Below, in pieces: positions 1 to 64,000 of a stretch of 64,000 bases of DNA. Both the position numbers and the translations under genes were made by a program. The DNA is from Brevibacterium daeguense (GTDB lineage Bacteria > Actinomycetota > Actinomycetes > Actinomycetales > Brevibacteriaceae): assembly GCF_021729135.1 (NCBI RefSeq), contig NZ_JAJTWW010000003.1:124001-188000 (forward strand), written 5' to 3'. Below the pieces are notes generated by a model that was given only the letters and a program-made list of their open reading frames with translations, was not told the DNA's origin and ran no database searches. The number at the start of each line of letters is the position of its first letter. The first letter of the stretch is position 1.

Positions 1-683
1 GTGCCGGCGGCGATGACCACGCCGTGATCGATGATGGTGACGTGGTCGGCCAGCTGCTGGGCGTCGTCGATGTCGTGGGTCGTGAGCACCACTGCGACGC
101 CGTCAGCGCGCAGCTCCCCGATCACCTCACGGACGACGAGGGATGCCTGCGGGTCCAGTCCGGCAGTCGGCTCGTCGAGGAACACCAGGCGGGGCCGTCC
201 GATCAGTGCGGCCGCCAGTCCGACGCGCTGGCGCTGTCCGCCGGAGAGCCGCCGGATGGTGCGCCGGGAGAAGCCGGTGATCCCGAGGCGCTCGGCGATC
301 TCGCCGACCGGCAGCGGGTCGCGGTACATCCTTGCGAGGTGCTCGAGGGCCTGGAGGGGCCGTGAGGCCATGGGCAGGCCGCCGTCCTGGAGCATCACCC
401 CGGTCACACCCGCCGTGCAGGTGTGATCACTCACCGGGTCGGCGCCGAAGATCCTGACGGTGCCGCGATCGGGTCGCAGCAGCCCGACCGCGCACGCGAT
501 CGTCGTGGACTTCCCGGCCCCGTTGGGGCCGAGGACGGCGTGGACGGTTCCGGGCCGAGCGGAGAGGCTGACATCACGGATCGCCTCGTGCCTGCCGTAG
601 GAGTAGCCGAGCTCGGAGATCTCCAACGGCGGCGCCTGCATCTGCTTCACAGCCCTCGACCGCCCCTCATCACGATCGACCAT
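1..683 (-). CDS. ABC transporter ATP-binding protein (3' end beyond window)
   Basis: This is the ATPase subunit of an ABC exporter, probably of the DrrA/ABC-2 class, which powers a membrane permease that would lie beyond the left edge. The reverse-strand translation shows Walker A GPNGAGKST, the signature LSGGQRQRVG, Walker B LVFLDEPT and the H-loop histidine in TTHD, so it is catalytically complete up to the cut. The gene diverges from sufR. A similar exporter ATPase sits divergent from the suf operon in mycobacteria. The start is uncertain: the ATG at 683 overlaps a TAGAAT -10-like hexamer, so an in-frame GTG at 650 or ATG at 641 is possible. The substrate cannot be inferred. Confidence 0.9.
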   Translation of the reverse strand, partial: MVDRDEGRSRAVKQMQAPPLEISELGYSYGRHEAIRDVSLSARPGTVHAVLGPNGAGKSTTIACAVGLLRPDRGTVRIFGADPVSDHTCTAGVTGVMLQDGGLPMASRPLQALEHLARMYRDPLPVGEIAERLGITGFSRRTIRRLSGGQRQRVGLAAALIGRPRLVFLDEPTAGLDPQASLVVREVIGELRADGVAVVLTTHDIDDAQQLADHVTIIDHGVVIAAG

Positions 684-711
684 TCTAGCCGGGTGCACTC
701 GTGGGAGAGAA

Positions 712-800
712 CTGGCTTAGCCTGGCCTTTCTTTACAACGGAATAAATAAGGACACAATTGTCTTGTATAAGGTCGGGAGCACATGTGTGGGGAGGAGAG
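712..800 (+). promoter_or_regulatory. sufR-suf promoter/operator region
   Basis: This divergent intergenic region holds two perfect 8-bp palindromes, ACAATTGT (755-762) and CACATGTG (781-788), the second just before the sufR ribosome binding site GGAGGAG. A TATAAG -10-like hexamer lies at 767-772. Bases 712-730 match 12 of 19 positions of the DtxR/IdeR iron box, including an uninterrupted TTAGCCT. SufR repressors of actinobacteria bind short inverted repeats in front of their own operon, so the palindromes are candidate operators. The iron-box match is weak, and no binding is shown. Confidence 0.35.
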
Positions 801-803
801 TTC

Positions 804-1541
804 GTGTCAGTCAGACAGGCAGTCGGACAGACTGCAGGACGCGAAGAGGTCCGAACCCGGCAGAAGGTGCTGGCCGCCGTCCTCGACCTCGGACCGGTGA
901 GCGCCTCCGGCGTGGCCAAGGAGATGAAGCTGACCGCGGCTGCGATCCGCCGCCATCTCGACGCACTGGAGGAGGAGGGCCTCATCGAGGTCCGCACTCT
1001 GGCGGGAGTCCGTGCCGGGCGCGGCCGTCCGGCACGGCAGTACGTGGTGACACCGGAGGGCCATTCGGCGATCAGCCACACCTATGACGACCTGGCCGTG
1101 GAGGCCATCGGCTTCGTCGAGCGCCGGGCCGGCCGCGATGCGGTCGCGGACTTCGCCTCCGAGTATGTCTCGGACCTGCGTGCACGGCTGCAGGCGCGAA
1201 TCGACCGCCGGGCGCCGACTGTCGCCGGCAGAGCCCGTGATCTCGCCGGTGCGCTGTCGTCCGAAGGGTTCGCCGCCTCGGCATCGCCGGTGGCGGTCGG
1301 GACTCCGCTGGAGGCCATTCAGCTGTGCCAGGGCCACTGCCCCATTCAGCGGGTGGCCCGCGAATACCCCGAGTTCTGCGAGGCCGAGCTCGACATGTTC
1401 GCCGACTACCTCGGCGTCGATGTGCGCCGCCTGTCGACGCTTGCCAACGACGACCACGTGTGCACGACGCACATTCCGACCTCGGTCCTCAACCGCCCGT
1501 TGATCGACCAGACAGACCGCAACCAAGGAGGCTCAAGGTGA
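804..1541 (+). CDS. sufR: SufR Fe-S sensing transcriptional repressor
   Basis: This 245-residue regulator has an N-terminal winged helix-turn-helix (about residues 15-85) and a C-terminal cluster-binding region. Four cysteines stand at 175, 179, 192 and 220; SufR proteins ligate an Fe-S cluster with cysteines in this area and repress the suf operon when the cluster is present. The GTG at 804 is chosen because GGAGGAG lies 5 nt upstream; a longer in-frame TTG start at 759 would run through the promoter. Its stop overlaps the sufB GTG start (GTGA), so the repressor is the first gene of the operon it should control. Confidence 0.93.
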
Positions 1542-2974
1542 CAGATATCGCCGAGACCAATCCGATCATTGAGGCCAACCCGGAGCTCAAGGACATCGGA
1601 CAGTACGCCTACGGCTGGCACGACGAGAACGACGCCGGTGCCGGCGCCGTGCGCGGGCTGAGCGAGGACGTGGTGCGGAACATCTCCGCGCTGAAGGAAG
1701 AGCCCGAGTGGATGTTGCAGCGCCGGCTCAAGGCACTGAAGCTGTTCGAGAAGAAGCCGATGCCGAACTGGGGCGCCGACCTCACGGGGATCGACTTCGA
1801 CGACATCAAGTACTTCGTCCGCTCCACCGAGGGACAGGTCCAGTCGTGGGAGGACCTCCCGGAGGACATCAAGAACACCTACGACCGCCTCGGCATCCCG
1901 GAGGCCGAGAAGCAGCGCCTGGTGGCAGGCGTGGCCGCTCAGTACGAGTCCGAGGTCGTCTACCACAAGATCAATGAGGAGCTGGAGCGCCAGGGCGTCA
2001 TCTTCCTCGACACCGACACCGCGCTGCGCGAGCACCCGGAGATCTTCGAGGAGTACTTCGGAACGGTCATCCCGGCAGGCGACAACAAGTTCTCCGCGCT
2101 CAACACCGCGGTCTGGTCCGGCGGCTCGTTCGTCTACGTCCCCAAGGGCGTGCACGTCGAGATCCCGCTCCAGGCCTACTTCCGCATCAACACCGAGAAC
2201 ATGGGCCAGTTCGAGCGCACGCTGATCATCGCCGACGAGGGTTCCTATGTGCACTACGTGGAAGGCTGCACCGCCCCGATCTACAAGTCGGACTCGCTGC
2301 ACTCCGCCGTCGTGGAGATCATCGCCAAGAAGGACGCCCGCGTCCGCTACACGACCATCCAGAACTGGTCGAACAACGTCTACAACCTGGTGACCAAGCG
2401 GGCGATCGCCGAATCGGGCGCCACCATGGAGTGGGTCGACGGCAACATCGGCTCCAAGGTCACCATGAAGTACCCGGCGATCTGGATGACCGGCGAGCAC
2501 GCCCGGGGTGAGACCCTGTCGGTGGCCTTCGCCGGCGCCGGCCAGCACCAGGACACCGGTGCGAAGATGGTCCACGCCGCCCCGAACACCCACTCGTCGA
2601 TCGTGTCGAAGTCGGTGGCCCGCGGCGGCGGCCGCGCCGGATACCGCGGCCTCGTGCACGTCCATCCCGGCGCCAAGGGCTCGTCGAACACCGTGCTGTG
2701 CGACGCGCTGCTGGTCGACAACGTCTCGCGCTCGGACACCTACCCCTACATCGACATCCGTGAGGACGATGTGGCGCTGGGCCACGAGGCGACGGTGTCG
2801 AAGGTGAGCGCCGACCAGCTGTTCTACCTCATGAGTCGCGGGCTCGACGAGAGCGAGGCGATGGCGATGATCGTGCGCGGCTTCATCGAGCCGATCTCGC
2901 GCGAGCTGCCGATGGAATACGCACTCGAGCTCAACCGCCTCATCGAGCTGCAGATGGAAGGCGCGGTGGGCTGA
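1538..2974 (+). CDS. sufB: Fe-S cluster assembly scaffold SufB
   Basis: SufB is the scaffold subunit of the SufBCD complex, on which Fe-S clusters are built. The 478-residue product has the usual length. It keeps the cysteine in VEGCTAP and the late cysteine in VLCDALL, which correspond to the conserved persulfide-transfer and cluster-site cysteines of E. coli SufB. No intein interrupts it, unlike the M. tuberculosis gene. The GTG start overlaps the sufR stop by 4 nt. Open frame upstream of 1538 is only read-through of the sufR region. Confidence 0.96.
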
Positions 2975-3005
2975 GGCCCACCCGCGGATTAGGAGAGACT
3001 TCTAC

Positions 3006-4151
3006 ATGACAGACACATTGCCCAGCGCCGACGTCCAGGTGCCCGTCTCCTCGCGGAGCGAGCGCACCCGCAGCTTCGCCACCGCCGACTTCCCCGAGGT
3101 CAACGGCCGCGAGGAGGAGTGGCGGTTCACTCCCGTCCGGCAGCTCGCCGAGCTGTTCGAGGACCGGAGAGCCGATGGCACCCTCGCCCTCGAGCAGAGA
3201 CTCCCGGAGGCCGTGACCTTCGAGACGATCGACCTTGCCGCCGCCCAGCAGCTGGGGATCCCCGAGCCCGAGGACCGGCTGGCGGCGATCGCTGCGGCGA
3301 ACGCCCCGGGTGTACTCCACTACAGCGTGCCTGCCGAAACCGAGATCGACGACGCGATCGTCATCCATGCCGACGGCACCGACTCGATGGTGCACAGCCA
3401 CATCCTCGTCACCGTGGGCGCGAACGCCCGCGCGACGATCGTCGTCGAGCACGAGGGGCTCGGCAGGCTCTCCGAGCTCGTCTCCGTGATCGTCGGCGAC
3501 GGCGCGCAGCTGACCTTCGTCACGCTGCAGATGTGGGAGGACGGCTCCCAGCACGTCGGCCAGCACGACGCGGTCGTCGGCAGGGATGCGCAGTACAAGC
3601 ACATTGCCATCTCCCTCGGCGGGGACATCGTGCGTCTGAACTCGAACGTCCGGTACGCCGGGCCCGGTGGCGAGGCCATCATGCTCGGCCTCTACTTCGC
3701 CGACGCCGGCCAGCACCTCGAGCACCGCACCTACGTCGACCACAACACCCCGCACGCGATCTCCGACGTGATGTACAAGGGCGCCCTGCAGGGCACCGAC
3801 GCACGCAGCGTGTGGATCGGTGACGTGCTCATCCGCCCCGAGGCGATCGGCATCAACACCTATGAGCTCAACCGGAACCTGGTGCTGACGGAAGGCGCCC
3901 GCGCCGACTCCGTGCCGAACCTGGAGATCGAGACCGGCGACATCGAGGGCGCGGGTCACGCCTCCTCGACCGGCCGCTTCGACGAGGAGCACCTCTTCTA
4001 CCTGATGAGCCGCGGAATCCCCGAGGTCGAGGCCCGACGTCTGGTCGTCCGCGGATTCTTCAACGAGGTCATCCAGCAGATCCGGGTGCCCGAGATCGAG
4101 GAAGTCCTCAACACGAAGATCGAGGAAGAGCTGTCGCGGAGCATGATGTGA
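3006..4151 (+). CDS. sufD: Fe-S cluster assembly protein SufD
   Basis: SufD is the SufB paralogue that completes the SufBC2D scaffold and helps acquire iron. The 381-residue protein ends in the typical SufB/D beta-helix and helical tail. The motif AGHASSTGRFDEE keeps the histidine that matches the essential His360 of E. coli SufD, followed by the conserved LFYLMSRG segment. A ribosome binding site GGAGAG precedes the ATG, 31 nt after sufB. The stop overlaps the next gene by 4 nt. Confidence 0.95.
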   Translation: MTDTLPSADVQVPVSSRSERTRSFATADFPEVNGREEEWRFTPVRQLAELFEDRRADGTLALEQRLPEAVTFETIDLAAAQQLGIPEPEDRLAAIAAANAPGVLHYSVPAETEIDDAIVIHADGTDSMVHSHILVTVGANARATIVVEHEGLGRLSELVSVIVGDGAQLTFVTLQMWEDGSQHVGQHDAVVGRDAQYKHIAISLGGDIVRLNSNVRYAGPGGEAIMLGLYFADAGQHLEHRTYVDHNTPHAISDVMYKGALQGTDARSVWIGDVLIRPEAIGINTYELNRNLVLTEGARADSVPNLEIETGDIEGAGHASSTGRFDEEHLFYLMSRGIPEVEARRLVVRGFFNEVIQQIRVPEIEEVLNTKIEEELSRSMM

Positions 4152-4474
4152 GCATGCTCGAGGCCTGCTCCTCGACCGCCGTCGCACCCGGCGAGGCGAT
4201 CCGCGTCGTGCTCGACAAGCGCGAGGTGTGCATCGCCCGCACCGAGGACGGCACGGTCCACGCCATCGACGATCTGTGCACGCACGGCGAAGTCTCCCTC
4301 GCGGAGGGCGAGGTCTCCGGCTGCTCGATCGAATGCTGGCTGCACGGCTCGGCCTTCGATCTCACCAGCGGCCAGCCGCTGACTCCGCCGGCCTTCGAAC
4401 CGGTCGACGTCTTCGTCTGCGAAGAGCGTGACGGCTCCATCTTCGTCGACACCACCACCAGTCCTGAACAGTGA
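4148..4474 (+). CDS. Rieske [2Fe-2S] ferredoxin of the suf operon
   Basis: This small single-domain Rieske protein (108 residues) resembles the ferredoxin subunits of ring-hydroxylating dioxygenases. Ligands are visible as C44-x-H46 in CTHG and C63-x2-H66 in CWLHG. A Rieske gene between sufD and sufC is a recurrent actinobacterial arrangement. It may supply electrons for cluster assembly or be a client matured on site; its exact role is not established. The GTG start overlaps the sufD stop (GTGA); an ATG at 4154 is an alternative. Confidence 0.88.
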   Translation: MSMLEACSSTAVAPGEAIRVVLDKREVCIARTEDGTVHAIDDLCTHGEVSLAEGEVSGCSIECWLHGSAFDLTSGQPLTPPAFEPVDVFVCEERDGSIFVDTTTSPEQ

Positions 4475-4482
4475 GGAATCCC

Positions 4483-6984
<2,502 letters not shown>

Positions 6985-6988
<4 letters not shown>

Positions 6989-7320
6989 CCGAAGTCATCG
7001 ACAAGCCAAGCAACGCCAGCACCGAAGAGGTGCTGGAGGCTCTGATGGACGTCGTCGACCCCGAGCTGGGGGTCAACATCGTCGATCTGGGCCTGGTCTA
7101 CGGCGTGGCCGTGGAAGAGGACGGCACCGCTGTGATCGAGATGACGCTCACGAGCGCGGCCTGCCCGCTCACCGACGTCATCGAGGACCAGACGGCGCAG
7201 AGCCTGGAGGGCATCGTCCCCGCCTACCGTCTCAACTGGGTGTGGATGCCGCCATGGGGTCCGGAGAAGATCACCGAGGACGGCCGCGAGCAGATGCGGG
7301 CGCTCGGCTTCAACATCTGA
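6985..7320 (+). CDS. sufT: SufT-like MIP18/DUF59 Fe-S maturation protein
   Basis: This 111-residue DUF59 protein belongs to the MIP18/PaaD family, which helps mature Fe-S proteins. The core has the conserved DPELGVNIVDLGLVY segment near residue 25 and a conserved cysteine in SAACPLTD. The ATG at 6985 overlaps the sufU stop (ATGA) and has GCAGGAGG upstream; a longer in-frame start at 6916 inside sufU is rejected. It is the last gene of the operon and is followed by a strong hairpin. Confidence 0.92.
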
Positions 7321-7321
7321 G

Positions 7322-7356
7322 CGCCAACCGCCAACCGCCAACCGCCATCCGCCGAC
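7322..7356. repeat. five tandem copies of a 7-bp unit
   Basis: Just after the sufT stop the heptamer CGCCAAC occurs three times perfectly (7322-7342) and twice with one change (CGCCATC, CGCCGAC). It lies between the stop codon and the terminator hairpin and encodes nothing visible. It is a likely slippage-prone microsatellite. Confidence 0.85.
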
Positions 7357-7381
7357 CGCTGATCCGACCGGTTCGGGGGGG

Positions 7382-7409
7382 AGCAGCCGGGGCCGATGCC
7401 CCGGCTGCT
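7382..7409. terminator. bidirectional hairpin terminator after the suf operon
   Basis: A perfect 12-bp stem (AGCAGCCGGGGC / GCCCCGGCTGCT) closes on a 4-nt loop CGAT. It lies between two convergent genes, sufT and the metallopeptidase, so it can end transcripts from both sides. There is no U-tract, as is usual in actinobacteria. Confidence 0.8.
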
Positions 7410-7434
7410 GCCGTCTGCGGCGTCACCGACTCTC

Positions 7435-8343
7435 TCAGACGCGGGCGACCGAGAAGGTGTCGCATGCGGTCGGCCGCCCATCTCGGTATCCGCGCAGGAA
7501 CCAGGTCATCCGCTGCTCGGACGAGCCGTGGGTGAAGTTCTCGGGAATCACCCGAGTCCCGGCGGTCTCCATGATCGTGTCGTCGCCGATCGCCTCGGCG
7601 GCGGACAGCGCGTCGGAGATGTCCTCGGTGGTCAGCGGCTGCAGGTAGGGCTGTCCCGTGGTCGGATCCGGCACGACGGCCGCATTGGCGGCCCACACGC
7701 CGGCGTAGCAGTCGGCCTGCAGCTCGAGGCGGACGGCGTTCGACTGCGGGCCGGTCTGGCCGTCCCGCGTGCGGGTGATGTGCCCGGTCAGTGTCTGGAT
7801 GTGGTGCCCCCATTCGTGGGCGACGACGTATTCCTCCGGCAGCGGTCCCTGCTCGGCGCCGAACTGCCGCCGGAGCTGCTCGAAGAAGGCGACGTCGAAA
7901 TAGGCGGTCTCGTCCGCCGGGCAGTAGAAGGGCCCCATGTTCGAGTTGCCCAACCCGCACGCCGTCTGCCATTGACCGCTCGTGAGCACGGCGTCCGGTC
8001 GGCGGTAGCCCACGCCGAGCTCCCCGGCGCCCTGCTCCCAGTACTGGTTGAGGCTGTTGACAGTGCCGACCACCCGGCATTCGACGTCGGCGTTGGCATC
8101 CTCGCCGGTCCTGCACTTGCTCGCCAGGTCCTGCCCCTCGGTGCGCTGGTCGACCTGGCCGTACTCGCTGAAGCTCGGCTGCCCGCTCAGCACCTCGGGG
8201 CCGAAGAAGAGCGCCAGCAGCACCATGACCGCCAGGCCCCCCAGACCGCCCCCGATCTTGAGGCCCGGACCGCCGGTTCCGCCGCCCCCGGCCCGCTTGG
8301 TGACCTGGGAGGCATCGAGGTTGGAACCCGGGTTGAATGTCAT
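7435..8343 (-). CDS. membrane-anchored neutral zinc metallopeptidase (YpfJ family)
   Basis: This 302-residue putative metallopeptidase has a glycine-rich N-terminus, one membrane segment (GLAVMVLLALFFGPEVL, about residues 35-52) and an exported catalytic part. The zinc motif HEWGHHIQ (HExxH) and the downstream ELQADCYAG, which carries the glutamate ligand, are both intact, as expected for the DUF-type neutral zinc metallopeptidase family. The substrate is unknown. The ATG at 8343 is supported by a TATGCT -10 hexamer (8350-8355) ending 6 nt before it, which implies a leaderless transcript. Open frame upstream of 8343 overlaps the divergent RNase H gene and is rejected. Confidence 0.85.
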   Translation of the reverse strand: MTFNPGSNLDASQVTKRAGGGGTGGPGLKIGGGLGGLAVMVLLALFFGPEVLSGQPSFSEYGQVDQRTEGQDLASKCRTGEDANADVECRVVGTVNSLNQYWEQGAGELGVGYRRPDAVLTSGQWQTACGLGNSNMGPFYCPADETAYFDVAFFEQLRRQFGAEQGPLPEEYVVAHEWGHHIQTLTGHITRTRDGQTGPQSNAVRLELQADCYAGVWAANAAVVPDPTTGQPYLQPLTTEDISDALSAAEAIGDDTIMETAGTRVIPENFTHGSSEQRMTWFLRGYRDGRPTACDTFSVARV

Positions 8344-8419
8344 GGGAATAGCATAGGGTGGTCCGGGCGTCCGATAACGCGGACAGCTCCCTCTCATCCT
8401 CCTCCGGAAAGGACTCTGC

Positions 8420-9198
8420 GTGACGACGACGGCCGCTGTGGACGGTTCGGCTCTGGGCAACCCGGGACCGGCCGGCTGGGCCTGGTACATCGACGAATCC
8501 AACTGGGACGCCGGTGGGTGGCCCTCGTCGACGAACAATCGCGGAGAGCTGCAGGCGGTGATCGAGCTGCTGCGCGCCACCGCCGGCACCGATGAGAGCC
8601 TGCACATCCTGTGCGACAGCAAGTACGTCATCAACTCGGTGACCAAATGGATGCCGGTGTGGAAGCTCAAGGGCTGGAAGAAGGCCAACGGCAAGGACGT
8701 GCTCAACCGCGACCTGATGCAGGACCTCGACGAGGCCCTGCAGGGGCGCACCGTGAAGTTCGAATGGGTCAAGGGCCACAGCAACCACCGACTCAACGAT
8801 GCGGCCGACCAGCGCGCCCGTGCCGCCGCCGAGGCGTTCCGCACCGGAGGTTCGGTCCCGGCCGGTCCCGGCCGGGTCGGCTCAGGCAGCGCTTCCGTCG
8901 CGGCCGGCTCTCCTGATTCGGCCGCCTCTCCTGACGGGGCCGCCTCGGCGGGGGAGGCAGGATTCGTCTCGGCAGGTGCGCCTGCGGAGGCAGCTGCGCG
9001 CGCCTCGGCGACGGCGGTTGAGGTCGCGGCTGCTGACGCGGCCTGGGAGGCGGAGCGAGGCCCGGTCGTGGTCTCGTGCCCGCTGCGGGCGGACCTCGCC
9101 GATGACATCGTGCGGCGTGCTCAGGCAGGCGGCCGCACACCCCAGGAGGAGCTCGCCGAGCTCATCGTCCTGGGCCACGAACAGAAGTACGGAGAATC

Positions 9199-9202
<4 letters not shown>
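8420..9202 (+). CDS. rnhA: ribonuclease HI with C-terminal extension
   Basis: RNase HI degrades RNA in RNA-DNA hybrids. The first 140 residues form the catalytic domain, with acidic residues in VDGSALGNPG, NRGELQAV, LCDSKYV and LNDAADQ. An alanine/glycine/serine-rich linker (about 145-205) leads to a short C-terminal segment (CPLRADLADDIVRRA...) that could be a small helical module; it is not the N-terminal HBD found in other RNases H. GGAAAGGA precedes the GTG start. The stop overlaps the ABC-F gene by 4 nt. Confidence 0.9.
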
Positions 9203-10797
<1,595 letters not shown>

Positions 10798-10872
10798 GGC
10801 GCAGCCGCCGCTCGACCTGAAGCCCAGGCACGGGGACCTGCAACCCAGCCGCGGGTCGTCGCGCCGTGAGCC

Positions 10873-11823
10873 TCACCAGCCCTGCGCGTCGAGCAGTGAG
10901 TCCTCGAGCTCCTCTTCGGTCGGCTTCCGGCGGCGGCTGGGCCGAGCCGTCGGCCCTGTGCCGTAGCGGGAGGCGGTCGAGCCGGTCCGCGCGGCCGTCT
11001 TCCCGCCCTGCTTGAGCACATCCTTGTCGACGACGACGTATTCGACCGGCTCCGGCCGGGTGCCCTGCTCGCGGGCGGCTTGGGCGTCATAGGCCTTCTT
11101 CTCGCGGCGCGCGGCGTAGACCACGCCGCCGAGGATCATGATGCCGAAGACGATCCACTGGAAGGTGTACGAGAGGTGGGACCCGGGGTCGGTGCTCGGC
11201 GGGAGGATCGCCGTGATCTCCTCGGCCGCCTCTGGATCCTCCGCGGCCAGCTGGCCGTAGACCTCGGTGAACGGCTGCTCCATGCCGGGGATGACGGCCG
11301 GGTCGATCGCACGGATGAGGCCGGGCGGATTGTCGTCGCCGCTGCCGTCCTGCTTGGGCCGCAGCCACATCTCGACGGTCGTCCTGCCGGGCGGCGGGGA
11401 GGGGATCGCCGAGGCGCCGGGCACCGTGCCGGTGTCGGACGTGGGGATCCAGCCCCGCGCAACGGCGATGGTGGCGCCGGAATCGGTGACGAAGGGCACC
11501 ACGACATAGAATCCGGCTTGGTCACGCTGGGTGCGGTTGCGCGCCAGGACGGTCGCGTCCTCATCGTAGGAGCCCGTCATGCTCACGCGAGTCCACTCGC
11601 TGTCGGCGTCGAGCTCGTCGGTCGGTGAGTCCAGCACGCTGTCCAGCGGCTGCACGTCGCCGTAGTAGTTGGTCTCGATGCGCTCGATCTCCGCATTCCG
11701 CTGCGCCCGACGCCGGTCCTGCCAGTCGGCGAGGAGCAGGCAGACGGCGGTGGCCAGGATCGCCAGCGCGATGTAGCGCAGCCAGCGCGCCGAGAAGATG
11801 AAGCGGTATCCGCCGCCGGCCAT
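10873..11823 (-). CDS. SURF1-family cytochrome oxidase assembly protein
   Basis: SURF1 proteins help insert heme into cytochrome c oxidase. The 316-residue product has the family topology: a transmembrane helix near residues 12-32 (WLRYIALAILATAVCLLLADWQ without charge), an extracytoplasmic domain with the conserved ARGWIP motif, and a second helix near 225-245, followed by a basic cytoplasmic tail. The ATG at 11823 has GGAAGGAG upstream and overlaps the stop of the preceding small gene (TGATG). Confidence 0.85.
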   Translation of the reverse strand: MAGGGYRFIFSARWLRYIALAILATAVCLLLADWQDRRRAQRNAEIERIETNYYGDVQPLDSVLDSPTDELDADSEWTRVSMTGSYDEDATVLARNRTQRDQAGFYVVVPFVTDSGATIAVARGWIPTSDTGTVPGASAIPSPPPGRTTVEMWLRPKQDGSGDDNPPGLIRAIDPAVIPGMEQPFTEVYGQLAAEDPEAAEEITAILPPSTDPGSHLSYTFQWIVFGIMILGGVVYAARREKKAYDAQAAREQGTRPEPVEYVVVDKDVLKQGGKTAARTGSTASRYGTGPTARPSRRRKPTEEELEDSLLDAQGW

Positions 11824-12032
11824 CAGCCTGCTCCTTCCGGGATCTCCGCCACGGCCACGTCGTCCTTGAGGAAGCCGCGCAGCGCGAGGTACTCGTGGAG
11901 GTAGCTGCGGTGGTCCGGACATGCCAGCCAGACTTTGCGACGTTCCGGCCGGTGGATTCGGGGATTGTTCCACAGCAGGGCGAATTCAGCTGCCCGAGCA
12001 CAGTCCCGAGCAGAGCACACCATGTCAGCCAT
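11823..12032 (-). CDS. small conserved actinobacterial protein
   Basis: This 69-residue protein has a cysteine pair near the N-terminus (CSARDC) and a third cysteine with histidines later (WLACPDHRSYLHEYL), which suggests a small zinc-binding fold. I recall similar short proteins between DUF3099 and SURF1 genes in other actinobacteria, but I do not know a function. AAAGGAAG precedes the ATG at 12032. The start overlaps the end of the DUF3099 gene by 8 nt and the stop overlaps SURF1 by 1 nt, so the three genes form one coupled unit. Confidence 0.75.
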   Translation of the reverse strand: MADMVCSARDCARAAEFALLWNNPRIHRPERRKVWLACPDHRSYLHEYLALRGFLKDDVAVAEIPEGAG

Positions 12033-12603
12033 TCTTCCTTTCGCCATCGGCATCGAGCTCGCCGATGATGATCTCCGGCCCCTCGCCGTCAGGGCCATTG
12101 TCCTCCCTGCCCGATCCACGGGCAGAATCCAGGTCGGGTTCGATGATCTCCTCGTCGGCTCCGCTGTCGGCCCCGTCGGCTTCGCTGCCAGTCGCCGAGT
12201 CCCGGGGGTTCGAGGCGCCTGTGGCCCTTCCCGAGGTGTCTGCGGCTGTTCCCGAGGCATCGCCGGCAGCTGCTCCCGAGGGGCCTGCCGCGGCCGCCGG
12301 GGCACCGGGATCCGCAGATCGCCCGGGTCCGAGAGCGATGTTCGGCGCGTGCTCGATCACCGACGTCTCATCCGGTGGGCCGTGCTCCTTGCCGGCGTTG
12401 GCGATCAGCACCGCCACCCACGGCAACACGATCGCCCCGATCGCGAACCCCCAGCGCCACGGACTCGGAGTGATCACTGCGAGCACGAAGCAGGCCATCC
12501 TGATCGACATCGACACGAGGTACCGGACGGTCCTGTCGTGGACATCCTGCGCATGGGACATCCCGGCTTCGGTGATGTTCCTGACTGCGTGCTTCCTCGA
12601 CAT
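12025..12603 (-). CDS. DUF3099 membrane protein
   Basis: This 192-residue protein carries the actinobacterial DUF3099 core: the motif DRTVRYLVSMSIRMACF followed by two membrane helices (about residues 30-47 and 50-70). The rest is a long, alanine/glycine- and acid-rich cytoplasmic tail without recognisable fold. Function is unknown. GGAAGG lies just upstream of the ATG. The gene leads the SURF1 unit and diverges from fabG. Confidence 0.85.
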   Translation of the reverse strand: MSRKHAVRNITEAGMSHAQDVHDRTVRYLVSMSIRMACFVLAVITPSPWRWGFAIGAIVLPWVAVLIANAGKEHGPPDETSVIEHAPNIALGPGRSADPGAPAAAAGPSGAAAGDASGTAADTSGRATGASNPRDSATGSEADGADSGADEEIIEPDLDSARGSGREDNGPDGEGPEIIIGELDADGERKNG

Positions 12604-12764
12604 GACCTTCCAGCGCTCGTGCTCCCGGCTACAAAAGCATACTCCCCATTTGTGAGCGGTATACCCATCGGCTCCGCGCGTGGGTTAGGTTGGGAAAAGC
12701 TGTCCGCCGATGCTCGGCATCGTCGCCCGCCGATCACCATCTTCCACCTGCAGAGGAGTCGTCA

Positions 12765-13475
12765 GTGCCGGATTCACGCGTAGTGCTCATCACCGGAGGG
12801 AACCGGGGGATCGGCCGCAAGATCGCCGAGGAGTTCCTGGCGAACGGGGACCGCGTCGCCGTGACATCCCGCAACGGTGACGCCCCGGAGGGAGCGCTGG
12901 CGGTGTCCGCCGATGTCACCGACTCCGACTCGGTCGACGCCGCCTTCACTGAGATCGAGGAGAAGCTCGGTCCCGTCGAGGTGATCGTCGCCAACGCCGG
13001 CATCACGAGGGACAATCTGCTGATGCGCATGAGCGAGGACGACTTCTCCGATGTCATCGACACGAACCTCGGGGGCGCCTTCCGCACCGTGAGGCGGGGC
13101 ATCACCTCGATGATCCGCGCGAAGAAGGGCCGCATCGTCCTGATCTCCTCGGTCTCGGGCCTCTACGGGGTGCCCGGCCAGGCGAACTACTCGTCGTCGA
13201 AGGCGGGACTGGTCGGCCTGGCCCGGTCCATCACCCGCGAGCTCGGTTCCCGCGGGATCACCGCCAATGTCGTGGCCCCCGGCTACGTCCGCACCGAGAT
13301 GACCGACGCCCTGCCGGAGAAGCAGCAGCAGGACTACCAGGCGGCGATCCCGGCGAAGCGGTTCGCCGAGCCCGAGGAGGTCGCCCGCGTCGTCCGCTGG
13401 ATCGCCTCGGACGAGGCCGCCTACATCTCCGGGGCCGTCATCCCCGTCGACGGCGGCCTCGGCATGGGACACTGA
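12765..13475 (+). CDS. fabG: 3-oxoacyl-ACP reductase FabG (MabA-like)
   Basis: This NADPH-dependent short-chain reductase (236 residues) performs the first reduction of fatty acid elongation. The cofactor loop GGNRGIG is near residue 11, NAG follows near 80, and the catalytic Ser-Tyr-Lys set is visible as SSVSGLYG and YSSSK. Conserved PGYVRTEM and DGGLGMGH follow. The GTG at 12765, with GAGGAG upstream, fits the known N-terminus; a longer in-frame start at 12690 would cover the promoter. It lies 39 nt before inhA, the MabA-InhA pairing of mycobacteria. Confidence 0.93.
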   Translation: MPDSRVVLITGGNRGIGRKIAEEFLANGDRVAVTSRNGDAPEGALAVSADVTDSDSVDAAFTEIEEKLGPVEVIVANAGITRDNLLMRMSEDDFSDVIDTNLGGAFRTVRRGITSMIRAKKGRIVLISSVSGLYGVPGQANYSSSKAGLVGLARSITRELGSRGITANVVAPGYVRTEMTDALPEKQQQDYQAAIPAKRFAEPEEVARVVRWIASDEAAYISGAVIPVDGGLGMGH

Positions 13476-13514
13476 GACCGGACTTCCACGTCATTCAACT
13501 GAGAGGAATCAAAC

Positions 13515-14273
13515 ATGGGAATTCTTGAGGGCAAGCGCATTCTCGTCACCGGAGTGCTCACCGAGGCGTCGATCGCCTTCGCCGCCGCACGCCTCGCTCA
13601 GGAGCAGGGCGCCGAAGTCGTGCTGTCGTCGTTCGGGCGCCAGATGAAGATCACCTCGGTCATCGCCGAGCGGCTGCCCGAGCCGGCGGAGGTCATCGAG
13701 CTCGATGCCACCAACGAGGACGACCTGGCAGCGCTGCCGGAGCGCCTCGGCGGCAGGATCGACGGGATCGTTCACGCCATCGCCTTCGCTCCCAAGGATG
13801 CCCTCGGCGGAGTCTTCCTCGACACCCCGTTCGAGTCGGTGTCCAATGCGATGCACGTCTCGGCGTACTCGCTCAAGTCGATCACCGTGGCGGCGCGGCC
13901 GTCGCTCAACCCGGGAGCCGGGGTCGTCGGCCTGACCTTCGACGCCACCATCGCGTGGCCCGCCTACGACTGGATGGGGGTGGCCAAGGCCGCGCTCGAG
14001 TCGACTTCGCGCTACCTCGCGAAGTACCTCGGCCCGGAGGGTGTGCGGGTCAACCTCGTCTCCGCCGGCCCGCTGAAGACCACCGCCGCGAAGTCGATCC
14101 CCGGCTTCGACGCATTCGAGGACGTCTGGAGCGACCGCGCTCCGCTCGGCTGGGACCAGACCGACACCGAGCCCGCAGGCAAGGCGATCGTCGCACTGCT
14201 CTCCGACTGGTTCCCCGCGACCACCGGCGAGATGGTGCATGTCGACGGCGGACTGCACGCCACCGGCGCCTGA
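13515..14273 (+). CDS. inhA: enoyl-ACP reductase InhA/FabI
   Basis: This NADH-dependent enzyme performs the final reduction of each fatty acid elongation cycle. The 252-residue protein looks like mycobacterial InhA rather than E. coli FabI. It starts with GKRILVTGV, and the catalytic residues lie in YDWMGVAKAALES, with tyrosine and lysine seven apart, as Y158 and K165 of InhA. A ribosome binding site GAGAGGA precedes the ATG. It is the target family of isoniazid and triclosan. Confidence 0.95.
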   Translation: MGILEGKRILVTGVLTEASIAFAAARLAQEQGAEVVLSSFGRQMKITSVIAERLPEPAEVIELDATNEDDLAALPERLGGRIDGIVHAIAFAPKDALGGVFLDTPFESVSNAMHVSAYSLKSITVAARPSLNPGAGVVGLTFDATIAWPAYDWMGVAKAALESTSRYLAKYLGPEGVRVNLVSAGPLKTTAAKSIPGFDAFEDVWSDRAPLGWDQTDTEPAGKAIVALLSDWFPATTGEMVHVDGGLHATGA

Positions 14274-14306
14274 CGCCTGCGCACCACCGAAGCTGAGAGG
14301 TCATCA

Positions 14307-14783
14307 ATGCCCTTCCTGGTTCTCGCTCGTCATGCGAAAGCCGCCCGTCCGCCGGTCGCGGACTTCGATCGTCCGCTCACGGAGGAGGGATTCGCCGAGG
14401 CGCGTGCGGCCGGGGAGTTCCTCACCCGGTATCCGCTGGAGCACTTCTACTCGTCAGCGGCGCTGCGCACCGTGCAGACGGGACAGGGCGTCGTGGACGC
14501 CTTCGCGGCCGCCGGCACACAGGTCGAACTCCACACCGACCGAGCCCTGTACGACTCCGATGTCGACGACTGGCTGGAGGTCATCGCGAACATCCCGGCG
14601 GACTCCACCGGCGCCTACATCGTGGGACACGAGCCGATCGTCTCCCAGGTCATCGGCGTGCTGAGCCCGGAGTTCGGCGTTCCGGCGAAGTTCCGCCCCA
14701 GCTCGGTGGCGGTGTTCGAGCTCACCTCGTGGGGACTGGAGGTGGGGCGATTCCCCACCCCGGAGATCAGCTGCTTCCGCTGA
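14307..14783 (+). CDS. SixA-like histidine phosphatase
   Basis: This small single-domain member of the histidine phosphatase superfamily (158 residues) resembles SixA. The nucleophile histidine is in LARHAKA (an RHA variant of RHG), an arginine follows in SSAALRTVQT, and the second catalytic histidine is in VGHEP. The substrate is unknown. The gene follows inhA by 33 nt and may be cotranscribed. Its 3' end overlaps the convergent serB gene by 17 nt. Confidence 0.88.
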   Translation: MPFLVLARHAKAARPPVADFDRPLTEEGFAEARAAGEFLTRYPLEHFYSSAALRTVQTGQGVVDAFAAAGTQVELHTDRALYDSDVDDWLEVIANIPADSTGAYIVGHEPIVSQVIGVLSPEFGVPAKFRPSSVAVFELTSWGLEVGRFPTPEISCFR

Positions 14784-15582
14784 CGACCTTCGCGGTGTGG
14801 CCGGTGATGGCCGCCCACACCGCGTCCATCCGTCGGACGGTCAGCGAGGCATCGGCGACCTCGACGAGAGCCGGCTTGGCGCAGAATGCCACACCGAATC
14901 CTGCCGCCGTGATCATATCCGCGTCATTGGCGCCGTCGCCGATGGCGACGGTGTAGCGGATATCGACACCGTACTTGCCGCACAGCGACTCCAGCTGCGC
15001 GGCCTTCGCTGCCCTGTCCACGATCGGTCCGTCCACCCGGCCCGTGAGCCTGCCGTCGACCACCTCGAGGCGGTTGGCGAGGACTTCGTCGATTCCCAGT
15101 CGCGCAGCGATCGGGACGACGACCTCGGCGAATCCGCCTGAGACCAGCCCGACCACTCCGCCGGCCTCCTGCACCGACGCCACGAACGCCTCCACTCCGG
15201 CGGTCAGCGTCACCGCCTCCCGCACCTCGTCGAGCACGCTGCTCGGCAGACCGGCCAGTGCCGCGACGCGCTCGCGCAGGCTGGCGGCGAAGTCGAGCTC
15301 TCCGCGCATCGCCCGGTCGGTCACCGCGGCGACCTCGTCGCGGACGCCCGCGTGCTCGGCGATGAGTTCGATGACCTCCTCGTTGAGGAAGGTCGAGTCG
15401 ACATCCATCACCACCAGCTTCGGGGCGATCCGGCTCAGCGGCTCAGGGATGACGAAGATGTCGCCTTCGGGGGCGAGCTCGGCAGCGGACCGGCGCTCCT
15501 TGTCGACATGTTCGGGATTGACGAGTTTGGTGGCCACCGAATAGTCGGCCCCGACCGGGCGGACGATGCTGATCCTCTGCAT
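14767..15582 (-). CDS. serB: phosphoserine phosphatase SerB
   Basis: SerB hydrolyses phosphoserine in the last step of serine synthesis. The 271-residue HAD enzyme shows motif I DVDST (nucleophile Asp), motif II VSGGF and motif IV GDGANDADM. The N-terminal 60 residues are short compared with two-ACT-domain SerB2. The start codon has both GGGAG and a TAGACT -10 hexamer (15589-15594) immediately upstream, so the transcript is probably leaderless. It overlaps sixA-like tail to tail. Confidence 0.92.
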   Translation of the reverse strand: MQRISIVRPVGADYSVATKLVNPEHVDKERRSAAELAPEGDIFVIPEPLSRIAPKLVVMDVDSTFLNEEVIELIAEHAGVRDEVAAVTDRAMRGELDFAASLRERVAALAGLPSSVLDEVREAVTLTAGVEAFVASVQEAGGVVGLVSGGFAEVVVPIAARLGIDEVLANRLEVVDGRLTGRVDGPIVDRAAKAAQLESLCGKYGVDIRYTVAIGDGANDADMITAAGFGVAFCAKPALVEVADASLTVRRMDAVWAAITGHTAKVVSGSS

Positions 15583-15646
15583 GCTCCCAGTCTACGAAAC
15601 GTGGGATCGGGCGGACCCGCCGCTGTCCACGGACCGCTGACCCGGG

Positions 15647-16402
15647 TCAGCCGATGCCGTTGTCGCGGCTGACGGCAGTCACGACCGCGGCGGCGGCGGC
15701 GTGGAGGCGGGACAGCAGGCTGCCCAGCTCGGGAGGCTGCACGGCGGCCGGTGCCAGGATCGGGGACATGGCGTGGTGGATGTCGAGCGCGGCGTGCAGC
15801 AGCGGGGCCTGCGCAGGATGCCGGAGCAGGGCCGTGAGCTCCGAGCGCTGCGCCTCGGCGCTCATATCGGCCTGCCAATCGCGCCACTGCAGGTTCCGGA
15901 TCTCGGCGGGAACCGCGGTGCCCATGCCCTCGATGAGCTCGAGGCCGGCGATGACGACTTCGCGGAGGGCGCGGGCCGACTCCGGCACGGAGATCACATC
16001 GAGCGTCGCATAGGGCACGGGGGCACAGGAGAAGATGCCGACGTTGGCCTCACCGTCCAGGGTGAGGATCGAATGCGAGGTGTGCGCCACCTCGGCGATC
16101 GCCACCGCGGTGCTGCGCGCGATCCGCCGCCGTGCCGCCTTGTCGACGCGCGGCACGGTGAACGGCAGCGAGGGATGGATCAGCGCGATCCGCAGCCGGT
16201 CGACACCGGCGGACCGCAGGGCGGGAATGAACAGGAGCAGCCCGGTCGGCGGATCGGAGGCGTAGACCTCGTCCTCGATCACCAGCGGCACCGGATGTCC
16301 GGCGTCGAGGAACACCTGCGCGCAGGCGTCCGGGGACAGTCGACGATCGAGGGCGGCGTTGACGGCCAGGGTCGTCAGGAGCGTGGCCAGAGCGGTGTCC
16401 AT
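15647..16402 (-). CDS. conserved hypothetical protein
   Basis: I do not recognise this 251-residue protein. It has no signal peptide or membrane helix. The middle contains the repeated pattern of an alpha/beta domain (GLLLFIPALRSAGVDRLRIALIHPS) and the C-terminal third is helical and alanine-rich. The start at 16402 is set by a TAGATT -10 hexamer (16410-16415) ending 7 nt before it. A longer open frame running to 16897 lies antisense to the ABC ATPase gene and is rejected. It stands 64 nt upstream of serB on the same strand. Confidence 0.7.
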   Translation of the reverse strand: MDTALATLLTTLAVNAALDRRLSPDACAQVFLDAGHPVPLVIEDEVYASDPPTGLLLFIPALRSAGVDRLRIALIHPSLPFTVPRVDKAARRRIARSTAVAIAEVAHTSHSILTLDGEANVGIFSCAPVPYATLDVISVPESARALREVVIAGLELIEGMGTAVPAEIRNLQWRDWQADMSAEAQRSELTALLRHPAQAPLLHAALDIHHAMSPILAPAAVQPPELGSLLSRLHAAAAAVVTAVSRDNGIG

Positions 16403-16522
16403 CGGCCACAATCTACCCGACCCGCCGGCCGCACAGGGGGTGATGCCCCCTGGCCCTGAGGTGCTGCATCCGAACCTCGTCGGTCTCCGGTCCGGGAGCG
16501 TGCGTGCGATAGAGTCAGCGCT

Positions 16523-17308
16523 ATGAGCGATGTCCTGGAATTTGCAGACGTAAGCGTCCGGCGGGGAACGAACTTCCTGTTGGAAGGCCTGTCGGTGACC
16601 GTCTCCGAGGGACAGCACTGGGTGGTGCTCGGCCCCAACGGAGCCGGCAAGACCACCTTCCTCGAACTCGCCTCGGGCCGCATGCATCCGACCAGCGGGC
16701 GGATCCACATCCTCGGGGAGACGCTGGGACGGGTGGACGTCTTCGAGCTCCGCCCGCGCATCGGCTACACCTCCTCCGCGCTGGCTGCTCGCATCCCCCT
16801 GTCGGAGAAGGTCACCGACATCATCCTCACCGCCGCGTACGGCGTGCTCGGCCGGTGGCGCGAGGAGTACGACGAGATCGACATCGCGCGCGCCCATGAT
16901 CTGCTGGCGGCGTTCAACGTCGAGCGCTTCGCCGACCGTCCCTTCGGAAGCCTGTCGGAGGGCGAGCGCAAACGGGTCCAGATCGCACGGTCCCTGATGA
17001 CCGACCCGGAGCTGCTGCTGCTCGACGAACCGGCGTCAGGACTCGACCTCGGCGGGCGGGAGGAGCTGCTCCAGGCACTCACGGAGATCTTCAGCGGCCG
17101 CTACGCTCCGACGACCCTGATGGTCACCCACCACGTGGAGGAGATCCCGCAGGGCATCACGCACGCCCTCCTGCTCAAGGACGGCGGGGCCGTGGCCGCG
17201 GGACCGATCGAATCGACCCTCACCACCGAGAACCTCAATCAGACCTTCGGCGTCGACCTGGTGCTCGGCGTGGAGAACAGCAGGTACTACGCTCGGGCCC
17301 GCGCCTGA
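16523..17308 (+). CDS. ABC transporter ATP-binding protein (ModF-like, stand-alone)
   Basis: This 261-residue ATPase has Walker A GPNGAGKTT (about residue 38), signature LSEGERKRV and Walker B LLLLDEPASGLD, with the H-loop in VTHHVEEI. The signature is LSEGE rather than LSGGQ. No partner permease of ABC type is adjacent; the next gene is a TSUP permease that begins at the base after the stop. A TAGAGT hexamer (16510-16515) ends 7 nt before the ATG, so the message is probably leaderless. The substrate is unknown. Confidence 0.88.
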   Translation: MSDVLEFADVSVRRGTNFLLEGLSVTVSEGQHWVVLGPNGAGKTTFLELASGRMHPTSGRIHILGETLGRVDVFELRPRIGYTSSALAARIPLSEKVTDIILTAAYGVLGRWREEYDEIDIARAHDLLAAFNVERFADRPFGSLSEGERKRVQIARSLMTDPELLLLDEPASGLDLGGREELLQALTEIFSGRYAPTTLMVTHHVEEIPQGITHALLLKDGGAVAAGPIESTLTTENLNQTFGVDLVLGVENSRYYARARA

Positions 17309-18205
17309 ATGTCCCCGCTCGAAATCGTCCTCGTCCTCCTTGCCGGGCTGGGAGCGGGGACGATCAACGCCATCGTCGGCTCCGGCACGCTCATCACCTT
17401 CCCGACGCTCGTGGCCTTCGGAGTGCCTCCGGTGACGGCGACGATGAGCAACGCCGTCGGGCTGATCCCCGGCAATATCGCCTCCTCGTTCGGCTACCGG
17501 GAGGAGCTGCGCGGCCAGGGCAGGAAGATCCTGCAGCTGCTGCCGGCCTCACTGCTCGGCTCTGTGGTCGGCGCCTTCCTGCTGCTGTCCCTGCCGGAGA
17601 ACGCCTTCGAGACCATCGTGCCGGTCCTCATCGTGCTGGCGATCATCCTCGTCGTGGGCCAGCCTGCACTGCAGAGGTATCTGCGCGAGCGGAAGGCCGC
17701 CCGGGGCGAGGGGAGGCCGGCGTCGGAGCAGAGCGGCGGCGCCGGATCAGCCGACGCCCAGCCGGCCGCCGTCGGACCGGACGATCACGGCGGGGCGGTC
17801 ACCGCCTCGGGCTCCCATCCCGCCGGCGGTCCACCGTTGTCGACCGGCCGATTCATCGCGGTGCTCGCCGCGGTGTTCTTCACCGCGGTCTACGGCGGGT
17901 ACTTCGCCGCCGCTCAGGGCATCATCCTGATCGCGCTCCTCGGCCTGCTGGTGCCGGAGTCGCTGCAGCGCATCAACGGGGCCAAGAACGTTCTCGTGCT
18001 CGTCGTGAACTCTGTGGCCGCCGCCGTCTACATCGCGATCGGCTTCGACCGGATCAACTGGCAGGCAGTCCTGCTCATCGCGATCGGCTCGCTGATCGGC
18101 GGGTATCTCGGGGCGCGGGTCGGACGCAGGCTGAACCCGGTGCTGCTGCGCTCCGTCATCGTGGTGCTGAGCCTGGTCGCGCTCTGGCGCATCCTGCAGA
18201 TGTGA
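17309..18205 (+). CDS. TauE/SafE (TSUP) family permease
   Basis: This is an integral membrane protein of 298 residues from the sulfite exporter TauE/SafE family, which moves small sulfur or organic anions. Two homologous halves of about four helices are visible, the first opening with LLAGLGAGTINAIVG and the second with TAVYGGYFAAAQGI. They are joined by an unusually long cytoplasmic loop (about residues 125-182) rich in Gly, Ala, Ser and Pro. The ATG follows directly on the preceding stop. Substrate unknown. Confidence 0.85.
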   Translation: MSPLEIVLVLLAGLGAGTINAIVGSGTLITFPTLVAFGVPPVTATMSNAVGLIPGNIASSFGYREELRGQGRKILQLLPASLLGSVVGAFLLLSLPENAFETIVPVLIVLAIILVVGQPALQRYLRERKAARGEGRPASEQSGGAGSADAQPAAVGPDDHGGAVTASGSHPAGGPPLSTGRFIAVLAAVFFTAVYGGYFAAAQGIILIALLGLLVPESLQRINGAKNVLVLVVNSVAAAVYIAIGFDRINWQAVLLIAIGSLIGGYLGARVGRRLNPVLLRSVIVVLSLVALWRILQM

Positions 18206-18215
18206 GCCGCCGCCA

Positions 18216-19151
18216 ATGAATACCCCGCGCAAGGCTGTGCTCAGCGATGCCGATCTGCTCGAGCTGGCGGGCTCCGCCGGCATCGCGGAGTCCCGGATCC
18301 GGCTGCTCGGCTCCGCGGACGATCCCGCTGTCGCCGACTACACCCAGCTCACCGATGTCCGGCTCCGGACCCTGACCGAACCGGAGCGGGGGCTGTTCAT
18401 CGCCGAGAGCTCGAAGATCATCCGGCGTGCCGTCGCCGCCGGTCACGCTCCGCGCTCCTTCCTCATGAACCGCAAGTGGTTCCCCTCGCTGCTCGACCTC
18501 CTCGCTGTGGTCGACTGCCCGATCTTCATCGGCGAGGACGACGTGGTGGAGTCGTTGACCGGCTACCACCTCCACCGTGGAGCACTGGCCGCGATGCACC
18601 GTCCGGTCCTGCCGTCGCTGTCCGCCGTGCTCGAATCGGCCCGCCGCGTGGTCGTCGTCGAGGACGTGGTCGACCACACCAACCTGGGGGCGATCTTCCG
18701 CTCGGCGGCCGGCCTGGGAGTCGACGCGGTGCTCATCACCCCGCGCAGCGCCGACCCGCTCTACCGGCGGTCGATCCGGGTCTCGATGGGGACGGTGTTC
18801 CAGATTCCCTGGACCCGTCTGGAGTCCTGGCCGCAGGACATCGAGGCGCTTCACGAGCTCGGATTCCATACGGTGGCGCTGGCGCTGGAGGAGGACTCCG
18901 TGCCCCTGCAGGAGTTCGCGCTCCGAGCGCCGGACCGGACGGCTGTGATCATGGGAACCGAGGGCGACGGGCTGCAGCGCCGGACCATCGCCGGTGCGCG
19001 GACCACGGTGCTGATCCCGATGAGCAACGGCGTCGACTCGCTCAACGTCGCGGCCGCCACCGCAGTCGCGTGCTTCGCACTGCAGCCGCCTCCGGGCTCC
19101 GCGGACGATGCGCCGCACCAGAATCCACCCGAGTCGGAAGGATCCCAGTGA
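18216..19151 (+). CDS. TrmH/SpoU-family RNA 2'-O-methyltransferase
   Basis: This SPOUT-class rRNA or tRNA ribose methyltransferase uses S-adenosylmethionine. The 311-residue protein has an N-terminal L30e-like RNA-binding domain (about 30-120) and a C-terminal catalytic domain with the three SpoU motifs: NLGAIFRSA, IMGTEGDGL and IPMSNGVDSLNVAAA. The target nucleotide cannot be assigned. It lies 10 nt after the TSUP gene, and its stop overlaps the next gene by 4 nt. Confidence 0.92.
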   Translation: MNTPRKAVLSDADLLELAGSAGIAESRIRLLGSADDPAVADYTQLTDVRLRTLTEPERGLFIAESSKIIRRAVAAGHAPRSFLMNRKWFPSLLDLLAVVDCPIFIGEDDVVESLTGYHLHRGALAAMHRPVLPSLSAVLESARRVVVVEDVVDHTNLGAIFRSAAGLGVDAVLITPRSADPLYRRSIRVSMGTVFQIPWTRLESWPQDIEALHELGFHTVALALEEDSVPLQEFALRAPDRTAVIMGTEGDGLQRRTIAGARTTVLIPMSNGVDSLNVAAATAVACFALQPPPGSADDAPHQNPPESEGSQ

Positions 19152-19942
19152 CCCAGGACCTCGAACAGCTCGCCGCCCAGTTGGATGCGGCCCGGATCAC
19201 CGGCGACGTGGGAACGCCGCGCGAGGGCAATCTGGCCCACATCCAGCGCTTCCTCGATCAGGAGACCCACTTCCACTTCGGGGTCGAATTGCGGCGTGCC
19301 TGGGACTTCGACAGCGTCTTCGATCTCATGGTCGAGAAGGTGGGCATCAGTCCGGACCGGTCGCACCTCAGGGGCCAGGACACGATCTCCGCGCAGAAGT
19401 GCATCGCTGCCGCGGCTCGCTTCGCCGATGCGCTCGGCGAGGTCGCCCGCGGCGGTGGGCGGATCCTCTTCGGCTCCGGACATCCGGCCGGAATGGTGCC
19501 CGTGCACCAGGCCTTCGCCCACGTGGCGGAGGCAGCCGGTGCCGAGGTGGTCCGGGCGGCAGGTCCCATTCGCGTGGCGACCGACGGGGGAGACGTGCGT
19601 CATCTGCACGGAGTGTGGATCTGGCACCAGCACGGCGGAATTCCCCACACCCACTCACCGGAACCCGTCGCCCACCTCCTCGCCGAGCTCCGGCGCCGAG
19701 GCGAGGCCGCACCGGATCTCGTCGTCGCCGACCACGGGTGGGCCGGGCATCCGGGCAGTCAGGGCATCCGCACGATCGGATTCGCGGACTGCAACGACCC
19801 GGCGCTGTTCGTCGCCGAGGCACAGGGCCAGGTCGAGGCGGCCGTGCCGCTCGACGACGACATCGAGCCGCAGCTCTACCGGCCGCTCGTCGAGTTCGTC
19901 CTCGACCGGGCGGGCCTGCCCGGCGACGACATCGCCTTCTGA
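19148..19942 (+). CDS. putative phosphatase (actinobacterial family)
   Basis: This 264-residue protein resembles a family annotated as phosphatase in Streptomyces. Shared landmarks are the VLFGSGHPAG-like segment (here RILFGSGHPAGM), HTHSPEPV, VVADHGWAGHPG and the conserved FADCNDPALFVAEA. These histidines and aspartates suggest metal-dependent hydrolase chemistry, but the activity is not proven. The GTG at 19148 overlaps the methyltransferase stop (GTGA). The last 22 bp of the gene are duplicated just downstream. Confidence 0.75.
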   Translation: MTQDLEQLAAQLDAARITGDVGTPREGNLAHIQRFLDQETHFHFGVELRRAWDFDSVFDLMVEKVGISPDRSHLRGQDTISAQKCIAAAARFADALGEVARGGGRILFGSGHPAGMVPVHQAFAHVAEAAGAEVVRAAGPIRVATDGGDVRHLHGVWIWHQHGGIPHTHSPEPVAHLLAELRRRGEAAPDLVVADHGWAGHPGSQGIRTIGFADCNDPALFVAEAQGQVEAAVPLDDDIEPQLYRPLVEFVLDRAGLPGDDIAF

Positions 19943-19981
19943 AGCGGCTTCTTCTGAGGCGGCGACGACATCGCCTTCTGA
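19921..19981. repeat. 22-bp direct repeat at a gene end
   Basis: The last 22 bp of the putative phosphatase gene, including its TGA (19921-19942), recur exactly at 19960-19981, an offset of 39 bp. The second copy lies in the intergenic space and is not translated in the gene. It looks like a small tandem duplication. Confidence 0.9.
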
Positions 19982-20052
19982 GTCAGCCGGGCGGTGCGCT
20001 GGGCCCCCGCGCCGAATCGCCTCACAGCCGCAACTCCGATACACTGGGACGT

Positions 20053-20107
20053 CGGTTCGGAACCGGACCGGACGAATTTGAACACTGGCGGGCGAACGGC
20101 TGTTCGC
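20053..20107 (+). promoter_or_regulatory. structured leader upstream of bL31
   Basis: Two short inverted repeats lie in front of the bL31 gene: CGGTTC-g-GAACCG (20053-20065) and GCGAAC-ggct-GTTCGC (20092-20107). A TACACT -10-like hexamer occurs at 20039-20044, which would place both in the mRNA leader. The first could also be a protein-binding site. I see no recognisable Zur box, although type B L31 genes are often zinc-regulated. Confidence 0.3.
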
Positions 20108-20143
20108 ATCAGGGGTTCACAGGAATTCAAACGAAGGACATTC

Positions 20144-20401
20144 ATGAAGAAGGACATCCACCCGGAGTACCGCCCGGTCGTGTTCAACGATCTGGCCTCC
20201 GGCACCAAGTTCCTCATCCGCTCCACGGTGACGAGCGACAAGACGGTCGAGTGGGAGGACGGCAACAGCTACCCGCTCATCGACGTCGAGATCTCCTCGG
20301 CCTCGCACCCGTTCTACACGGGCAAGCAGCGCATCCTCGACTCCGCCGGCCGCGTGGAGAAGTTCAAGGACCGCTACAAGGGCTTCGGCAAGCGCAAGTA
20401 A
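20144..20401 (+). CDS. rpmE2: 50S ribosomal protein bL31 type B
   Basis: This 85-residue ribosomal protein begins [16 protein letters not shown] and lacks the zinc-binding CxxC of type A L31, so it is the zinc-independent form. It ends [12 protein letters not shown] with the usual basic tail. AACGAAGGA provides the ribosome binding site; the longer in-frame start at 19994 is rejected as non-family sequence. It appears to be monocistronic, with a leader containing inverted repeats and a strong terminator after the stop. Confidence 0.96.
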
Positions 20402-20418
20402 GCGCACACGGTTTTCGT

Positions 20419-20452
20419 CGCAGGGCTCCGGGATGATTCCCGGAGCCCTGCG
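20419..20452. terminator. terminator after rpmE2
   Basis: A perfect 14-bp stem (CGCAGGGCTCCGGG / CCCGGAGCCCTGCG) with loop ATGATT follows the rpmE2 stop by 17 nt. A TTTT run lies just before the stem, so it could also serve the convergent phosphodiesterase gene. Confidence 0.9.
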
Positions 20453-20541
20453 TCATGTCCGCGCTCGATGCGGCTGACTGTCGGCTGCACGGCTCGTCGG
20501 CTGTCGGCCGGCGCCGCTCGCCGGCTGTCCGCGCGGTCGGG

Positions 20542-21054
20542 TCAGCGCTGCTGAGCTCGGGGCAGCCGGTGGAGGGTCACATCGGCGATGCCCTGATCCA
20601 GCAGGACGCTCTGATAGGTGCAGTGCGGCTGTCGGCGGCGATCGGTCGGCGACCCCGGATTGAGCAGGCGCATGCCGGAGGGCGCCACCGTGTCCCACGG
20701 GATGTGGCTGTGCCCGAACACCAGCAGGTCGGTGTCCGGGAACCGTTCGTCACAGCGCTTCTCCCGGTTCTTCCTGTCACCGGTCTCGTGCACGACCGCG
20801 ATCCGGACTCCGTCCAGCTCGACCCGCGCCACCTCGGGCAGCCGCTCCCGCAGCTGCGGACCGTCGTTGTTGCCGTGCACCCCGATCAGGCGCCGGGCTC
20901 GGGCTGCCAGCTCGTCGAGCGCGTCGACGCTGACCCAGTCGCCCGCGTGGATCACGACATCTGCCCTGTCCACCGCCTCCCACACCTCGGCCGGCAGTGC
21001 ACGTGCCCGGACCGGCAGATGCGTGTCCGCGATGAGCAGCAGCGACGTGCTCAC
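20542..21054 (-). CDS. YfcE/MJ0936-type metallophosphodiesterase
   Basis: This 170-residue calcineurin-like phosphoesterase keeps all metal motifs: IADTHL, HAGDWV, GVHGNND, VVHETGD and FGHSHI. The family hydrolyses small phosphodiesters in vitro; the natural substrate is unknown. The GTG start lies 6 nt after the pdxK stop, so the two are cotranscribed. Confidence 0.87.
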   Translation of the reverse strand: MSTSLLLIADTHLPVRARALPAEVWEAVDRADVVIHAGDWVSVDALDELAARARRLIGVHGNNDGPQLRERLPEVARVELDGVRIAVVHETGDRKNREKRCDERFPDTDLLVFGHSHIPWDTVAPSGMRLLNPGSPTDRRRQPHCTYQSVLLDQGIADVTLHRLPRAQQR

Positions 21055-21060
21055 CGGCGG

Positions 21061-21885
21061 TCAGCCCTGGCTGACGGAGACTGCCTCGTGCGGGAAGCAG
21101 CGCACAGCCGGGTGCAGCAGCGAGCGCACCCCGGTGGCATTCTCGATGCCACGGGCGATGCCGTGGGCGACGGTCTCCTTGGCCTTGAGGGTCGCCTCGG
21201 TCATCGACAGCCCGGTCGCCAGCCCGGCGGCGATCGCCGAGGCGAAGGAGCAGCCGGCTCCGTTGACGAGCTGATCATGGACCTTGGCGGTGCGGAACGT
21301 GGTGACGGCGTCACCGTCGAAGAGCACGTCGATCGCTTCGTCGCCGGCCAGGCGCGCCCCGCCCTTGACGATGACGTTCTTCGCGCCCATCGCGTGGATC
21401 GCCCGCGCGGCCTCGATCATGTCCTCGGTCGAGGTCAGCTCCGAGGCGCCGGTGAGTGTGGCGGCCTCCTCGAGATTGGGGGTGATGACGGTGGCCACCG
21501 GAACGAGGTTCTCGACGAACAGGTCCTTGAGATCGACCATCGTGCCCGCGCCCTTGCAGACGAGGACCGGATCGAACACGTACGGCAGGTGGTTGCTGCG
21601 CAGGCGGTCGGCGAGCACGAGTGCGGACTCCACGGAGCCGAGCATGCCGGACTTGATGACGTCGAAGTCGTGGACCGCCAGCGTCGAGTCGAGCTGGCGA
21701 TTGACGACCTCGGGCTCCATGAAGTCGATGTGGTGCTCGAAGTTCTTGTCCGGGTCGAACGTCACGATGCAGGTGACCACGGCTGCGCCGAAGACGCCGT
21801 ACTCCTCGAAGATCTTGAGGTCGGCGCCGAGTCCGGCACCACCGGAGACGTCATTGCCGGCAACGGTGAGGACGCGAGAGGTCAT
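21061..21885 (-). CDS. pdxK: pyridoxine/pyridoxal kinase (ThiD-like PdxK)
   Basis: This 274-residue ribokinase-fold enzyme phosphorylates B6 vitamers or hydroxymethylpyrimidine. It is closest to the Bacillus-type PdxK, a ThiD paralogue: VAGNDVSGGAG at the N-terminus, DPVLVCKGAG near 105, VITPNLEEA near 135, and the anion hole NGAGCSFASA near 222 with the family cysteine. No thiC or thiE gene is near, which leaves the choice between B6 salvage and thiamin HMP kinase open. GAAGGA precedes the ATG. Confidence 0.85.
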   Translation of the reverse strand: MTSRVLTVAGNDVSGGAGLGADLKIFEEYGVFGAAVVTCIVTFDPDKNFEHHIDFMEPEVVNRQLDSTLAVHDFDVIKSGMLGSVESALVLADRLRSNHLPYVFDPVLVCKGAGTMVDLKDLFVENLVPVATVITPNLEEAATLTGASELTSTEDMIEAARAIHAMGAKNVIVKGGARLAGDEAIDVLFDGDAVTTFRTAKVHDQLVNGAGCSFASAIAAGLATGLSMTEATLKAKETVAHGIARGIENATGVRSLLHPAVRCFPHEAVSVSQG

Positions 21886-22025
21886 AACGGATTCCTTCTG
21901 ATTCGGATCGACGGCTGGGGCGGCGGGCCGCGGATCGCCCGAGCCGCCGCAGGAATGCCGCTGCGGGGCGCGGTCCGCGGGAGACCGGCGAGTCCACTCT
22001 ACTCCCGGGTCAGGCTACCCCCGAG

Positions 22026-22493
22026 TCAGGTGCCTCCGGGATAGCCGAGCTGGCGCCACGCCTCGTAGACGGCGACCGAGGCGGAGTTGGCGAGGTTGAG
22101 CGAGCGCCGCGACGGGAGCATGGGGATGCGGACGCGGAGGTCGACGTGGTCGTCGGCGAGCACCTCGGGCGGCAGCCCGACCGACTCCCGGCCGAACAGG
22201 AGCACATCGTCGGCGGCATACTCGACCTCGGTGAAGCGGGTCTCCGAATGCGAGGTGAACGCGATCACCCGGCGATCGCCGAGTGCGTCCCACAGGTGTT
22301 CGAGGCGGGGATGGACGGTCACGTTCGCGAGGTCGTGATAGTCCAGTCCGGCCCGACGGAGCTTGGCGTCGGACAGGTCGAATCCCAGGGGTTCGATGAG
22401 GTGCAGATGGGCGCCGGTGACGGCGGCCAGGCGGATGGCGTTGCCAGTGTTGCCGGGGATCTCGGGAGTGTGGAAGACGATGCTCAGGTTCAC
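22026..22493 (-). CDS. trmL: tRNA (cytidine/uridine-34 2'-O)-methyltransferase TrmL
   Basis: TrmL methylates the wobble ribose of tRNA-Leu isoacceptors. The 155-residue single SPOUT domain has the expected length and motifs: HTPEIPGNTGNAIRLAA, LFGRESVGLP and RIPMLPSRRSLNLANSASV. The GTG at 22493 is chosen because the family starts at this point and a TACGCT hexamer (22501-22506) ends 7 nt upstream, which predicts a leaderless message. Open frame beyond 22493 is not family sequence. Confidence 0.92.
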   Translation of the reverse strand: MNLSIVFHTPEIPGNTGNAIRLAAVTGAHLHLIEPLGFDLSDAKLRRAGLDYHDLANVTVHPRLEHLWDALGDRRVIAFTSHSETRFTEVEYAADDVLLFGRESVGLPPEVLADDHVDLRVRIPMLPSRRSLNLANSASVAVYEAWRQLGYPGGT

Positions 22494-22558
22494 AGGGGCA
22501 AGCGTAGTCGTCCCGGCTCCGGTGGGCTGTGCATTCGCATGGGATGTGCCACTCCCAC

Positions 22559-22587
22559 TTGCTTGAATAGAACGGGTGTTCGATACT
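22559..22587 (+). promoter_or_regulatory. LexA-controlled promoter of the mutasome operon
   Basis: A promoter TTGCTT (22559-22564), 17-bp spacer, GATACT (22582-22587) points to a start at or next to the imuA' ATG. Inside the spacer and touching the -10 lies TAGAAC-GGGT-GTTCGA (22568-22583), which matches the actinobacterial SOS box TCGAAC-N4-GTTCGA at 11 of 12 defined positions. LexA bound here would block RNA polymerase directly. This fits the DNA-damage regulation known for imuA'-imuB-dnaE2 in mycobacteria. Confidence 0.85.
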
Positions 22588-22593
22588 GGATGC

Positions 22594-23391
22594 ATGTCCG
22601 CCGAAGCCGTGCACTCGACCAGTGCACTCACCGAACAGCTCAGTCGCCTGCCGGGAGTCCGGACGGCGACGGAGCTGTTCGCCGGTTACCCGCCGCACCC
22701 GGTGGACCGGCCCCTGCAGCCGCTGTTCCGCCGCGGCGGCCTGCCCCGGGGAGAAGCCACCCAGCTCACCGGCGCTCATGCATTCGCTCTCGCCCTGGCC
22801 GCCTGCGCGGCCGCCACCCGGGAGCAGCAGTGGTGCGCCGTCCTCGGACTGGGGGAGCCCGCGGTGGCGGGCATCGCGGACTTCGGAATCGAACTGGACC
22901 GCTTCGTCAGCCTCCGCACCCCACCGCAGGACTGGCTGCGGGTGACCTCCATCTTGGTGGAGGCCTTCGACATCCTCATCGTGCGTCCCGGCTTCGCCCT
23001 GTCGCCGGGGGAGCGGAACCGCCTGCTGGCGAAGGTCCGTGAGCGGCGGATGAGCCTCATCGTGCTCGGCGAGCTCCCCGGCAGCGGCGAACAGCTCGCG
23101 GTGCGCAGCACCCGCTGGTCGGGCACCCGTCGCGGCGTCGGCCGTCTCGAGCAGTGCACCGTGCAGGTCCACAGCCCGCGCACCGGCACCCACTCACTCC
23201 TCCTGCCGGCCGCCTCGGGTGGGGCGGCTCCGGTGCCGGCCTCGAATGGCAGTGCATCGTCCGCCTCGGGCGGGCTCGCGCCTGCTGCCGCCTCGGGCGG
23301 GGTCGCGCCGGTCCCCGTCGCCTCGGGCAGGCTCGCGCCGGTCCCTGCCACCTCGGACGAGGTCGAACGGATGATCCGCAGTGTCGACTGA
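22594..23391 (+). CDS. imuA': ImuA'-like RecA-related mutasome protein
   Basis: This is the first gene of the SOS mutagenesis operon. The 265-residue product is a distant RecA-like protein. It has an N-terminal region resembling RecA fold segments (LPRGEATQLTGAHAFALALAACAA) but a degenerate nucleotide-binding site, as in mycobacterial ImuA', which bridges ImuB and RecA. From about residue 200 it turns into a low-complexity tail of ASGG-APVP repeats. The ATG at 22594 is preferred over an upstream in-frame GTG at 22576, which lies in the LexA box. It overlaps imuB by 11 nt. Confidence 0.82.
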   Translation: MSAEAVHSTSALTEQLSRLPGVRTATELFAGYPPHPVDRPLQPLFRRGGLPRGEATQLTGAHAFALALAACAAATREQQWCAVLGLGEPAVAGIADFGIELDRFVSLRTPPQDWLRVTSILVEAFDILIVRPGFALSPGERNRLLAKVRERRMSLIVLGELPGSGEQLAVRSTRWSGTRRGVGRLEQCTVQVHSPRTGTHSLLLPAASGGAAPVPASNGSASSASGGLAPAAASGGVAPVPVASGRLAPVPATSDEVERMIRSVD

Positions 23392-25024
23392 GACCGCCCA
23401 TCGAACCGTCGTGCTCGCGGTTCCCGACTGGCCTGCCGTCGCCGCCGGCATCGCACGCGGATTCGGCCCGGGCGTGCCGGTGGGAATCCTGCGCGCGGGT
23501 CGCATCCTGTCATGCAATGCCACTGCCCGGACCTCCGGGGTGGAGACCGGCCTCAACAAGCGAGCAGCGCAGCTGCGCTGTCCGCAGCTGGAGGTCATCC
23601 CCTGGGATCCGGACGTCGACCACCGGGTGTTCGCCGCCGGCATCAGCGTCCTGGAGGAGCTCGTCGCCCGCTTCACGCTCCTGTCCCCGGGGGTGGTCGG
23701 CATTCCCGCCTCATCCCTGCAGCGCGCCTATGCGGATGAGGAGTCCGCCGTCGAGGCGCTCCTCACCGGGCTCACCGACGCCACCGGCTGGGAGTTCTTC
23801 CCCGGCATCGCCGACACCGCGTTCGCCGCGCTGCTGGCCTCCCGCACCGCCACTCGGGTGCCGCCGGGGGCCACCGCGGAATTCCTCGCACCGCTGCCGG
23901 CGTCCTCCCTCACCGTGGCGGACGCCCGCACCTACGGCGAGCTCGTCCCCCTGCTCGGCAGGCTCGGCCTCACCACCCTGGGCCGCTTCGCCGAGCTCGC
24001 ACCGGCTGACGTCCACGCGCGCTTCGGCACTGTGGGCGAGCGCGCCCACCGGCTGGCCCGCGGACTCGAGGACCGGATACCCGTCGACCACGTCCGGGCG
24101 CGGGAGCACCGGGTCGCCGCCGCGCTGGAGCCGCCGAGCGGTCGCGGCGACGTCCTGTCCTTCCACGCCCGCAGGCTCGCCGGCGAGCTCCTCGGCTCGG
24201 TGCGCGCCGCCGGGCTGGTCTGCACCCAGGTGAGCATCACGCTGACCTCCACCACCGGAGAGCTCAGCCGGCGCACCTGGCGGATCCTCGACATGGACGA
24301 GTCCGCGGTCGCCGACCGGCTCCGCTGGCAGGCGGAGGGCTGGCTGGCCTCAGCAGGCCCGCAGCAGGTGCCGGGCACCGGTGAGCCGCCGGCCGGGTCG
24401 AGGGCGGGAGTGGACGCGGAGGACCCGGGGGCGAACGGCAGCGGGTTCGACCCCACCGAGATCGGCGCCGAGGACGGCATCAGCGCCATCCAGCTCGAGG
24501 CCGCGGAACTCCTCAGCCCCCTGGGCACCCAGCAGAGCCTGTTCGATCAGCACCCCGGACGCATCGCCCACACCCTGGAGCGGATCCAGGGCCTGTTCGG
24601 CCCCGACACCGTCCTCGTCCCCGGCCTGCAGGGCGGTCGGGAGCCGGCGGAGACGAACCTGTGGACCCCCTGGCAGCAGCAGCCGCAGCCGGACCGGGAT
24701 CCGGAAGCGCCGTGGCCGGGCGCCCTGCCCGCCCCGCGGCCGACCCTCGTGGAGCACACGCCGGTGGATCTGCTCGACGAGCGCGGAGCCACCGTCGTCG
24801 CCCGTCCCTCCGGGCTCGACAACACTCCGGCGGTGCTGCGGGTTCCCGGCGGCGGCAGCTTCGCGATCGTCGAGCATTCCGCATCCTGGCCCGTGGAGGC
24901 GGGCTGGTGGGACCCGAGCATCGCGCAGTACCGGGTCCGTCTGCAGGTCGTCACCGCCGAAGGCCTGGCCTACCTGCTGAGCAAGGAGAGCGGCCGCTGG
25001 CACATCACGGGACGGTACGCGTGA
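23381..25024 (+). CDS. imuB: ImuB Y-family polymerase-like adaptor
   Basis: ImuB is an inactive Y-family polymerase homologue that links DnaE2 to the beta clamp. The 547-residue protein starts VVLAVPDWP where an active polymerase has DMDAFF, so the catalytic acidic residues are missing, as expected. A beta-clamp-binding motif QQSLF lies near residue 387. A linker rich in Pro and Gly (about 325-370) precedes it, and the C-terminal region carries the family's WDP/W-rich module. It overlaps imuA' and dnaE2 by 11 and 4 nt. Confidence 0.9.
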   Translation: MSTETAHRTVVLAVPDWPAVAAGIARGFGPGVPVGILRAGRILSCNATARTSGVETGLNKRAAQLRCPQLEVIPWDPDVDHRVFAAGISVLEELVARFTLLSPGVVGIPASSLQRAYADEESAVEALLTGLTDATGWEFFPGIADTAFAALLASRTATRVPPGATAEFLAPLPASSLTVADARTYGELVPLLGRLGLTTLGRFAELAPADVHARFGTVGERAHRLARGLEDRIPVDHVRAREHRVAAALEPPSGRGDVLSFHARRLAGELLGSVRAAGLVCTQVSITLTSTTGELSRRTWRILDMDESAVADRLRWQAEGWLASAGPQQVPGTGEPPAGSRAGVDAEDPGANGSGFDPTEIGAEDGISAIQLEAAELLSPLGTQQSLFDQHPGRIAHTLERIQGLFGPDTVLVPGLQGGREPAETNLWTPWQQQPQPDRDPEAPWPGALPAPRPTLVEHTPVDLLDERGATVVARPSGLDNTPAVLRVPGGGSFAIVEHSASWPVEAGWWDPSIAQYRVRLQVVTAEGLAYLLSKESGRWHITGRYA

Positions 25025-28000
25025 GCCGCTTCTTCAATCCGCGCACTCCCTGGTCTGAGCTGGAGCGGAGGCTCTCCGCCCGGCCGCCGGCCGGGCCTCG
25101 TCCGGATCCGGACACCGAGGCGCCCGTCGGAGATCCCGAGGCGGCAGTCGGGAACCCCGAGGCGCCCGTCGGAGATCCCGAGGCGGCAGTCGGGAACCCC
25201 GAGGCGACTGGACCGGTGCCGGGGGTGCCGGTGTCCGTGGGGCCGGGGGGCTCGGACGGGCCCGGCCGCTATATCCGCTCGCCGGGCTCAACGGTGTCAC
25301 CGGGCTCAGCGGCGTCGGGAGGCTCGGGTCCTGCCCTGCTGCAGACCCGCATCCCCTGGGCGGAACTCCACGTGCACTCGGACTTCAGCTTCCTCGACGG
25401 CGCCTCGGAGCCGGAGGAGCTCGTCGCGGCCGGCTCGCAAGCGGGTCTGAGCGCCATGGCGCTCACCGATCACAACGGCCTCTACGGGGTCGTCCGCTTC
25501 GCCAAGGCCGCCGCCGAGGTGTCTCTGCCCACCGTGTTCGGCGCAGAGATCTCCGTGGGCCTGACGGAGAAGATCCCCGGCCAGGTCGACCCGCAGGCCG
25601 AGCACCTCCTCGTGCTCGCCGGCGGAGTCGAGGGCTATCGCTGCCTGTCAGCCGCTCTCACCGCCGGTGCGATGGCGGGGGAGAAGACCCGACCGGTGTT
25701 CGACATCGAGCAGCTCGCCGCCGCAGCCCACGATTGGACGATCCTCACCGGCTGCCGGAAGGGGCCGCTGCTGCGTCACCTCGACGACCCCGACGGGGGC
25801 CTGGGCGCCCTGCAGCGCCTCATCGGGCTGTTCGGGCGGGACCGGGTGGTCGTCGAGCTCACCCGGCATGGACTGCCCGATGACGATGCCCGGATCGCGC
25901 ACCTGTGCGAGCTCGCCGAGCGGTGCCGGGTTCCGGTGGCCGCCACCAACGCCGTCCACTACGCCACCCGCGTACACTTCCCTGCCGCCCAGGTGCGCGC
26001 CGCGGTCCGCTCCCACCGCTCCCTCGACGAGGTGGCCGGCTGGCTGCCGCCCACCGCCACCGCCCGGATCCACACCGGCGAGGAGATGCTCGCGCGGTTC
26101 CCGCGCGCTGCCGTGGAGAACGCCGCCCGGATCGGTCTCGAATCCGCCTTCGAGCTCCAGACCGCCCGCGCGGGCCTGCCGACCGCTCCGATGCCCGCCG
26201 GCGTCACCGAACAGGAGCAGCTGCGCCGACTCGTCGAGCAGGGTGCGCTCCGCCGCTACGGCACTCGCCGGGAGAGCCCGCGGGCCTGGACGCAGATCGA
26301 CCGCGAGCTCGCCACGATCGAGGCGATGGGGTTCTGCGGCTACTTCCTCATCGTCTATGACATCGCCCGGTTCTGCCATGACCACGACATCTTCTGCCAG
26401 GGCCGGGGCTCGGCGGCCAATTCCGCCGTGTGCTACGTCCTCGGGATCACCGCGGTGGACGCAGTGGAGTTCCGACTCCTCTTCGACCGGTTCCTCGCCC
26501 CTGAGCGGGAGGGCTACCCGGACATCGACATCGACATCGAGTCCGGCAGGCGCGAAGAGGTCATCCAGTACGTCTACCGGCACTACGGCAGGCAGCGTGC
26601 AGCGCAGGTGGCCAACGTCATCACCTATCGCGCCAAGTCCGCCGTCCGGGACGCCGCATCCGCCCTCGGCTATGATCCCGGCCAGCAGGACGCCTTCTCC
26701 AAGAGCATCCACCGGTGGCGCTCGCTGCCGGAGCCGGAGGAGACCTGGGTGCCCGCCCCCGTGCTGGCTGTGGCCGAGGACCTGCTGGGCACGCCCAGAC
26801 ACCTCGGGATCCATTCCGGCGGCATGATCCTGGCGGACCGGCCGATCGGTGAGGTGGTCCCCATCGAGCCGGCGACCATGGACGACCGCACGGTCGTCCA
26901 GTGGGACAAGGACGACTGCGCGGCCATGGACCTCGTCAAGTTCGACCTGCTGGGCCTGGGCATGCTCTCGGCCCTGCACGAGATGGTCGACCTCGTCGCC
27001 CGTCACACCGGTGAGCACATCGACCGGGCGGAGATCCCGCAGGACCCGCGGGTATACGACATGCTGTGCGACGGCGACGCGGTGGGGGTGTTCCAGGTCG
27101 AGTCGCGGGCGCAGCTGGCGACCCTGCCCCGCCTGCGTCCGCGCACCTTCTACGATCTTGCAGTCCAGGTCGCTCTCATCCGGCCCGGTCCCATCCAGGG
27201 CGGTTCGGTGCATCCCTACATCCGCCGGCGACAGGGACTGGAGCCCGTGGACTATCTGCATCCCATGCTGGAGAACTCGCTGGGCAAGACGCTGGGGGTC
27301 CCCCTGTTCCAGGAGCAGCTCATGCAGATGGCCATCGACGTCGCCGGCTTCACCGGAGCCGACGCCGACGAGCTCCGTCGTGCCATGGGCGCACGCCGGT
27401 CCAAGGAGCGGATGCGGCAGCTCTCCGAGCGCTTCCACGCCGGCTGCGCCGACCGCGGAGTGGACGCGGCCACCGCGCAGGTGATCTTCGACAAGATCGC
27501 CGCCTTCGCCAACTATGGATTCCCGGAGAGCCACGCGATCAGCTTCGCCAACCTCGTGTACGACTCCGCGTGGTTCAAGTGCCACCACCATGCCGCCTTC
27601 ACCGCGGGGCTGCTGCGCTCCCAGCCCATGGGGTTCTACTCCCCGCAGTCGCTCATCGCCGACGCCCGTCGGCACGGGGTGGGCATCAGGGGAGTGGACA
27701 TCAACGCCTCGCAGGAGCAGGCCGACCTGGAGCCGGATGCCGAGTCGGCCGGCGGCTTCGCCATCCGGGTCGGGCTGGAGTCCGTCCGCGAGGTGGGCGA
27801 CGCCGCAGAGCACATCATCGCCGAGCGGACGGCGGCGGGCCCCTACACCTCGGTCTCCGATCTGGCCCACCGCACCGGAGTCGACGTCCGGGTGCTGGAG
27901 GGACTGGCCACAGCCGGAGCGTTCTCCGGCTTCGGGCTCGACCGGCGGCAGGCGCTGTGGCTGGCCGGCTCCCTGGCCGGAGCAGGACCGGATGTCCTGC

Positions 28001-28455
28001 CGGACACCTCGCCGGTCACCGCAGCTCCCGCACTCCCGATCATGAGCGCCTTCGACGTGACCCTCTCCGAACTCTTCGCCACCGGCCTGACAGTGGACGG
28101 ATACCCCACTGAGCAGCTGCGCGAATCGCTCGACGCACGCGGCTGCGCCTCCACGGCCGCCGCGCGGGCGGCCGCGGACGGGTCGCGGATCACGGTGGCC
28201 GGGATCGTGACGCATCGGCAGCGGCCGGGGACCGCCTCGGGAATCACCTTCCTCAACCTCGAGGACGAGTTCGGGATGCTCAATGTGGTCTGCACCCCCG
28301 GGCTCATGAAGCGCTTCGCCCCGGTCTCCTACAGCCGCAACACCCTGGTGGTCACCGGACAGATCCAGCGGGCGGGGCAGGTGGTGAGCCTCTATGCCCA
28401 CAAGCTGATCCCGCTGGACATCCAGCTGCCCACGCGGGCCCGCAACTTCCGCTGA
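25021..28455 (+). CDS. dnaE2: error-prone DNA polymerase DnaE2
   Basis: DnaE2 is the C-family polymerase that carries out damage-induced mutagenesis with ImuA' and ImuB. The 1144-residue protein has an N-terminal PHP domain opening with ELHVHSDFSFLDG (near residue 113), palm motifs PDIDIDIESGRREE and KFDLLGLGMLSALHE with the catalytic aspartates, and a C-terminal OB domain (ITVAGIVTHRQRPG). The first 110 residues include an insertion encoded by a 42-bp tandem repeat, absent from typical DnaE2. The GTG start overlaps the imuB stop (GTGA). Confidence 0.95.
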   Translation: MSRFFNPRTPWSELERRLSARPPAGPRPDPDTEAPVGDPEAAVGNPEAPVGDPEAAVGNPEATGPVPGVPVSVGPGGSDGPGRYIRSPGSTVSPGSAASGGSGPALLQTRIPWAELHVHSDFSFLDGASEPEELVAAGSQAGLSAMALTDHNGLYGVVRFAKAAAEVSLPTVFGAEISVGLTEKIPGQVDPQAEHLLVLAGGVEGYRCLSAALTAGAMAGEKTRPVFDIEQLAAAAHDWTILTGCRKGPLLRHLDDPDGGLGALQRLIGLFGRDRVVVELTRHGLPDDDARIAHLCELAERCRVPVAATNAVHYATRVHFPAAQVRAAVRSHRSLDEVAGWLPPTATARIHTGEEMLARFPRAAVENAARIGLESAFELQTARAGLPTAPMPAGVTEQEQLRRLVEQGALRRYGTRRESPRAWTQIDRELATIEAMGFCGYFLIVYDIARFCHDHDIFCQGRGSAANSAVCYVLGITAVDAVEFRLLFDRFLAPEREGYPDIDIDIESGRREEVIQYVYRHYGRQRAAQVANVITYRAKSAVRDAASALGYDPGQQDAFSKSIHRWRSLPEPEETWVPAPVLAVAEDLLGTPRHLGIHSGGMILADRPIGEVVPIEPATMDDRTVVQWDKDDCAAMDLVKFDLLGLGMLSALHEMVDLVARHTGEHIDRAEIPQDPRVYDMLCDGDAVGVFQVESRAQLATLPRLRPRTFYDLAVQVALIRPGPIQGGSVHPYIRRRQGLEPVDYLHPMLENSLGKTLGVPLFQEQLMQMAIDVAGFTGADADELRRAMGARRSKERMRQLSERFHAGCADRGVDAATAQVIFDKIAAFANYGFPESHAISFANLVYDSAWFKCHHHAAFTAGLLRSQPMGFYSPQSLIADARRHGVGIRGVDINASQEQADLEPDAESAGGFAIRVGLESVREVGDAAEHIIAERTAAGPYTSVSDLAHRTGVDVRVLEGLATAGAFSGFGLDRRQALWLAGSLAGAGPDVLPDTSPVTAAPALPIMSAFDVTLSELFATGLTVDGYPTEQLRESLDARGCASTAAARAAADGSRITVAGIVTHRQRPGTASGITFLNLEDEFGMLNVVCTPGLMKRFAPVSYSRNTLVVTGQIQRAGQVVSLYAHKLIPLDIQLPTRARNFR
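25117..25200. repeat. two exact 42-bp tandem repeats in dnaE2
   Basis: Positions 25117-25158 and 25159-25200 are identical. Each copy is itself made of two related 21-bp halves, and encodes PEAPVGD-PEAAVGN-type heptapeptides in frame. The unit count is likely to vary between strains. Confidence 0.95.
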
Positions 28456-28472
28456 TCGCCGGCGTGTCCGAC

Positions 28473-28552
28473 GAGCTGAGCCGCGCAGCTGCGGCTTCTG
28501 CTTTGCCGAGCTGAGCTGAGCTGCGCAGCTGCGGCTTCCGCTCCGTCGAGCC
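28473..28552. repeat. imperfect 40-bp tandem repeat downstream of dnaE2
   Basis: Two 40-bp copies (28473-28512 and 28513-28552) both start GAGCTGAG and contain the palindrome GCAGCTGC followed by GGCTTC. They lie in the 241-bp space between dnaE2 and metY. Each palindrome could fold into a short hairpin and together they may end the mutasome transcript; no classical terminator is otherwise seen here. Confidence 0.8.
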
Positions 28553-28696
28553 GGTCCCTGCCCCATCGATTGTGACAGAAGATGACGAAAAAAGACGGAT
28601 ACATGACATTCGCCGTCAGGGGCGAGCGCGAACTCGGCCATGGTAGTCACAGCGCAATTCACCGACCCCGGAAACCCGGCGAGCATGAGGAGCATC

Positions 28697-30007
28697 ATGA
28701 GCGAACTGTCCTTCGAGACCCGGCAGGTGCACGCCGGGCAGACCCCGGACTCCGCCACCGGAGCCCGGGCGCTGCCCATCTACCAGACCACCTCCTACGT
28801 CTTCGACTCCACGGAGACTGCCGCCAATCGGTTCGCGCTCACCGACCTCGGACCCATCTACACCCGGATCGGCAACCCCACGGTCTCGGTGGTCGAGGAA
28901 CGGATCGCCAGCCTCGAAGGCGGTGTGCAGGCGCTGCTGCTGTCCTCGGGACAGTCCGCGGAATTCCTCTCGATCATCAACGTCGCAGAAGCCGGCGACC
29001 ACGTCGTCGCCAGCCCCAGCCTCTATGGCGGCACCTACAACCTCCTCGACATCACTCTGCGCAAGTTCGGCATCGAGACGACCTTCGTCGACGATCCGAC
29101 GAACCTGGAGGGCTGGAAGGCCGCGGTCCAGCCGAACACCAAGGCGTTCTTCGCGGAGAGCGTCTCCAACCCGCGCTCGGATGTCCTCGACATCACCGGC
29201 GTGGCCGACATCGCTCATGCGGCCGGGGTGCCGCTGATCGTCGACAACACCCTGGCCACCCCGTACCTGGTGCGGCCGATCGAGCACGGTGCCGACATCG
29301 TCGTCCACTCCGCGACCAAGTACCTCGGAGGCCACGGCACTTCGATGGCCGGCGTCATCGTCGACGCAGGCAGCTTCGACTTCTCGCGCGATCCCGAGAA
29401 GTTCCCCGGGTTCAACACCCCGGACACCTCCTACAACGACATGGTCTATGCGCGCGACCTCGGCCCCGACTCGGCCTTCGGCGCCAATGTGTCCTTCGGG
29501 ATCAAGGCCCGAGTGCAGCTGCTGCGCGACCTCGGCCCCGCCGCCTCTCCATTCAACGCCTTCCTCATCGCCCAGGGGCTGGAGACCCTCAGCCTCCGCA
29601 TCGAGCGCCATGTCGCCAACGCGCAGCGGGTCGCCGAGTGGCTCGAAGCCCATGACCAGGTCGAGAAGGTGGCCTTCGCCGGCCTGCCCTCGAGCCCGTG
29701 GTACGAGCTGGGCAGGAAGTACCTGCCCAAGGGCGTGGGCTCGGTGCTCGCCTTCGACATCGCAGGGGGCTACGACGCCGCAGTGAAGTTCGTCAACGCG
29801 CTCGAGCTGCATTCGCATGTGGCCAACATCGGCGACGTGCGGTCGCTGGTCATCCACCCGGCCTCCACCACGCACTCGCAGCTCGACGAGGCCGCGCAGG
29901 CGGGTGCCGGCGTCAACCCCGCGCTCGTGAGATTGGCGGTCGGGATCGAAGGAGTGGACGACATCATCGCCGATCTCGAGAAGGGATTCACCGCGGCCCG
30001 CGGATGA
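28697..30007 (+). CDS. metY: O-acetylhomoserine aminocarboxypropyltransferase MetY
   Basis: MetY makes homocysteine from O-acetylhomoserine and sulfide (direct sulfhydrylation) in methionine synthesis. The 436-residue Cys/Met-metabolism PLP enzyme shows the pyridoxal lysine in [11 protein letters not shown] (near 208), TSYVFDSTE near the N-terminus and the conserved [14 protein letters not shown] near the end. GAGGAG lies 5 nt before the ATG at 28697; an in-frame ATG at 28640 has no ribosome binding site. It overlaps metX by 4 nt. Confidence 0.94.
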
Positions 30008-31119
30008 CCTCGATGACTGTTGCCGGACGGACGGGACTGGCCGGATTCGCGGATTTCACCCTCGAATCCGGCTACGTGTTCCCGGAGATGCACATCGCCT
30101 ACGAGACCTTCGGGCGGCTCAACAGCGACCGCTCGAACGCGATCCTCATCGAGCACGCGCTCACCGGGGATGCCCACGTCACCTCGGGAGTCGATGAGCC
30201 CGCGACCGCCGAGCACCCGCGCTCCTTCGCGCCGGGCTGGTGGGAGGAGGTCGTCGGCGCCGGCAGGGCGATCGACACCGACGAGTTCTTCGTCGTGTGC
30301 GCCAATGCGATCGGCGGCTGCAACGGGTCGACGGGACCGACGAGCACCCACTCGGATGGCCTGCCGTTCGGCTCGCGCTTTCCGCGCGTCACGATCCGCG
30401 ACCTCGTGCAGGCGGAGCTGGCGCTCAGCGATGAGCTGGGCATCGACCGGTGGCATGCGGTGATCGGCGGGTCGATGGGCGGAGCGCGCGCACTGGAGTT
30501 CGCTCTCATGGCCCCGCACCGGGTGGAGAAGACCAGTGTGCTGGCGGCGCCTGCCTTCTCCGAGGCTGATCAGATCGCCTGGGCCCATGCGCAGATCCAG
30601 GCGATCGAACTGGACCCCGACTACTGCGGCGGGGACTACGCCGCGCTCGGCCGCTTCCCTGCGGCCGGGCTGGGGCTGGCGCGCCAGATCGCGCACCTGA
30701 CCTACCGGGCCGACGCCGAGCTCAACGCCCGGTTCACCAACGCCATGCAGGACCCGCAGCCCAGCGGAGCGGCGGAGGGCTACTACGCGATCGAGAGCTA
30801 CCTCGACTACCAGGCCCGGAAGCTGGTCAACCGCTTCGATGCCGAGTCCTATCGCATCCTGACGGTGGCCCTCCGCGACCACGATGTGCGCCGGGGGCGC
30901 AGCCAGAACCTCGCCGAGGCGCTGGCCCCGGCGACCTCCGAGTTCCAGGTGCTCAGCATCTCCTCGGACCGGCTCTACACCCCGGCACAGGTGGACGTCC
31001 TCGCCCAGGCGCTGCCGGGCACCGTGTCCCACAGGACGATCACCTCCGGGGCCGGCCACGACGGCTTCCTCACCGAGGGAACCGTCGTGGGTCGGCTGAT
31101 CCGGGACTTCATCACCTAG
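30004..31119 (+). CDS. metX: homoserine O-acetyltransferase MetX
   Basis: MetX acetylates homoserine with acetyl-CoA to give the MetY substrate. The 371-residue alpha/beta hydrolase-fold enzyme shows the oxyanion region NAIGGCNGSTGP, the nucleophile serine in GGSMGGARALE (near 158) and the charge-relay histidine in SGAGHDGFL near the end. The ATG overlaps the metY stop (ATGA). The 3' end overlaps the convergent acyl-CoA oxidase gene by 8 nt. Confidence 0.94.
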   Translation: MTSMTVAGRTGLAGFADFTLESGYVFPEMHIAYETFGRLNSDRSNAILIEHALTGDAHVTSGVDEPATAEHPRSFAPGWWEEVVGAGRAIDTDEFFVVCANAIGGCNGSTGPTSTHSDGLPFGSRFPRVTIRDLVQAELALSDELGIDRWHAVIGGSMGGARALEFALMAPHRVEKTSVLAAPAFSEADQIAWAHAQIQAIELDPDYCGGDYAALGRFPAAGLGLARQIAHLTYRADAELNARFTNAMQDPQPSGAAEGYYAIESYLDYQARKLVNRFDAESYRILTVALRDHDVRRGRSQNLAEALAPATSEFQVLSISSDRLYTPAQVDVLAQALPGTVSHRTITSGAGHDGFLTEGTVVGRLIRDFIT

Positions 31120-33184
31120 CAGAGCTCTCCTGTCGGCTCTGCTGTCGCTTCTGCTGGTACAGGACCTTCTCGTCGACGGGGTAGTCGGCACGCGCCCGAG
31201 CCTGCCGGTAGTGCTCTCGGGCCTCGTCCTGGCGCTGCTGCTCGATCCCCTCGGCGATCGTTGCCCGGCGCTGCTCGGGACCGTATCCGAAGGCGGCGAC
31301 GAGCTCTCCGGCGTTGCCGGCCAGCTTGGCGCACAGCCGGTTGATCGTCGGCCCCACCTGGCGGGCCCGATTCATCGACAGCCGCCCGTACATGATGTGC
31401 CACCCGATGTTCCGCTCGATGAGCGTCAGTCCGTAGAGGTCGCGGATCCTGCGCAGCGTCTTGGCCTCGTCGGCGTGCTCGGGGCGGTCGTCGAAAGTGT
31501 GCATCGCCTGGTTGAGCGCTTCCCACTTGAGCAGCTCGATGTAGGCGCGGGCGGCGTTGACGAGCTCGTGCTGCTGCTCGTTGAACAGCTCCGCTGCCGC
31601 AGCCTGCGACATCTTGGCGGCAGGCCGGAGTCGACCGGCCAGGTCGGCGACCATCGCATCCACGCGGGAGCTCAGCAGGACCTGCTGCAGCTTGCCGGAT
31701 CGAATCCGCTTCTCGTTGAGCGCCGGGGTCAGGAGCTCCCCGATCGTCCGTCCGACGTTGGCGAGCCCTGATCTGTACAGGGAGTGCTCTGCGGCCTGCG
31801 TCCCGAGGAAGCGGGCGACGCCGCCGAAGTCGATGTTCTTGAACTCGGCGGAGTAGTCCTGCAGCAGGCGCTTGCCCACGAGCTGCAGGAGCACGGTGTT
31901 GTCGCCCTCGAAGGTGACATAGACGTCCAGGTCGCCTCGCAGCCCGGTGAGCCGGTTCTCCGACATGAATCCGGCACCTCCGCACGCCTCCCGGCACTCC
32001 TGGAGGATGTCGAGTGCGGCCCAGGTCGTGGTCGCCTTGAAGCCCGCCGCCTGCGTCTCCAGCACCTGGCGGGCCTCATCCGAGTCGTCCTCGCCGGAGA
32101 AGACCCGCTGGAACGACTCGAGCAGCACCTCGTGTGCGAGGGCATTGGCGTAGGTCTCGGCGATGAGCGGCATCAGCCGCCGCTGGTGCTGCTGGTAGTC
32201 CATGAGCACGACCTCATCGGTGTCCGAGGCGCCGGTGAACTGGCGCCGCTGCAGCCCATAGCGCACTGCGATGTCCAGGCCCAGCTTGGAGGCGACGACT
32301 GCCGCTCCGTCGAGGGACACCCGACCCTGGACGAGGGTGCCGAGCATGGTGAAGAACCGGCGTCCGGGGGAGTCGATCGGCGAGCTGTAGGTGCCGTCGG
32401 CGGCGACATCGCCGTAGCGGTTGAGGAGATGGGTGCGGGGGATGCGCACACCGTCGAAGGACAGTCGTCCGTTGTCGACGCCGAGCAGCCCGCCCTTGCG
32501 CCCGTCGTCCTCGATGGTGATCCCCGGCAGCGGCCGGCCCGACTCGTCCCTGATCGGGACGAAGAAGGCGTGCACCCCGTGATCGACCCCGGCGGTGACG
32601 AGCTGGGCGAACACGATCGCGGCCCGCCCGTGAGCGGCGGCGTTGCCGATGTACTCCTTGGCGGCGGCCGGGAACGGGGTCCGGATGACGAATTCCTCCG
32701 CGGCCGGGTCGTACACGGCGGTGGTCCCCAGGGAGGCGACGTCGGAGCCGTGGCCGATCTCGGTCATCGCGAAGCAGCCCAGCAGAGCGCCGCTCTGGGC
32801 AGGCTCCAGCCACTGGGCGTGCTGCTCGGCATTGCCGAGGTGCTGGATCGCCCCGCCGAACAGACCGAACTGGACACCAGCCTTGACCTGCAGGCTCGGC
32901 GAGGCCACGACGGTCTCCTCGAAGCCGGCGACGTAGCCGGCGTGGTCGTTGCGTCCGCCCCGGGACTCGGGCAGCGCCAGGCGGGTGGAGCCGCTGGCGG
33001 CCAGCGCCTTCACCCCGCTCAGCGTCGCCTCGCGCAGCTCGCCGAGGTCGCCGGTGTCCGGCGGAACCGTAGCCGGGTCCGCGGCCAGCGCACGCGCTCT
33101 CCGACGCTGTGCGGCCCACCGGCCGTCGAGCAGCTCGCCGAGGACTTCGGGATCGATCGTGAGCGGCGCCTTCGTGCGGGTCAT
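31112..33184 (-). CDS. acyl-CoA oxidase/dehydrogenase family protein
   Basis: This 690-residue FAD enzyme has the acyl-CoA oxidase length and layout: an N-terminal helical domain, the middle beta domain with CFAMTEIGHGSDV, and a C-terminal region with GGAGFMSENR and the catalytic glutamate in YVTFEGDNTVLLQ. It would introduce the trans-2 double bond in fatty acyl-CoA. M. tuberculosis has FadE5 beside the same thiolase-fabG4-htdX set, so a beta-oxidation or lipid-remodelling role is likely. GGAGGAG precedes the ATG, and it overlaps the tetR stop by 4 nt. Confidence 0.88.
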   Translation of the reverse strand: MTRTKAPLTIDPEVLGELLDGRWAAQRRRARALAADPATVPPDTGDLGELREATLSGVKALAASGSTRLALPESRGGRNDHAGYVAGFEETVVASPSLQVKAGVQFGLFGGAIQHLGNAEQHAQWLEPAQSGALLGCFAMTEIGHGSDVASLGTTAVYDPAAEEFVIRTPFPAAAKEYIGNAAAHGRAAIVFAQLVTAGVDHGVHAFFVPIRDESGRPLPGITIEDDGRKGGLLGVDNGRLSFDGVRIPRTHLLNRYGDVAADGTYSSPIDSPGRRFFTMLGTLVQGRVSLDGAAVVASKLGLDIAVRYGLQRRQFTGASDTDEVVLMDYQQHQRRLMPLIAETYANALAHEVLLESFQRVFSGEDDSDEARQVLETQAAGFKATTTWAALDILQECREACGGAGFMSENRLTGLRGDLDVYVTFEGDNTVLLQLVGKRLLQDYSAEFKNIDFGGVARFLGTQAAEHSLYRSGLANVGRTIGELLTPALNEKRIRSGKLQQVLLSSRVDAMVADLAGRLRPAAKMSQAAAAELFNEQQHELVNAARAYIELLKWEALNQAMHTFDDRPEHADEAKTLRRIRDLYGLTLIERNIGWHIMYGRLSMNRARQVGPTINRLCAKLAGNAGELVAAFGYGPEQRRATIAEGIEQQRQDEAREHYRQARARADYPVDEKVLYQQKRQQSRQESSAR

Positions 33185-33780
33185 CGTCTGTTCTCCTCCG
33201 ATAGGGCCTGGCTGGAAGCCCAGAGCCAGGCGGTGAGTCTGTCGTTGAAATCATTCCGGTCGGTCGGCGTGCGCAGCCACTGCTCGGTGCAGGCCCGGAC
33301 GAAGCCGACCGCGCCGTAGGCCCACAGCACCTCGAAGTCCCGTACCAGCCCCATGCGATCACACAGCAGACCGGTGACATCGGCGAAGAAGCCGCGGGCC
33401 GCTCCGGTCGACTGGGTGTCGACCGCGGCGTCGCAGAAGCGATAGACGTGCGGCGCGCTGCCGGCGAGCTCGGTGAAGGCGGAGATCATCGCACCGAGCG
33501 CGGCGCGGGAGTCGCCGACCGGTGCCTGCGCCGCGGCCAGTGACCTGCGGATCACCGCCATCGCCCATTCGCCCATCGCCCGCTGGAGCCCTGCGCGGTC
33601 ACCGAAATAGCGGTAGAGCACTGTCTTCGACGTGCCGGTGTACGCGGAGATCTGATCCATCGAGATGTCTGCGCCGTGCTCGTCGATCACGTGCCGCACG
33701 CTGCGCAGCAGTTCGCGGTGACGCGTGCGCCGATGCTCCTCCCAGCGCGCGGACCGGCCGTCCTGTGTCGCGGGTTTCAT
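33181..33780 (-). CDS. TetR-family regulator of the acyl-CoA cluster
   Basis: This 199-residue repressor has a TetR helix-turn-helix at about residues 35-62 (MDQISAYTGTSKTVLYRYFGDRAGL) and a helical ligand-binding domain. It is cotranscribed with the acyl-CoA oxidase gene (ATGA overlap) and diverges from the thiolase-fabG4-htdX operon. The 63-bp space between them contains a GGTAC-N5-GTACC inverted repeat, its probable operator. An acyl-CoA is a reasonable ligand but is inferred from context only. Confidence 0.88.
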   Translation of the reverse strand: MKPATQDGRSARWEEHRRTRHRELLRSVRHVIDEHGADISMDQISAYTGTSKTVLYRYFGDRAGLQRAMGEWAMAVIRRSLAAAQAPVGDSRAALGAMISAFTELAGSAPHVYRFCDAAVDTQSTGAARGFFADVTGLLCDRMGLVRDFEVLWAYGAVGFVRACTEQWLRTPTDRNDFNDRLTAWLWASSQALSEENRR

Positions 33781-33796
33781 GGGACAGACGGTATCA

Positions 33797-33811
33797 GGTA
33801 CTGTCGGTACC
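33797..33811. promoter_or_regulatory. candidate TetR operator
   Basis: The perfect inverted repeat GGTAC-TGTCG-GTACC sits midway between the divergent tetR and thiolase starts. A TTAAAT -10-like hexamer for the thiolase promoter follows within a few bases. A single site here could control both arms. Confidence 0.6.
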
Positions 33812-33843
33812 GGTTAAATATTCAGCTTTCCCGGGAGGAAACC

Positions 33844-35130
33844 ATGACAACCCGGCGTGCCGCCATCCTCGGCGGCAATCGCATTCCCTTCGCCCGTTCG
33901 AATCGCGAATACGCACGCGCATCCAACCAGGACATGCTCACGAGTGCTCTGGACGGGCTCGTCGCGCGCTTCGGCCTGGCCGACCGACGCCTCGGCGAGG
34001 TCGCAGCCGGAGCGGTGCTCAAGCACTCCAAGGACATCAACCTCACCCGCGAAGCCGTGCTCGGATCGGCGCTGAGCCCGGAGACTCCGGCGATGGACCT
34101 GAGCCAGGCGTGCGCGACGGGCTTGGAGACCGTGGTCGCGATCTCCAACAAGATCCGCCTCGGCCAGCTCGATTCGGGGATCGCCGGCGGTGTCGACTCG
34201 GCGTCGGACGCGCCGATCGCGGTGAGCGAAGAGTTGCGCGGGGTGCTGCTGGAGGTGTCCCGGGCAACATCCGTGCCGCAGCGGCTCAAGGCGCTGTCCC
34301 GCCTCCGGCCGGCCGACCTGGCCCCGCAGGCGCCGACCACCGGCGAGGCGCGCACCGGGCTGTCCATGGGAGAGCACCAAGCGCTCAGCACGGCGAAGTG
34401 GGGGATCTCGCGGCGCGCGCAGGATGAGCTCGCCGCCGCCTCCCACCAGAACCTCGCCGCTGCCTGGGATCGCGGGTTCTTCGACGATCTGGTGACGCCG
34501 TTCCTCGGTGTCTCCCGCGACACCAACCTGCGTCCCGACTCCACCGCGGAGACACTGGCCGGGCTCACGACGGTGTTCGGCAACTCCCTGCCGACCGAGG
34601 CGACGATGACCGCCGGCAACTCGACACCGCTGACCGACGGCGCGTCCGCGGTGCTGCTGGGCAGCGAGGACTGGGCCGCCGAACAGGGCTTCGAGCCGCT
34701 GGCCTACCTGATCGACGCCGAGGCGGCGGCAGTCGACTTCGTGAATGGCCGGGAGGGCCTCCTGATGGCTCCCGCCTACGCGGTGCCGCGGCTGCTCGCC
34801 CGCAACGGGCTGTCCTTCGCCGACTTCGACGTCTTCGAGATCCACGAGGCCTTCGCCGCGACGGTGCTGTGCCACCTCGCCGCGTGGGAGAGCGAGGAGT
34901 TCTGCCGCACCCGGCTCGGGCTGCAGGAGCCACTGGGAACCATCGACCGGGCCAAACTCAACCCGCTCGGCTCCTCACTGGCAGCAGGTCACCCCTTCGC
35001 CGCCACCGGCGGGCGGATCATCGCCACGACGGCCAAGCACCTCCGGGAGACCGGTCAGAAGCGCGCCCTGGTGTCGATCTGCGCGGCGGGCGGCCAGGGA
35101 CTGGCGGCGATCGTGGAGGCTGCGGAATGA
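33844..35130 (+). CDS. acetyl-CoA acyltransferase (FadA2-type thiolase)
   Basis: This 428-residue thiolase cleaves or condenses 3-ketoacyl-CoA. The catalytic residues are the cysteine in SQACATGLE, the histidine in EIHEAFA, AGHPFAATGG, and the second cysteine in SICAAGGQG. It corresponds to FadA2 of M. tuberculosis, which is likewise next to fabG4 and htdX. GGGAGGAAA precedes the ATG; earlier in-frame starts lie inside the tetR gene. It overlaps the fabG4-like gene (ATGA). Confidence 0.92.
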   Translation: MTTRRAAILGGNRIPFARSNREYARASNQDMLTSALDGLVARFGLADRRLGEVAAGAVLKHSKDINLTREAVLGSALSPETPAMDLSQACATGLETVVAISNKIRLGQLDSGIAGGVDSASDAPIAVSEELRGVLLEVSRATSVPQRLKALSRLRPADLAPQAPTTGEARTGLSMGEHQALSTAKWGISRRAQDELAAASHQNLAAAWDRGFFDDLVTPFLGVSRDTNLRPDSTAETLAGLTTVFGNSLPTEATMTAGNSTPLTDGASAVLLGSEDWAAEQGFEPLAYLIDAEAAAVDFVNGREGLLMAPAYAVPRLLARNGLSFADFDVFEIHEAFAATVLCHLAAWESEEFCRTRLGLQEPLGTIDRAKLNPLGSSLAAGHPFAATGGRIIATTAKHLRETGQKRALVSICAAGGQGLAAIVEAAE

Positions 35131-36506
35131 GCGACAGATACATCTCCTTGGCCAACGGGCCGCTGAAAGCCGTCGTCAAGTCCCTCGGACTGCCGGCGCC
35201 CGCGCGCCTGCGCCGGTTCGACGCCGCCGACCCCAAGGGCGGCTTTCTGACCGATCCGATCCTGGTCGTCGGCGCGACTCCCGGCGGCGACGAGCTCTCC
35301 ACGCTGCTGCTCGCCAACGGCTTCGAAGTCGTCCGGGCAGTCACTCCCGGTCACCGCTACGCCGCCCTGATCGGCGCCTACGACGGACTCGACGATCCGG
35401 CGCAGCTCGGCGAGGTCACCCTCGGAATCGGGAAGGGCATCAAGCAGCTGAGCCCCGGCGGCCGCATCATCACGATCTCTCGCGCCGCCACGATCTTCCC
35501 CCACACCACCGGGTCGCTGACTCCTGCCGCCAACGCCGCCCGCAACGCCGTCACCGGCATCACGCGCTCGCTGGCGCACGAGATGCGCGGCGGGGCCACC
35601 GCCAACGGCATCGTCCTCGACGGGGTGCCGATGTCGGCGCCGTCCGCGGTGGCTGCGCTGTGGTTCCTGCTCTCGGCCAAGTCGGCCTACGTCTCCGGTC
35701 AATTCCTCACCGTCTCCTCGGACCGGGGCACGCCAGTCGGCTCCGAGGAGTTCGCCGCGACCGGTGCTGATCCGCGCGCGCCGCTGACCGGCCGCCTCGC
35801 GGTGGTGACCGGGGCCGCTCGCGGGATCGGGGCGGCGATCGCCCGCACGCTGCACCGGGACGGGGCGCAGGTCTTCGGCGTCGACGTGCCCGCGGCGGGC
35901 GAGGCGCTGGCGCGGACGATGAATGAGATCGGGGGAGTGGCGATCCAGCTCGACATCACCGCCCCGGACGCGGGAGCCGCCATCGCCGCCCAGGTCGGCA
36001 GGCCGATCGACATCCTGATCCACAACGCCGGCATCACCCGCGACAGGCTGCTGGCGAATATGGACCGGCAGCAGTGGGATTCTGTGCTCGACGTCAACAT
36101 CAGCGCCCAGCTGCGCATCAATGCCGCCCTCTCGGAGCTCGAGGCGTGGGGAGACCACCCTCACGTCGTGTCTCTGGCCTCCACCTCGGGAATCGCCGGC
36201 AACCGCGGGCAGGCGAACTATGCCGCATCGAAGGCCGCCGTGATCGGAATGGCCGCGGCCGGTGCCGAGGAGTTCGCCGCGCGCGGAGGCACCATCAACG
36301 CCATCGCCCCGGGATTCATCGAGACGGAGATGACGGCGAGGATGCCCACCGTGACCCGCGAGCTGGCCCGCCGGATCTCCAGCCTGCAGCAGGGCGGCCT
36401 GCCCCAGGACGTCGCCGAGGCAGTATCCTTCCTCGCAGGAGAGTCCGCCGGGGGCATCAACGGAAAGGTGCTCCGCGTCTGCGGCCAGAACATGGTGGGA
36501 GCCTGA
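35127..36506 (+). CDS. high-molecular-weight 3-ketoacyl reductase FabG4-like
   Basis: This 459-residue protein is twice the usual FabG length. It has an N-terminal flavodoxin-like domain (about 1-205) with a degenerate site and a C-terminal ketoreductase domain with GAARGIGAA, NAGITRD and the Tyr-Lys pair in YAASKAAV. This matches HMwFabG (FabG4) of mycobacteria, an NADH-dependent 3-ketoacyl-CoA reductase. It lies between the thiolase and the MaoC hydratase, so the operon contains reductase, hydratase and thiolase. Confidence 0.9.
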   Translation: MSDRYISLANGPLKAVVKSLGLPAPARLRRFDAADPKGGFLTDPILVVGATPGGDELSTLLLANGFEVVRAVTPGHRYAALIGAYDGLDDPAQLGEVTLGIGKGIKQLSPGGRIITISRAATIFPHTTGSLTPAANAARNAVTGITRSLAHEMRGGATANGIVLDGVPMSAPSAVAALWFLLSAKSAYVSGQFLTVSSDRGTPVGSEEFAATGADPRAPLTGRLAVVTGAARGIGAAIARTLHRDGAQVFGVDVPAAGEALARTMNEIGGVAIQLDITAPDAGAAIAAQVGRPIDILIHNAGITRDRLLANMDRQQWDSVLDVNISAQLRINAALSELEAWGDHPHVVSLASTSGIAGNRGQANYAASKAAVIGMAAAGAEEFAARGGTINAIAPGFIETEMTARMPTVTRELARRISSLQQGGLPQDVAEAVSFLAGESAGGINGKVLRVCGQNMVGA

Positions 36507-36508
36507 AC

Positions 36509-37402
36509 ATGACACCCTTCGAACCGCAGCTGTCGAATTCGATGCTGCCGGTCTACGGACGAGCGATGCTCGGAATGCTGCCCATGCGCAGGAAGAGCTC
36601 TGCGCATGTGCCGTCCCGGCAGCTGACCTCGACCGCGGTCATCGATCCGCAGGACGTCGCGGAGTTCGCCCGGGCAGTCGGATCCCGAGTCGAGAACACG
36701 GTATCGCCCGCCTACCTCCACGTCCTCGGGTTTCCGCTGAGCATGCGGCTGATGACTGACCCGGGATTCCCGCTGCCGGTCATGGGGATGGTCCACGTGC
36801 GCAACGTCTTCACCCAGTACCGTCCGGTGCTGGTCGGGGAGGAGGTGACCGTCGCGGTGCGCGTCGCGGCACCTCGGGAGCATTCCAAGGGCACCGCCAT
36901 CGACCTGCAGACGACCGGGCGGGTCGACGGTCGACACGCGTTCGCGGAGACATCGACCTACCTGGCGAAGGGGCAGTCCCTGCCGGGGGCAGCGCCTGCC
37001 CGAGAGACCGACCGCACACCCTTCACCGCGCCTGTGCCGACCGCGCTCTGGAGCCTCAAGAAGAACATCGGGCTGCAGTACGCACGGGTGTCCGGCGATT
37101 ACAATCCGATCCATCTGAACGCCCTGGCAGGGAAGGCCTTCGGCTTCCCGAGCTCGATCGCCCACGGGATGTACACCGCGGCGCGCGCACTCGCGGCCGC
37201 CGACGTCCGGCTGCCCGCCTTCGAATGGACCGTGGAGTTCGCCACGCCCATCGTGCTGCCGGCCGACGTCGCGTTCCGCGTGACGAGCGACGTGCCGGGA
37301 GGGGCCAGGGAATTCGCGGTGTGGAATCCGCGGACGGGCAAGCCGCATGTGCTGTCATCGGTCAGACCGGTCGAGGCGGCCGAGGACGAGTACGACATCT
37401 GA
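36509..37402 (+). CDS. MaoC/HtdX-like 3-hydroxyacyl dehydratase
   Basis: This 297-residue double hot-dog protein has the R-specific hydratase motif in the C-terminal half, ARVSGDYNPIHLN with its Asp and His, followed by FPSSIAHGMYT. The N-terminal hot dog is degenerate. The enzyme should interconvert enoyl-CoA and (R)-3-hydroxyacyl-CoA and is the counterpart of HtdX beside fabG4 in M. tuberculosis. The ATG lies 2 nt after the fabG4 stop and is the last gene before the tRNA. Confidence 0.88.
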   Translation: MTPFEPQLSNSMLPVYGRAMLGMLPMRRKSSAHVPSRQLTSTAVIDPQDVAEFARAVGSRVENTVSPAYLHVLGFPLSMRLMTDPGFPLPVMGMVHVRNVFTQYRPVLVGEEVTVAVRVAAPREHSKGTAIDLQTTGRVDGRHAFAETSTYLAKGQSLPGAAPARETDRTPFTAPVPTALWSLKKNIGLQYARVSGDYNPIHLNALAGKAFGFPSSIAHGMYTAARALAAADVRLPAFEWTVEFATPIVLPADVAFRVTSDVPGGAREFAVWNPRTGKPHVLSSVRPVEAAEDEYDI

Positions 37403-37453
37403 GGTGCGCAAGGGCGCAGGCTATGGATTCTGTCACACCCGCCGAGATCGGTT

Positions 37454-37481
37454 TTGCGTTCGCCGAGGCAGAAGGTAGAGT
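37454..37481 (+). promoter_or_regulatory. promoter of tRNA-Leu
   Basis: TTGCGT (37454-37459), a 16-bp spacer and TAGAGT (37476-37481) predict transcription from about 37488, 8 nt before the mature tRNA 5' end. Both hexamers fit actinobacterial housekeeping promoters. Confidence 0.6.
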
Positions 37482-37495
37482 TCTATCTGTTGCCC

Positions 37496-37582
37496 GCGCG
37501 GGTGGCGGAATTGGTAGACGCGCTAGCTTGAGGTGCTAGTGCCCTAATATTGGGCGTGGGGGTTCAAGTCCCCCTCCGCGCA
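37496..37582 (+). tRNA. tRNA-Leu (anticodon GAG)
   Basis: An 87-nt class II tRNA folds completely. The acceptor stem GCGCGGG pairs with TCCGCGC (one G-U). The D arm contains GGTAGACGC, the anticodon stem CTAGC/GCTAG frames loop TTGAGGT with anticodon GAG, the long variable arm has GCCC/GGGC, and the T arm is GGGGG-TTCAAGT-CCCCC. CCA is not encoded. Confidence 0.97.
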
Positions 37583-37591
37583 CAGCACTCA

Positions 37592-37623
37592 CAGCAGGCC
37601 CCGGAGAGATCCGGGGCCTGCTG
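37592..37623. terminator. terminator after tRNA-Leu
   Basis: A perfect 13-bp stem (CAGCAGGCCCCGG / CCGGGGCCTGCTG) with loop AGAGAT begins 10 nt after the tRNA and is followed by CATTT. Confidence 0.9.
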
Positions 37624-37735
37624 CATTTCCCGGATCGGATGCCTCTTCGCATGCGAACAGCGCGCAGTCGTGGCATAGGCTCTGACTGCGGACCCCGGTC
37701 CGAGCCGCACTCACCGTCGTCGATGAGGACATGCC

Positions 37736-38452
37736 ATGACCTCCAGCAGCCCTGCCGCCAGGGGACACCAGCCCGTTGACAGCGCCGTCGAAGACACTCA
37801 CGCGTTTTCGGCGGAGCTGATCGCCGCCGGCGTCCATTACCTCTACGCGCTCAGCCATGACGTGACTGCAGCGGAGCCGGGTGCGCAGGTGCCCTCCCGC
37901 AGCAGCACGGAGGTCAGCGATGTGCTGCGCCGCCAGGGCGCCTCGGGTCCGGAGATCGAACGCGTACTGCAGCTGATCGGCACGGGGATGGCGGCAGTCT
38001 CGCAGGGCGGGGCCCGGATCTTCACGAAGGATGCCTATGACGCGGCTCGGGATCGGGCGGTCGCCGGGCTCGAGCACTCCGGTGACGCCGGGCACCGGCT
38101 GTGGCCGCCGACCAGTCAGACTGTCCGCAAGCGACTTGGCTCGAACTACTGGAACGAGGCGCTCAGCGCTCTCGGCTATCCCGTGTCGGGCCGCGGCCGA
38201 GCGCGCGGGGCCGCGCGCTATTCCCCGGACGACTTCGTGACCGCCGTGGCCGACTTCCTCGCCGCTGCCGCCCGGGACGGTTCGTCGACGAGCTTCGTCG
38301 CGTACGAGGCGTGGAACCGCGACCAGCGGCGAGAGTCGCGCATCCGACCTTCCGGGGCTGCCGTGAGATCGCACTTCGGCGGCTGGCAGGCCGCCAAGGA
38401 TGCGGCGGAAGGGATCAGCGGGCCCGAGGCATCGGACGGCCCAGCATCCTGA
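37736..38452 (+). CDS. hypothetical protein with homing-endonuclease-associated-type repeats
   Basis: The function of this 238-residue protein is unknown. Two short segments look alike and resemble HARE-type DNA-binding repeats: SQTVRKRLGSNYWNEALSALG (about 126-146) and SGAAVRSHFGGWQAAKDAA (about 205-223), each with a conserved Trp and a following helix. The N-terminal half is helical without a catalytic motif; no HNH, LAGLIDADG or GIY-YIG nuclease domain is visible. It stands directly downstream of tRNA-Leu, and its last 38 nt overlap the convergent glycosyltransferase gene. GAGGA precedes the ATG. Confidence 0.65.
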   Translation: MTSSSPAARGHQPVDSAVEDTHAFSAELIAAGVHYLYALSHDVTAAEPGAQVPSRSSTEVSDVLRRQGASGPEIERVLQLIGTGMAAVSQGGARIFTKDAYDAARDRAVAGLEHSGDAGHRLWPPTSQTVRKRLGSNYWNEALSALGYPVSGRGRARGAARYSPDDFVTAVADFLAAAARDGSSTSFVAYEAWNRDQRRESRIRPSGAAVRSHFGGWQAAKDAAEGISGPEASDGPAS

Positions 38453-39602
38453 TCCGCCACGCGGGCTCGATGTGCCCGCTCCAGTGCCGCTCGACCGCGA
38501 GCTCGTAGAAGCCGACCAGCGCCTCGGTCGCCGCCTTCCAGCTGAACTGCTGAGTGCGGGCCCTGCCCTGCTCGCCGAGGCGCCCGCGCAGCTGGCCGTC
38601 GCACACCAGCCGGTTGACCTTGGCCGACATGTCTGCGGCATCATCGGGCTCGAAGAGCAGACCGCCGACCCCGTCCTCGACCGCGAATGGAATGCCGCCG
38701 GCGTTCGCGCCGACCACGGGCACGCCCGAGGCCATCGACTCGAGGGCGACGAGGCCGAGGGTCTCCGTGGTCGAGGGGAACACGAATACGTCGGCCGAGG
38801 CGTAGGCCGCGGCCAGCTCGGAACCGCCCAGGTAGCCCGTGAAGACGGTGGGAGTGCCTGCGAACTCCCGCTGCAGCTGGTCCCGGTGCGGGCCTGAGCC
38901 GACGAAGGCCAGGCGGGTGCCCTCCGGAGCCCGGTGGAGCACCTCGCGGAGAATCCCGAGGTCCTTCTCCTTGGACAGCCGGCCGACGTAGATCAGCAGC
39001 GGAGCCTCCGGATGGCCGTCGGTGAGTCGGATCCGCATCGCGTGCGATCTGTTCGCAGGGGTGTAGGCGACGGTGTCGACGGCTCGGGGCCACAGGTCGA
39101 GGTTCTGGATCCCGGCCGCACCCGCCTGATCGATCATCTGCTGGGACGTGCACAGGTTGACCTCGGCGAGGTTGTGCAGCCAGGTGATCCAGCGTGAAGT
39201 CGTGTCGGTGATCCACTCCAGCCCGAGGCGCTGCGTGTACTGGGGGACGTCGGTGTGGAACGACGCCAGCATCGGCAGGTCGCGGCGTTTGGCCGACATC
39301 GTCCCGTACGCGGCCAGCCACACGGGGTTGACCGCGTGGACGACATGCGGATGGAACCGCTCCATGGTCCGCGCGATGCTCGCAGTCGGCAGCCCCACCC
39401 GCAGCTCCGGGTACCACGGCTTGAAGGCCAGGGACCGCACCCGCTGCACGCGGAAGCCTGCATACCTGGCCGGGGGGCTGCCGGGCGCGAAGACCACGAC
39501 CTCGTGCCCGAGCTCGGCGAGCTGATCGAGGGTGCCCATCAGCCGGGTGACGACACCGTCGATCTTGGGCAGGAAGACCTCGGTGAAGATCGCGATCCGC
39601 AT
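38415..39602 (-). CDS. GT4 glycosyltransferase, SqdX/SQD2-like
   Basis: This 395-residue GT-B enzyme resembles sulfoquinovosyldiacylglycerol synthase SqdX of cyanobacteria. The likeness covers the N-terminus (IFTEVFLPKIDGVVTRL), the YPELRVGLP segment, AEVNLCTS and DLWPRAVD, and the donor-site motif STTETLGLVALES with its E-x7-E. Related GT4 mannosyltransferases (MgtA/PimB) are less similar at these points by eye. It lies 6 nt after the UDP-sulfoquinovose synthase-like gene, which supports transfer of sulfoquinovose to a lipid acceptor. Confidence 0.8.
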   Translation of the reverse strand: MRIAIFTEVFLPKIDGVVTRLMGTLDQLAELGHEVVVFAPGSPPARYAGFRVQRVRSLAFKPWYPELRVGLPTASIARTMERFHPHVVHAVNPVWLAAYGTMSAKRRDLPMLASFHTDVPQYTQRLGLEWITDTTSRWITWLHNLAEVNLCTSQQMIDQAGAAGIQNLDLWPRAVDTVAYTPANRSHAMRIRLTDGHPEAPLLIYVGRLSKEKDLGILREVLHRAPEGTRLAFVGSGPHRDQLQREFAGTPTVFTGYLGGSELAAAYASADVFVFPSTTETLGLVALESMASGVPVVGANAGGIPFAVEDGVGGLLFEPDDAADMSAKVNRLVCDGQLRGRLGEQGRARTQQFSWKAATEALVGFYELAVERHWSGHIEPAWRIRMLGRPMPRAR

Positions 39603-39608
39603 GCGCGC

Positions 39609-40868
39609 TCAGCCCGCGGTCGCCGCCGCAGGCTGGTCGCCGCCGGTCTGCACCAGCGACGGCGGGACTCCCTCATGCGTGGTGCGGTTCCACAGCGAGC
39701 GGGCCGGGATCTTCGACATGTCCGCCCGGTCCCGATACCGCTTGGCGGTCTCCTCGACCTCCAGCAGCAGACCCTCCGACAGCGTGGTCGGCTGCAGGCC
39801 GAGGTCGAGGAAGGTGTCGTTGGTGACGTGCAGGTCGTTCTCCGGGGACTCCTGCCGCGGATTGGGGACCAGCTCCATCCGCGCGCCGGTGATCGAGCAG
39901 ATCAGCTCGGCGAGATCGCGAACGCGATGAGTCTCCGTCATCTGGTTGAAGATCTTGACCCGGTCGCCGGCCTGAGGAGGGTTCTGCAGGGCGATCTCCA
40001 CACACCGGACCATGTCCTGGATGTGGATGAAGGCTCGCGTCTGGCCGCCGGTGCCGTGCACGGTCAGCGGATAGCCCACTGCCGCCTGCATGAGGAAGCG
40101 GTTGAGCACCGTGCCGTAGTCGCCGTCGTAGTCGAAGCGGTTGACGAGCCGCTCGTCGAGCTTGGTCTCGGCGGTGTTCGTGCCCCAGATGATTCCCTGG
40201 TGGAGGTCCGTGATGCGCAGCCTGTCATTCTTGGCGTAGAACGCGAACAGAGTCTGGTCGAGCACCTTCGTCATGTGGTAGATCGAGCCGGGGTTGGTCG
40301 GGTACAGGATCTGCTGTTCGACCGGATGCGGCTCGACCTGGTTGCCCTGCTCGTCCTCGCTCGCCATCACCTGGACGTCCAGATAGCCCTCGGGGATCTT
40401 CATTCCTGCAGTGCCGTAGCCGTATACCCCCATCGTCCCCAGATGCACCAGGTGGATGTCCTGACCGGATTCGACGACTGCCGCGAGCACATTGTTGGTC
40501 GCATTGGTGTTGTTGTCGACAGTGTAGCGCTTGTGGGCGGAGGATTTCATCGAGTACGGCGCGGCCCGCTGCTCGGCGAAATGCACCATGCTGTCCGGCC
40601 GGTACTCGCCGATGAGCTTGAGCAGCGCCTCGTAGTCCTGTGCGATGTCGATCCGGGCGAAGTCGATCCGCTTGCCGCTGATCTCCTCCCATGCGGCGAT
40701 CCGCTCCTCGATCGAGCGGATCGGAGTCAGGGATTCGGCGCCGAGCTCCTCGTCGATGGCCCGGCGGGAGAGGTTGTCGACGATGACGATGTCATGCCCC
40801 CGCGCGGACAGGTGCAGTGCTGTGGGCCAGCCGCAGAAGCCGTCCCCTCCGAAGACGATGGTCTTCAC
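39609..40868 (-). CDS. sqdB: UDP-sulfoquinovose synthase-like SqdB/SQD1
   Basis: This NAD-dependent short-chain dehydrogenase/epimerase (419 residues) resembles SQD1, which converts UDP-glucose and sulfite to UDP-sulfoquinovose. Shared landmarks are GGDGFCGWP, HFAEQRAAPYSM, HLVHLGTMGVYG, the catalytic Tyr-x3-Lys in IYHMTKV, NRFLMQAAVGYPLTVHG and GGQTRAF. The GTG at 40868 follows GGAGGAG by 6 nt; the longer frame to 40949 is rejected. It forms an operon with the sqdX-like gene. Confidence 0.85.
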   Translation of the reverse strand: MKTIVFGGDGFCGWPTALHLSARGHDIVIVDNLSRRAIDEELGAESLTPIRSIEERIAAWEEISGKRIDFARIDIAQDYEALLKLIGEYRPDSMVHFAEQRAAPYSMKSSAHKRYTVDNNTNATNNVLAAVVESGQDIHLVHLGTMGVYGYGTAGMKIPEGYLDVQVMASEDEQGNQVEPHPVEQQILYPTNPGSIYHMTKVLDQTLFAFYAKNDRLRITDLHQGIIWGTNTAETKLDERLVNRFDYDGDYGTVLNRFLMQAAVGYPLTVHGTGGQTRAFIHIQDMVRCVEIALQNPPQAGDRVKIFNQMTETHRVRDLAELICSITGARMELVPNPRQESPENDLHVTNDTFLDLGLQPTTLSEGLLLEVEETAKRYRDRADMSKIPARSLWNRTTHEGVPPSLVQTGGDQPAAATAG

Positions 40869-41154
40869 TCGGATCTCCTCCATCATGATGCTTTCCGGAC
40901 AGCGGCCTCGCGTTCCGGGCGAATCCGGACGCGAAACCGTATACAGCACACTAGCCTCTCCCGCAGGGAACTCCCGACCGCCGGGGCTGCCGCCGAGAGC
41001 GAAGACACGGAGCGTTCACCGCCTGTTCGCCCCCGTCCCCGCGTGCGCGACCGATCGGTATCCTGAGGGTGATCAGCGCCACTGCTCACGGCGGGCGGAA
41101 ACCCCCGTTGCCGCGATCCGCAGGACGCGGAGCCGGTCGGAAGGACGGACGGAC

Positions 41155-41853
41155 ATGACTGCACTGCCATTGCTCCCCGAGGACTTCGATTCGGCGCTGG
41201 TGGTGATGGCCCACCCGGACGACCCCGAGTACGGCGTCGCCGCCGCGGTCGCGCGCTGGACGGCCGCGGGCAAGCGCGTGGGCTACGTGCTCGCCAGCAG
41301 GGGAGAGGCCGGAATCGCCGGCATCGACCCCAAGACCAGTGCTCGGGTGCGTGAGGCCGAGCAGCGCGCCGCGTGCGCCGAGGTCGGGGTGGAGGATCTC
41401 GTGTTCCTCGGCTTTCCCGACGGCCGCATCATGTACTCCGGCGAGCTGCGGGACGCGATCGCCGCAGAGATCCGGCGGTTCCGACCCGAACTCGTGCTCG
41501 TGTCGAACTACCACGAGACCTGGTTCGGGACGTATCTCAACACCGCGGACCACCGCCACGTCGGACTGGCCGCCGTCGACGCGGTCTCCGACGCCGGAAA
41601 CGAATGGATCGTGGCGGGGGAGCGGTACGAAGGAGTCAGGTACATCGTCGAGGCGGGCGTGGCCCCGAGTCATGTCGTCCCGGTCGGCGACCACGTGGAA
41701 GCCGCCGTGCGCAGCCTGTGCTGCCACGAGGAATACCTCCGCGCTCTCTCCGACGACCCGATCGCCGACCAGGCTCGGGCCCAGGTCGATATGTCCACCG
41801 CCGTCGAAGGCCACGACGGCCCGCACGTGGGGTTCCGCCTGTACCTGGCGTGA
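41155..41853 (+). CDS. PIG-L/LmbE-family deacetylase
   Basis: This 232-residue zinc-dependent N-deacetylase family protein has the metal-binding AHPDDPEYG near residue 17, the second metal motif HRHVG near 140, and SNYHETW before it. The family includes MshB and mycothiol conjugate amidase Mca, but length and motifs are not specific enough to name it. GGAAGGACGGACGG precedes the ATG; an open frame reaching back to 40645 is antisense to sqdB. It may share a transcript with the peptidase 9 nt downstream. Confidence 0.85.
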   Translation: MTALPLLPEDFDSALVVMAHPDDPEYGVAAAVARWTAAGKRVGYVLASRGEAGIAGIDPKTSARVREAEQRAACAEVGVEDLVFLGFPDGRIMYSGELRDAIAAEIRRFRPELVLVSNYHETWFGTYLNTADHRHVGLAAVDAVSDAGNEWIVAGERYEGVRYIVEAGVAPSHVVPVGDHVEAAVRSLCCHEEYLRALSDDPIADQARAQVDMSTAVEGHDGPHVGFRLYLA

Positions 41854-41862
41854 GCTGAGAGA

Positions 41863-43182
41863 ATGACCACCATGACTTCTCTGTTCGCCGCCGCCGAGGC
41901 GGAGGTCCCCACGCTCTGCCGTGACCTGATCCGGATCGACACCCAGAACTGGGGCGACAACACCGCGAATCCCGAACGGCCGGCGGCCGAGCTCATCGCA
42001 GCCTGGCTCGCCGAGGTCGGACTTGAGTCGACCATCCTCGAGTCCGCGCCCGGACGGGCGAATCTGGTGGCCCGGATCCCCGGCCGGGACCCCAGCCTGC
42101 CGGCCCTCGTGGTCCACGGCCACACCGATGTGGTGCCCGCCGACGCCTCGGAGTGGACCGTGGATCCGTTCGCCGGGGAATTCCGCGACGGCCTGCTCTG
42201 GGGTCGGGGCGCGGTCGACATGAAGAACATGAACGCGATGATCGTGGCGGTGGTGCGCACCCTGCTGCGCGACGGGCTCGTGCCGCGGCGGGATCTCATC
42301 ATCGCCTTCTTCGCGGACGAGGAGGCGGGAGGCGTGTACGGCGCGCGCTGGATGGTGCAGCACCACCCTCACCTCTTCGCAGACGCCTCTGAGGCCGTCT
42401 CCGAGGTGGGTGGCTATTCCGTCGACATCCGCGGGCAGCGGGTCTATCTGGTGCAGACCGCGGAGAAGGGAATGGCCTGGCTGCGGCTGATCGCCCGCGG
42501 GACAGCGGGCCACGGTTCCCAGCTCAACCCGGACAATCCGGTGACGAGACTCGCCGCCGCAGTGGCCCGGATCGGTGCGCACGAGTGGCCGCAGGAGCTG
42601 CCGGAGGCCACCCGGGACCTGCTCCGCGGAGTCTCCGATCTCACCGGCGTGCCGTTCTCCGCCGAGACCTATCCGCAGCTGCTGGCCGAGCTCGGGTCGG
42701 TCGCGAAGTTCGTCGGGGCGACCCTGTCCAACACCTCCAACCCGACTCTGCTGTCGGCCGGATACAAGCACAACGTCATCCCCTCGACCGCGGAGGCGGT
42801 CGTGGACTGCCGCACCCTGCCGGGTGAGCACGAGAATCTCATGGCCACGATCCGCGAGCTGGCCGGAGACGGCATCGAGGTGCGGCCTGAGATCGCCTCG
42901 GACGCGGTGGAGTCACCGTTCTCCGGGCGTCTGGTCGACACCATGTCCGCGTCCCTGCTGGCCGAGGACCCGGGCGCGCGCATCCTGCCGTACACCCTCT
43001 CCGGAGGCACGGACAACAAGTCCCTGGCCGCGCTGGGGATCGCCGGATACGGGTTCGCGCCGCTGCGGCTGACCGGCGACCTCGACTTCCCCGCGATGTT
43101 CCACGGAGTCGACGAGCGGGTGCCCGTCTCAGCGCTGAAGTTCGGGACCAGAGTCCTCGGGCGGTTCCTCATCGAGGCGTAG
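41863..43182 (+). CDS. M20 family metallopeptidase
   Basis: This 439-residue dinuclear zinc peptidase/deacylase has metal ligands in VHGHTDVVP, GRGAVDMKN and FADEEAGG, a dimerisation lid with TAGHGSQLNPDN, and the late histidine in FHGVDERVP. It is of the DapE/ArgE/carboxypeptidase type; the substrate cannot be named. The ATG at 41863 or 41872 could be used. The last 54 nt overlap the convergent permease gene. Confidence 0.88.
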   Translation: MTTMTSLFAAAEAEVPTLCRDLIRIDTQNWGDNTANPERPAAELIAAWLAEVGLESTILESAPGRANLVARIPGRDPSLPALVVHGHTDVVPADASEWTVDPFAGEFRDGLLWGRGAVDMKNMNAMIVAVVRTLLRDGLVPRRDLIIAFFADEEAGGVYGARWMVQHHPHLFADASEAVSEVGGYSVDIRGQRVYLVQTAEKGMAWLRLIARGTAGHGSQLNPDNPVTRLAAAVARIGAHEWPQELPEATRDLLRGVSDLTGVPFSAETYPQLLAELGSVAKFVGATLSNTSNPTLLSAGYKHNVIPSTAEAVVDCRTLPGEHENLMATIRELAGDGIEVRPEIASDAVESPFSGRLVDTMSASLLAEDPGARILPYTLSGGTDNKSLAALGIAGYGFAPLRLTGDLDFPAMFHGVDERVPVSALKFGTRVLGRFLIEA

Positions 43183-44133
43183 CCGGTGCACCTGGCGCGG
43201 CCGCCTTCCCGGGAGCGAGGCGATGCTGACCCCCAGCAGCACGAGCGCCATGGCGAGGTAGGTCGCCCAGGTGATGGGCGCCTCGGCGGTGGGGAACGCG
43301 AGGTCGATGATCAGCGAGCCCAGCAGGTTGCCGAACAGCGAGGTCAGGCTCAGGATGAGCACGCCCAGGTGCTCGACGGTGATCGTGGTGACTCCGATGA
43401 AGAGGACGCCGAGCACTCCGCCGATCAGCGTCCACCACTGGCCGGGCAGCTCCGGCGCAGCCGTGACGCCGCTGCCGGCGAGCGCCAGGGCGGCCGAGCA
43501 CGCGACGAGGAAGACCGAGCCGACGAAGAAGTTGAGGAAGGTCGCGGCCCCGGCCGAGTTCGTCGCGAGCTTGAACCGGCCATTGAAGGCCTGCTGGAAG
43601 GCGGTCATGGTGCCGGCGGCGAAGGGCAGGATCGGTGCCCACCAGCTGACTCCGTGCTGCAGCGCACCCGCCGAGGATACGACCACTCCGCCGAGCACGA
43701 CGAGCACGCCCAGAATTCGCTGGAACGACAGCGGCTTCCGGCCGCCGGGCGGCAGCGACGTGTTGTCGACGACGAGGGCTCCGGTGAGCTGGCCCGAGAC
43801 GAAGGCCATGGTGAACATCGCGACCCCGAACAGGGGCACCGTGAAGGACTGGGCGATGACGACCGACGCGCCGGCGAGTCCGCCCAGGGTCATCCACCAG
43901 GGGAACTGACCGGTGCGGATGAGGCCCCACCCGTGACGCAGGGCCGAGCGGGTGCGGGGAGAGCAGGCGGCGACGCCGAGCACGACGATCATGCCGCCGA
44001 GGAATGAGCCGGTGGCCGCGTGGATTCCGCTGCCGACGATCCCTGCAAGAGCGCCGTTTGCGGTGCCCTGGACCGCCATTCCGGCACCGGCCAGAGCGGT
44101 CGCCAGGGCGCTGACGAGGAGGGTGGCGCGCAC
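43129..44133 (-). CDS. DMT-superfamily permease (DUF606/YdcZ duplicated)
   Basis: This 334-residue integral membrane protein has about ten hydrophobic helices in two homologous halves. Each half has the YdcZ pattern: QGTANGALAGIVGSGIHAATGSF in the first and FQQAFNGRFKLATNSAGAATFLNFFVG in the second. It is a fused double-domain member of DUF606, with unknown substrate. The GTG at 44133 lies 4 nt after the DUF5703 stop and is a weak start; coupling is likely. Confidence 0.8.
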   Translation of the reverse strand: MRATLLVSALATALAGAGMAVQGTANGALAGIVGSGIHAATGSFLGGMIVVLGVAACSPRTRSALRHGWGLIRTGQFPWWMTLGGLAGASVVIAQSFTVPLFGVAMFTMAFVSGQLTGALVVDNTSLPPGGRKPLSFQRILGVLVVLGGVVVSSAGALQHGVSWWAPILPFAAGTMTAFQQAFNGRFKLATNSAGAATFLNFFVGSVFLVACSAALALAGSGVTAAPELPGQWWTLIGGVLGVLFIGVTTITVEHLGVLILSLTSLFGNLLGSLIIDLAFPTAEAPITWATYLAMALVLLGVSIASLPGRRPRQVHRLRLDEEPPEDSGPELQR

Positions 44134-44137
44134 CTCG

Positions 44138-44341
44138 TCAGGCGGTGCGCTGGACGCGGATGATGCGGCGCCGCAGCCAGACCGTTCGTGAGCCGCCCAT
44201 GCCGAGCCGGGTGCGGGCAAGCTCCCAGCGACCGTACTCGGCCTCGTCGGTGAGCAGCTGACGGGCTTCGGAGCGCGAGGTGTCGCGGTGGAAGCTGATG
44301 GTCCGGAACTCGTATTCGACGTCTGGGCGCCTGTGCTTCAT
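44138..44341 (-). CDS. DUF5703 family small protein
   Basis: This 67-residue protein matches the actinobacterial DUF5703 pattern: VEYEFRTISFHRDTSRSEARQLLTDEAEYGRWELAR followed by VWLRRRIIRV (quoted here in pieces: EYEFR, SRSEARQLLTDEAEYG, VWLRRRI). AGGAGGGTG precedes the ATG at 44341. The function is unknown. It is the upstream gene of the DUF606 permease. Confidence 0.85.
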   Translation of the reverse strand: MKHRRPDVEYEFRTISFHRDTSRSEARQLLTDEAEYGRWELARTRLGMGGSRTVWLRRRIIRVQRTA

Positions 44342-44414
44342 CCACACCCTCCTGTGCGCGACTTCGCGCAACTGTATCACCGCGGGTCCCGCTGCCTGGG
44401 ATAGCCTGGAGCAC

Positions 44415-45089
44415 ATGGTGCACATCGTCCTCGTCCGCCACGGCGAGAGCCACGCGAACGCCGCCGGCATCCTCGCCGGTCGCCTCCCCGACATCGCGCT
44501 GACCAGCGGCGGCGCCGAGCAGATCCGGCGGCTGATCGAGGTGCTCCCGTGGCAGCGCGTCACCGAGGTCCGCCATTCCACGGTGCAGCGCTGCGAGGAG
44601 ACGACCGAGGTCCTGCTCGAGGGGATCGAGGCCGGTGCGGTCCGGCCGGCTCCGGAGTTCGTCGAGGTCGACTACGGGGAGTGGTCCGGACGCCGGCTCG
44701 AGGACCTCAAGGCGCTTCCCGAGTGGCGCGAGGTCGCGCAGCGTCCCTCCGCGATGGTCTTCCCCGGTGGTGAGACTCTCGCCGCCGCCGCCGAACGGGC
44801 GGTGGGAGGCGTGCGTTCCTTCGTGTGCGATCTGCGTGCGCAGGCGGACCCGGACGCGCCTCCGGAGTCGGCGCCCGTGGGAATCGTCGTCGCCCACGGC
44901 GACATCATCAAAGCGGTGCTGGCCGCTGCCCTCGGCATGCCCCTCGACGACTTCCAGCGGATTGCGGTAGCGCCCGGGTCCTACAGTGTGATCACATATC
45001 CGCGGGAGGGCCACCCGACGGTGACGGCGATGTCGGTGACGGCACGCGGCCGAACCGGCCAGCCGGGCATGCTCGGCGGGGGAGCCTGA
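44415..45089 (+). CDS. MSMEG_4193-type phosphomutase-like protein
   Basis: This 224-residue histidine phosphatase superfamily protein has the catalytic histidine in VLVRHGES, arginine in STVQRCEET, acidic EVDYGEWSG and second histidine in VVAHGDIIK. It fits the actinobacteria-specific MSMEG_4193 family, which co-occurs with DUF3090 and SCO1664-family genes around mshC; here those genes follow within 3 kb. The substrate is unknown. The ATG at 44415 has TAGCCT (44402-44407) 7 nt upstream, which suggests a leaderless transcript. Confidence 0.85.
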   Translation: MVHIVLVRHGESHANAAGILAGRLPDIALTSGGAEQIRRLIEVLPWQRVTEVRHSTVQRCEETTEVLLEGIEAGAVRPAPEFVEVDYGEWSGRRLEDLKALPEWREVAQRPSAMVFPGGETLAAAAERAVGGVRSFVCDLRAQADPDAPPESAPVGIVVAHGDIIKAVLAAALGMPLDDFQRIAVAPGSYSVITYPREGHPTVTAMSVTARGRTGQPGMLGGGA

Positions 45090-45096
45090 ACCGGAG

Positions 45097-45924
45097 TCAG
45101 AGCGGGGACAGCACTCCGGTGCCGAGCAGGACGAACACGAGCAGCCCCAGCGCCACGCGGTACCACACGAACACCGCGAAGGACTTCGTCTGGATGAACT
45201 TCAGGAATCCGACGATCACGACGTAGCCGACGAGGAACGCGATGATCGTCGCCAGGATCGTCGGGCCCCAGCCCAGCACCATCGGCTCGCCGATGCTCTG
45301 GAAGAGACCGTAGAACCCGGAGGCCATGACTGCCGGCACCGCCAGCAGGAAGGAGTAGCGGGCGGCCGACTCACGGGTGAAGCCCATCAGCCGGCCGGCG
45401 ATGATGGTGCCGCCCGAGCGGGACACTCCGGGGATCAGCGCCATCGCCTGGGCCAGGCCGTAGAGGATGCCCTGCCGCCAGGTCATGTCCTCCAGTCCCC
45501 GCTCGCGCGGTCCGATCCTGTCGGCGACACCGAGGATGATGCCGAACACGATGAGCATCGTGCCGGTGATCCACAGATTTCGCAGGAACGAGTCGATGGC
45601 GTCCTGGAACAGCAGGCCGAGCACGCCGATCGGGATCGAGCCGAGGATGATGAACCACCCGAGGCGGGCCTGCGGATCGTTCCGCTCCCGCTTCCCGGTG
45701 AGCGAGGCGAACCATGCGCTGATGATTCCGACGATGTCGCGCCAGAAGTAGACGACCACAGCGGTCTCCGTGCCGATCTGCACGATCGCAGTGAAGAAGG
45801 CACCTGGATCCTGGCCCGGGAGCATGAACTCGCCGACGATGCGCAGGTGCGCCGAGGATGAGATCGGAAGGAACTCCGTCAGTCCCTGAACGACGCCCAG
45901 AATCGCAGCGATCAGCCAGTCCAT
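45097..45924 (-). CDS. uppP: undecaprenyl-diphosphatase UppP (BacA)
   Basis: UppP recycles the lipid carrier of cell-wall synthesis by dephosphorylating undecaprenyl diphosphate. The 275-residue membrane protein keeps the two signature motifs [13 protein letters not shown] (near residue 16) and PGVSRSGGT (near 165), the second with the catalytic arginine. AAAGAGGG lies upstream of the ATG at 45924. It diverges from the aldo/keto reductase-like gene across an inverted-repeat promoter region, and ends 7 nt from the phosphomutase-like gene. Confidence 0.95.
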
Positions 45925-45973
45925 CAATACCCTCTTTCGCACAGCACAGCCCACCTGGTGGTGGGCCCCGACC

Positions 45974-45998
45974 AGGTTACCCTCCTTTCGGGTAACCT
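45974..45998. promoter_or_regulatory. 9-bp inverted repeat in the uppP/AKR divergent promoter
   Basis: AGGTTACCC (45974-45982), 7 nt, GGGTAACCT (45990-45998) is a perfect inverted repeat. Each arm contains TAACCT, a plausible -10 hexamer: the right arm for the plus-strand AKR-like gene, 8 nt before its ATG, and the left arm for uppP. It can be read as a regulator-binding site or as two mirror-image promoters. Confidence 0.55.
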
Positions 45999-46006
45999 CG
46001 GTGAGT

Positions 46007-46924
46007 ATGCGATTCAACCGTGTGGGAGCGTCCGGTCTCGAGGTCTCCGAACTCGGTCTGGGCACCTTCGAGTGGGGCCACCGAGTGAGTCCCGAGACGG
46101 CCCAGGCCCTCGTCGAGGCGTACTGCTCGGCGGGCGGAACCATCGTGGAGATCTCGTCCTTCGCCTCGCCGGCGGCCGAGATCGTGGGATCGCTGGACCT
46201 TCCCCCGGAGCTCGCCCTGATCGGGCGCGTCGGAGTCGCAGTGCGCGGGGGAGCCGCACGGCTGTCGGCCGGGCGCGCGACGATCCTGCGTCAGGTGCGC
46301 GAGCTGCTGTGCCGCACCAGCAGGGATCGGATCGACGTGCTGGTGCTGGACGGATTCGATGCGCAGACTCCCCTCGAGGAGACCGCCTCGGCGCTGTGCA
46401 CCCTCATCGAGAGCGGTCAGGTCGTCCACGTCGGAGCGGCGCATCACACGGGGTGGCAGCTGGCCGCGCTCAGAGGCGCGGGCATCCCGGTCGTCGCCGC
46501 GCTCAATGAGCTCTCGCTGCTCGATCGCAGCGCCGAGGCCGAGGTGCTCCCGGCCGCCGACTACCTCGGGGTCGGGGTGCTCGCCGGTGCTGCCCTCGGG
46601 CGCGGCATCCTCACCGGCAAGTACGCCCGGGGAGTCCCGCGGGACTCGCGAGCATCCGGCGGAAATCGGGACTGGGTGGTCGAACTGCTCACCGACTCCG
46701 CTCGGCACACGGTCGCCGGGATCAGCAAAGCCGCGGCCGGGCTGGGGGTCGAGCCGCTCGACGTGGCGCTGGCCTGGAACCGCGCGCTGCCGGTGGCGAG
46801 CTCGCTGGTGGCCCCGCGGACTGTCGCTCAGCTGGAGCAGATCCTGCGCAGCGACCTGGTCCTCGAGCCGGAGATCCGCGATGCACTGGATCAGATCTCC
46901 GACCCGTACGTGTCCGCTCGCTGA
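46007..46924 (+). CDS. aldo/keto reductase-like protein with lost catalytic tetrad
   Basis: This 305-residue TIM-barrel protein aligns with the aldo/keto reductases of the YdhF/potassium-channel beta type (LGLGTFEWG at the N-terminus; [20 protein letters not shown] in the second half). The catalytic tetrad is not conserved. Where active enzymes have FDTAxxYG it reads VEISSFAS; the lysine of VATK is arginine (LIGRVG); and the histidine of LHrpD is replaced (LVLDGFD). It may be a binding or regulatory protein. The ATG at 46007 was chosen; GTG at 46001 is possible. Confidence 0.8.
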
Positions 46925-47000
46925 TCTGATCGGCACGTGACCGCTCCCTGAATGGAGAAGCGCCCGTCGCCACCGATTGCAGTCCTCTTGAAACGACACG

Positions 47001-47036
47001 ATCGTCGCAACCTCTCGATGAGAGTGTTGCGGCGAT
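47001..47036. terminator. long hairpin after the AKR-like gene
   Basis: ATCGTCGCAAC pairs with GTTGCGGCGAT (one G-U), and the inner CTCTC/GAGAG continues the stem across a single bulged T, closing on loop GAT. This 16-bp structure lies between two convergent genes and probably ends transcription. A second pair, CCGCCCCG/CGGGGCGG (47046-47053 and 47074-47081), follows. Confidence 0.65.
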
Positions 47037-47082
47037 CATGTGAACCCGCCCCGGGGAGACGGGGGCTGTGCAGCGGGGCGGC

Positions 47083-47451
47083 TCAGCGGTCGCGGTCGTC
47101 CTCGTCCGAGTCGTCGGAGTCATCGTCGTCGTCCGATTCATCGTCGTCGTCATCGTCGGAATCGTCGTCGTCCGAGACCAGGACCTCGAACTCGTCGTCG
47201 TCCTCGAACTCATCGAAGTCGTCATCCTCGTTGTCCTTGGCGTCCTCGACATCGTCGAAGAGCTCGAACGGGGTGACCTCGTCGAAAGCGGTGTAGAGCG
47301 CGTCCTCATAGATCTCGAACGCGTCGGCCAGAGCCATGTAGCTGGCTTCCACTCGGGGATCGGTGTCGGAAGTGCGATGCGCAGCAGCGGCGTAGTGCTC
47401 GCGGACAGCGGAGAGGAACTCTTCGAGTGCCACCTGAGGATCAAGACTCAT
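47083..47451 (-). CDS. small protein with long aspartate-rich tail
   Basis: This 122-residue protein is of unknown function. The first 70 residues form a helical domain (ALEEFLSAVREHYAAAA; YMALADAFEIYEDALYTAFDE); the last 50 are almost only Asp, Glu and Ser, giving a highly acidic, probably disordered tail. The DNA of the tail is a TCG/TCC-type low-complexity run. The start at 47451 is supported by TACATT (47459-47464) ending 7 nt before it (leaderless). It diverges from DUF3090 by 110 bp. Confidence 0.75.
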   Translation of the reverse strand: MSLDPQVALEEFLSAVREHYAAAAHRTSDTDPRVEASYMALADAFEIYEDALYTAFDEVTPFELFDDVEDAKDNEDDDFDEFEDDDEFEVLVSDDDDSDDDDDDESDDDDDSDDSDEDDRDR

Positions 47452-47561
47452 ACGTCCAAATGTAGCCCACCGGATGACCCCCTGAAACCCTCCCCCTCGG
47501 GATGACCTCGAACGACGCATACCGATGTTCTCCCGGGTCGGAAGTGGAATAGTGTGGGGAT

Positions 47562-48128
47562 ATGGCAGCGCAGGTCTTCGATCATCCGAACCCCGATCGC
47601 TTCGTCGTCGGCACCGTCGGTCTGCCCGGGGAGCGCACGTTCTTCCTGCAGGCTCGCACCGACTCCAGGATCACCACGGTGACTTTGGAGAAGGAACAGG
47701 TCGAACTCCTGGGCGAGCGCATGAACGAGCTGCTGGACATGGTTCGATCCAAGTCGACGAACCCGCAGTCGATTCCCCTGGCGCCCCTGGAGTCGCATGT
47801 CGACAATGCCGGCCTGAGCATGCCGATCGAAGCGGAGTTCCGGGTCGGCACCATGAGTCTCGGCTGGGACACCGTTGCGGAGCATATGCTCGTCGAGTGC
47901 TTCGAGCTCACCCAGCGGGACGCGGAGTCGGGTACCAGCGCCGATCCCGAGGACGATTCGGAATCGCGTGACCGCCTCCGGGTCATCCTCACCGCGGCGC
48001 AGGCACGCGAGTTCGCCCGGCGCGCCGATCAGGTCGTCAATGCCGGTCGCGAGGACTGCCCGTTCTGCTCGCTGCCCCTCGATTCGGGCGGCCACATGTG
48101 CCCCCGAGCCAACGGGATCCCGCGCTGA
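47562..48128 (+). CDS. DUF3090 zinc-ribbon protein of the mshC cassette
   Basis: This 188-residue protein belongs to DUF3090, an actinobacterial family of unknown function. It starts with the conserved FDHPNPDRFVVGTVG and GERTFFLQ and ends with a small metal site, CPFC-SLPLDSGGHMCPRANG (CxxC plus H and C). An internal acidic loop (about 125-137) is variable. TAGTGT (47550-47555) ends 6 nt before the ATG. The stop overlaps the SCO1664-family gene (TGATG). Confidence 0.9.
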   Translation: MAAQVFDHPNPDRFVVGTVGLPGERTFFLQARTDSRITTVTLEKEQVELLGERMNELLDMVRSKSTNPQSIPLAPLESHVDNAGLSMPIEAEFRVGTMSLGWDTVAEHMLVECFELTQRDAESGTSADPEDDSESRDRLRVILTAAQAREFARRADQVVNAGREDCPFCSLPLDSGGHMCPRANGIPR

Positions 48129-48940
48129 TGCTCAACGAGCAGGATGTCTGCCGGCTCCTGCAGCACGGCGTCGTCGTCGAGCTCGGCCGCATCCCTGAGG
48201 CATCGAACGACACTCGCCTCGTCACCGTCGATCAGGACGGGGTCACCGTCCGAGCAGTCTACAAGCCACTGGCGGGTGAGCGACCCCTGCGCGATTTCGC
48301 CCACCGCTCCCTCGGCGGGCGGGAGGTGGCGTCGTACCTGTTGAGCAGACGTCTGGGCCTCGACATCGTGCCACCCACCGTGATGCGGGCAGGCCTTCCC
48401 AGCGGACCGGGTTCGCTGCAGGCCTACGTGGAGAGTGCTGACGACGCCGAGCCTCTCCTCCAGCTGTTCGCACCCGCCGCGGTGCCCGCGAACTGGTCTG
48501 CGATCTTCAACGCCGTCACCGGCTCCGACGAAGAAGTGGTGTTCGCGCATGCGCTCGACGAGCGACTGCGCCGACAGGCGTTCTTCGACGTCGTGACCAA
48601 CAACGCCGACCGGAAGGCCTCGCACATCCTCTTCGGGCACTACCTGTTCGACGGGCGTCCGCCGACGCTGTTCGGCATCGACAACGGCCTGACCTTCCAT
48701 GCCGCTCCGAAGCTGCGCACGGTGCTGTGGGGATTCGCCGGCTCGGCGCTGCTCGAGTCGGAGACGGTCGTGCTGCAGAAGCTGCTCGACGACAGAACCG
48801 CGGTTGCCGCCGAACTCGGGGCCGTGATCTCCGATCGCGAATCCACTGCGCTGTTCGACCGCGCCGAAGCGGTGCTGCGGTCCGGATCCCTGCCGGGTCT
48901 GCCGCTGAGCCGCACTCCCATCCCGTGGCCTCCGCTCTAG
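48128..48940 (+). CDS. SCO1664-family PI3/4-kinase-like protein
   Basis: This 270-residue protein belongs to the SCO1664 family, found beside DUF3090 and mshC in actinobacteria. Kinase-like landmarks are VRAVYKPLAGERPL (possible ATP-binding lysine), FFDVVTNNADRKASHIL as catalytic loop and FGIDNGLTFH as the metal-binding DxG-like loop, arranged as in phosphatidylinositol 3/4-kinase or HipA folds. The substrate is unknown. The ATG at 48128 overlaps the DUF3090 stop by one base. Confidence 0.85.
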   Translation: MLNEQDVCRLLQHGVVVELGRIPEASNDTRLVTVDQDGVTVRAVYKPLAGERPLRDFAHRSLGGREVASYLLSRRLGLDIVPPTVMRAGLPSGPGSLQAYVESADDAEPLLQLFAPAAVPANWSAIFNAVTGSDEEVVFAHALDERLRRQAFFDVVTNNADRKASHILFGHYLFDGRPPTLFGIDNGLTFHAAPKLRTVLWGFAGSALLESETVVLQKLLDDRTAVAAELGAVISDRESTALFDRAEAVLRSGSLPGLPLSRTPIPWPPL

Positions 48941-49032
48941 CCGCCGCGGTCTCCGCCGCAGTTGCCGCAGCCCCTATTCAGGTGCGCCGCGGGCAGTCGG
49001 CCGCGCCTGCGGGCATGCGCCGAGGCGCTTCT

Positions 49033-49061
49033 TTGATCGCTTCCCGTTCCATGCTTATGGT
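49033..49061 (+). promoter_or_regulatory. mshC promoter
   Basis: TTGATC (49033-49038), a 17-bp spacer and TATGGT (49056-49061) form a good housekeeping promoter. The -10 ends 6 nt before the GTG of mshC, so transcription should begin at the start codon. Confidence 0.7.
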
Positions 49062-49067
49062 TGTCTG

Positions 49068-50300
49068 GTGAAAACTTGGTCTGCACCCGAGATTCCCCAG
49101 CTGCCCACGGCAGGACAGAATCCCGTGGTGTTCTGCTCCTCAGCCCGTGGTCCCGTTGCCGTTCCGCGCAAGCGGCAGGACGTCCGCCTGTACGTCTGCG
49201 GCATCACCCCGTACGATGCGACCCACCTCGGGCACGCAGCGACCTACGTGACATTCGACACCCTGATCCGAGTGTGGCGGGACGCGGGAATCAGCGTCAA
49301 CTACGTCCAGAACACCACCGACATCGACGATCCGCTGCTCGAGCGGGCAGCCGCCACAGGAGTGGACTGGCAGGAGCTCGCCTGCTCTCAGATCGCGCTG
49401 TTCTTCCAGGATATGGAGGCGCTGCGCGTCATCCCGCCGGACTCCTACATCGGAGCGGTCGAGTCGATGGACCTCATCGTCGAAGCCGTCCAGGGACTGC
49501 AGGACAAGGGCTTCGCCTACACACTCGAGACCGGTGATGTCTACTACCGGGTCGACAGTGCCATCACGCCGCCGTTCGGCTCCGTGTCCCATTTCGACCG
49601 CAAGGCGATGACCGAGGTGTTCGGCGAACGCGGGGGAGATCCTGATACTCCGGGCAAGGAGAACCCGCTCGATGCGCTTCTGTGGCGCGCGGAGCGGGAA
49701 GGAGAGCCGAGCTGGGACGGCGGCCGCCTGGGACGCGGCCGGCCGGGATGGCACATCGAGTGCACCGCAATCGCGCAGCGCTATGCAGGTCTGCCGCTGA
49801 CGGTGCAGGGCGGGGGCAGCGACCTGGTGTTCCCCCACCATGAGATGTGCGCAGCGCACGCCACCGCGCTCACCGGCGAGCCCTTCGCCCGCGCGTACAT
49901 GCACACCGGAATGGTCGGCCTGGACGGGGAGAAGATGAGCAAGTCCCGGGGCAACCTGGTGTTCGTCTCCAAGCTGCTCGAGGACGGCGTCGACCCGATG
50001 GTCATCCGGCTGGTCCTGCTGTCGCACCACTACCGCAGTGACTGGAGCTTCCACGAATCCGATCTGGCCGAGGCGGAACAGCGCCTGGAGCTGTGGCGGG
50101 CGGCGGCGAAACTCGGGTCCTCGCTCGGGGCCGAGGTCGTGGTCGCGAATCTGCGTCAGGAACTCTCGGATGATCTCGACACCCCTGCTGCGCTGGGGGT
50201 CATCGACGATTGGGCCAGCGCCGCACTCAGCGAGACCGCGGGCGCAGAGACCGACGAGATCGTCGCTGCCGTGGACGCGCTGCTGGGCGTCCGGCTCTGA
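49068..50300 (+). CDS. mshC: mycothiol ligase MshC
   Basis: MshC ligates cysteine to glucosaminyl-inositol in mycothiol synthesis. The 410-residue enzyme is a cysteinyl-tRNA synthetase relative with class I motifs TPYDATHLGHAATY (HIGH-like) and KMSKSRGN (KMSKS). Zinc ligands are visible as the cysteine in YVCGITPY, the cysteine in GWHIECTAIA and the histidine in FPHHEM. It lacks the anticodon-binding domain of CysS. The GTG start is fixed by the promoter immediately upstream. Confidence 0.95.
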   Translation: MKTWSAPEIPQLPTAGQNPVVFCSSARGPVAVPRKRQDVRLYVCGITPYDATHLGHAATYVTFDTLIRVWRDAGISVNYVQNTTDIDDPLLERAAATGVDWQELACSQIALFFQDMEALRVIPPDSYIGAVESMDLIVEAVQGLQDKGFAYTLETGDVYYRVDSAITPPFGSVSHFDRKAMTEVFGERGGDPDTPGKENPLDALLWRAEREGEPSWDGGRLGRGRPGWHIECTAIAQRYAGLPLTVQGGGSDLVFPHHEMCAAHATALTGEPFARAYMHTGMVGLDGEKMSKSRGNLVFVSKLLEDGVDPMVIRLVLLSHHYRSDWSFHESDLAEAEQRLELWRAAAKLGSSLGAEVVVANLRQELSDDLDTPAALGVIDDWASAALSETAGAETDEIVAAVDALLGVRL

Positions 50301-50321
50301 CCGCCGCCGCCGGCGCTGCGA

Positions 50322-51152
50322 TCAGCTCTCCCAGCGCCTGCGGTTGAGGTACCGTTCGAACTCTCGCGCGATGGCGTCTCCGGATGCCTCGGGCAGCTCG
50401 GCGGCGTCGGTCATGCCCTCGATCCGCTCCACGTGCTCCGCGAGGTCCTCGTCGGATTCGACGAGGGCATCGGTCCCGAGCTCCCACGCTCGCGCATCCT
50501 CGACGAGCTCGTGCTGCGGCACCACGAGTCCGGTGAGGTCCTCGAACGCTCCGAGCAGTGCGAGCACTGCCTTCGGCGAAGGACTCGACGCGGCATAGAC
50601 CGGCACCGCGACCCACTGCGATACCACGGCCACGCCCCGGTCGAACAGTGCCGTCGCCAGGGCCCCGATGATGCCGGTGGGTCCCTCGTATTCTGCGGGC
50701 TCCACGTCGAATCGTTCAGCCAGCTCGGCGCTGTCTGCGGTCGTGGACACCGGCAGCGGCCGGGTGTGGGCGACATCGGCCAAGAGCGCGCCGAGCAGCA
50801 CGACGTGATCCTCATCGCCGATGTGCTCCATCAGCATCGCCATGTAGTCCTGCCAGCGGTAGGACGGCTCCATGCCGATCAGCACCTCCACTCGAATGGC
50901 GGTGCCGGTCACGGTGCCGGAGTGCTTCGTGCAGCGCGGCCAGTCGATCTCCGGTCCGGACTCGGTCCGGCGGATCGTCGGCCGGATGAAGGTCATGTCG
51001 TAGAACTCGTCTCCCACGAGGGTGGCGGTTGGACGCAGTCCCCACTGGGCGATGAGGTGGCGGGCGGAGTCGACAGCGGCTTCGCCGGCGTCGTTCCATC
51101 CTTCGAAGGCGATGACGACGAGTCGCCCGTTCGCACTGGGCAGGAAATTCAT
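50322..51152 (-). CDS. PAC2-family protein
   Basis: This 276-residue protein belongs to the PAC2 (proteasome assembly chaperone 2-like) family. The archetypal features are FEGWNDAGEAA at the N-terminus, LLGALLADVAHTRPLPV near 125 and GPTGIIGALATAL near 155. PAC2-type proteins in actinobacteria are conserved near mshC; no function is established. TAATCT (51159-51164) ends 6 nt before the ATG, which starts only 22 bp from the divergent HAD gene. Confidence 0.9.
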   Translation of the reverse strand: MNFLPSANGRLVVIAFEGWNDAGEAAVDSARHLIAQWGLRPTATLVGDEFYDMTFIRPTIRRTESGPEIDWPRCTKHSGTVTGTAIRVEVLIGMEPSYRWQDYMAMLMEHIGDEDHVVLLGALLADVAHTRPLPVSTTADSAELAERFDVEPAEYEGPTGIIGALATALFDRGVAVVSQWVAVPVYAASSPSPKAVLALLGAFEDLTGLVVPQHELVEDARAWELGTDALVESDEDLAEHVERIEGMTDAAELPEASGDAIAREFERYLNRRRWES

Positions 51153-51158
51153 ACATCC

Positions 51159-51168
51159 AGATTACGCT
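51159..51168. promoter_or_regulatory. overlapping divergent leaderless promoters
   Basis: The 22 bp between the PAC2 ATG (51152) and the HAD ATG (51175) contain TAATCT read leftward (51164-51159) and TACGCT read rightward (51163-51168). Each ends 6 nt before its start codon and the two overlap by 2 bp. The -35 elements must lie in the other gene's coding sequence, so the two promoters should exclude each other. Confidence 0.6.
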
Positions 51169-51174
51169 GGCGGC

Positions 51175-51867
51175 ATGGAGAACTACTCAGCAGTCCTGTG
51201 GGACATGGACGGCACCCTCGTCGACACCGAACCGTACTGGATGAGCGCAGAGATCGAACTCATGCACTCCCACGGTCTCGACTGGGACGAGGAGAAGGGG
51301 CTCCTCATGGTCGGCAACGACCTCCTCACCTCGGCCCGCATCCTCATCGACCACGGTCTGCGGATGAAGGATGCGGACATCGTCGACACCCTCCTCGACG
51401 GCGTCGTCGCCCGTGTTCGCCGTCGCGTCCCGTTCCGCCCCGGTGCCCGCGAGCTGCTCGCAGCGCTCGGCGAGGCCGGCATTCCCTGCGCGCTGGTGAC
51501 CATGTCGTATCGCCGGCTCGCCGAGGCGGTGGTCGATGCCTGCCCGGCAGGCAGCTTCCGCTCGCTCGTCACCGGCGACGAGGTGCCGGCCGGCAAACCC
51601 GACCCTGCGCCCTATCGCATCGGGGCCGAGGCGGTGGGCCTCGAGCCGGGGGACTGCATCGCCCTGGAGGACTCCGTGCCGGGCCTGGCGAGCGCCGAGG
51701 CCGCCGGCACGCTGGCGATCGGGATTCCTCATCTGGTGCCGCTGCAGGAGACGCCGCATCGCACGCTGCTGCCCACGCTGGCCGGCATCTCCCCGGCAGA
51801 CCTCGACGAGCTCGCCGCGAGCATCCGGGCCTCCCGGCAGATCGCCGAGCCCACCACGGGCGGCTGA
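51175..51867 (+). CDS. HAD-superfamily sugar-phosphate-type phosphatase/mutase
   Basis: This 230-residue HAD-IA hydrolase has motif I DMDGTLVDTE, a C1 cap domain (about 20-85), motif II in VTMSYRR, a lysine in GKPDPAPY and the acidic motif IV in ALEDSVPGL. It resembles beta-phosphoglucomutase and related phosphatases; substrate unknown. The ATG at 51175 follows a TACGCT hexamer. Open frame upstream overlaps the divergent PAC2 gene and is rejected. Confidence 0.87.
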   Translation: MENYSAVLWDMDGTLVDTEPYWMSAEIELMHSHGLDWDEEKGLLMVGNDLLTSARILIDHGLRMKDADIVDTLLDGVVARVRRRVPFRPGARELLAALGEAGIPCALVTMSYRRLAEAVVDACPAGSFRSLVTGDEVPAGKPDPAPYRIGAEAVGLEPGDCIALEDSVPGLASAEAAGTLAIGIPHLVPLQETPHRTLLPTLAGISPADLDELAASIRASRQIAEPTTGG

Positions 51868-51885
51868 GCGCTGCCGCCCGCCCGG

Positions 51886-52710
51886 TCAGGCGGGAGCGAC
51901 CTCCGTCCCAGCGATCCGGGTGATCTCCGGGGCAGCTGGGGCCTGGTTGCCCCACGCCGGACACAGCTCCTTGAAGGAGCACCAATCGCACAGCTTCGAC
52001 TTCTGAGGACGCCAATTGCCGGTGCGCGCACAGCTGGTGATCTCGTCCCAGATCCCGCGCACCTCGGCCTCCGTGCGCTCGATGTCGGCAAGTGTGGGCC
52101 GGTAGCTCTTGATGGAGCCGCTTCCCAGGTACATCAGCTGCAGAGTGTGGACGAGCACGCCGTCGCGTCGATACCGCAGCAACGCGTAGAACCGCATCTG
52201 GAAGTCCGCCTCCCGACCGTACTGCGGTCGGGGCTGCTTGCCCGTCTTGTAGTCCACGAGTCGGACCTGACCGCCGGGGGCGACGTCCACGCGATCGATG
52301 AATCCGCGCAGCTCGAGACCCGAGTCGAGGGTGACGGTGACGAACGACTCACGCTCCGCGGGCTCCAACCGATCCGGCAGTTCCAAGCCGAAGTAGGCGC
52401 GCAGCAGCGCGGCGGCTTCGCCCAGCAGGGTCCGCACTGCCTGCTCGTCGGGGTACATCTCCGCGAGCTCCGGGGTGGCGGAGGTGAGCTGCTCGTAGCA
52501 GCCGGGGAGCAGGGCGAGCGCGGTCTCGTAGGTGCGGCGCTCCGATTCCGCATCGAACAGCTGCTCGAGCACGGCATGGACCAGGGTGCCCTTGAACGCC
52601 GCCGGTGAAGGAGGCTCCGGCAGCCGGTCCACCGACCGGAACCGGAACTTGAGCGGGCACTGCAGGAAGTCGTTGGCACGGGAGGGTGACAGGGCTGTGA
52701 GTTCGGCCAT
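51886..52710 (-). CDS. RecB/Cas4-like Fe-S exonuclease
   Basis: This 274-residue PD-(D/E)XK nuclease of the RecB/Cas4 type has the histidine in TLVHAVLEQLF, active-site residues GFIDRVD and LVDYKTGK. An Fe-S cluster is predicted from one N-terminal cysteine (FLQCPLKF) and three at the C-terminus (CDWCSFKELC), as in Cas4 and AddB. No cas genes are near; the gene is conserved in this position in mycobacteria (Rv2119). TAGAGT (52717-52722) ends 6 nt before the ATG. Confidence 0.88.
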   Translation of the reverse strand: MAELTALSPSRANDFLQCPLKFRFRSVDRLPEPPSPAAFKGTLVHAVLEQLFDAESERRTYETALALLPGCYEQLTSATPELAEMYPDEQAVRTLLGEAAALLRAYFGLELPDRLEPAERESFVTVTLDSGLELRGFIDRVDVAPGGQVRLVDYKTGKQPRPQYGREADFQMRFYALLRYRRDGVLVHTLQLMYLGSGSIKSYRPTLADIERTEAEVRGIWDEITSCARTGNWRPQKSKLCDWCSFKELCPAWGNQAPAAPEITRIAGTEVAPA

Positions 52711-52766
52711 GGCGACACTCTAGCCGGGGGCACGGACACGCCTTCGGCGCGGTTAGGATTGAACCC

Positions 52767-53930
52767 ATGTCTGAAACCACTTCCTCGCGCCGTCGCACAG
52801 GCGCCTCCAGAGGACTGGTGCTCGGCACCGTCCTCGGTGCGCCGGTGATGCTGGCATGGTCGTGGTTCCTTGCCGCCATCGTCATCACCGCCCTGTTCGC
52901 GCCCTGGCTGTCCCGGGTCCGCCCCGATCTGGGCTGGGGCGCCTGGCTCGTCGCGTTCGCCTATGCGGTGCTGCTGTTCGCCTCGGTGTTCCTCCACGAG
53001 CTGGCCCACGCGGTGGCCGGCCGGCTGACCGGGCAGAAGGTGGCAGCGATCGAGCTCAACATCTGGGGCGGCCTGACCCGCTTCGAGCCGCGGATCGACG
53101 AGGACTCGAAGCGCTCGGCCATGACCAGCTTCGTCATCTCGGTCGTCGGGCCGATCGTCAACCTGGTGCTCGCAGCCATCGGCTGGGCGGTGCTGCAGTT
53201 CGCAGAGCCGTGGTCGGTCACCTGGCTGATCCTGCTCGCCATGACGGTCGCCAACGGGGCGCTGGGCGTCATCAACCTGCTCCCCGGCATTCCGCTCGAC
53301 GGCGGCTGGGCCCTGCAGGCGCTGGTATGGCGCCTGACCGCCAGCCAGTACCTCGCCACCATCGTCGCCAGCTGGGTGGGACGCCTGATCGCGGTCGGCT
53401 TCATCGTGTGGTCGGTCGTGGTCCCGCTCCTCGCCGGCGGCAGGCCGGAGCTCGTGACCGTGCTGTGGATGTCGGCGATCGCGTTCATGCTGTGGCTGTC
53501 CGCCGGCGAGGCCGCCACCCACGCCAAGCGTGCCCGTCGGATGGAGACCTACGACCTCTCCCGAGTGATCCAGCCGGCCATCGCCGCCACCTGGGATGCC
53601 GAGGTGGGTCCGACACTGGACTACGCGGATTCGGTGTCTCAGGGGCAGACGCTCGTCGTGGTGCTGGACCGGGAGGGCCTGCCCTACGGGCTGCTCGACC
53701 GCCACGCCGCGTCGCAGGTGCACCTCGGAGCCGCCGGCACCTCCCAGGTCAGGGACTTCGCTCGGCCATTGGGGGCGTGGATCGGCGTGCCCGAGGACAT
53801 CACCGCTCCGCATCTGCTCGAATCGCTCACCCATCGTCCCAAGGCACAGTTCTGCCTCGTGCTCAGCGGCAGCACGCTGACCGGCATCATCGACCTGCAG
53901 GAGTTCTTCGACGAGCTCCTGGCGAGCTGA
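52767..53930 (+). CDS. site-2 protease family M50 metallopeptidase
   Basis: This 387-residue intramembrane protease has about six helices. The zinc motif HELAH lies in the second hydrophobic segment (near residue 73), and the second metal motif is NLLPGIPLDGG (near 172). A soluble C-terminal region (from about 255) resembles CBS domains, as in Rip3-type S2Ps. It may cleave an anti-sigma factor or other membrane protein. TAGGAT (52754-52759) ends 7 nt before the ATG. Confidence 0.9.
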   Translation: MSETTSSRRRTGASRGLVLGTVLGAPVMLAWSWFLAAIVITALFAPWLSRVRPDLGWGAWLVAFAYAVLLFASVFLHELAHAVAGRLTGQKVAAIELNIWGGLTRFEPRIDEDSKRSAMTSFVISVVGPIVNLVLAAIGWAVLQFAEPWSVTWLILLAMTVANGALGVINLLPGIPLDGGWALQALVWRLTASQYLATIVASWVGRLIAVGFIVWSVVVPLLAGGRPELVTVLWMSAIAFMLWLSAGEAATHAKRARRMETYDLSRVIQPAIAATWDAEVGPTLDYADSVSQGQTLVVVLDREGLPYGLLDRHAASQVHLGAAGTSQVRDFARPLGAWIGVPEDITAPHLLESLTHRPKAQFCLVLSGSTLTGIIDLQEFFDELLAS

Positions 53931-53993
53931 TCTCCGCTCCTTCGGCCCAGGTCGGGCCGACCAGCAGACGACTCGCCGACTAGAGTGGAGACG

Positions 53994-55040
53994 ATGAAGA
54001 CGAACACCTCTGGCGCCGCCGACCACCGGGGGCCCCTGCGGATCGGCGAGAAGGTCCAGCTGACCGATCCCAAGGGCCGGCTCCACACGATCGTCCTGGA
54101 GCCGGGGCGGGAGTTCCACACCCACAAGGGCTACCTGGCCCACAGCGCCCTGATCGGCGCGAGCGAGGGCACCGTCGTGCACACCACCGGCGGAGTGCCG
54201 TACCAGGTGATGCGCCCGCTGCTCGAGGACTTCGTGATGTCGATGCCGCGCGGTGCCGCGGTGGTGTATCCGAAGGACGCCGCGCTCATTGTCACCTTCG
54301 GCGACATCTTCCCCGGCGCCACCGTCGTCGAGGCGGGTGTCGGGTCGGGCGCGCTCACCCTCTCCCTGCTGCGGGCGGTGGGGGAGAAGGGGACGGTCCA
54401 CTCCTTCGAGCGACGGGAGGAGTTCGCCCGGATCGCAGCCGGCAACATCGAGGACTTCTTCGGTGGAGCGCACCCGGCCTGGCAGCTTACGATCGGCGAT
54501 CTCTCGGAGGCGCTTCCCGAGGCGTACGGCCCCGGCGAGGTCGACCGCGTGGTGCTCGATATGCTCACGCCGTGGGAGTGCCTGCCGGCGGTGACCCGGG
54601 CGCTGGCGCCCGGTGGCGTGCTGACCTGCTACGTCGCCACGGTTCCGCAGTTGTCGCGGATGGCGGAGGCGATCAGGGAATCCGCCGCATACACCGAGCC
54701 GAGGCCGATGGAGGCCATGGTCCGAGAATGGCACCTCGATGGCCTGGCCGTGCGGCCGGACCATCGGATGATCGCCCACACCGGCTTCCTGCTGTTCGCC
54801 CGTCGGCTGTCCGATGACACGACCCCGCTGGAGCTCCACCGCCGTCCCCAGGGCAGCGAGCCGAGCGCCGTCGACCGGGAAGCCTGGGAGGGCGGCGAGA
54901 TCACCAACGAGGCGATCGGCGTTCGCGAGGCCACCGGCAAGAAGCTGCGGCGCGTGGCGCGCGAGGCAGGCAGGCGCAGTCGCGTCGAGCAGGCCGCGGC
55001 AGACGAGAACCACACCCGGACCACTGAGGAGGAGCAATGA
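53994..55040 (+). CDS. trmI: tRNA (adenine-58-N1)-methyltransferase TrmI
   Basis: TrmI methylates A58 in the T-loop of tRNAs. The 348-residue Rossmann methyltransferase shows the SAM loop [16 protein letters not shown], the catalytic aspartate region [12 protein letters not shown] and the N-terminal RGG/beta domain; a basic C-terminal tail of about 60 residues is an extension. Its position next to mpa mirrors Rv2118c-Rv2115c. TAGAGT (53981-53986) ends 7 nt before the ATG at 53994; a GTG at 53985 lies inside the hexamer. It overlaps mpa by 4 nt. Confidence 0.92.
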
Positions 55041-56704
55041 CCGAATCCCGGGCCGATGAGCTCACCGCACTGCGGAAGGACGCCGCTCAGCTCCGCCAGC
55101 AGCTGTTCAATGCGGGCAAGCGCAACGAGGCCCTGAGCGCGACTCTGCGCACCGCGCGCGATGAGCTCACGCGCATCAGGGCGGAGGCGGAGCGCCTCTC
55201 CGAGCCGCCGAACTCCTACGGCACAGTCATCGACGTGATCGCGAACCCCGACGGGACGCACCAGCTCGACGTCTTCGTCGCCGGCCGCCGGATGCGGGTC
55301 GCGGTGTCCCCGGAGATGCCCGTCGAGACTCTGGTGCCCGGCGAGGACGTGCGGCTGTCCGAGGGACTCGTGGCTCTGGAGTCCGCCGGCTTCACCTCGT
55401 TCGGCAGCGTCGTCGTGATCCGTGACGTGCTGCCCGGCGATCGAGTGCTGATCGGCGCTCCCGGGGATGACGAGCAGGTGTACAGCCTGTCGGGACCGCT
55501 GCTGGAGTCCGGCGTCAGGCCCGGCGACGCGGTGCTGGTCGACTCCCGCACCCACTTCGCGCTCGAAGTCATCGAGAAGCCGGAGGCCACCTCGCTGCTG
55601 CTGGAGGAAGTGCCCGACATCACCTACAGCGACATCGGCGGACTCGAGGACCAGATCGACATGATCCAGGACGCCGTGGAGATGCCGTTCGAGCACCCTG
55701 AGCTGTACGCGGAGCACGGGCTCACGCCGCCCAAGGGCATCCTGCTGTACGGCCCACCCGGGTGCGGGAAGACGCTCATCGCCAAGGCCGTGGCGAATTC
55801 GCTCGCGCAGCGTCGCGGCGGGGCAAGCACCCGCTCCTATTTCCTCAACATCAAAGGCCCTGAGCTGCTCGACAAGTATGTCGGCGAGACCGAGCGCCAG
55901 CTGCGGCTGATCTTCTCCCGAGCGCGCGAGAAGGCGACTGCGGGGTCACCGGTCGTGGTCTTCTTCGACGAGATGGAAGCACTGTTCCGCACCCGCGGCA
56001 CGGGCAAGTCCTCCGATGTGGAGACGACGATCGTGCCGCAGCTGCTGTCCGAGATCGACGGGGTGGAGCGTCTTGACAACGTCATCGTCATCGGCGCCTC
56101 CAACCGGGAGGACCTCATCGACCCGGCGATCCTGCGGCCGGGACGCCTGGACGTCAAGATCCGGGTCGAGCGCCCCGACCTCACCGCCGCCAAGGACATC
56201 TTCTCCAAGTACCTGACCGTCGACCTGCCGCTGCACGACTCCGTGCTGGAGGCGGCGGCCGGATCGCGCACCCGGGCAGTGGAGCAGCTCATCGTCGACA
56301 GTGCGTCCCGGATGTACTCGGAGTCCCCGGAGAACCGCTTCGTCGAGGTCACCTACGCGACCGGGGAGAAGGAGATGCTCTACTTCTCCGACTTCGCCTC
56401 CGGCGCGATGATCAGCAACATCATCGACCGGGCCAAGAAGCACGCGATCAAGTCGCTGCTGGCCGACGGCGAGCGCGGGATCAGCTGGGCTCACCTGGAG
56501 CGGGCGATCCGCGAGGAGTTCTCCGAGCACGAGGATCTCCCGAACACCACGAACCCGGACGAGTGGGCGCGCATCAGCGGCAAGAAGGGGGAGCGGGTGA
56601 CGCACCTGCGGATGGTGCAGCACGACGCCCGTGTCGAGGCGCAGCAGGCCGGCAGGGCCGGGAACCCGGTGCGGACCATCGAGGCCGATCCGGAGCTGCT
56701 CTGA
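55037..56704 (+). CDS. mpa: proteasome-activating ATPase Mpa/ARC
   Basis: Mpa unfolds pupylated proteins and feeds them to the 20S proteasome. The 555-residue protein has an N-terminal coiled coil (about 5-52) that binds Pup, two OB folds (about 58-195) and an AAA domain with Walker A GPPGCGKT (near 238), Walker [12 protein letters not shown] and sensor region IGASNRED. The C-terminus reads EADPELL. The penultimate tyrosine (GQYL-type) that docks Mpa into the proteasome in Mycobacterium is missing. Confidence 0.95.
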
Positions 56705-56731
56705 GTCGACTCCTGCCGGCGCCGCGCGGTC

Positions 56732-57109
56732 TCACTTCCCGGTGCGCCCGGCGACCGCTGCGGCGATCGTCCGCCAGCCCACCAGCGTCAGGAAGTTCAG
56801 CGAGGCGGCGACCACGATGAAGGGCCCGGCCGTGCCGTCGCCGAGCAGCGCCCGGATCACCAATCCGAGGAGCACAGTGGTCGCCCAGACGCCGACTCCT
56901 GTCCGCAGCGGCGCGAGCGGCGCCGTCCACACGCTGTTGAGCAGCCACGCGACCAGCAGACCGATGAGGAACGGCAACGCGGTGTCGATGATGCCGTTCG
57001 GGTCGAAGTTCTGCGCGTGGGTGTAGTAGCCGACGATCGAGAACAGCACCACCAGCACCAGATCGACCAGCAGTGCGGTGAGCAGATGAGAGGATTTCTT
57101 GGCAGCCAC
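56732..57109 (-). CDS. DUF3054 membrane protein
   Basis: This 125-residue protein has four predicted helices (about 10-28, 42-60, 66-85, 98-115), including the conserved VDLVLVVLFSIVGYYTH. It belongs to DUF3054, of unknown function, often found between mpa and dop in actinobacteria. The GTG at 57109 is set by TACACT (57116-57121) ending 6 nt before it. It diverges from dop. Confidence 0.85.
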   Translation of the reverse strand: MAAKKSSHLLTALLVDLVLVVLFSIVGYYTHAQNFDPNGIIDTALPFLIGLLVAWLLNSVWTAPLAPLRTGVGVWATTVLLGLVIRALLGDGTAGPFIVVAASLNFLTLVGWRTIAAAVAGRTGK

Positions 57110-57112
57110 GCC

Positions 57113-57121
57113 TAGAGTGTA
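57113..57121. promoter_or_regulatory. overlapping -10 elements of dop and the DUF3054 gene
   Basis: TAGAGT read rightward (57113-57118) can serve dop, leaving a leader of about 50 nt; TACACT read leftward (57121-57116) serves the DUF3054 gene as a leaderless message. They share three base pairs. Confidence 0.45.
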
Positions 57122-57173
57122 GTCGTGGGCGGCTGGAGTTCGTCCGCAGTCAGCGGCAAGTCGAGAGGACACG

Positions 57174-58724
57174 ATGCTCAGCGTCAAGAGGATCATGGGA
57201 GCCGAGACGGAGTTCGGGATCTCCCAGCCGGGCAATCCCTACGCCAACCCGATGCGCGACTCCGCGCGCGTCGTCGACGCCTACGCTGGACCGCGCGGTC
57301 TGAAGTCGAGCCAGGATTTCTGGGACTTCGAGACGGAGACACCCCTCGCCGACGCCCGCGGCTTCCTCATGAGCACCGCGGACGCGCACTTCTCGCAGCT
57401 CACACACCTGCCGCAGACCCAGCCCGAGGCCCAGTACCTGGCGAACGTGGTGCTGGAGAACGGGGCTCGGCTCTACGTCGACCACGCCCACCCCGAGTAC
57501 TCCTCCCCGGAGACGCTGACCCCCCGCGACGTGGTCCGCTGGGACCGCGCCGGGGACATCGTCGCCCTGCGCTCGGTCGAGGCGCTGGCGGGCACCTCGG
57601 AGCCGGTCAACCTGTACAAGAACAACACCGATTCCAAGGGCTCCTCCTACGGCGCCCACGAGAACTACCTGGTCGACCGCGCGATCGACTTCGACGACAT
57701 CGTCGCCGGCATCACGCCGTTCTTCGTCACCCGCCAGATCCTGTGCGGCGCCGGTCGGGTCGGCATCGGCGTCCACGGGGAGACGCCGGGCTATCAGATC
57801 TCCTCGCGCGCGGACTTCTTCGAGGCCGAGGTGGGCCTGGAGACCACGCTGCGCCGCCCGATCGTCAACACCCGGGATGAGCCGCATGCCGATCCGAGCC
57901 TCTACCGTCGACTCCACGTCATCCTCGGTGACGCCACGCTCGCAGAACCGGCCACCCTGGTCCGCTTCGGGTCGACCTCGCTGGTGCTGGGCCTGATCGA
58001 GGCCGGGCACCCGCCCGAGATCGCCCTCGCCGATCCGCTCCAGGCACTGTGGACGGTGTCCCACGATCTCTCGCTCAGCGCGCAGCTCCCGCTTGCCGAC
58101 GGCACCTCGGCCACCGCCATCGAGATCCAGCAGCGCTACCTCGACGCCTGCCGCAGTGCCGCCGGGCCGGCGCCGGATGCGGACACGGCCGAAGTCCTCC
58201 GCCTGTGGCAGGAGTTCCTTGACGCCCTTGCCCGCGACCCCTTCGAGCTCGCCGACTCCATCGACTGGATCGCGAAGTGGGCGCTGCTGGAGCAGTATCG
58301 GCGCCGGGAGGACCTGGCCTGGGATCATCCGAAGCTGGCCCTCATCGACGTCCAGTACCACGACGTGCGGCCCGGTCGCGGCCTGTTCCACAAGCTTGAG
58401 CAGGCCGGCCGGATCCGACGGCTCACCAGCCCGGAGGAGGTTGAGGCGGCGGTGACCTCGCCCCCGGAGGACACTCGCGCCTGGCTGCGCGGCTCCGTGG
58501 TCGCGAAGTTCACCGAGGACCTCGTGGCGGCCAGCTGGGACTCACTGATCCTGGCGACCGGCGAGGAGTCGCTCATCCGGGTGCCGATGAAGTACCCCCT
58601 CAAGGGCACCCGCGCGCTCGTCGGAGATGTCGTCGAGAGCTCGGAGACGGTGACAGACCTGCTTGCGGCGCTCGGGGTCACTAGACTTGATCAGACAGCA
58701 CACCGAGACGACAGCGAGGTTTGA
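57174..58724 (+). CDS. dop: Pup deamidase/depupylase Dop
   Basis: Dop converts the C-terminal glutamine of Pup to glutamate and also removes Pup from substrates. The 516-residue glutamine-synthetase-fold enzyme shows the N-terminal GAETEFGIS, the catalytic aspartate in YVDHAHPEYSSPE, NNTDSKGSSYGAHENYL and RDEPHADPSLYRRLHVI. The Dop-specific loop after residue 35 (AYAGPRGLKSSQDFWDFE region) separates it from PafA. Start ATG 57174; ATG 57195 is a shorter option. Confidence 0.95.
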   Translation: MLSVKRIMGAETEFGISQPGNPYANPMRDSARVVDAYAGPRGLKSSQDFWDFETETPLADARGFLMSTADAHFSQLTHLPQTQPEAQYLANVVLENGARLYVDHAHPEYSSPETLTPRDVVRWDRAGDIVALRSVEALAGTSEPVNLYKNNTDSKGSSYGAHENYLVDRAIDFDDIVAGITPFFVTRQILCGAGRVGIGVHGETPGYQISSRADFFEAEVGLETTLRRPIVNTRDEPHADPSLYRRLHVILGDATLAEPATLVRFGSTSLVLGLIEAGHPPEIALADPLQALWTVSHDLSLSAQLPLADGTSATAIEIQQRYLDACRSAAGPAPDADTAEVLRLWQEFLDALARDPFELADSIDWIAKWALLEQYRRREDLAWDHPKLALIDVQYHDVRPGRGLFHKLEQAGRIRRLTSPEEVEAAVTSPPEDTRAWLRGSVVAKFTEDLVAASWDSLILATGEESLIRVPMKYPLKGTRALVGDVVESSETVTDLLAALGVTRLDQTAHRDDSEV

Positions 58725-58725
58725 G

Positions 58726-58926
58726 ATGAGCGGCCAGGAGCAGATCCGCAGCAATCGCAAGGACGGCGCCGACCCGGTCGACCCGGTCGACCCGCCCGTC
58801 GCGGGTCAGGCGCAGCAGCAGGTGAACACGGAAGCCGTGGACTCGATCCTCGACGACATCGACACCGTGCTCGAATCGAACGCGGAGGAGTTCGTCCGCA
58901 ACTTCGTCCAGAAGGGCGGACAGTGA
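58726..58926 (+). CDS. pup: prokaryotic ubiquitin-like protein Pup
   Basis: Pup is the protein tag attached to lysines of proteasome substrates. This 66-residue form ends in GGQ, so it needs deamidation by Dop before ligation. The helical Mpa-binding region is [24 protein letters not shown] short PVDPVDPPV stretch occupies the disordered N-terminal half. The ATG at 58726 gives the family length; a longer in-frame start lies in dop. The stop overlaps prcB (GTGA). Confidence 0.97.
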
Positions 58927-59726
58927 CCGCCGGCTTCGATTCCCACTACCTGAGCTCGACGACGAACTCCTTCCTCACCTTCGCCCAGCAGGCGGCTCCG
59001 GAAGTCCTCCCGCGGCCGACCGCTGGGATCGCCCAAGTGCCGCAGGCGCCGGAGGGCACGACGATCGTGTCCTTCAAGACGGGCCACGGGGTCCTGATGG
59101 CCGGTGACCGGCGGGCCACCATGGGCAACGTCATCGCCAGCCACACCATCGAGAAGGTGCATGCAGCGGACTCCAGGTCGGTGATCGGGATCGCCGGGGC
59201 GGCCGGTCTCGCCCTCGAGCTCATCCGCCTCTTCCAGCTCGAGCTCGAGCACTACGAGAAGATCGAGGGCACGCCGCTGTCCCTCGACGGCAAGGCCAAC
59301 CGACTGGCGGCCATGCTTCGGGCCAATCTGGGACTGGCGATGCAGGGGCTGGCGGTGGTCCCGCTGTTCGCCGGTGTGGAGCCCGGCAGCGAGGCGGGTC
59401 GCCTCTTCAGCTTCGACGTCACCGGGGGCAAGTACGAAGAGGTGAACTTCCACTCCATCGGATCCGGCTCCGGGTTCGCCCGCGGCTCCCTCAAGAAGCT
59501 GTGGCACCCGCAGCTGGAGGACGGCGCCGCGGTCCGAGTGGCGATCGAGGCGCTCATCGACGCGGCCGACGACGACTCCGCCACCGGCGGTCCCGACTTC
59601 ATGCGTTCGATCGCCCCCGTCGTGCACCTTGCCGACGCCTCGGGCGTGCGCAGAGTGCCCGAATCCGAGGTGCTCGACATCGCCTCCGCCGTCGTCGCGG
59701 CACGTGCCGAAGGAGACCGATCATGA
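58923..59726 (+). CDS. prcB: proteasome beta subunit PrcB
   Basis: PrcB is the catalytic subunit of the 20S core particle. The 267-residue precursor has a propeptide of about 45 residues and is cut before T46 in EGTTIVSF, the nucleophile threonine. Downstream are the conserved [10 protein letters not shown] and the lysine in HTIEKVHA. The GTG start overlaps the pup stop. Confidence 0.96.
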
Positions 59727-60544
59727 GCACCCCGTTCTATGTCTCTCCCGAGCAGCTGATGAAGGACCGGGCGGAGTTCGCCCGGAAGGGGATCGCACGG
59801 GGTCGGTCCGTGCTCGTGCTGCGCTACCAGGACGGCATCATCCTGCTGGCAGAGAACCCCTCCTCGACGCTGCACAAGATCGCCGAGATCTACGACCGGA
59901 TCGGATTCGCCGCCGTCGGCAAGTACAACGAGTTCGAAACGCTGCGGCAGGCGGGAGTCCGGTACGCCGACCTGCGCGGCTACTCCTATGACCGGGCGGA
60001 CGTGACCGCGCGGGGACTCACCAACGCGTACGCGCAGACGCTCGCCGCGGTGTTCACGACGGAGTCGAAGCCCTTCGAGGTCGAGATCGTCGTCGCCGAG
60101 CTCGGCCGGGTCGCGGCCGACGACCGCCTCTACCGACTCTCCTACGACGGCTCCGTCGCGGACGAGAACGATCACGTCGCCATCGGAGGGCAGGCGGAGG
60201 CGATCTCCCAGCAGCTGGCCGCTGTCTCCACCGCGGACAAGCCGCTGGCCGAGGCGTTCGCGATCGGTGTGCGGGCGCTGTCGCCGACCGGCGGTCCACT
60301 GCTGCCGGTGGCGAACCTCGAAGCCGCAGCGCTCGACCGGACCACCGGCAGCCACCGCACCTTCCGCCGGCTCAGCGACCCGGCGATGGCCGAACTCCTC
60401 ACGACCGCCCAGCCCGGCGACGGCGACCGGCAGCAGCCCGCCGAGGGCGGCGGGCAGCCAGGTGGTCCTGTCGAGCAGCCGGGGAAGCCGGGGAAGCCGG
60501 GGCCTGCGGACGGCAGAGCAGACTCGGCCGGCGCTGATTCATGA
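59723..60544 (+). CDS. prcA: proteasome alpha subunit PrcA
   Basis: PrcA forms the outer gated rings of the 20S particle. The 273-residue protein opens [24 protein letters not shown] (written here only as landmark [19 protein letters not shown]), with the gate and H0 helix, then RGRSVLVL and the conserved [21 protein letters not shown]. The C-terminal tail (from about 235) is a low-complexity Gly/Pro/Gln segment. It overlaps prcB and pafA by 4 nt each. Confidence 0.96.
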
Positions 60545-62013
60545 AGCGGATCTTCGGCATCGAGACCGAGTACGGGATCGCCTTCACCCAGGGCGAGCAG
60601 CGCAGGCTGGGACCGGAGGAGATCGCCCGCTTCCTCTTCCGGCCCGTGGTCGACTGGGGACGATCGTCGAACGTGTTCCTGCCCAACGGAGCACGCCTCT
60701 ACCTGGACGTCGGCTCCCACCCCGAATACGCCACCGCTGAGTGCGATGCGCTTCCGGACCTCATCGCGCAGGACGCCGCGGGCGACGTGCTCATGACGGA
60801 TCTGCTGGCGCGTGCTCAGCAGGCGCTCGAGGCGGACGGCTTGGACGGACGTGCCCATCTGGTCAAGAACAATACGGATTCCGCCGGCAACTCCTACGGC
60901 GCGCACGAGAACTTCCTCGTCCGCCGCACGATGGACTTCACGCACCTGACCTCGGTGCTGCTGCCCTTCCTCGTCACCCGCCAGCTGCTGGTCGGCGCGG
61001 GGGCGATCATCCCGCAGGGGATCGCTGCCGACCTGCGCCCCGCCGAATCGAACCGCGCCATCCCGCACGGAGCACAGACCACCGCGCCGCCGCGGCCCGG
61101 AGGCCTCGTCTACGGGCTGTCGTCCCGATCGGATGTGATGTGGGAAGGCGTGTCCTCGGCGACCACCCGGTCCCGGCCGATCATCAATGCGCGCGACGAA
61201 CCGCACGCGGATGCGGAGAAGTACCGCCGGCTGCACGTCATCGTGGGCGACTCCTCGATGGCCCAGACCACGACGGAGCTCAAGGTGGGGTCGGCCGCCC
61301 TCGTGCTCGACCTCATCGAGACCGGAGTCCCGATCGAGGACCTGAGCCTGCAGAACCCGATCCGCGACATCCGGGCGGTGGCCCGCGATCTGACGGGACA
61401 GCACCGGCTCACGCTCGCCTCGGGCCGGTCGCTGACCGTGATCGAACTCCTCGGGATCTACCTGGAGCATGCCGCCCGGGTGGTCGACGCCGGTGATCAC
61501 TGCCTCGGCGACGACGACTCCGCCGCCCGCGTCATCGACCTGTGGACCCGGATGCTGCAGGCCGTGGAGAGCGGTGATCTCTCCGCCGTCGACACAGAGA
61601 TCGACTGGGTCATCAAGAAGAAGCTCGTCGACCGGTACCTGCAGCGCTCCGAGGCCGGATTGGCCGACCCGCGCATCGCCCGCCTCGACTTCGCCTTCCA
61701 TGACCTGACTCCGGAGACCGGTATGTTCCCCAAGCTCCAGGCCGCGGGCCTGGCCCGGCGGGTGTGCACGCCGGAGGAGGTCAGCTCCGCGGTCGAGAAT
61801 CCGCCCGCGACCACCCGCGCCGCGATCCGCGGACGGTTCGTCGCCGCGGCCCACGAGGCCGGCCGCGATTTCACCGTCGACTGGGTGCACCTGCGGCTCA
61901 ACGACCAGATGCAGCGTGCAGTGGTCCTCAGGGACCCGTTCGCATCGGAGAACGAGCAGGCCGAGGCGCTCATCGCCGGCTTGGACCGGCCGCCGAGCCC
62001 CTACTCAGCTTGA
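60541..62013 (+). CDS. pafA: Pup--protein ligase PafA
   Basis: PafA couples the C-terminal glutamate of Pup to lysines of target proteins using ATP. The 490-residue glutamine-synthetase-fold enzyme starts [15 protein letters not shown], has the catalytic aspartate in YLDVGSHPEYATAE, NNTDSAGNSYGAHENFL and RDEPHADAEKYRRLHVIVGD, and lacks the Dop loop. It is the last gene of the coupled dop-pup-prcB-prcA-pafA operon. A TACGAT -10-like hexamer just after its stop probably starts the next gene. Confidence 0.96.
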   Translation: MKRIFGIETEYGIAFTQGEQRRLGPEEIARFLFRPVVDWGRSSNVFLPNGARLYLDVGSHPEYATAECDALPDLIAQDAAGDVLMTDLLARAQQALEADGLDGRAHLVKNNTDSAGNSYGAHENFLVRRTMDFTHLTSVLLPFLVTRQLLVGAGAIIPQGIAADLRPAESNRAIPHGAQTTAPPRPGGLVYGLSSRSDVMWEGVSSATTRSRPIINARDEPHADAEKYRRLHVIVGDSSMAQTTTELKVGSAALVLDLIETGVPIEDLSLQNPIRDIRAVARDLTGQHRLTLASGRSLTVIELLGIYLEHAARVVDAGDHCLGDDDSAARVIDLWTRMLQAVESGDLSAVDTEIDWVIKKKLVDRYLQRSEAGLADPRIARLDFAFHDLTPETGMFPKLQAAGLARRVCTPEEVSSAVENPPATTRAAIRGRFVAAAHEAGRDFTVDWVHLRLNDQMQRAVVLRDPFASENEQAEALIAGLDRPPSPYSA

Positions 62014-62056
62014 TTCGCTACGATCGCAACGTTTGCTTTTACCGAGAGGACGCCTT

Positions 62057-63013
62057 TTGCGTAGATCCCTGCTCAGCGCACTGACGATCGCTGTGCTCGC
62101 CCTGACCGGGTGTGGCGGCTCCGAGCCCGAACCGCCCGCGGAGACGGGCGCGGTCACGACCGAGGACGCCAAGACGACCTCCCTCGACGAGGTCACCGTG
62201 GAAGGTGAGCTCGAGGCCAAGCCCGAGGTGAGCTTCGAAGCGCCGCTCGTCATCGCCGAGTCCGCGCACAAGGTGCTCTCCGAAGGCGACGGCGCGGCTG
62301 TGGAGGACGGCCAGCAGGTGACCGCGCACATGACCATGGTGTCCGGCACCAGCGGTGAAGTCCTGGAATCCAGCTACGACGCCGAGTCGCCCTCGGGGTT
62401 CCCCATGGACACCACGCAGATCAACCAGGCTCTGTACGACTCGATCCTCGATGTGCCGGTCGGCTCGCGCGTGCTGCTGAGCCTCAACGGCAGCCCGCAG
62501 GCCGGACAGCCATCCCAGACGCTCGTCTACGTGGTGGACGTCATCGGAGCCGAGAACATCCCGGAGCCGCTCGAGCGCGCCGAGGGCACCGAGGTCGAGC
62601 CCCAGGAGGGCCTCCCGGAGGTCACCCGTGACGACACCGGCAAGCCGAGCATCTCGCAGCCGGAGGGCGAGGCACCGACCGAGCTCGTCGTCTCGCCCAC
62701 CATCGAGGGCGAGGGCCCGGAGGTCGAGGAGGGCCAGAAGGTCAACGTCCACTACACCGGCTGGCTGTGGGACGACGCGTCCGAGCCCTTCGACTCCAGC
62801 TGGGACCGCGGCGAGCCCTTCGCCGTCGAGGGTGTGGGCACCGCACCTGTCATCGAAGGATGGAACGAGGCGCTGATCGACCAGCCCGTGGGCTCGCAGC
62901 TCATCGTCGTCATCCCGCCGGAGAAGGGATACGGCGAGGCCGGCTCCCCGCCGTCCATTCCCGGCAACGCCACGCTCGTGTTCGTCATCGACATCCTCTC
63001 CGCCGTCGGCTGA
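62057..63013 (+). CDS. lipoprotein with two FKBP-type domains
   Basis: This exported peptidyl-prolyl isomerase lipoprotein has 318 residues. A signal peptide ends in the lipobox LTGC (cysteine near 20). The first FKBP-like domain (about 60-165) is degenerate; the second (about 205-315) is canonical with VNVHYTGWLW, FDSSWDRGEPF, VIEGWNEAL and IPPEKGYGE. The TTG at 62057 is chosen because GAGAGGA lies 6 nt upstream and it yields a proper signal peptide; no ATG or GTG does so. FKBP genes commonly follow pafA in actinobacteria. Confidence 0.85.
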   Translation: MRRSLLSALTIAVLALTGCGGSEPEPPAETGAVTTEDAKTTSLDEVTVEGELEAKPEVSFEAPLVIAESAHKVLSEGDGAAVEDGQQVTAHMTMVSGTSGEVLESSYDAESPSGFPMDTTQINQALYDSILDVPVGSRVLLSLNGSPQAGQPSQTLVYVVDVIGAENIPEPLERAEGTEVEPQEGLPEVTRDDTGKPSISQPEGEAPTELVVSPTIEGEGPEVEEGQKVNVHYTGWLWDDASEPFDSSWDRGEPFAVEGVGTAPVIEGWNEALIDQPVGSQLIVVIPPEKGYGEAGSPPSIPGNATLVFVIDILSAVG

Positions 63014-63099
63014 GGACCCGCAGGTCGGACCCCGGGCTCCCGGCCGCGCCGGCCCGGAGCAGCAGCACTCGAAATCACCGTCTACCGAAGGACCACACC

Positions 63100-63474
63100 A
63101 TGGCAAAGTCCAAGCCCGAGATCGACTTCCCCGGCGAGCAGCCGCCGACCGAGCTCGAGATCATCGACAACGAAGTGGGCACCGGTCCCGAGGCGAAGGC
63201 CGGCGACACCGTCGCCGTCCACTATGTCGGGGTCGCCCATTCGACCGGCGAGGAATTCGACTCCTCCTACAATCGCGGCACCCCCCTCGAGTTCAAGCTC
63301 GGGGTCGGCATGGTGATCGCCGGCTGGGACCAGGGAGTCCAGGGCATGCGCGTCGGCGGTCGCCGCACCCTCCGCATCCCCGCGCACCTCGCATACGGCG
63401 ACCGCGGAGCCGGGGGAGTGATCGCGCCGGGTGAGAGCCTGATCTTCGTGTGCGATCTCGAAGGCGTGCGCTGA
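63100..63474 (+). CDS. cytoplasmic FKBP-type peptidyl-prolyl isomerase
   Basis: This 124-residue single-domain FKBP has the conserved VAVHYVGVAHSTGEEFDSSYNRG (landmarks VHYVGV and FDSSYNRG), VIAGWDQGVQGM, GGRRTLRIPAHLAYGDRGAGGVI and a final LIFVCDL. It has no signal peptide, so it acts in the cytoplasm. GAAGGAC precedes the ATG at 63100. It follows the FKBP lipoprotein by 86 nt and ends before a strong terminator. Confidence 0.95.
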   Translation: MAKSKPEIDFPGEQPPTELEIIDNEVGTGPEAKAGDTVAVHYVGVAHSTGEEFDSSYNRGTPLEFKLGVGMVIAGWDQGVQGMRVGGRRTLRIPAHLAYGDRGAGGVIAPGESLIFVCDLEGVR

Positions 63475-63513
63475 CCGACGTCGAAGCGGCGCGCTGAGCA
63501 CCGGCTGAATCCG

Positions 63514-63557
63514 CGTGGGCGGTGTCCTGGACCAACCGGTCCGGGACACCGCCCACG
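63514..63557. terminator. strong hairpin terminator
   Basis: CGTGGGCGGTGTCC pairs with GGACACCGCCCACG (14 bp), then a T-G wobble and GGACC/GGTCC extend the stem to 20 bp, closed by loop AACC. It lies between convergent genes and can serve both directions. Confidence 0.9.
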
Positions 63558-63620
63558 GTGCGTGGTGCCTTCACCGGTCGCCGAGCTTCCAGCACTGCGC
63601 GGCGAACTGCGCGGCGCTTC

Positions 63621-64000
63621 TCAGACCCGCCGGACCGCCTGAGCGGCGCAGCGACCGGCGGCCGCAGCGGCGAGGAAAGCCGCCGCGTCGGCGTAGAGCC
63701 CCCGACCCATGGTCGACAGGCGGACAGGGGCGGACTCGAGCGCCGGGAACAGTCCCTCCAGCCCGATGTGCCGGATGTCATGAGCGGCGAGCTCGGCGGT
63801 CTGGGCGCCCACCGCCTCGGCGACGGTGCGCGGATCGGGATCGCAGCGCGCGACCTCCTCCTCGCTCAGCGTCGACAGGTCCGGCAGCGGGATGATGCAA
63901 CCGGGGGCGGCGCCTCGGCCGACGGCGGTACGGGTGTGATGGGAAATGCCGAAGTGGCGTCCGCGGGCATCCGCATTCGACATCCGCGCGAGCGCGATCG
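63621..64000 (-). CDS. DUF3866 family protein, C-terminal part
   Basis: The open frame runs off the right edge, so only the last 126 codons or so are present. The segment ALARMSNADARGRHFGISHH, followed by LSTMGRGLYADAAAFLAAAAAGRCA, matches the C-terminal part of DUF3866, an actinobacterial family of unknown function that often lies downstream of the Pup-proteasome genes. The ATG at 63983 is internal and not the start, because the family pattern continues upstream of it. Confidence 0.8.
   Translation of the reverse strand, partial: IALARMSNADARGRHFGISHHTRTAVGRGAAPGCIIPLPDLSTLSEEEVARCDPDPRTVAEAVGAQTAELAAHDIRHIGLEGLFPALESAPVRLSTMGRGLYADAAAFLAAAAAGRCAAQAVRRV

Follow-up and report, generated by a model that had tools for sequence, protein, structure and literature searches.

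Distribution, gene order and predicted folds of the SCO1664, DUF3090 and histidine phosphatase families at a Brevibacterium daeguense locus, with a tentative link to inositol-phospholipid phosphorylation

Gene content of the locus

The window analysed here is a 64,000-nucleotide stretch of the Brevibacterium daeguense genome (contig NZ_JAJTWW010000003.1, positions 124,001–188,000), and all coordinates below are counted from its first nucleotide. Each gene that a sequence-only reading had placed in this locus was found in its position. The first is a gene for an MSMEG_4193-like histidine phosphatase/mutase (44415–45089, forward strand; PF00300, E = 7.8e-35; TIGR03848, 176.5 bits), followed by uppP for undecaprenyl-diphosphatase (45097–45924, reverse strand; NF001392, 338 bits against a cut-off of 308) and by a gene for a protein of the aldo/keto reductase fold (46007–46924, forward strand; PF00248, E = 1.8e-28), whose catalytic residues, judged by eye against the usual motifs, have presumably been replaced. 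The next open reading frame (47083–47451, reverse strand), which was missing from the sequence-only reading, encodes an acidic protein with no assigned function and zero matches in Pfam or NCBIfam; it is conserved, with homologues in three loci of the same order, and is not a core part of the gene set.

The DUF3090 gene (47562–48128, forward strand; TIGR03847, 214.3 bits, cut-off 117.25; PF11290, 202.2 bits, cut-off 27) and the SCO1664 gene (48128–48940, forward strand; TIGR03843, 249.4 bits, cut-off 172.4) have one base in common, as the TGA stop codon of the former (48126–48128) runs into the ATG start codon of the latter (48128–48130). They are followed by mshC, encoding mycothiol ligase (49068–50300, forward strand; TIGR03447, 596 bits, cut-off 485.1), and, downstream of it, by the PAC2 gene (50322–51152, reverse strand).

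Phylogenetic distribution of the trio

Among the 326 Actinomycetota genomes sampled, 134 encode both DUF3090 and SCO1664, 190 encode neither, and each of the two proteins is found alone in a single genome (Fisher's p ∼5e-91, phylogeny not being corrected for). The whole trio, which has no assigned role, is present in 133 of these genomes. Members of the mutase-like family are distributed more loosely, with 21 genomes containing one at E ≤ 1e-35 in the absence of DUF3090 and SCO1664. In the Corynebacterium glutamicum control genome, SCO1664 and the mutase both score above their cut-offs but nothing matches DUF3090, and at three other loci (L070, L144 and L153) the kinase and phosphatase genes likewise occur without DUF3090, which is therefore not indispensable. 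The DUF3090–SCO1664 pair, often together with the mutase, is also carried by Chloroflexota. Thus, the proposal that these families travel together is borne out by the 134 genomes with both DUF3090 and SCO1664 against two with only one of them. As for independent distribution, these two families are almost inseparable among the sampled genomes, whereas C. glutamicum and the looser mutase-like family point the other way.

Our literature search on DUF3090, SCO1664, MSMEG_4191–4193, Rv2133c/Rv2134c and SCO1665–1667 returned passing mentions only, and Rv2135c was the one orthologue of a trio member with a dedicated study in the literature searched. Among these mentions, Rv2133c stands in a table (PMC11754781), DUF3090 appears in a list (PMC13118837) and as a putative metal binder with a CxxC..HxC motif (PMC9425974), and MSMEG_4192 is included in a ClpC1 interactome table (PMC10433963). 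Two long tables contain marginal rows for DUF3090 as identified by gene order: insertions in MSMEG_4192 were over-represented after dibucaine (1.49, p 0.045; PMC10127668), and BCG mutants of Rv2134c had altered sub-MIC rifampicin sensitivity (−1.42; PMC11329110). Apart from the dibucaine row, which we count in favour of the reading preferred below, no conclusion is built on these entries.

Gene order

In all 51 other loci, which were picked for their spread over families, the mutase gene lies within 300 bp of DUF3090. In the window, the distance is ∼2.5 kb, with uppP, the reductase gene and the acidic open reading frame in between, an order seen in none of those 51 loci; here, then, the gene for the phosphatase stands apart from DUF3090 and SCO1664, from which it has been split. 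Compared with the actinobacterial set TIGR03848/TIGR03847/TIGR03843, the window thus has the same three families, with DUF3090 and SCO1664 adjacent and over their cut-offs, but its mutase is displaced and scores below the cut-off. Neither uppP nor the aldo/keto reductase gene, both of which had been noted as lying close to the trio, belongs to its core, each being present in only eight of the 53 mapped loci.

The overlap between DUF3090 and SCO1664 had been read as a sign that the two proteins act as a complex. It is real in the window, but stop/start overlaps of −1 or −4 were found in only 14 of 52 loci (the window included) and in seven of 75 loci of a second set taken from genome contigs, so that the adjacency of the two genes is conserved and their overlap is not. 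The only direct link between trio proteins that we found is a fusion of the mutase and DUF3090 in one reading frame at two loci (L128 and L161) from related Chloroflexota. In a quick tree of 132 rows, the window SCO1664 had the second longest end branch; it and the protein from L075 both form long branches, and their placement is unsure.

SCO1664 as a predicted kinase

In the full structural alignment, the nine best PDB matches by Z to the AF2 model of SCO1664 (pLDDT 89.5) were all type II PI 4-kinases (PI4KII; Z 17.2–18.4 over 226–235 residues). The FAM20 group of secretory kinases came next (Z 13.3–15.7), its best match falling 2.7 Z units short of the best PI4KII match, and HipA/HipT and the Legionella lipid kinase MavQ, which have the same broad kinase fold, were more distant (Z about 9–11). 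Foldseek reversed the first two groups, with FAM20A (E = 1.6e-8, TM 0.60) ahead of PI4KII (E = 8.8e-8, TM 0.56). Profile comparisons were also divided: profile A1 matched PI4K2B (E = 3.6e-5), with the GSxQLFVE, N-x-DR and IDxGL stretches aligned, whereas profile A4 preferred FAM20A (6.7e-5) to PI4KII (0.0012). The model has the overall fold of PI4KII, although a shared fold proves no function.

Residues K46, E66, D161, H166 and D185 are present in all 79 SCO1664 family members. D161, taken as the catalytic Asp, and D185, taken as the metal Asp, fall within the stretches aligned to PI4KII, and K46 is probably the β3 lysine. SCO1664 resembles PI4K2A and PI4K2B in fold and in the three shared motifs, but differs from them in that the metal-binding Asn after the catalytic Asp is replaced by His166 in 79 of 79 members. 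Type II PI 4-kinases carry a cysteine cluster for palmitoylation; the window SCO1664 has a single cysteine and hence no such cluster. It also differs from FAM20 in being bacterial and in having IDHG/IDNG where the aligned FAM20A sequence has LDNA. At E ≤ 10, PF00454 was matched by 75 of the 79 family members (best E = 1.7e-11) and PF20613 (HipA_2) by 39; the window protein itself had no PF00454 match at E ≤ 1 or E ≤ 10 and falls short of the gathering score. No toxin–antitoxin arrangement like that of HipA/HipT was seen at the mapped loci. Altogether, the earlier view of SCO1664 as kinase-like is strengthened by the predicted fold and the conserved catalytic residues.

The histidine phosphatase

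The mutase-like protein matches PF00300 with 120.7 bits (cut-off 21.7), which places it in branch 1 of the histidine phosphatase superfamily, and R8, H9, R59 and H161 are invariant in 28 of 28 aligned members, E84 being nearly so. These data agree with the idea of a phosphatase-like partner. Its designation as an MSMEG_4193-type phosphomutase holds as a family resemblance and no further, the TIGR03848 score lying under the cut-off of 203.85, so we refer to it as MSMEG_4193-like only. Rv2135c, its orthologue by place, is a phosphatase and not a mutase and weakly hydrolyses small phosphoesters with Km values of about 8–14 mM, so that none of the compounds assayed looks natural (PMC3866925).

DUF3090

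For the AF2 model of DUF3090 (pLDDT 89.6), the five best structural neighbours were all PUR-alpha (Z 8.6–9.1; the best over 112 residues at 3.2 Å), with identities of 8–14%. Two proteins with no assigned function (Z 6.5–6.7) came next, and then the nucleic-acid-binding proteins Whirly and MRP (about 5). These Z values of about 9 are slightly above the 7–8 typical of unmatched models. Foldseek gave E = 0.016 for PUR-alpha, the Pfam families listed for DUF3090 (25 of 49) included no PUR family, and a sequence search of the PDB brought no useful match. PUR-alpha repeats I–II are the best fold match, to which DUF3090 adds a C-terminal CxxC..HxC zinc knuckle. This knuckle is missing from 12 of 75 members, so the zinc ribbon named in the sequence-only reading is not essential to DUF3090.

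Possible functions of the trio

We tentatively favour the view, with a probability of roughly 0.37, that the trio is an inositol-phospholipid kinase/phosphatase switch with DUF3090 as a partner; the activity, the substrate, the complex and the opposition of the two enzymes are what we infer. Its ancient core would be SCO1664, an ATP-dependent kinase whose fold belongs to the PI4KII/FAM20 branch, with DUF3090 and its PUR-like core as the usual partner or regulator and the mutase-like histidine phosphatase taking the phosphate off again. The likeliest substrate would be an inositol-containing phospholipid, or a phosphorylated precursor of one, and the switch would act at the membrane. No membrane anchor was apparent by eye.

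An inositol connection, which had been suggested on the sequence alone, stands as a possibility. PIP-synthase-like proteins (matches of 95 bits or more, a threshold set once the scores were known) are encoded by 63 of 68 DUF3090-positive and 42 of 68 DUF3090-negative Actinomycetota (p 2.5e-5, phylogeny not being corrected for); at the family cut-off of 170 bits, the counts are 12 of 68 and 0 of 68. Four of the five positive genomes without such a protein are less than 90% complete. A family in the window's own order lacks the trio, mshC and the PIP-synthase-like protein in four of four genomes. In Chloroflexota, the same 95-bit threshold does not discriminate, as 48 of the 50 genomes that carry SCO1664 encode the protein and so do all 45 that do not; three of 36 further SCO1664-bearing Chloroflexota lack it. 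PF07994, tried as an inositol synthase marker (69 of 326 genomes), was dropped because it missed genomes expected to have inositol-1-phosphate synthase and matched five of 14 control genomes. Separately, the 42 DUF3090-negative genomes with a PIP-synthase-like protein weigh against the lipid reading, as do the finding that FAM20 is nearly as close to SCO1664 as PI4KII, the missing PF00454 match of the window protein, the His in place of the metal-binding Asn, the dispensability of DUF3090 and the lack of an apparent membrane anchor.

It is also possible, if somewhat less so, that SCO1664 is a protein kinase of the FAM20/HipA type acting on a protein target, perhaps DUF3090 or one recruited by it, and that the mutase is a phosphoprotein phosphatase. 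The ranking of FAM20 (second by Z, first by Foldseek and best with profile A4) and the HipA_2 matches in about half of the family are consistent with this, but the lead of PI4KII by Z and the GSxQLFVE stretch that it shares with SCO1664 speak against it; no substrate motif was identified. An improbable alternative makes SCO1664 a soluble sugar or polyol phosphate kinase, comparable to the xylosylkinase FAM20B, with the mutase recycling its product. The best FAM20 match, Hydra Fam20 (Z 15.7), was indeed deposited as a glycosaminoglycan xylosylkinase and Rv2135c does act on small phosphoesters, but its millimolar Km values speak against them as substrates, and the recurring neighbours examined included none that we could recognise as part of a sugar pathway.

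PUR-like folds usually bind nucleic acids, and DUF3090 might bind RNA or single-stranded DNA, the two enzymes acting on a nucleic-acid-linked target. The Whirly and MRP neighbours and the zinc knuckle of most members fit this idea, which we nevertheless regard as quite unlikely, given the modest Z scores, the Pfam comparison and the occurrence of kinase and phosphatase without DUF3090.

If an inositol-phospholipid switch is correct, bacteria would have phosphoinositide turnover of their own. Phosphatidylinositol 3-phosphate was reportedly found in mycobacteria by Morita and colleagues in 2010. No gene for the PI3P-forming activity was named in the literature searched. SCO1664 is a candidate for this activity, and the conserved residues listed above can now serve for mutation. 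On a bolder and rather unlikely reading, SCO1664 would be a bacterial phosphoinositide kinase that is chromosomal and not an effector, is common to Actinomycetota and Chloroflexota and predates the mycothiol link; it would work with a phosphatase of its own and a regulatory subunit of PUR-like fold, and would be the missing enzyme behind mycobacterial PI3P.

The published suggestion that the trio serves mycothiol synthesis (PMC4255298), to which the thiol precursor considered in the sequence-only reading is close, is very improbable and already largely refuted: SCO1664 is within 2 kb of mshC in 24 of the 26 genomes (out of 326) with mshC over the cut-off, but 107 of the 133 trio genomes have no such mshC, only 26 have one, and the pair extends to Chloroflexota, so this does not look like a mycothiol system. 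The focus accordingly moves from mycothiol to a phosphorylation switch acting on membrane or inositol lipids, or on protein. The linkage to mshC would have arisen later, in mycothiol makers, implying no dependence; mshC is a linked neighbour only in mycothiol-making actinomycetes.

Gene order in and around the window

All the genes named in the sequence-only reading are present in the window at the coordinates it had assigned to them. The products of DUF3090 (47562–48128, +), SCO1664 (48128–48940, +), the mycothiol ligase gene mshC (49068–50300, +) and uppP (45097–45924, −) each score above the curated cut-off, whereas the predicted MSMEG_4193-type phosphomutase (44415–45089, +) is a clear histidine phosphatase whose TIGR03848 score (176.5 bits) lies below the cut-off of 203.85. 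The trio of mutase, DUF3090 and SCO1664 is a known, uncharacterised gene set that is split in the window; what this analysis yields are the predicted folds, the independence from mshC, a fusion in Chloroflexota, the dispensable zinc knuckle and a Corynebacterium glutamicum in which DUF3090 was not found.

Gene order was compared in 52 regions from 51 DUF3090-positive genomes chosen for family spread. All 51 regions that hold DUF3090 have mutase, DUF3090 and SCO1664 in this order on the same strand, with no more than 300 bases separating the matched stretches of the first two; in the window 2493 bases and three genes lie there. The 52nd region (L070), a second copy in genome G008 from the window's taxonomic order, lacks DUF3090; only seven bases separate its mutase from its SCO1664 (pair at 8140–9463). 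The single base claimed to be common to the DUF3090 stop and the SCO1664 start is indeed shared in the window. Counting the window, 14 of the 52 first-set loci show an overlap of −1 or −4, as do 7 of 75 loci from the genome-contig scan (best 80 of 593 relatives); thus, the adjacency of the two genes is a conserved feature and the overlap is not.

An aldo/keto-reductase-fold protein (46007–46924, +), in which the catalytic residues, judged by eye, seem to be gone, recurs near the trio at 8 of 53 loci. The conserved ORF at 47083–47451 (−), strongly acidic and ending in a tail rich in Asp, Glu and Ser, matched no family; it has homologues at three loci of the window's taxonomic order (L072, L074 and L075). 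At six loci SCO1664 is directly followed by a conserved protein of ∼360 residues (e.g. L048:9918–11003) with no Pfam match at 1e-5.

Phyletic distribution and the proposed link to mycothiol

In a sample of 326 Actinomycetota genomes and 14 control genomes, DUF3090 and SCO1664 are each present in 135 of the 326, together in 134 and neither in 190 (raw counts, uncorrected for phylogeny), the two exceptions being G172 (DUF3090 only) and G174 (a marginal SCO1664 match, 9.1e-4). The mutase was found at E ≤ 1e-35 in 155 genomes (above the cut-off in 98) and the full trio in 133. The claim that the three families travel together thus holds for DUF3090 and SCO1664 and less strictly for the mutase-like family, which occurs without both in 21 further genomes (G015, G044, G079 and 18 others, with several each in sample families f23 and f29). 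Nor are DUF3090 and SCO1664 distributed independently, although C. glutamicum, one of the controls, has SCO1664, mutase and mshC all above cut-off and yielded no DUF3090 match in the family search of the 14 control genomes; DUF3090 there is therefore either losable or diverged past recognition. This species represents a natural two-gene version (SCO1664 and mutase), with mshC also present.

A thiol-related role, one of those proposed earlier, is contradicted by the spread of the trio far past the mycothiol makers: 107 of the 133 trio genomes lack mshC above the cut-off. Such mshC genes are present in 26 of the 326 genomes; weaker matches to the mshC model (379–446 bits) in another 43 are probably cysteinyl-tRNA synthetases. 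A 2013 review describes close mshC–SCO1664 linkage as invariable and SCO1664 as a possible member of the mshC network (PMC4255298). Among mycothiol makers this linkage is real yet not invariable, SCO1664 lying within 2 kb of mshC in 24 of the 26 mshC genomes (exceptions, G008 and G214).

Chloroflexota and the SCO1664 tree

A genome-contig collection was scanned with SCO1664 profile A1 (32 sequences). Among the best 80 of 593 relatives, 58 are Chloroflexota by record title, 75 have DUF3090 upstream of SCO1664 and 56 have a mutase (>50 bits), contig ends clipping some loci. In two related Chloroflexota (L128, L161) one open reading frame encodes a complete mutase domain and a complete DUF3090 domain; separate translation is possible because there is an internal Met at the junction. 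SCO1664 is present in 50 of 95 sampled Chloroflexota genomes.

A quick SCO1664 tree was built from 132 rows. Of the 58 Chloroflexota among them, 56 cluster together (support 97), and the 15 mycothiol-class rows, the window included, fall inside one 24-row group (support 99) together with seven other named Actinomycetota and two Chloroflexota. Two Chloroflexota loci, L142 and L159, have SCO1664 inside the actinomycete clade, reflecting either transfer or misbinned contigs. SCO1664 of L070 and of Arthrobacter L144, both mutase–SCO1664 pairs without DUF3090, group together (support 100) among deep-branching Actinomycetota, a grouping that suggests transfer of the pair. The window protein has the second longest end branch (1.83) and is therefore a fast-evolving copy, despite which it retains the invariant catalytic residues.

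Predicted folds of SCO1664 and DUF3090

The predicted fold of SCO1664 is that of a kinase, intermediate between PI4KII and FAM20 and closer to PI4KII by full structural alignment, judging from profile, structural-alignment and Foldseek scores. Against PDB, profile A1 matched PI4KII (E 3.6e-5) and FAM20A (0.0035), and profile A4 (79 sequences) FAM20A (6.7e-5) and PI4KII (0.0012). The AlphaFold2 model (pLDDT 89.5, pTM 0.88) aligned to PI4KII with Z of 17.2–18.4, FAM20 13.3–15.7, CtkA up to 13.5, HipA/HipT ∼9–11 and MavQ 10.0; Foldseek alone placed FAM20A first (E 1.6e-8, TM 0.60) and PI4KII next (8.8e-8, 0.56). At E ≤ 10, PF00454 matched 28 members of the 32-sequence set and 75 of the 79-sequence set; the window protein had no match at this threshold. 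Residues invariant among the 79 sequences include K46, E66, N158, D161, H166 and D185; SCO1664 has His where the metal-binding Asn would usually be expected.

The DUF3090 model (pLDDT 89.6, pTM 0.82) shows a modest predicted likeness to PUR-alpha, whose repeats I–II are its five top entries (best Z 9.1 over 112 residues, 3.2 Å; Foldseek E 0.016), followed by two proteins of unknown function (Z 6.5–6.7) and then Whirly and MRP proteins (∼5). Its invariant residues include G20, G23, R25, F27, E43, K44, G162 and R163. The proposed zinc ribbon is recognizable as a C-terminal zinc knuckle in most members; it is an accessory feature, absent or cysteine-free in 12 of 75. Ten of these 12 fall in one SCO1664-tree group (support 84) and two in another (99), so the knuckle was apparently lost twice.

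Possible substrates

The mutase is probably a phosphatase. Rv2135c, assigned by its place as the mutase orthologue, is a tetramer that weakly hydrolyses pNPP, PEP, glycerol-1-phosphate and fructose-6-phosphate (Km ∼8–14 mM) and does not hydrolyse 3-phosphoglycerate, ADP or glucose-6-phosphate (PMC3866925).

We tentatively favour an inositol phospholipid or its precursor as the substrate of the trio (probability roughly 0.37); a protein substrate is only slightly less likely. The preference for the inositol compound is based on the occurrence of a PIP-synthase-like protein, lipid-type neighbours and two mycobacterial observations. A PIP-synthase-like protein (≥95 bits) is encoded in 63 of 68 DUF3090-positive vs 42 of 68 DUF3090-negative Actinomycetota (p 2.5e-5, uncorrected for phylogeny); of the five positives that lack it, G129 is 95% complete and G253, G264, G277 and G317 are <90% complete. 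Family f5, of the window's taxonomic order, lacks the trio, mshC and this protein in 4/4 genomes. The PIP-synthase-like protein is found in many genomes without the trio, and in Chloroflexota in 48/50 genomes with SCO1664, 45/45 without and 33/36 further SCO1664-bearing ones; its distribution is permissive only.

Neighbours of the trio elsewhere include genes for GDPD (9 of 53 loci), a diacylglycerol-kinase-like protein (5/53) and undecaprenyl diphosphate synthase (4/53), which hint at a lipid setting; ETF (10/53) and fumarase (9/53) genes give no such hint. Stress-induced PI3P was reportedly described in mycobacteria by Morita et al. in 2010. In Mycobacterium smegmatis, insertions in MSMEG_4192, by gene order probably the DUF3090 gene, are listed as over-represented after dibucaine treatment (1.49, p 0.045; PMC10127668).
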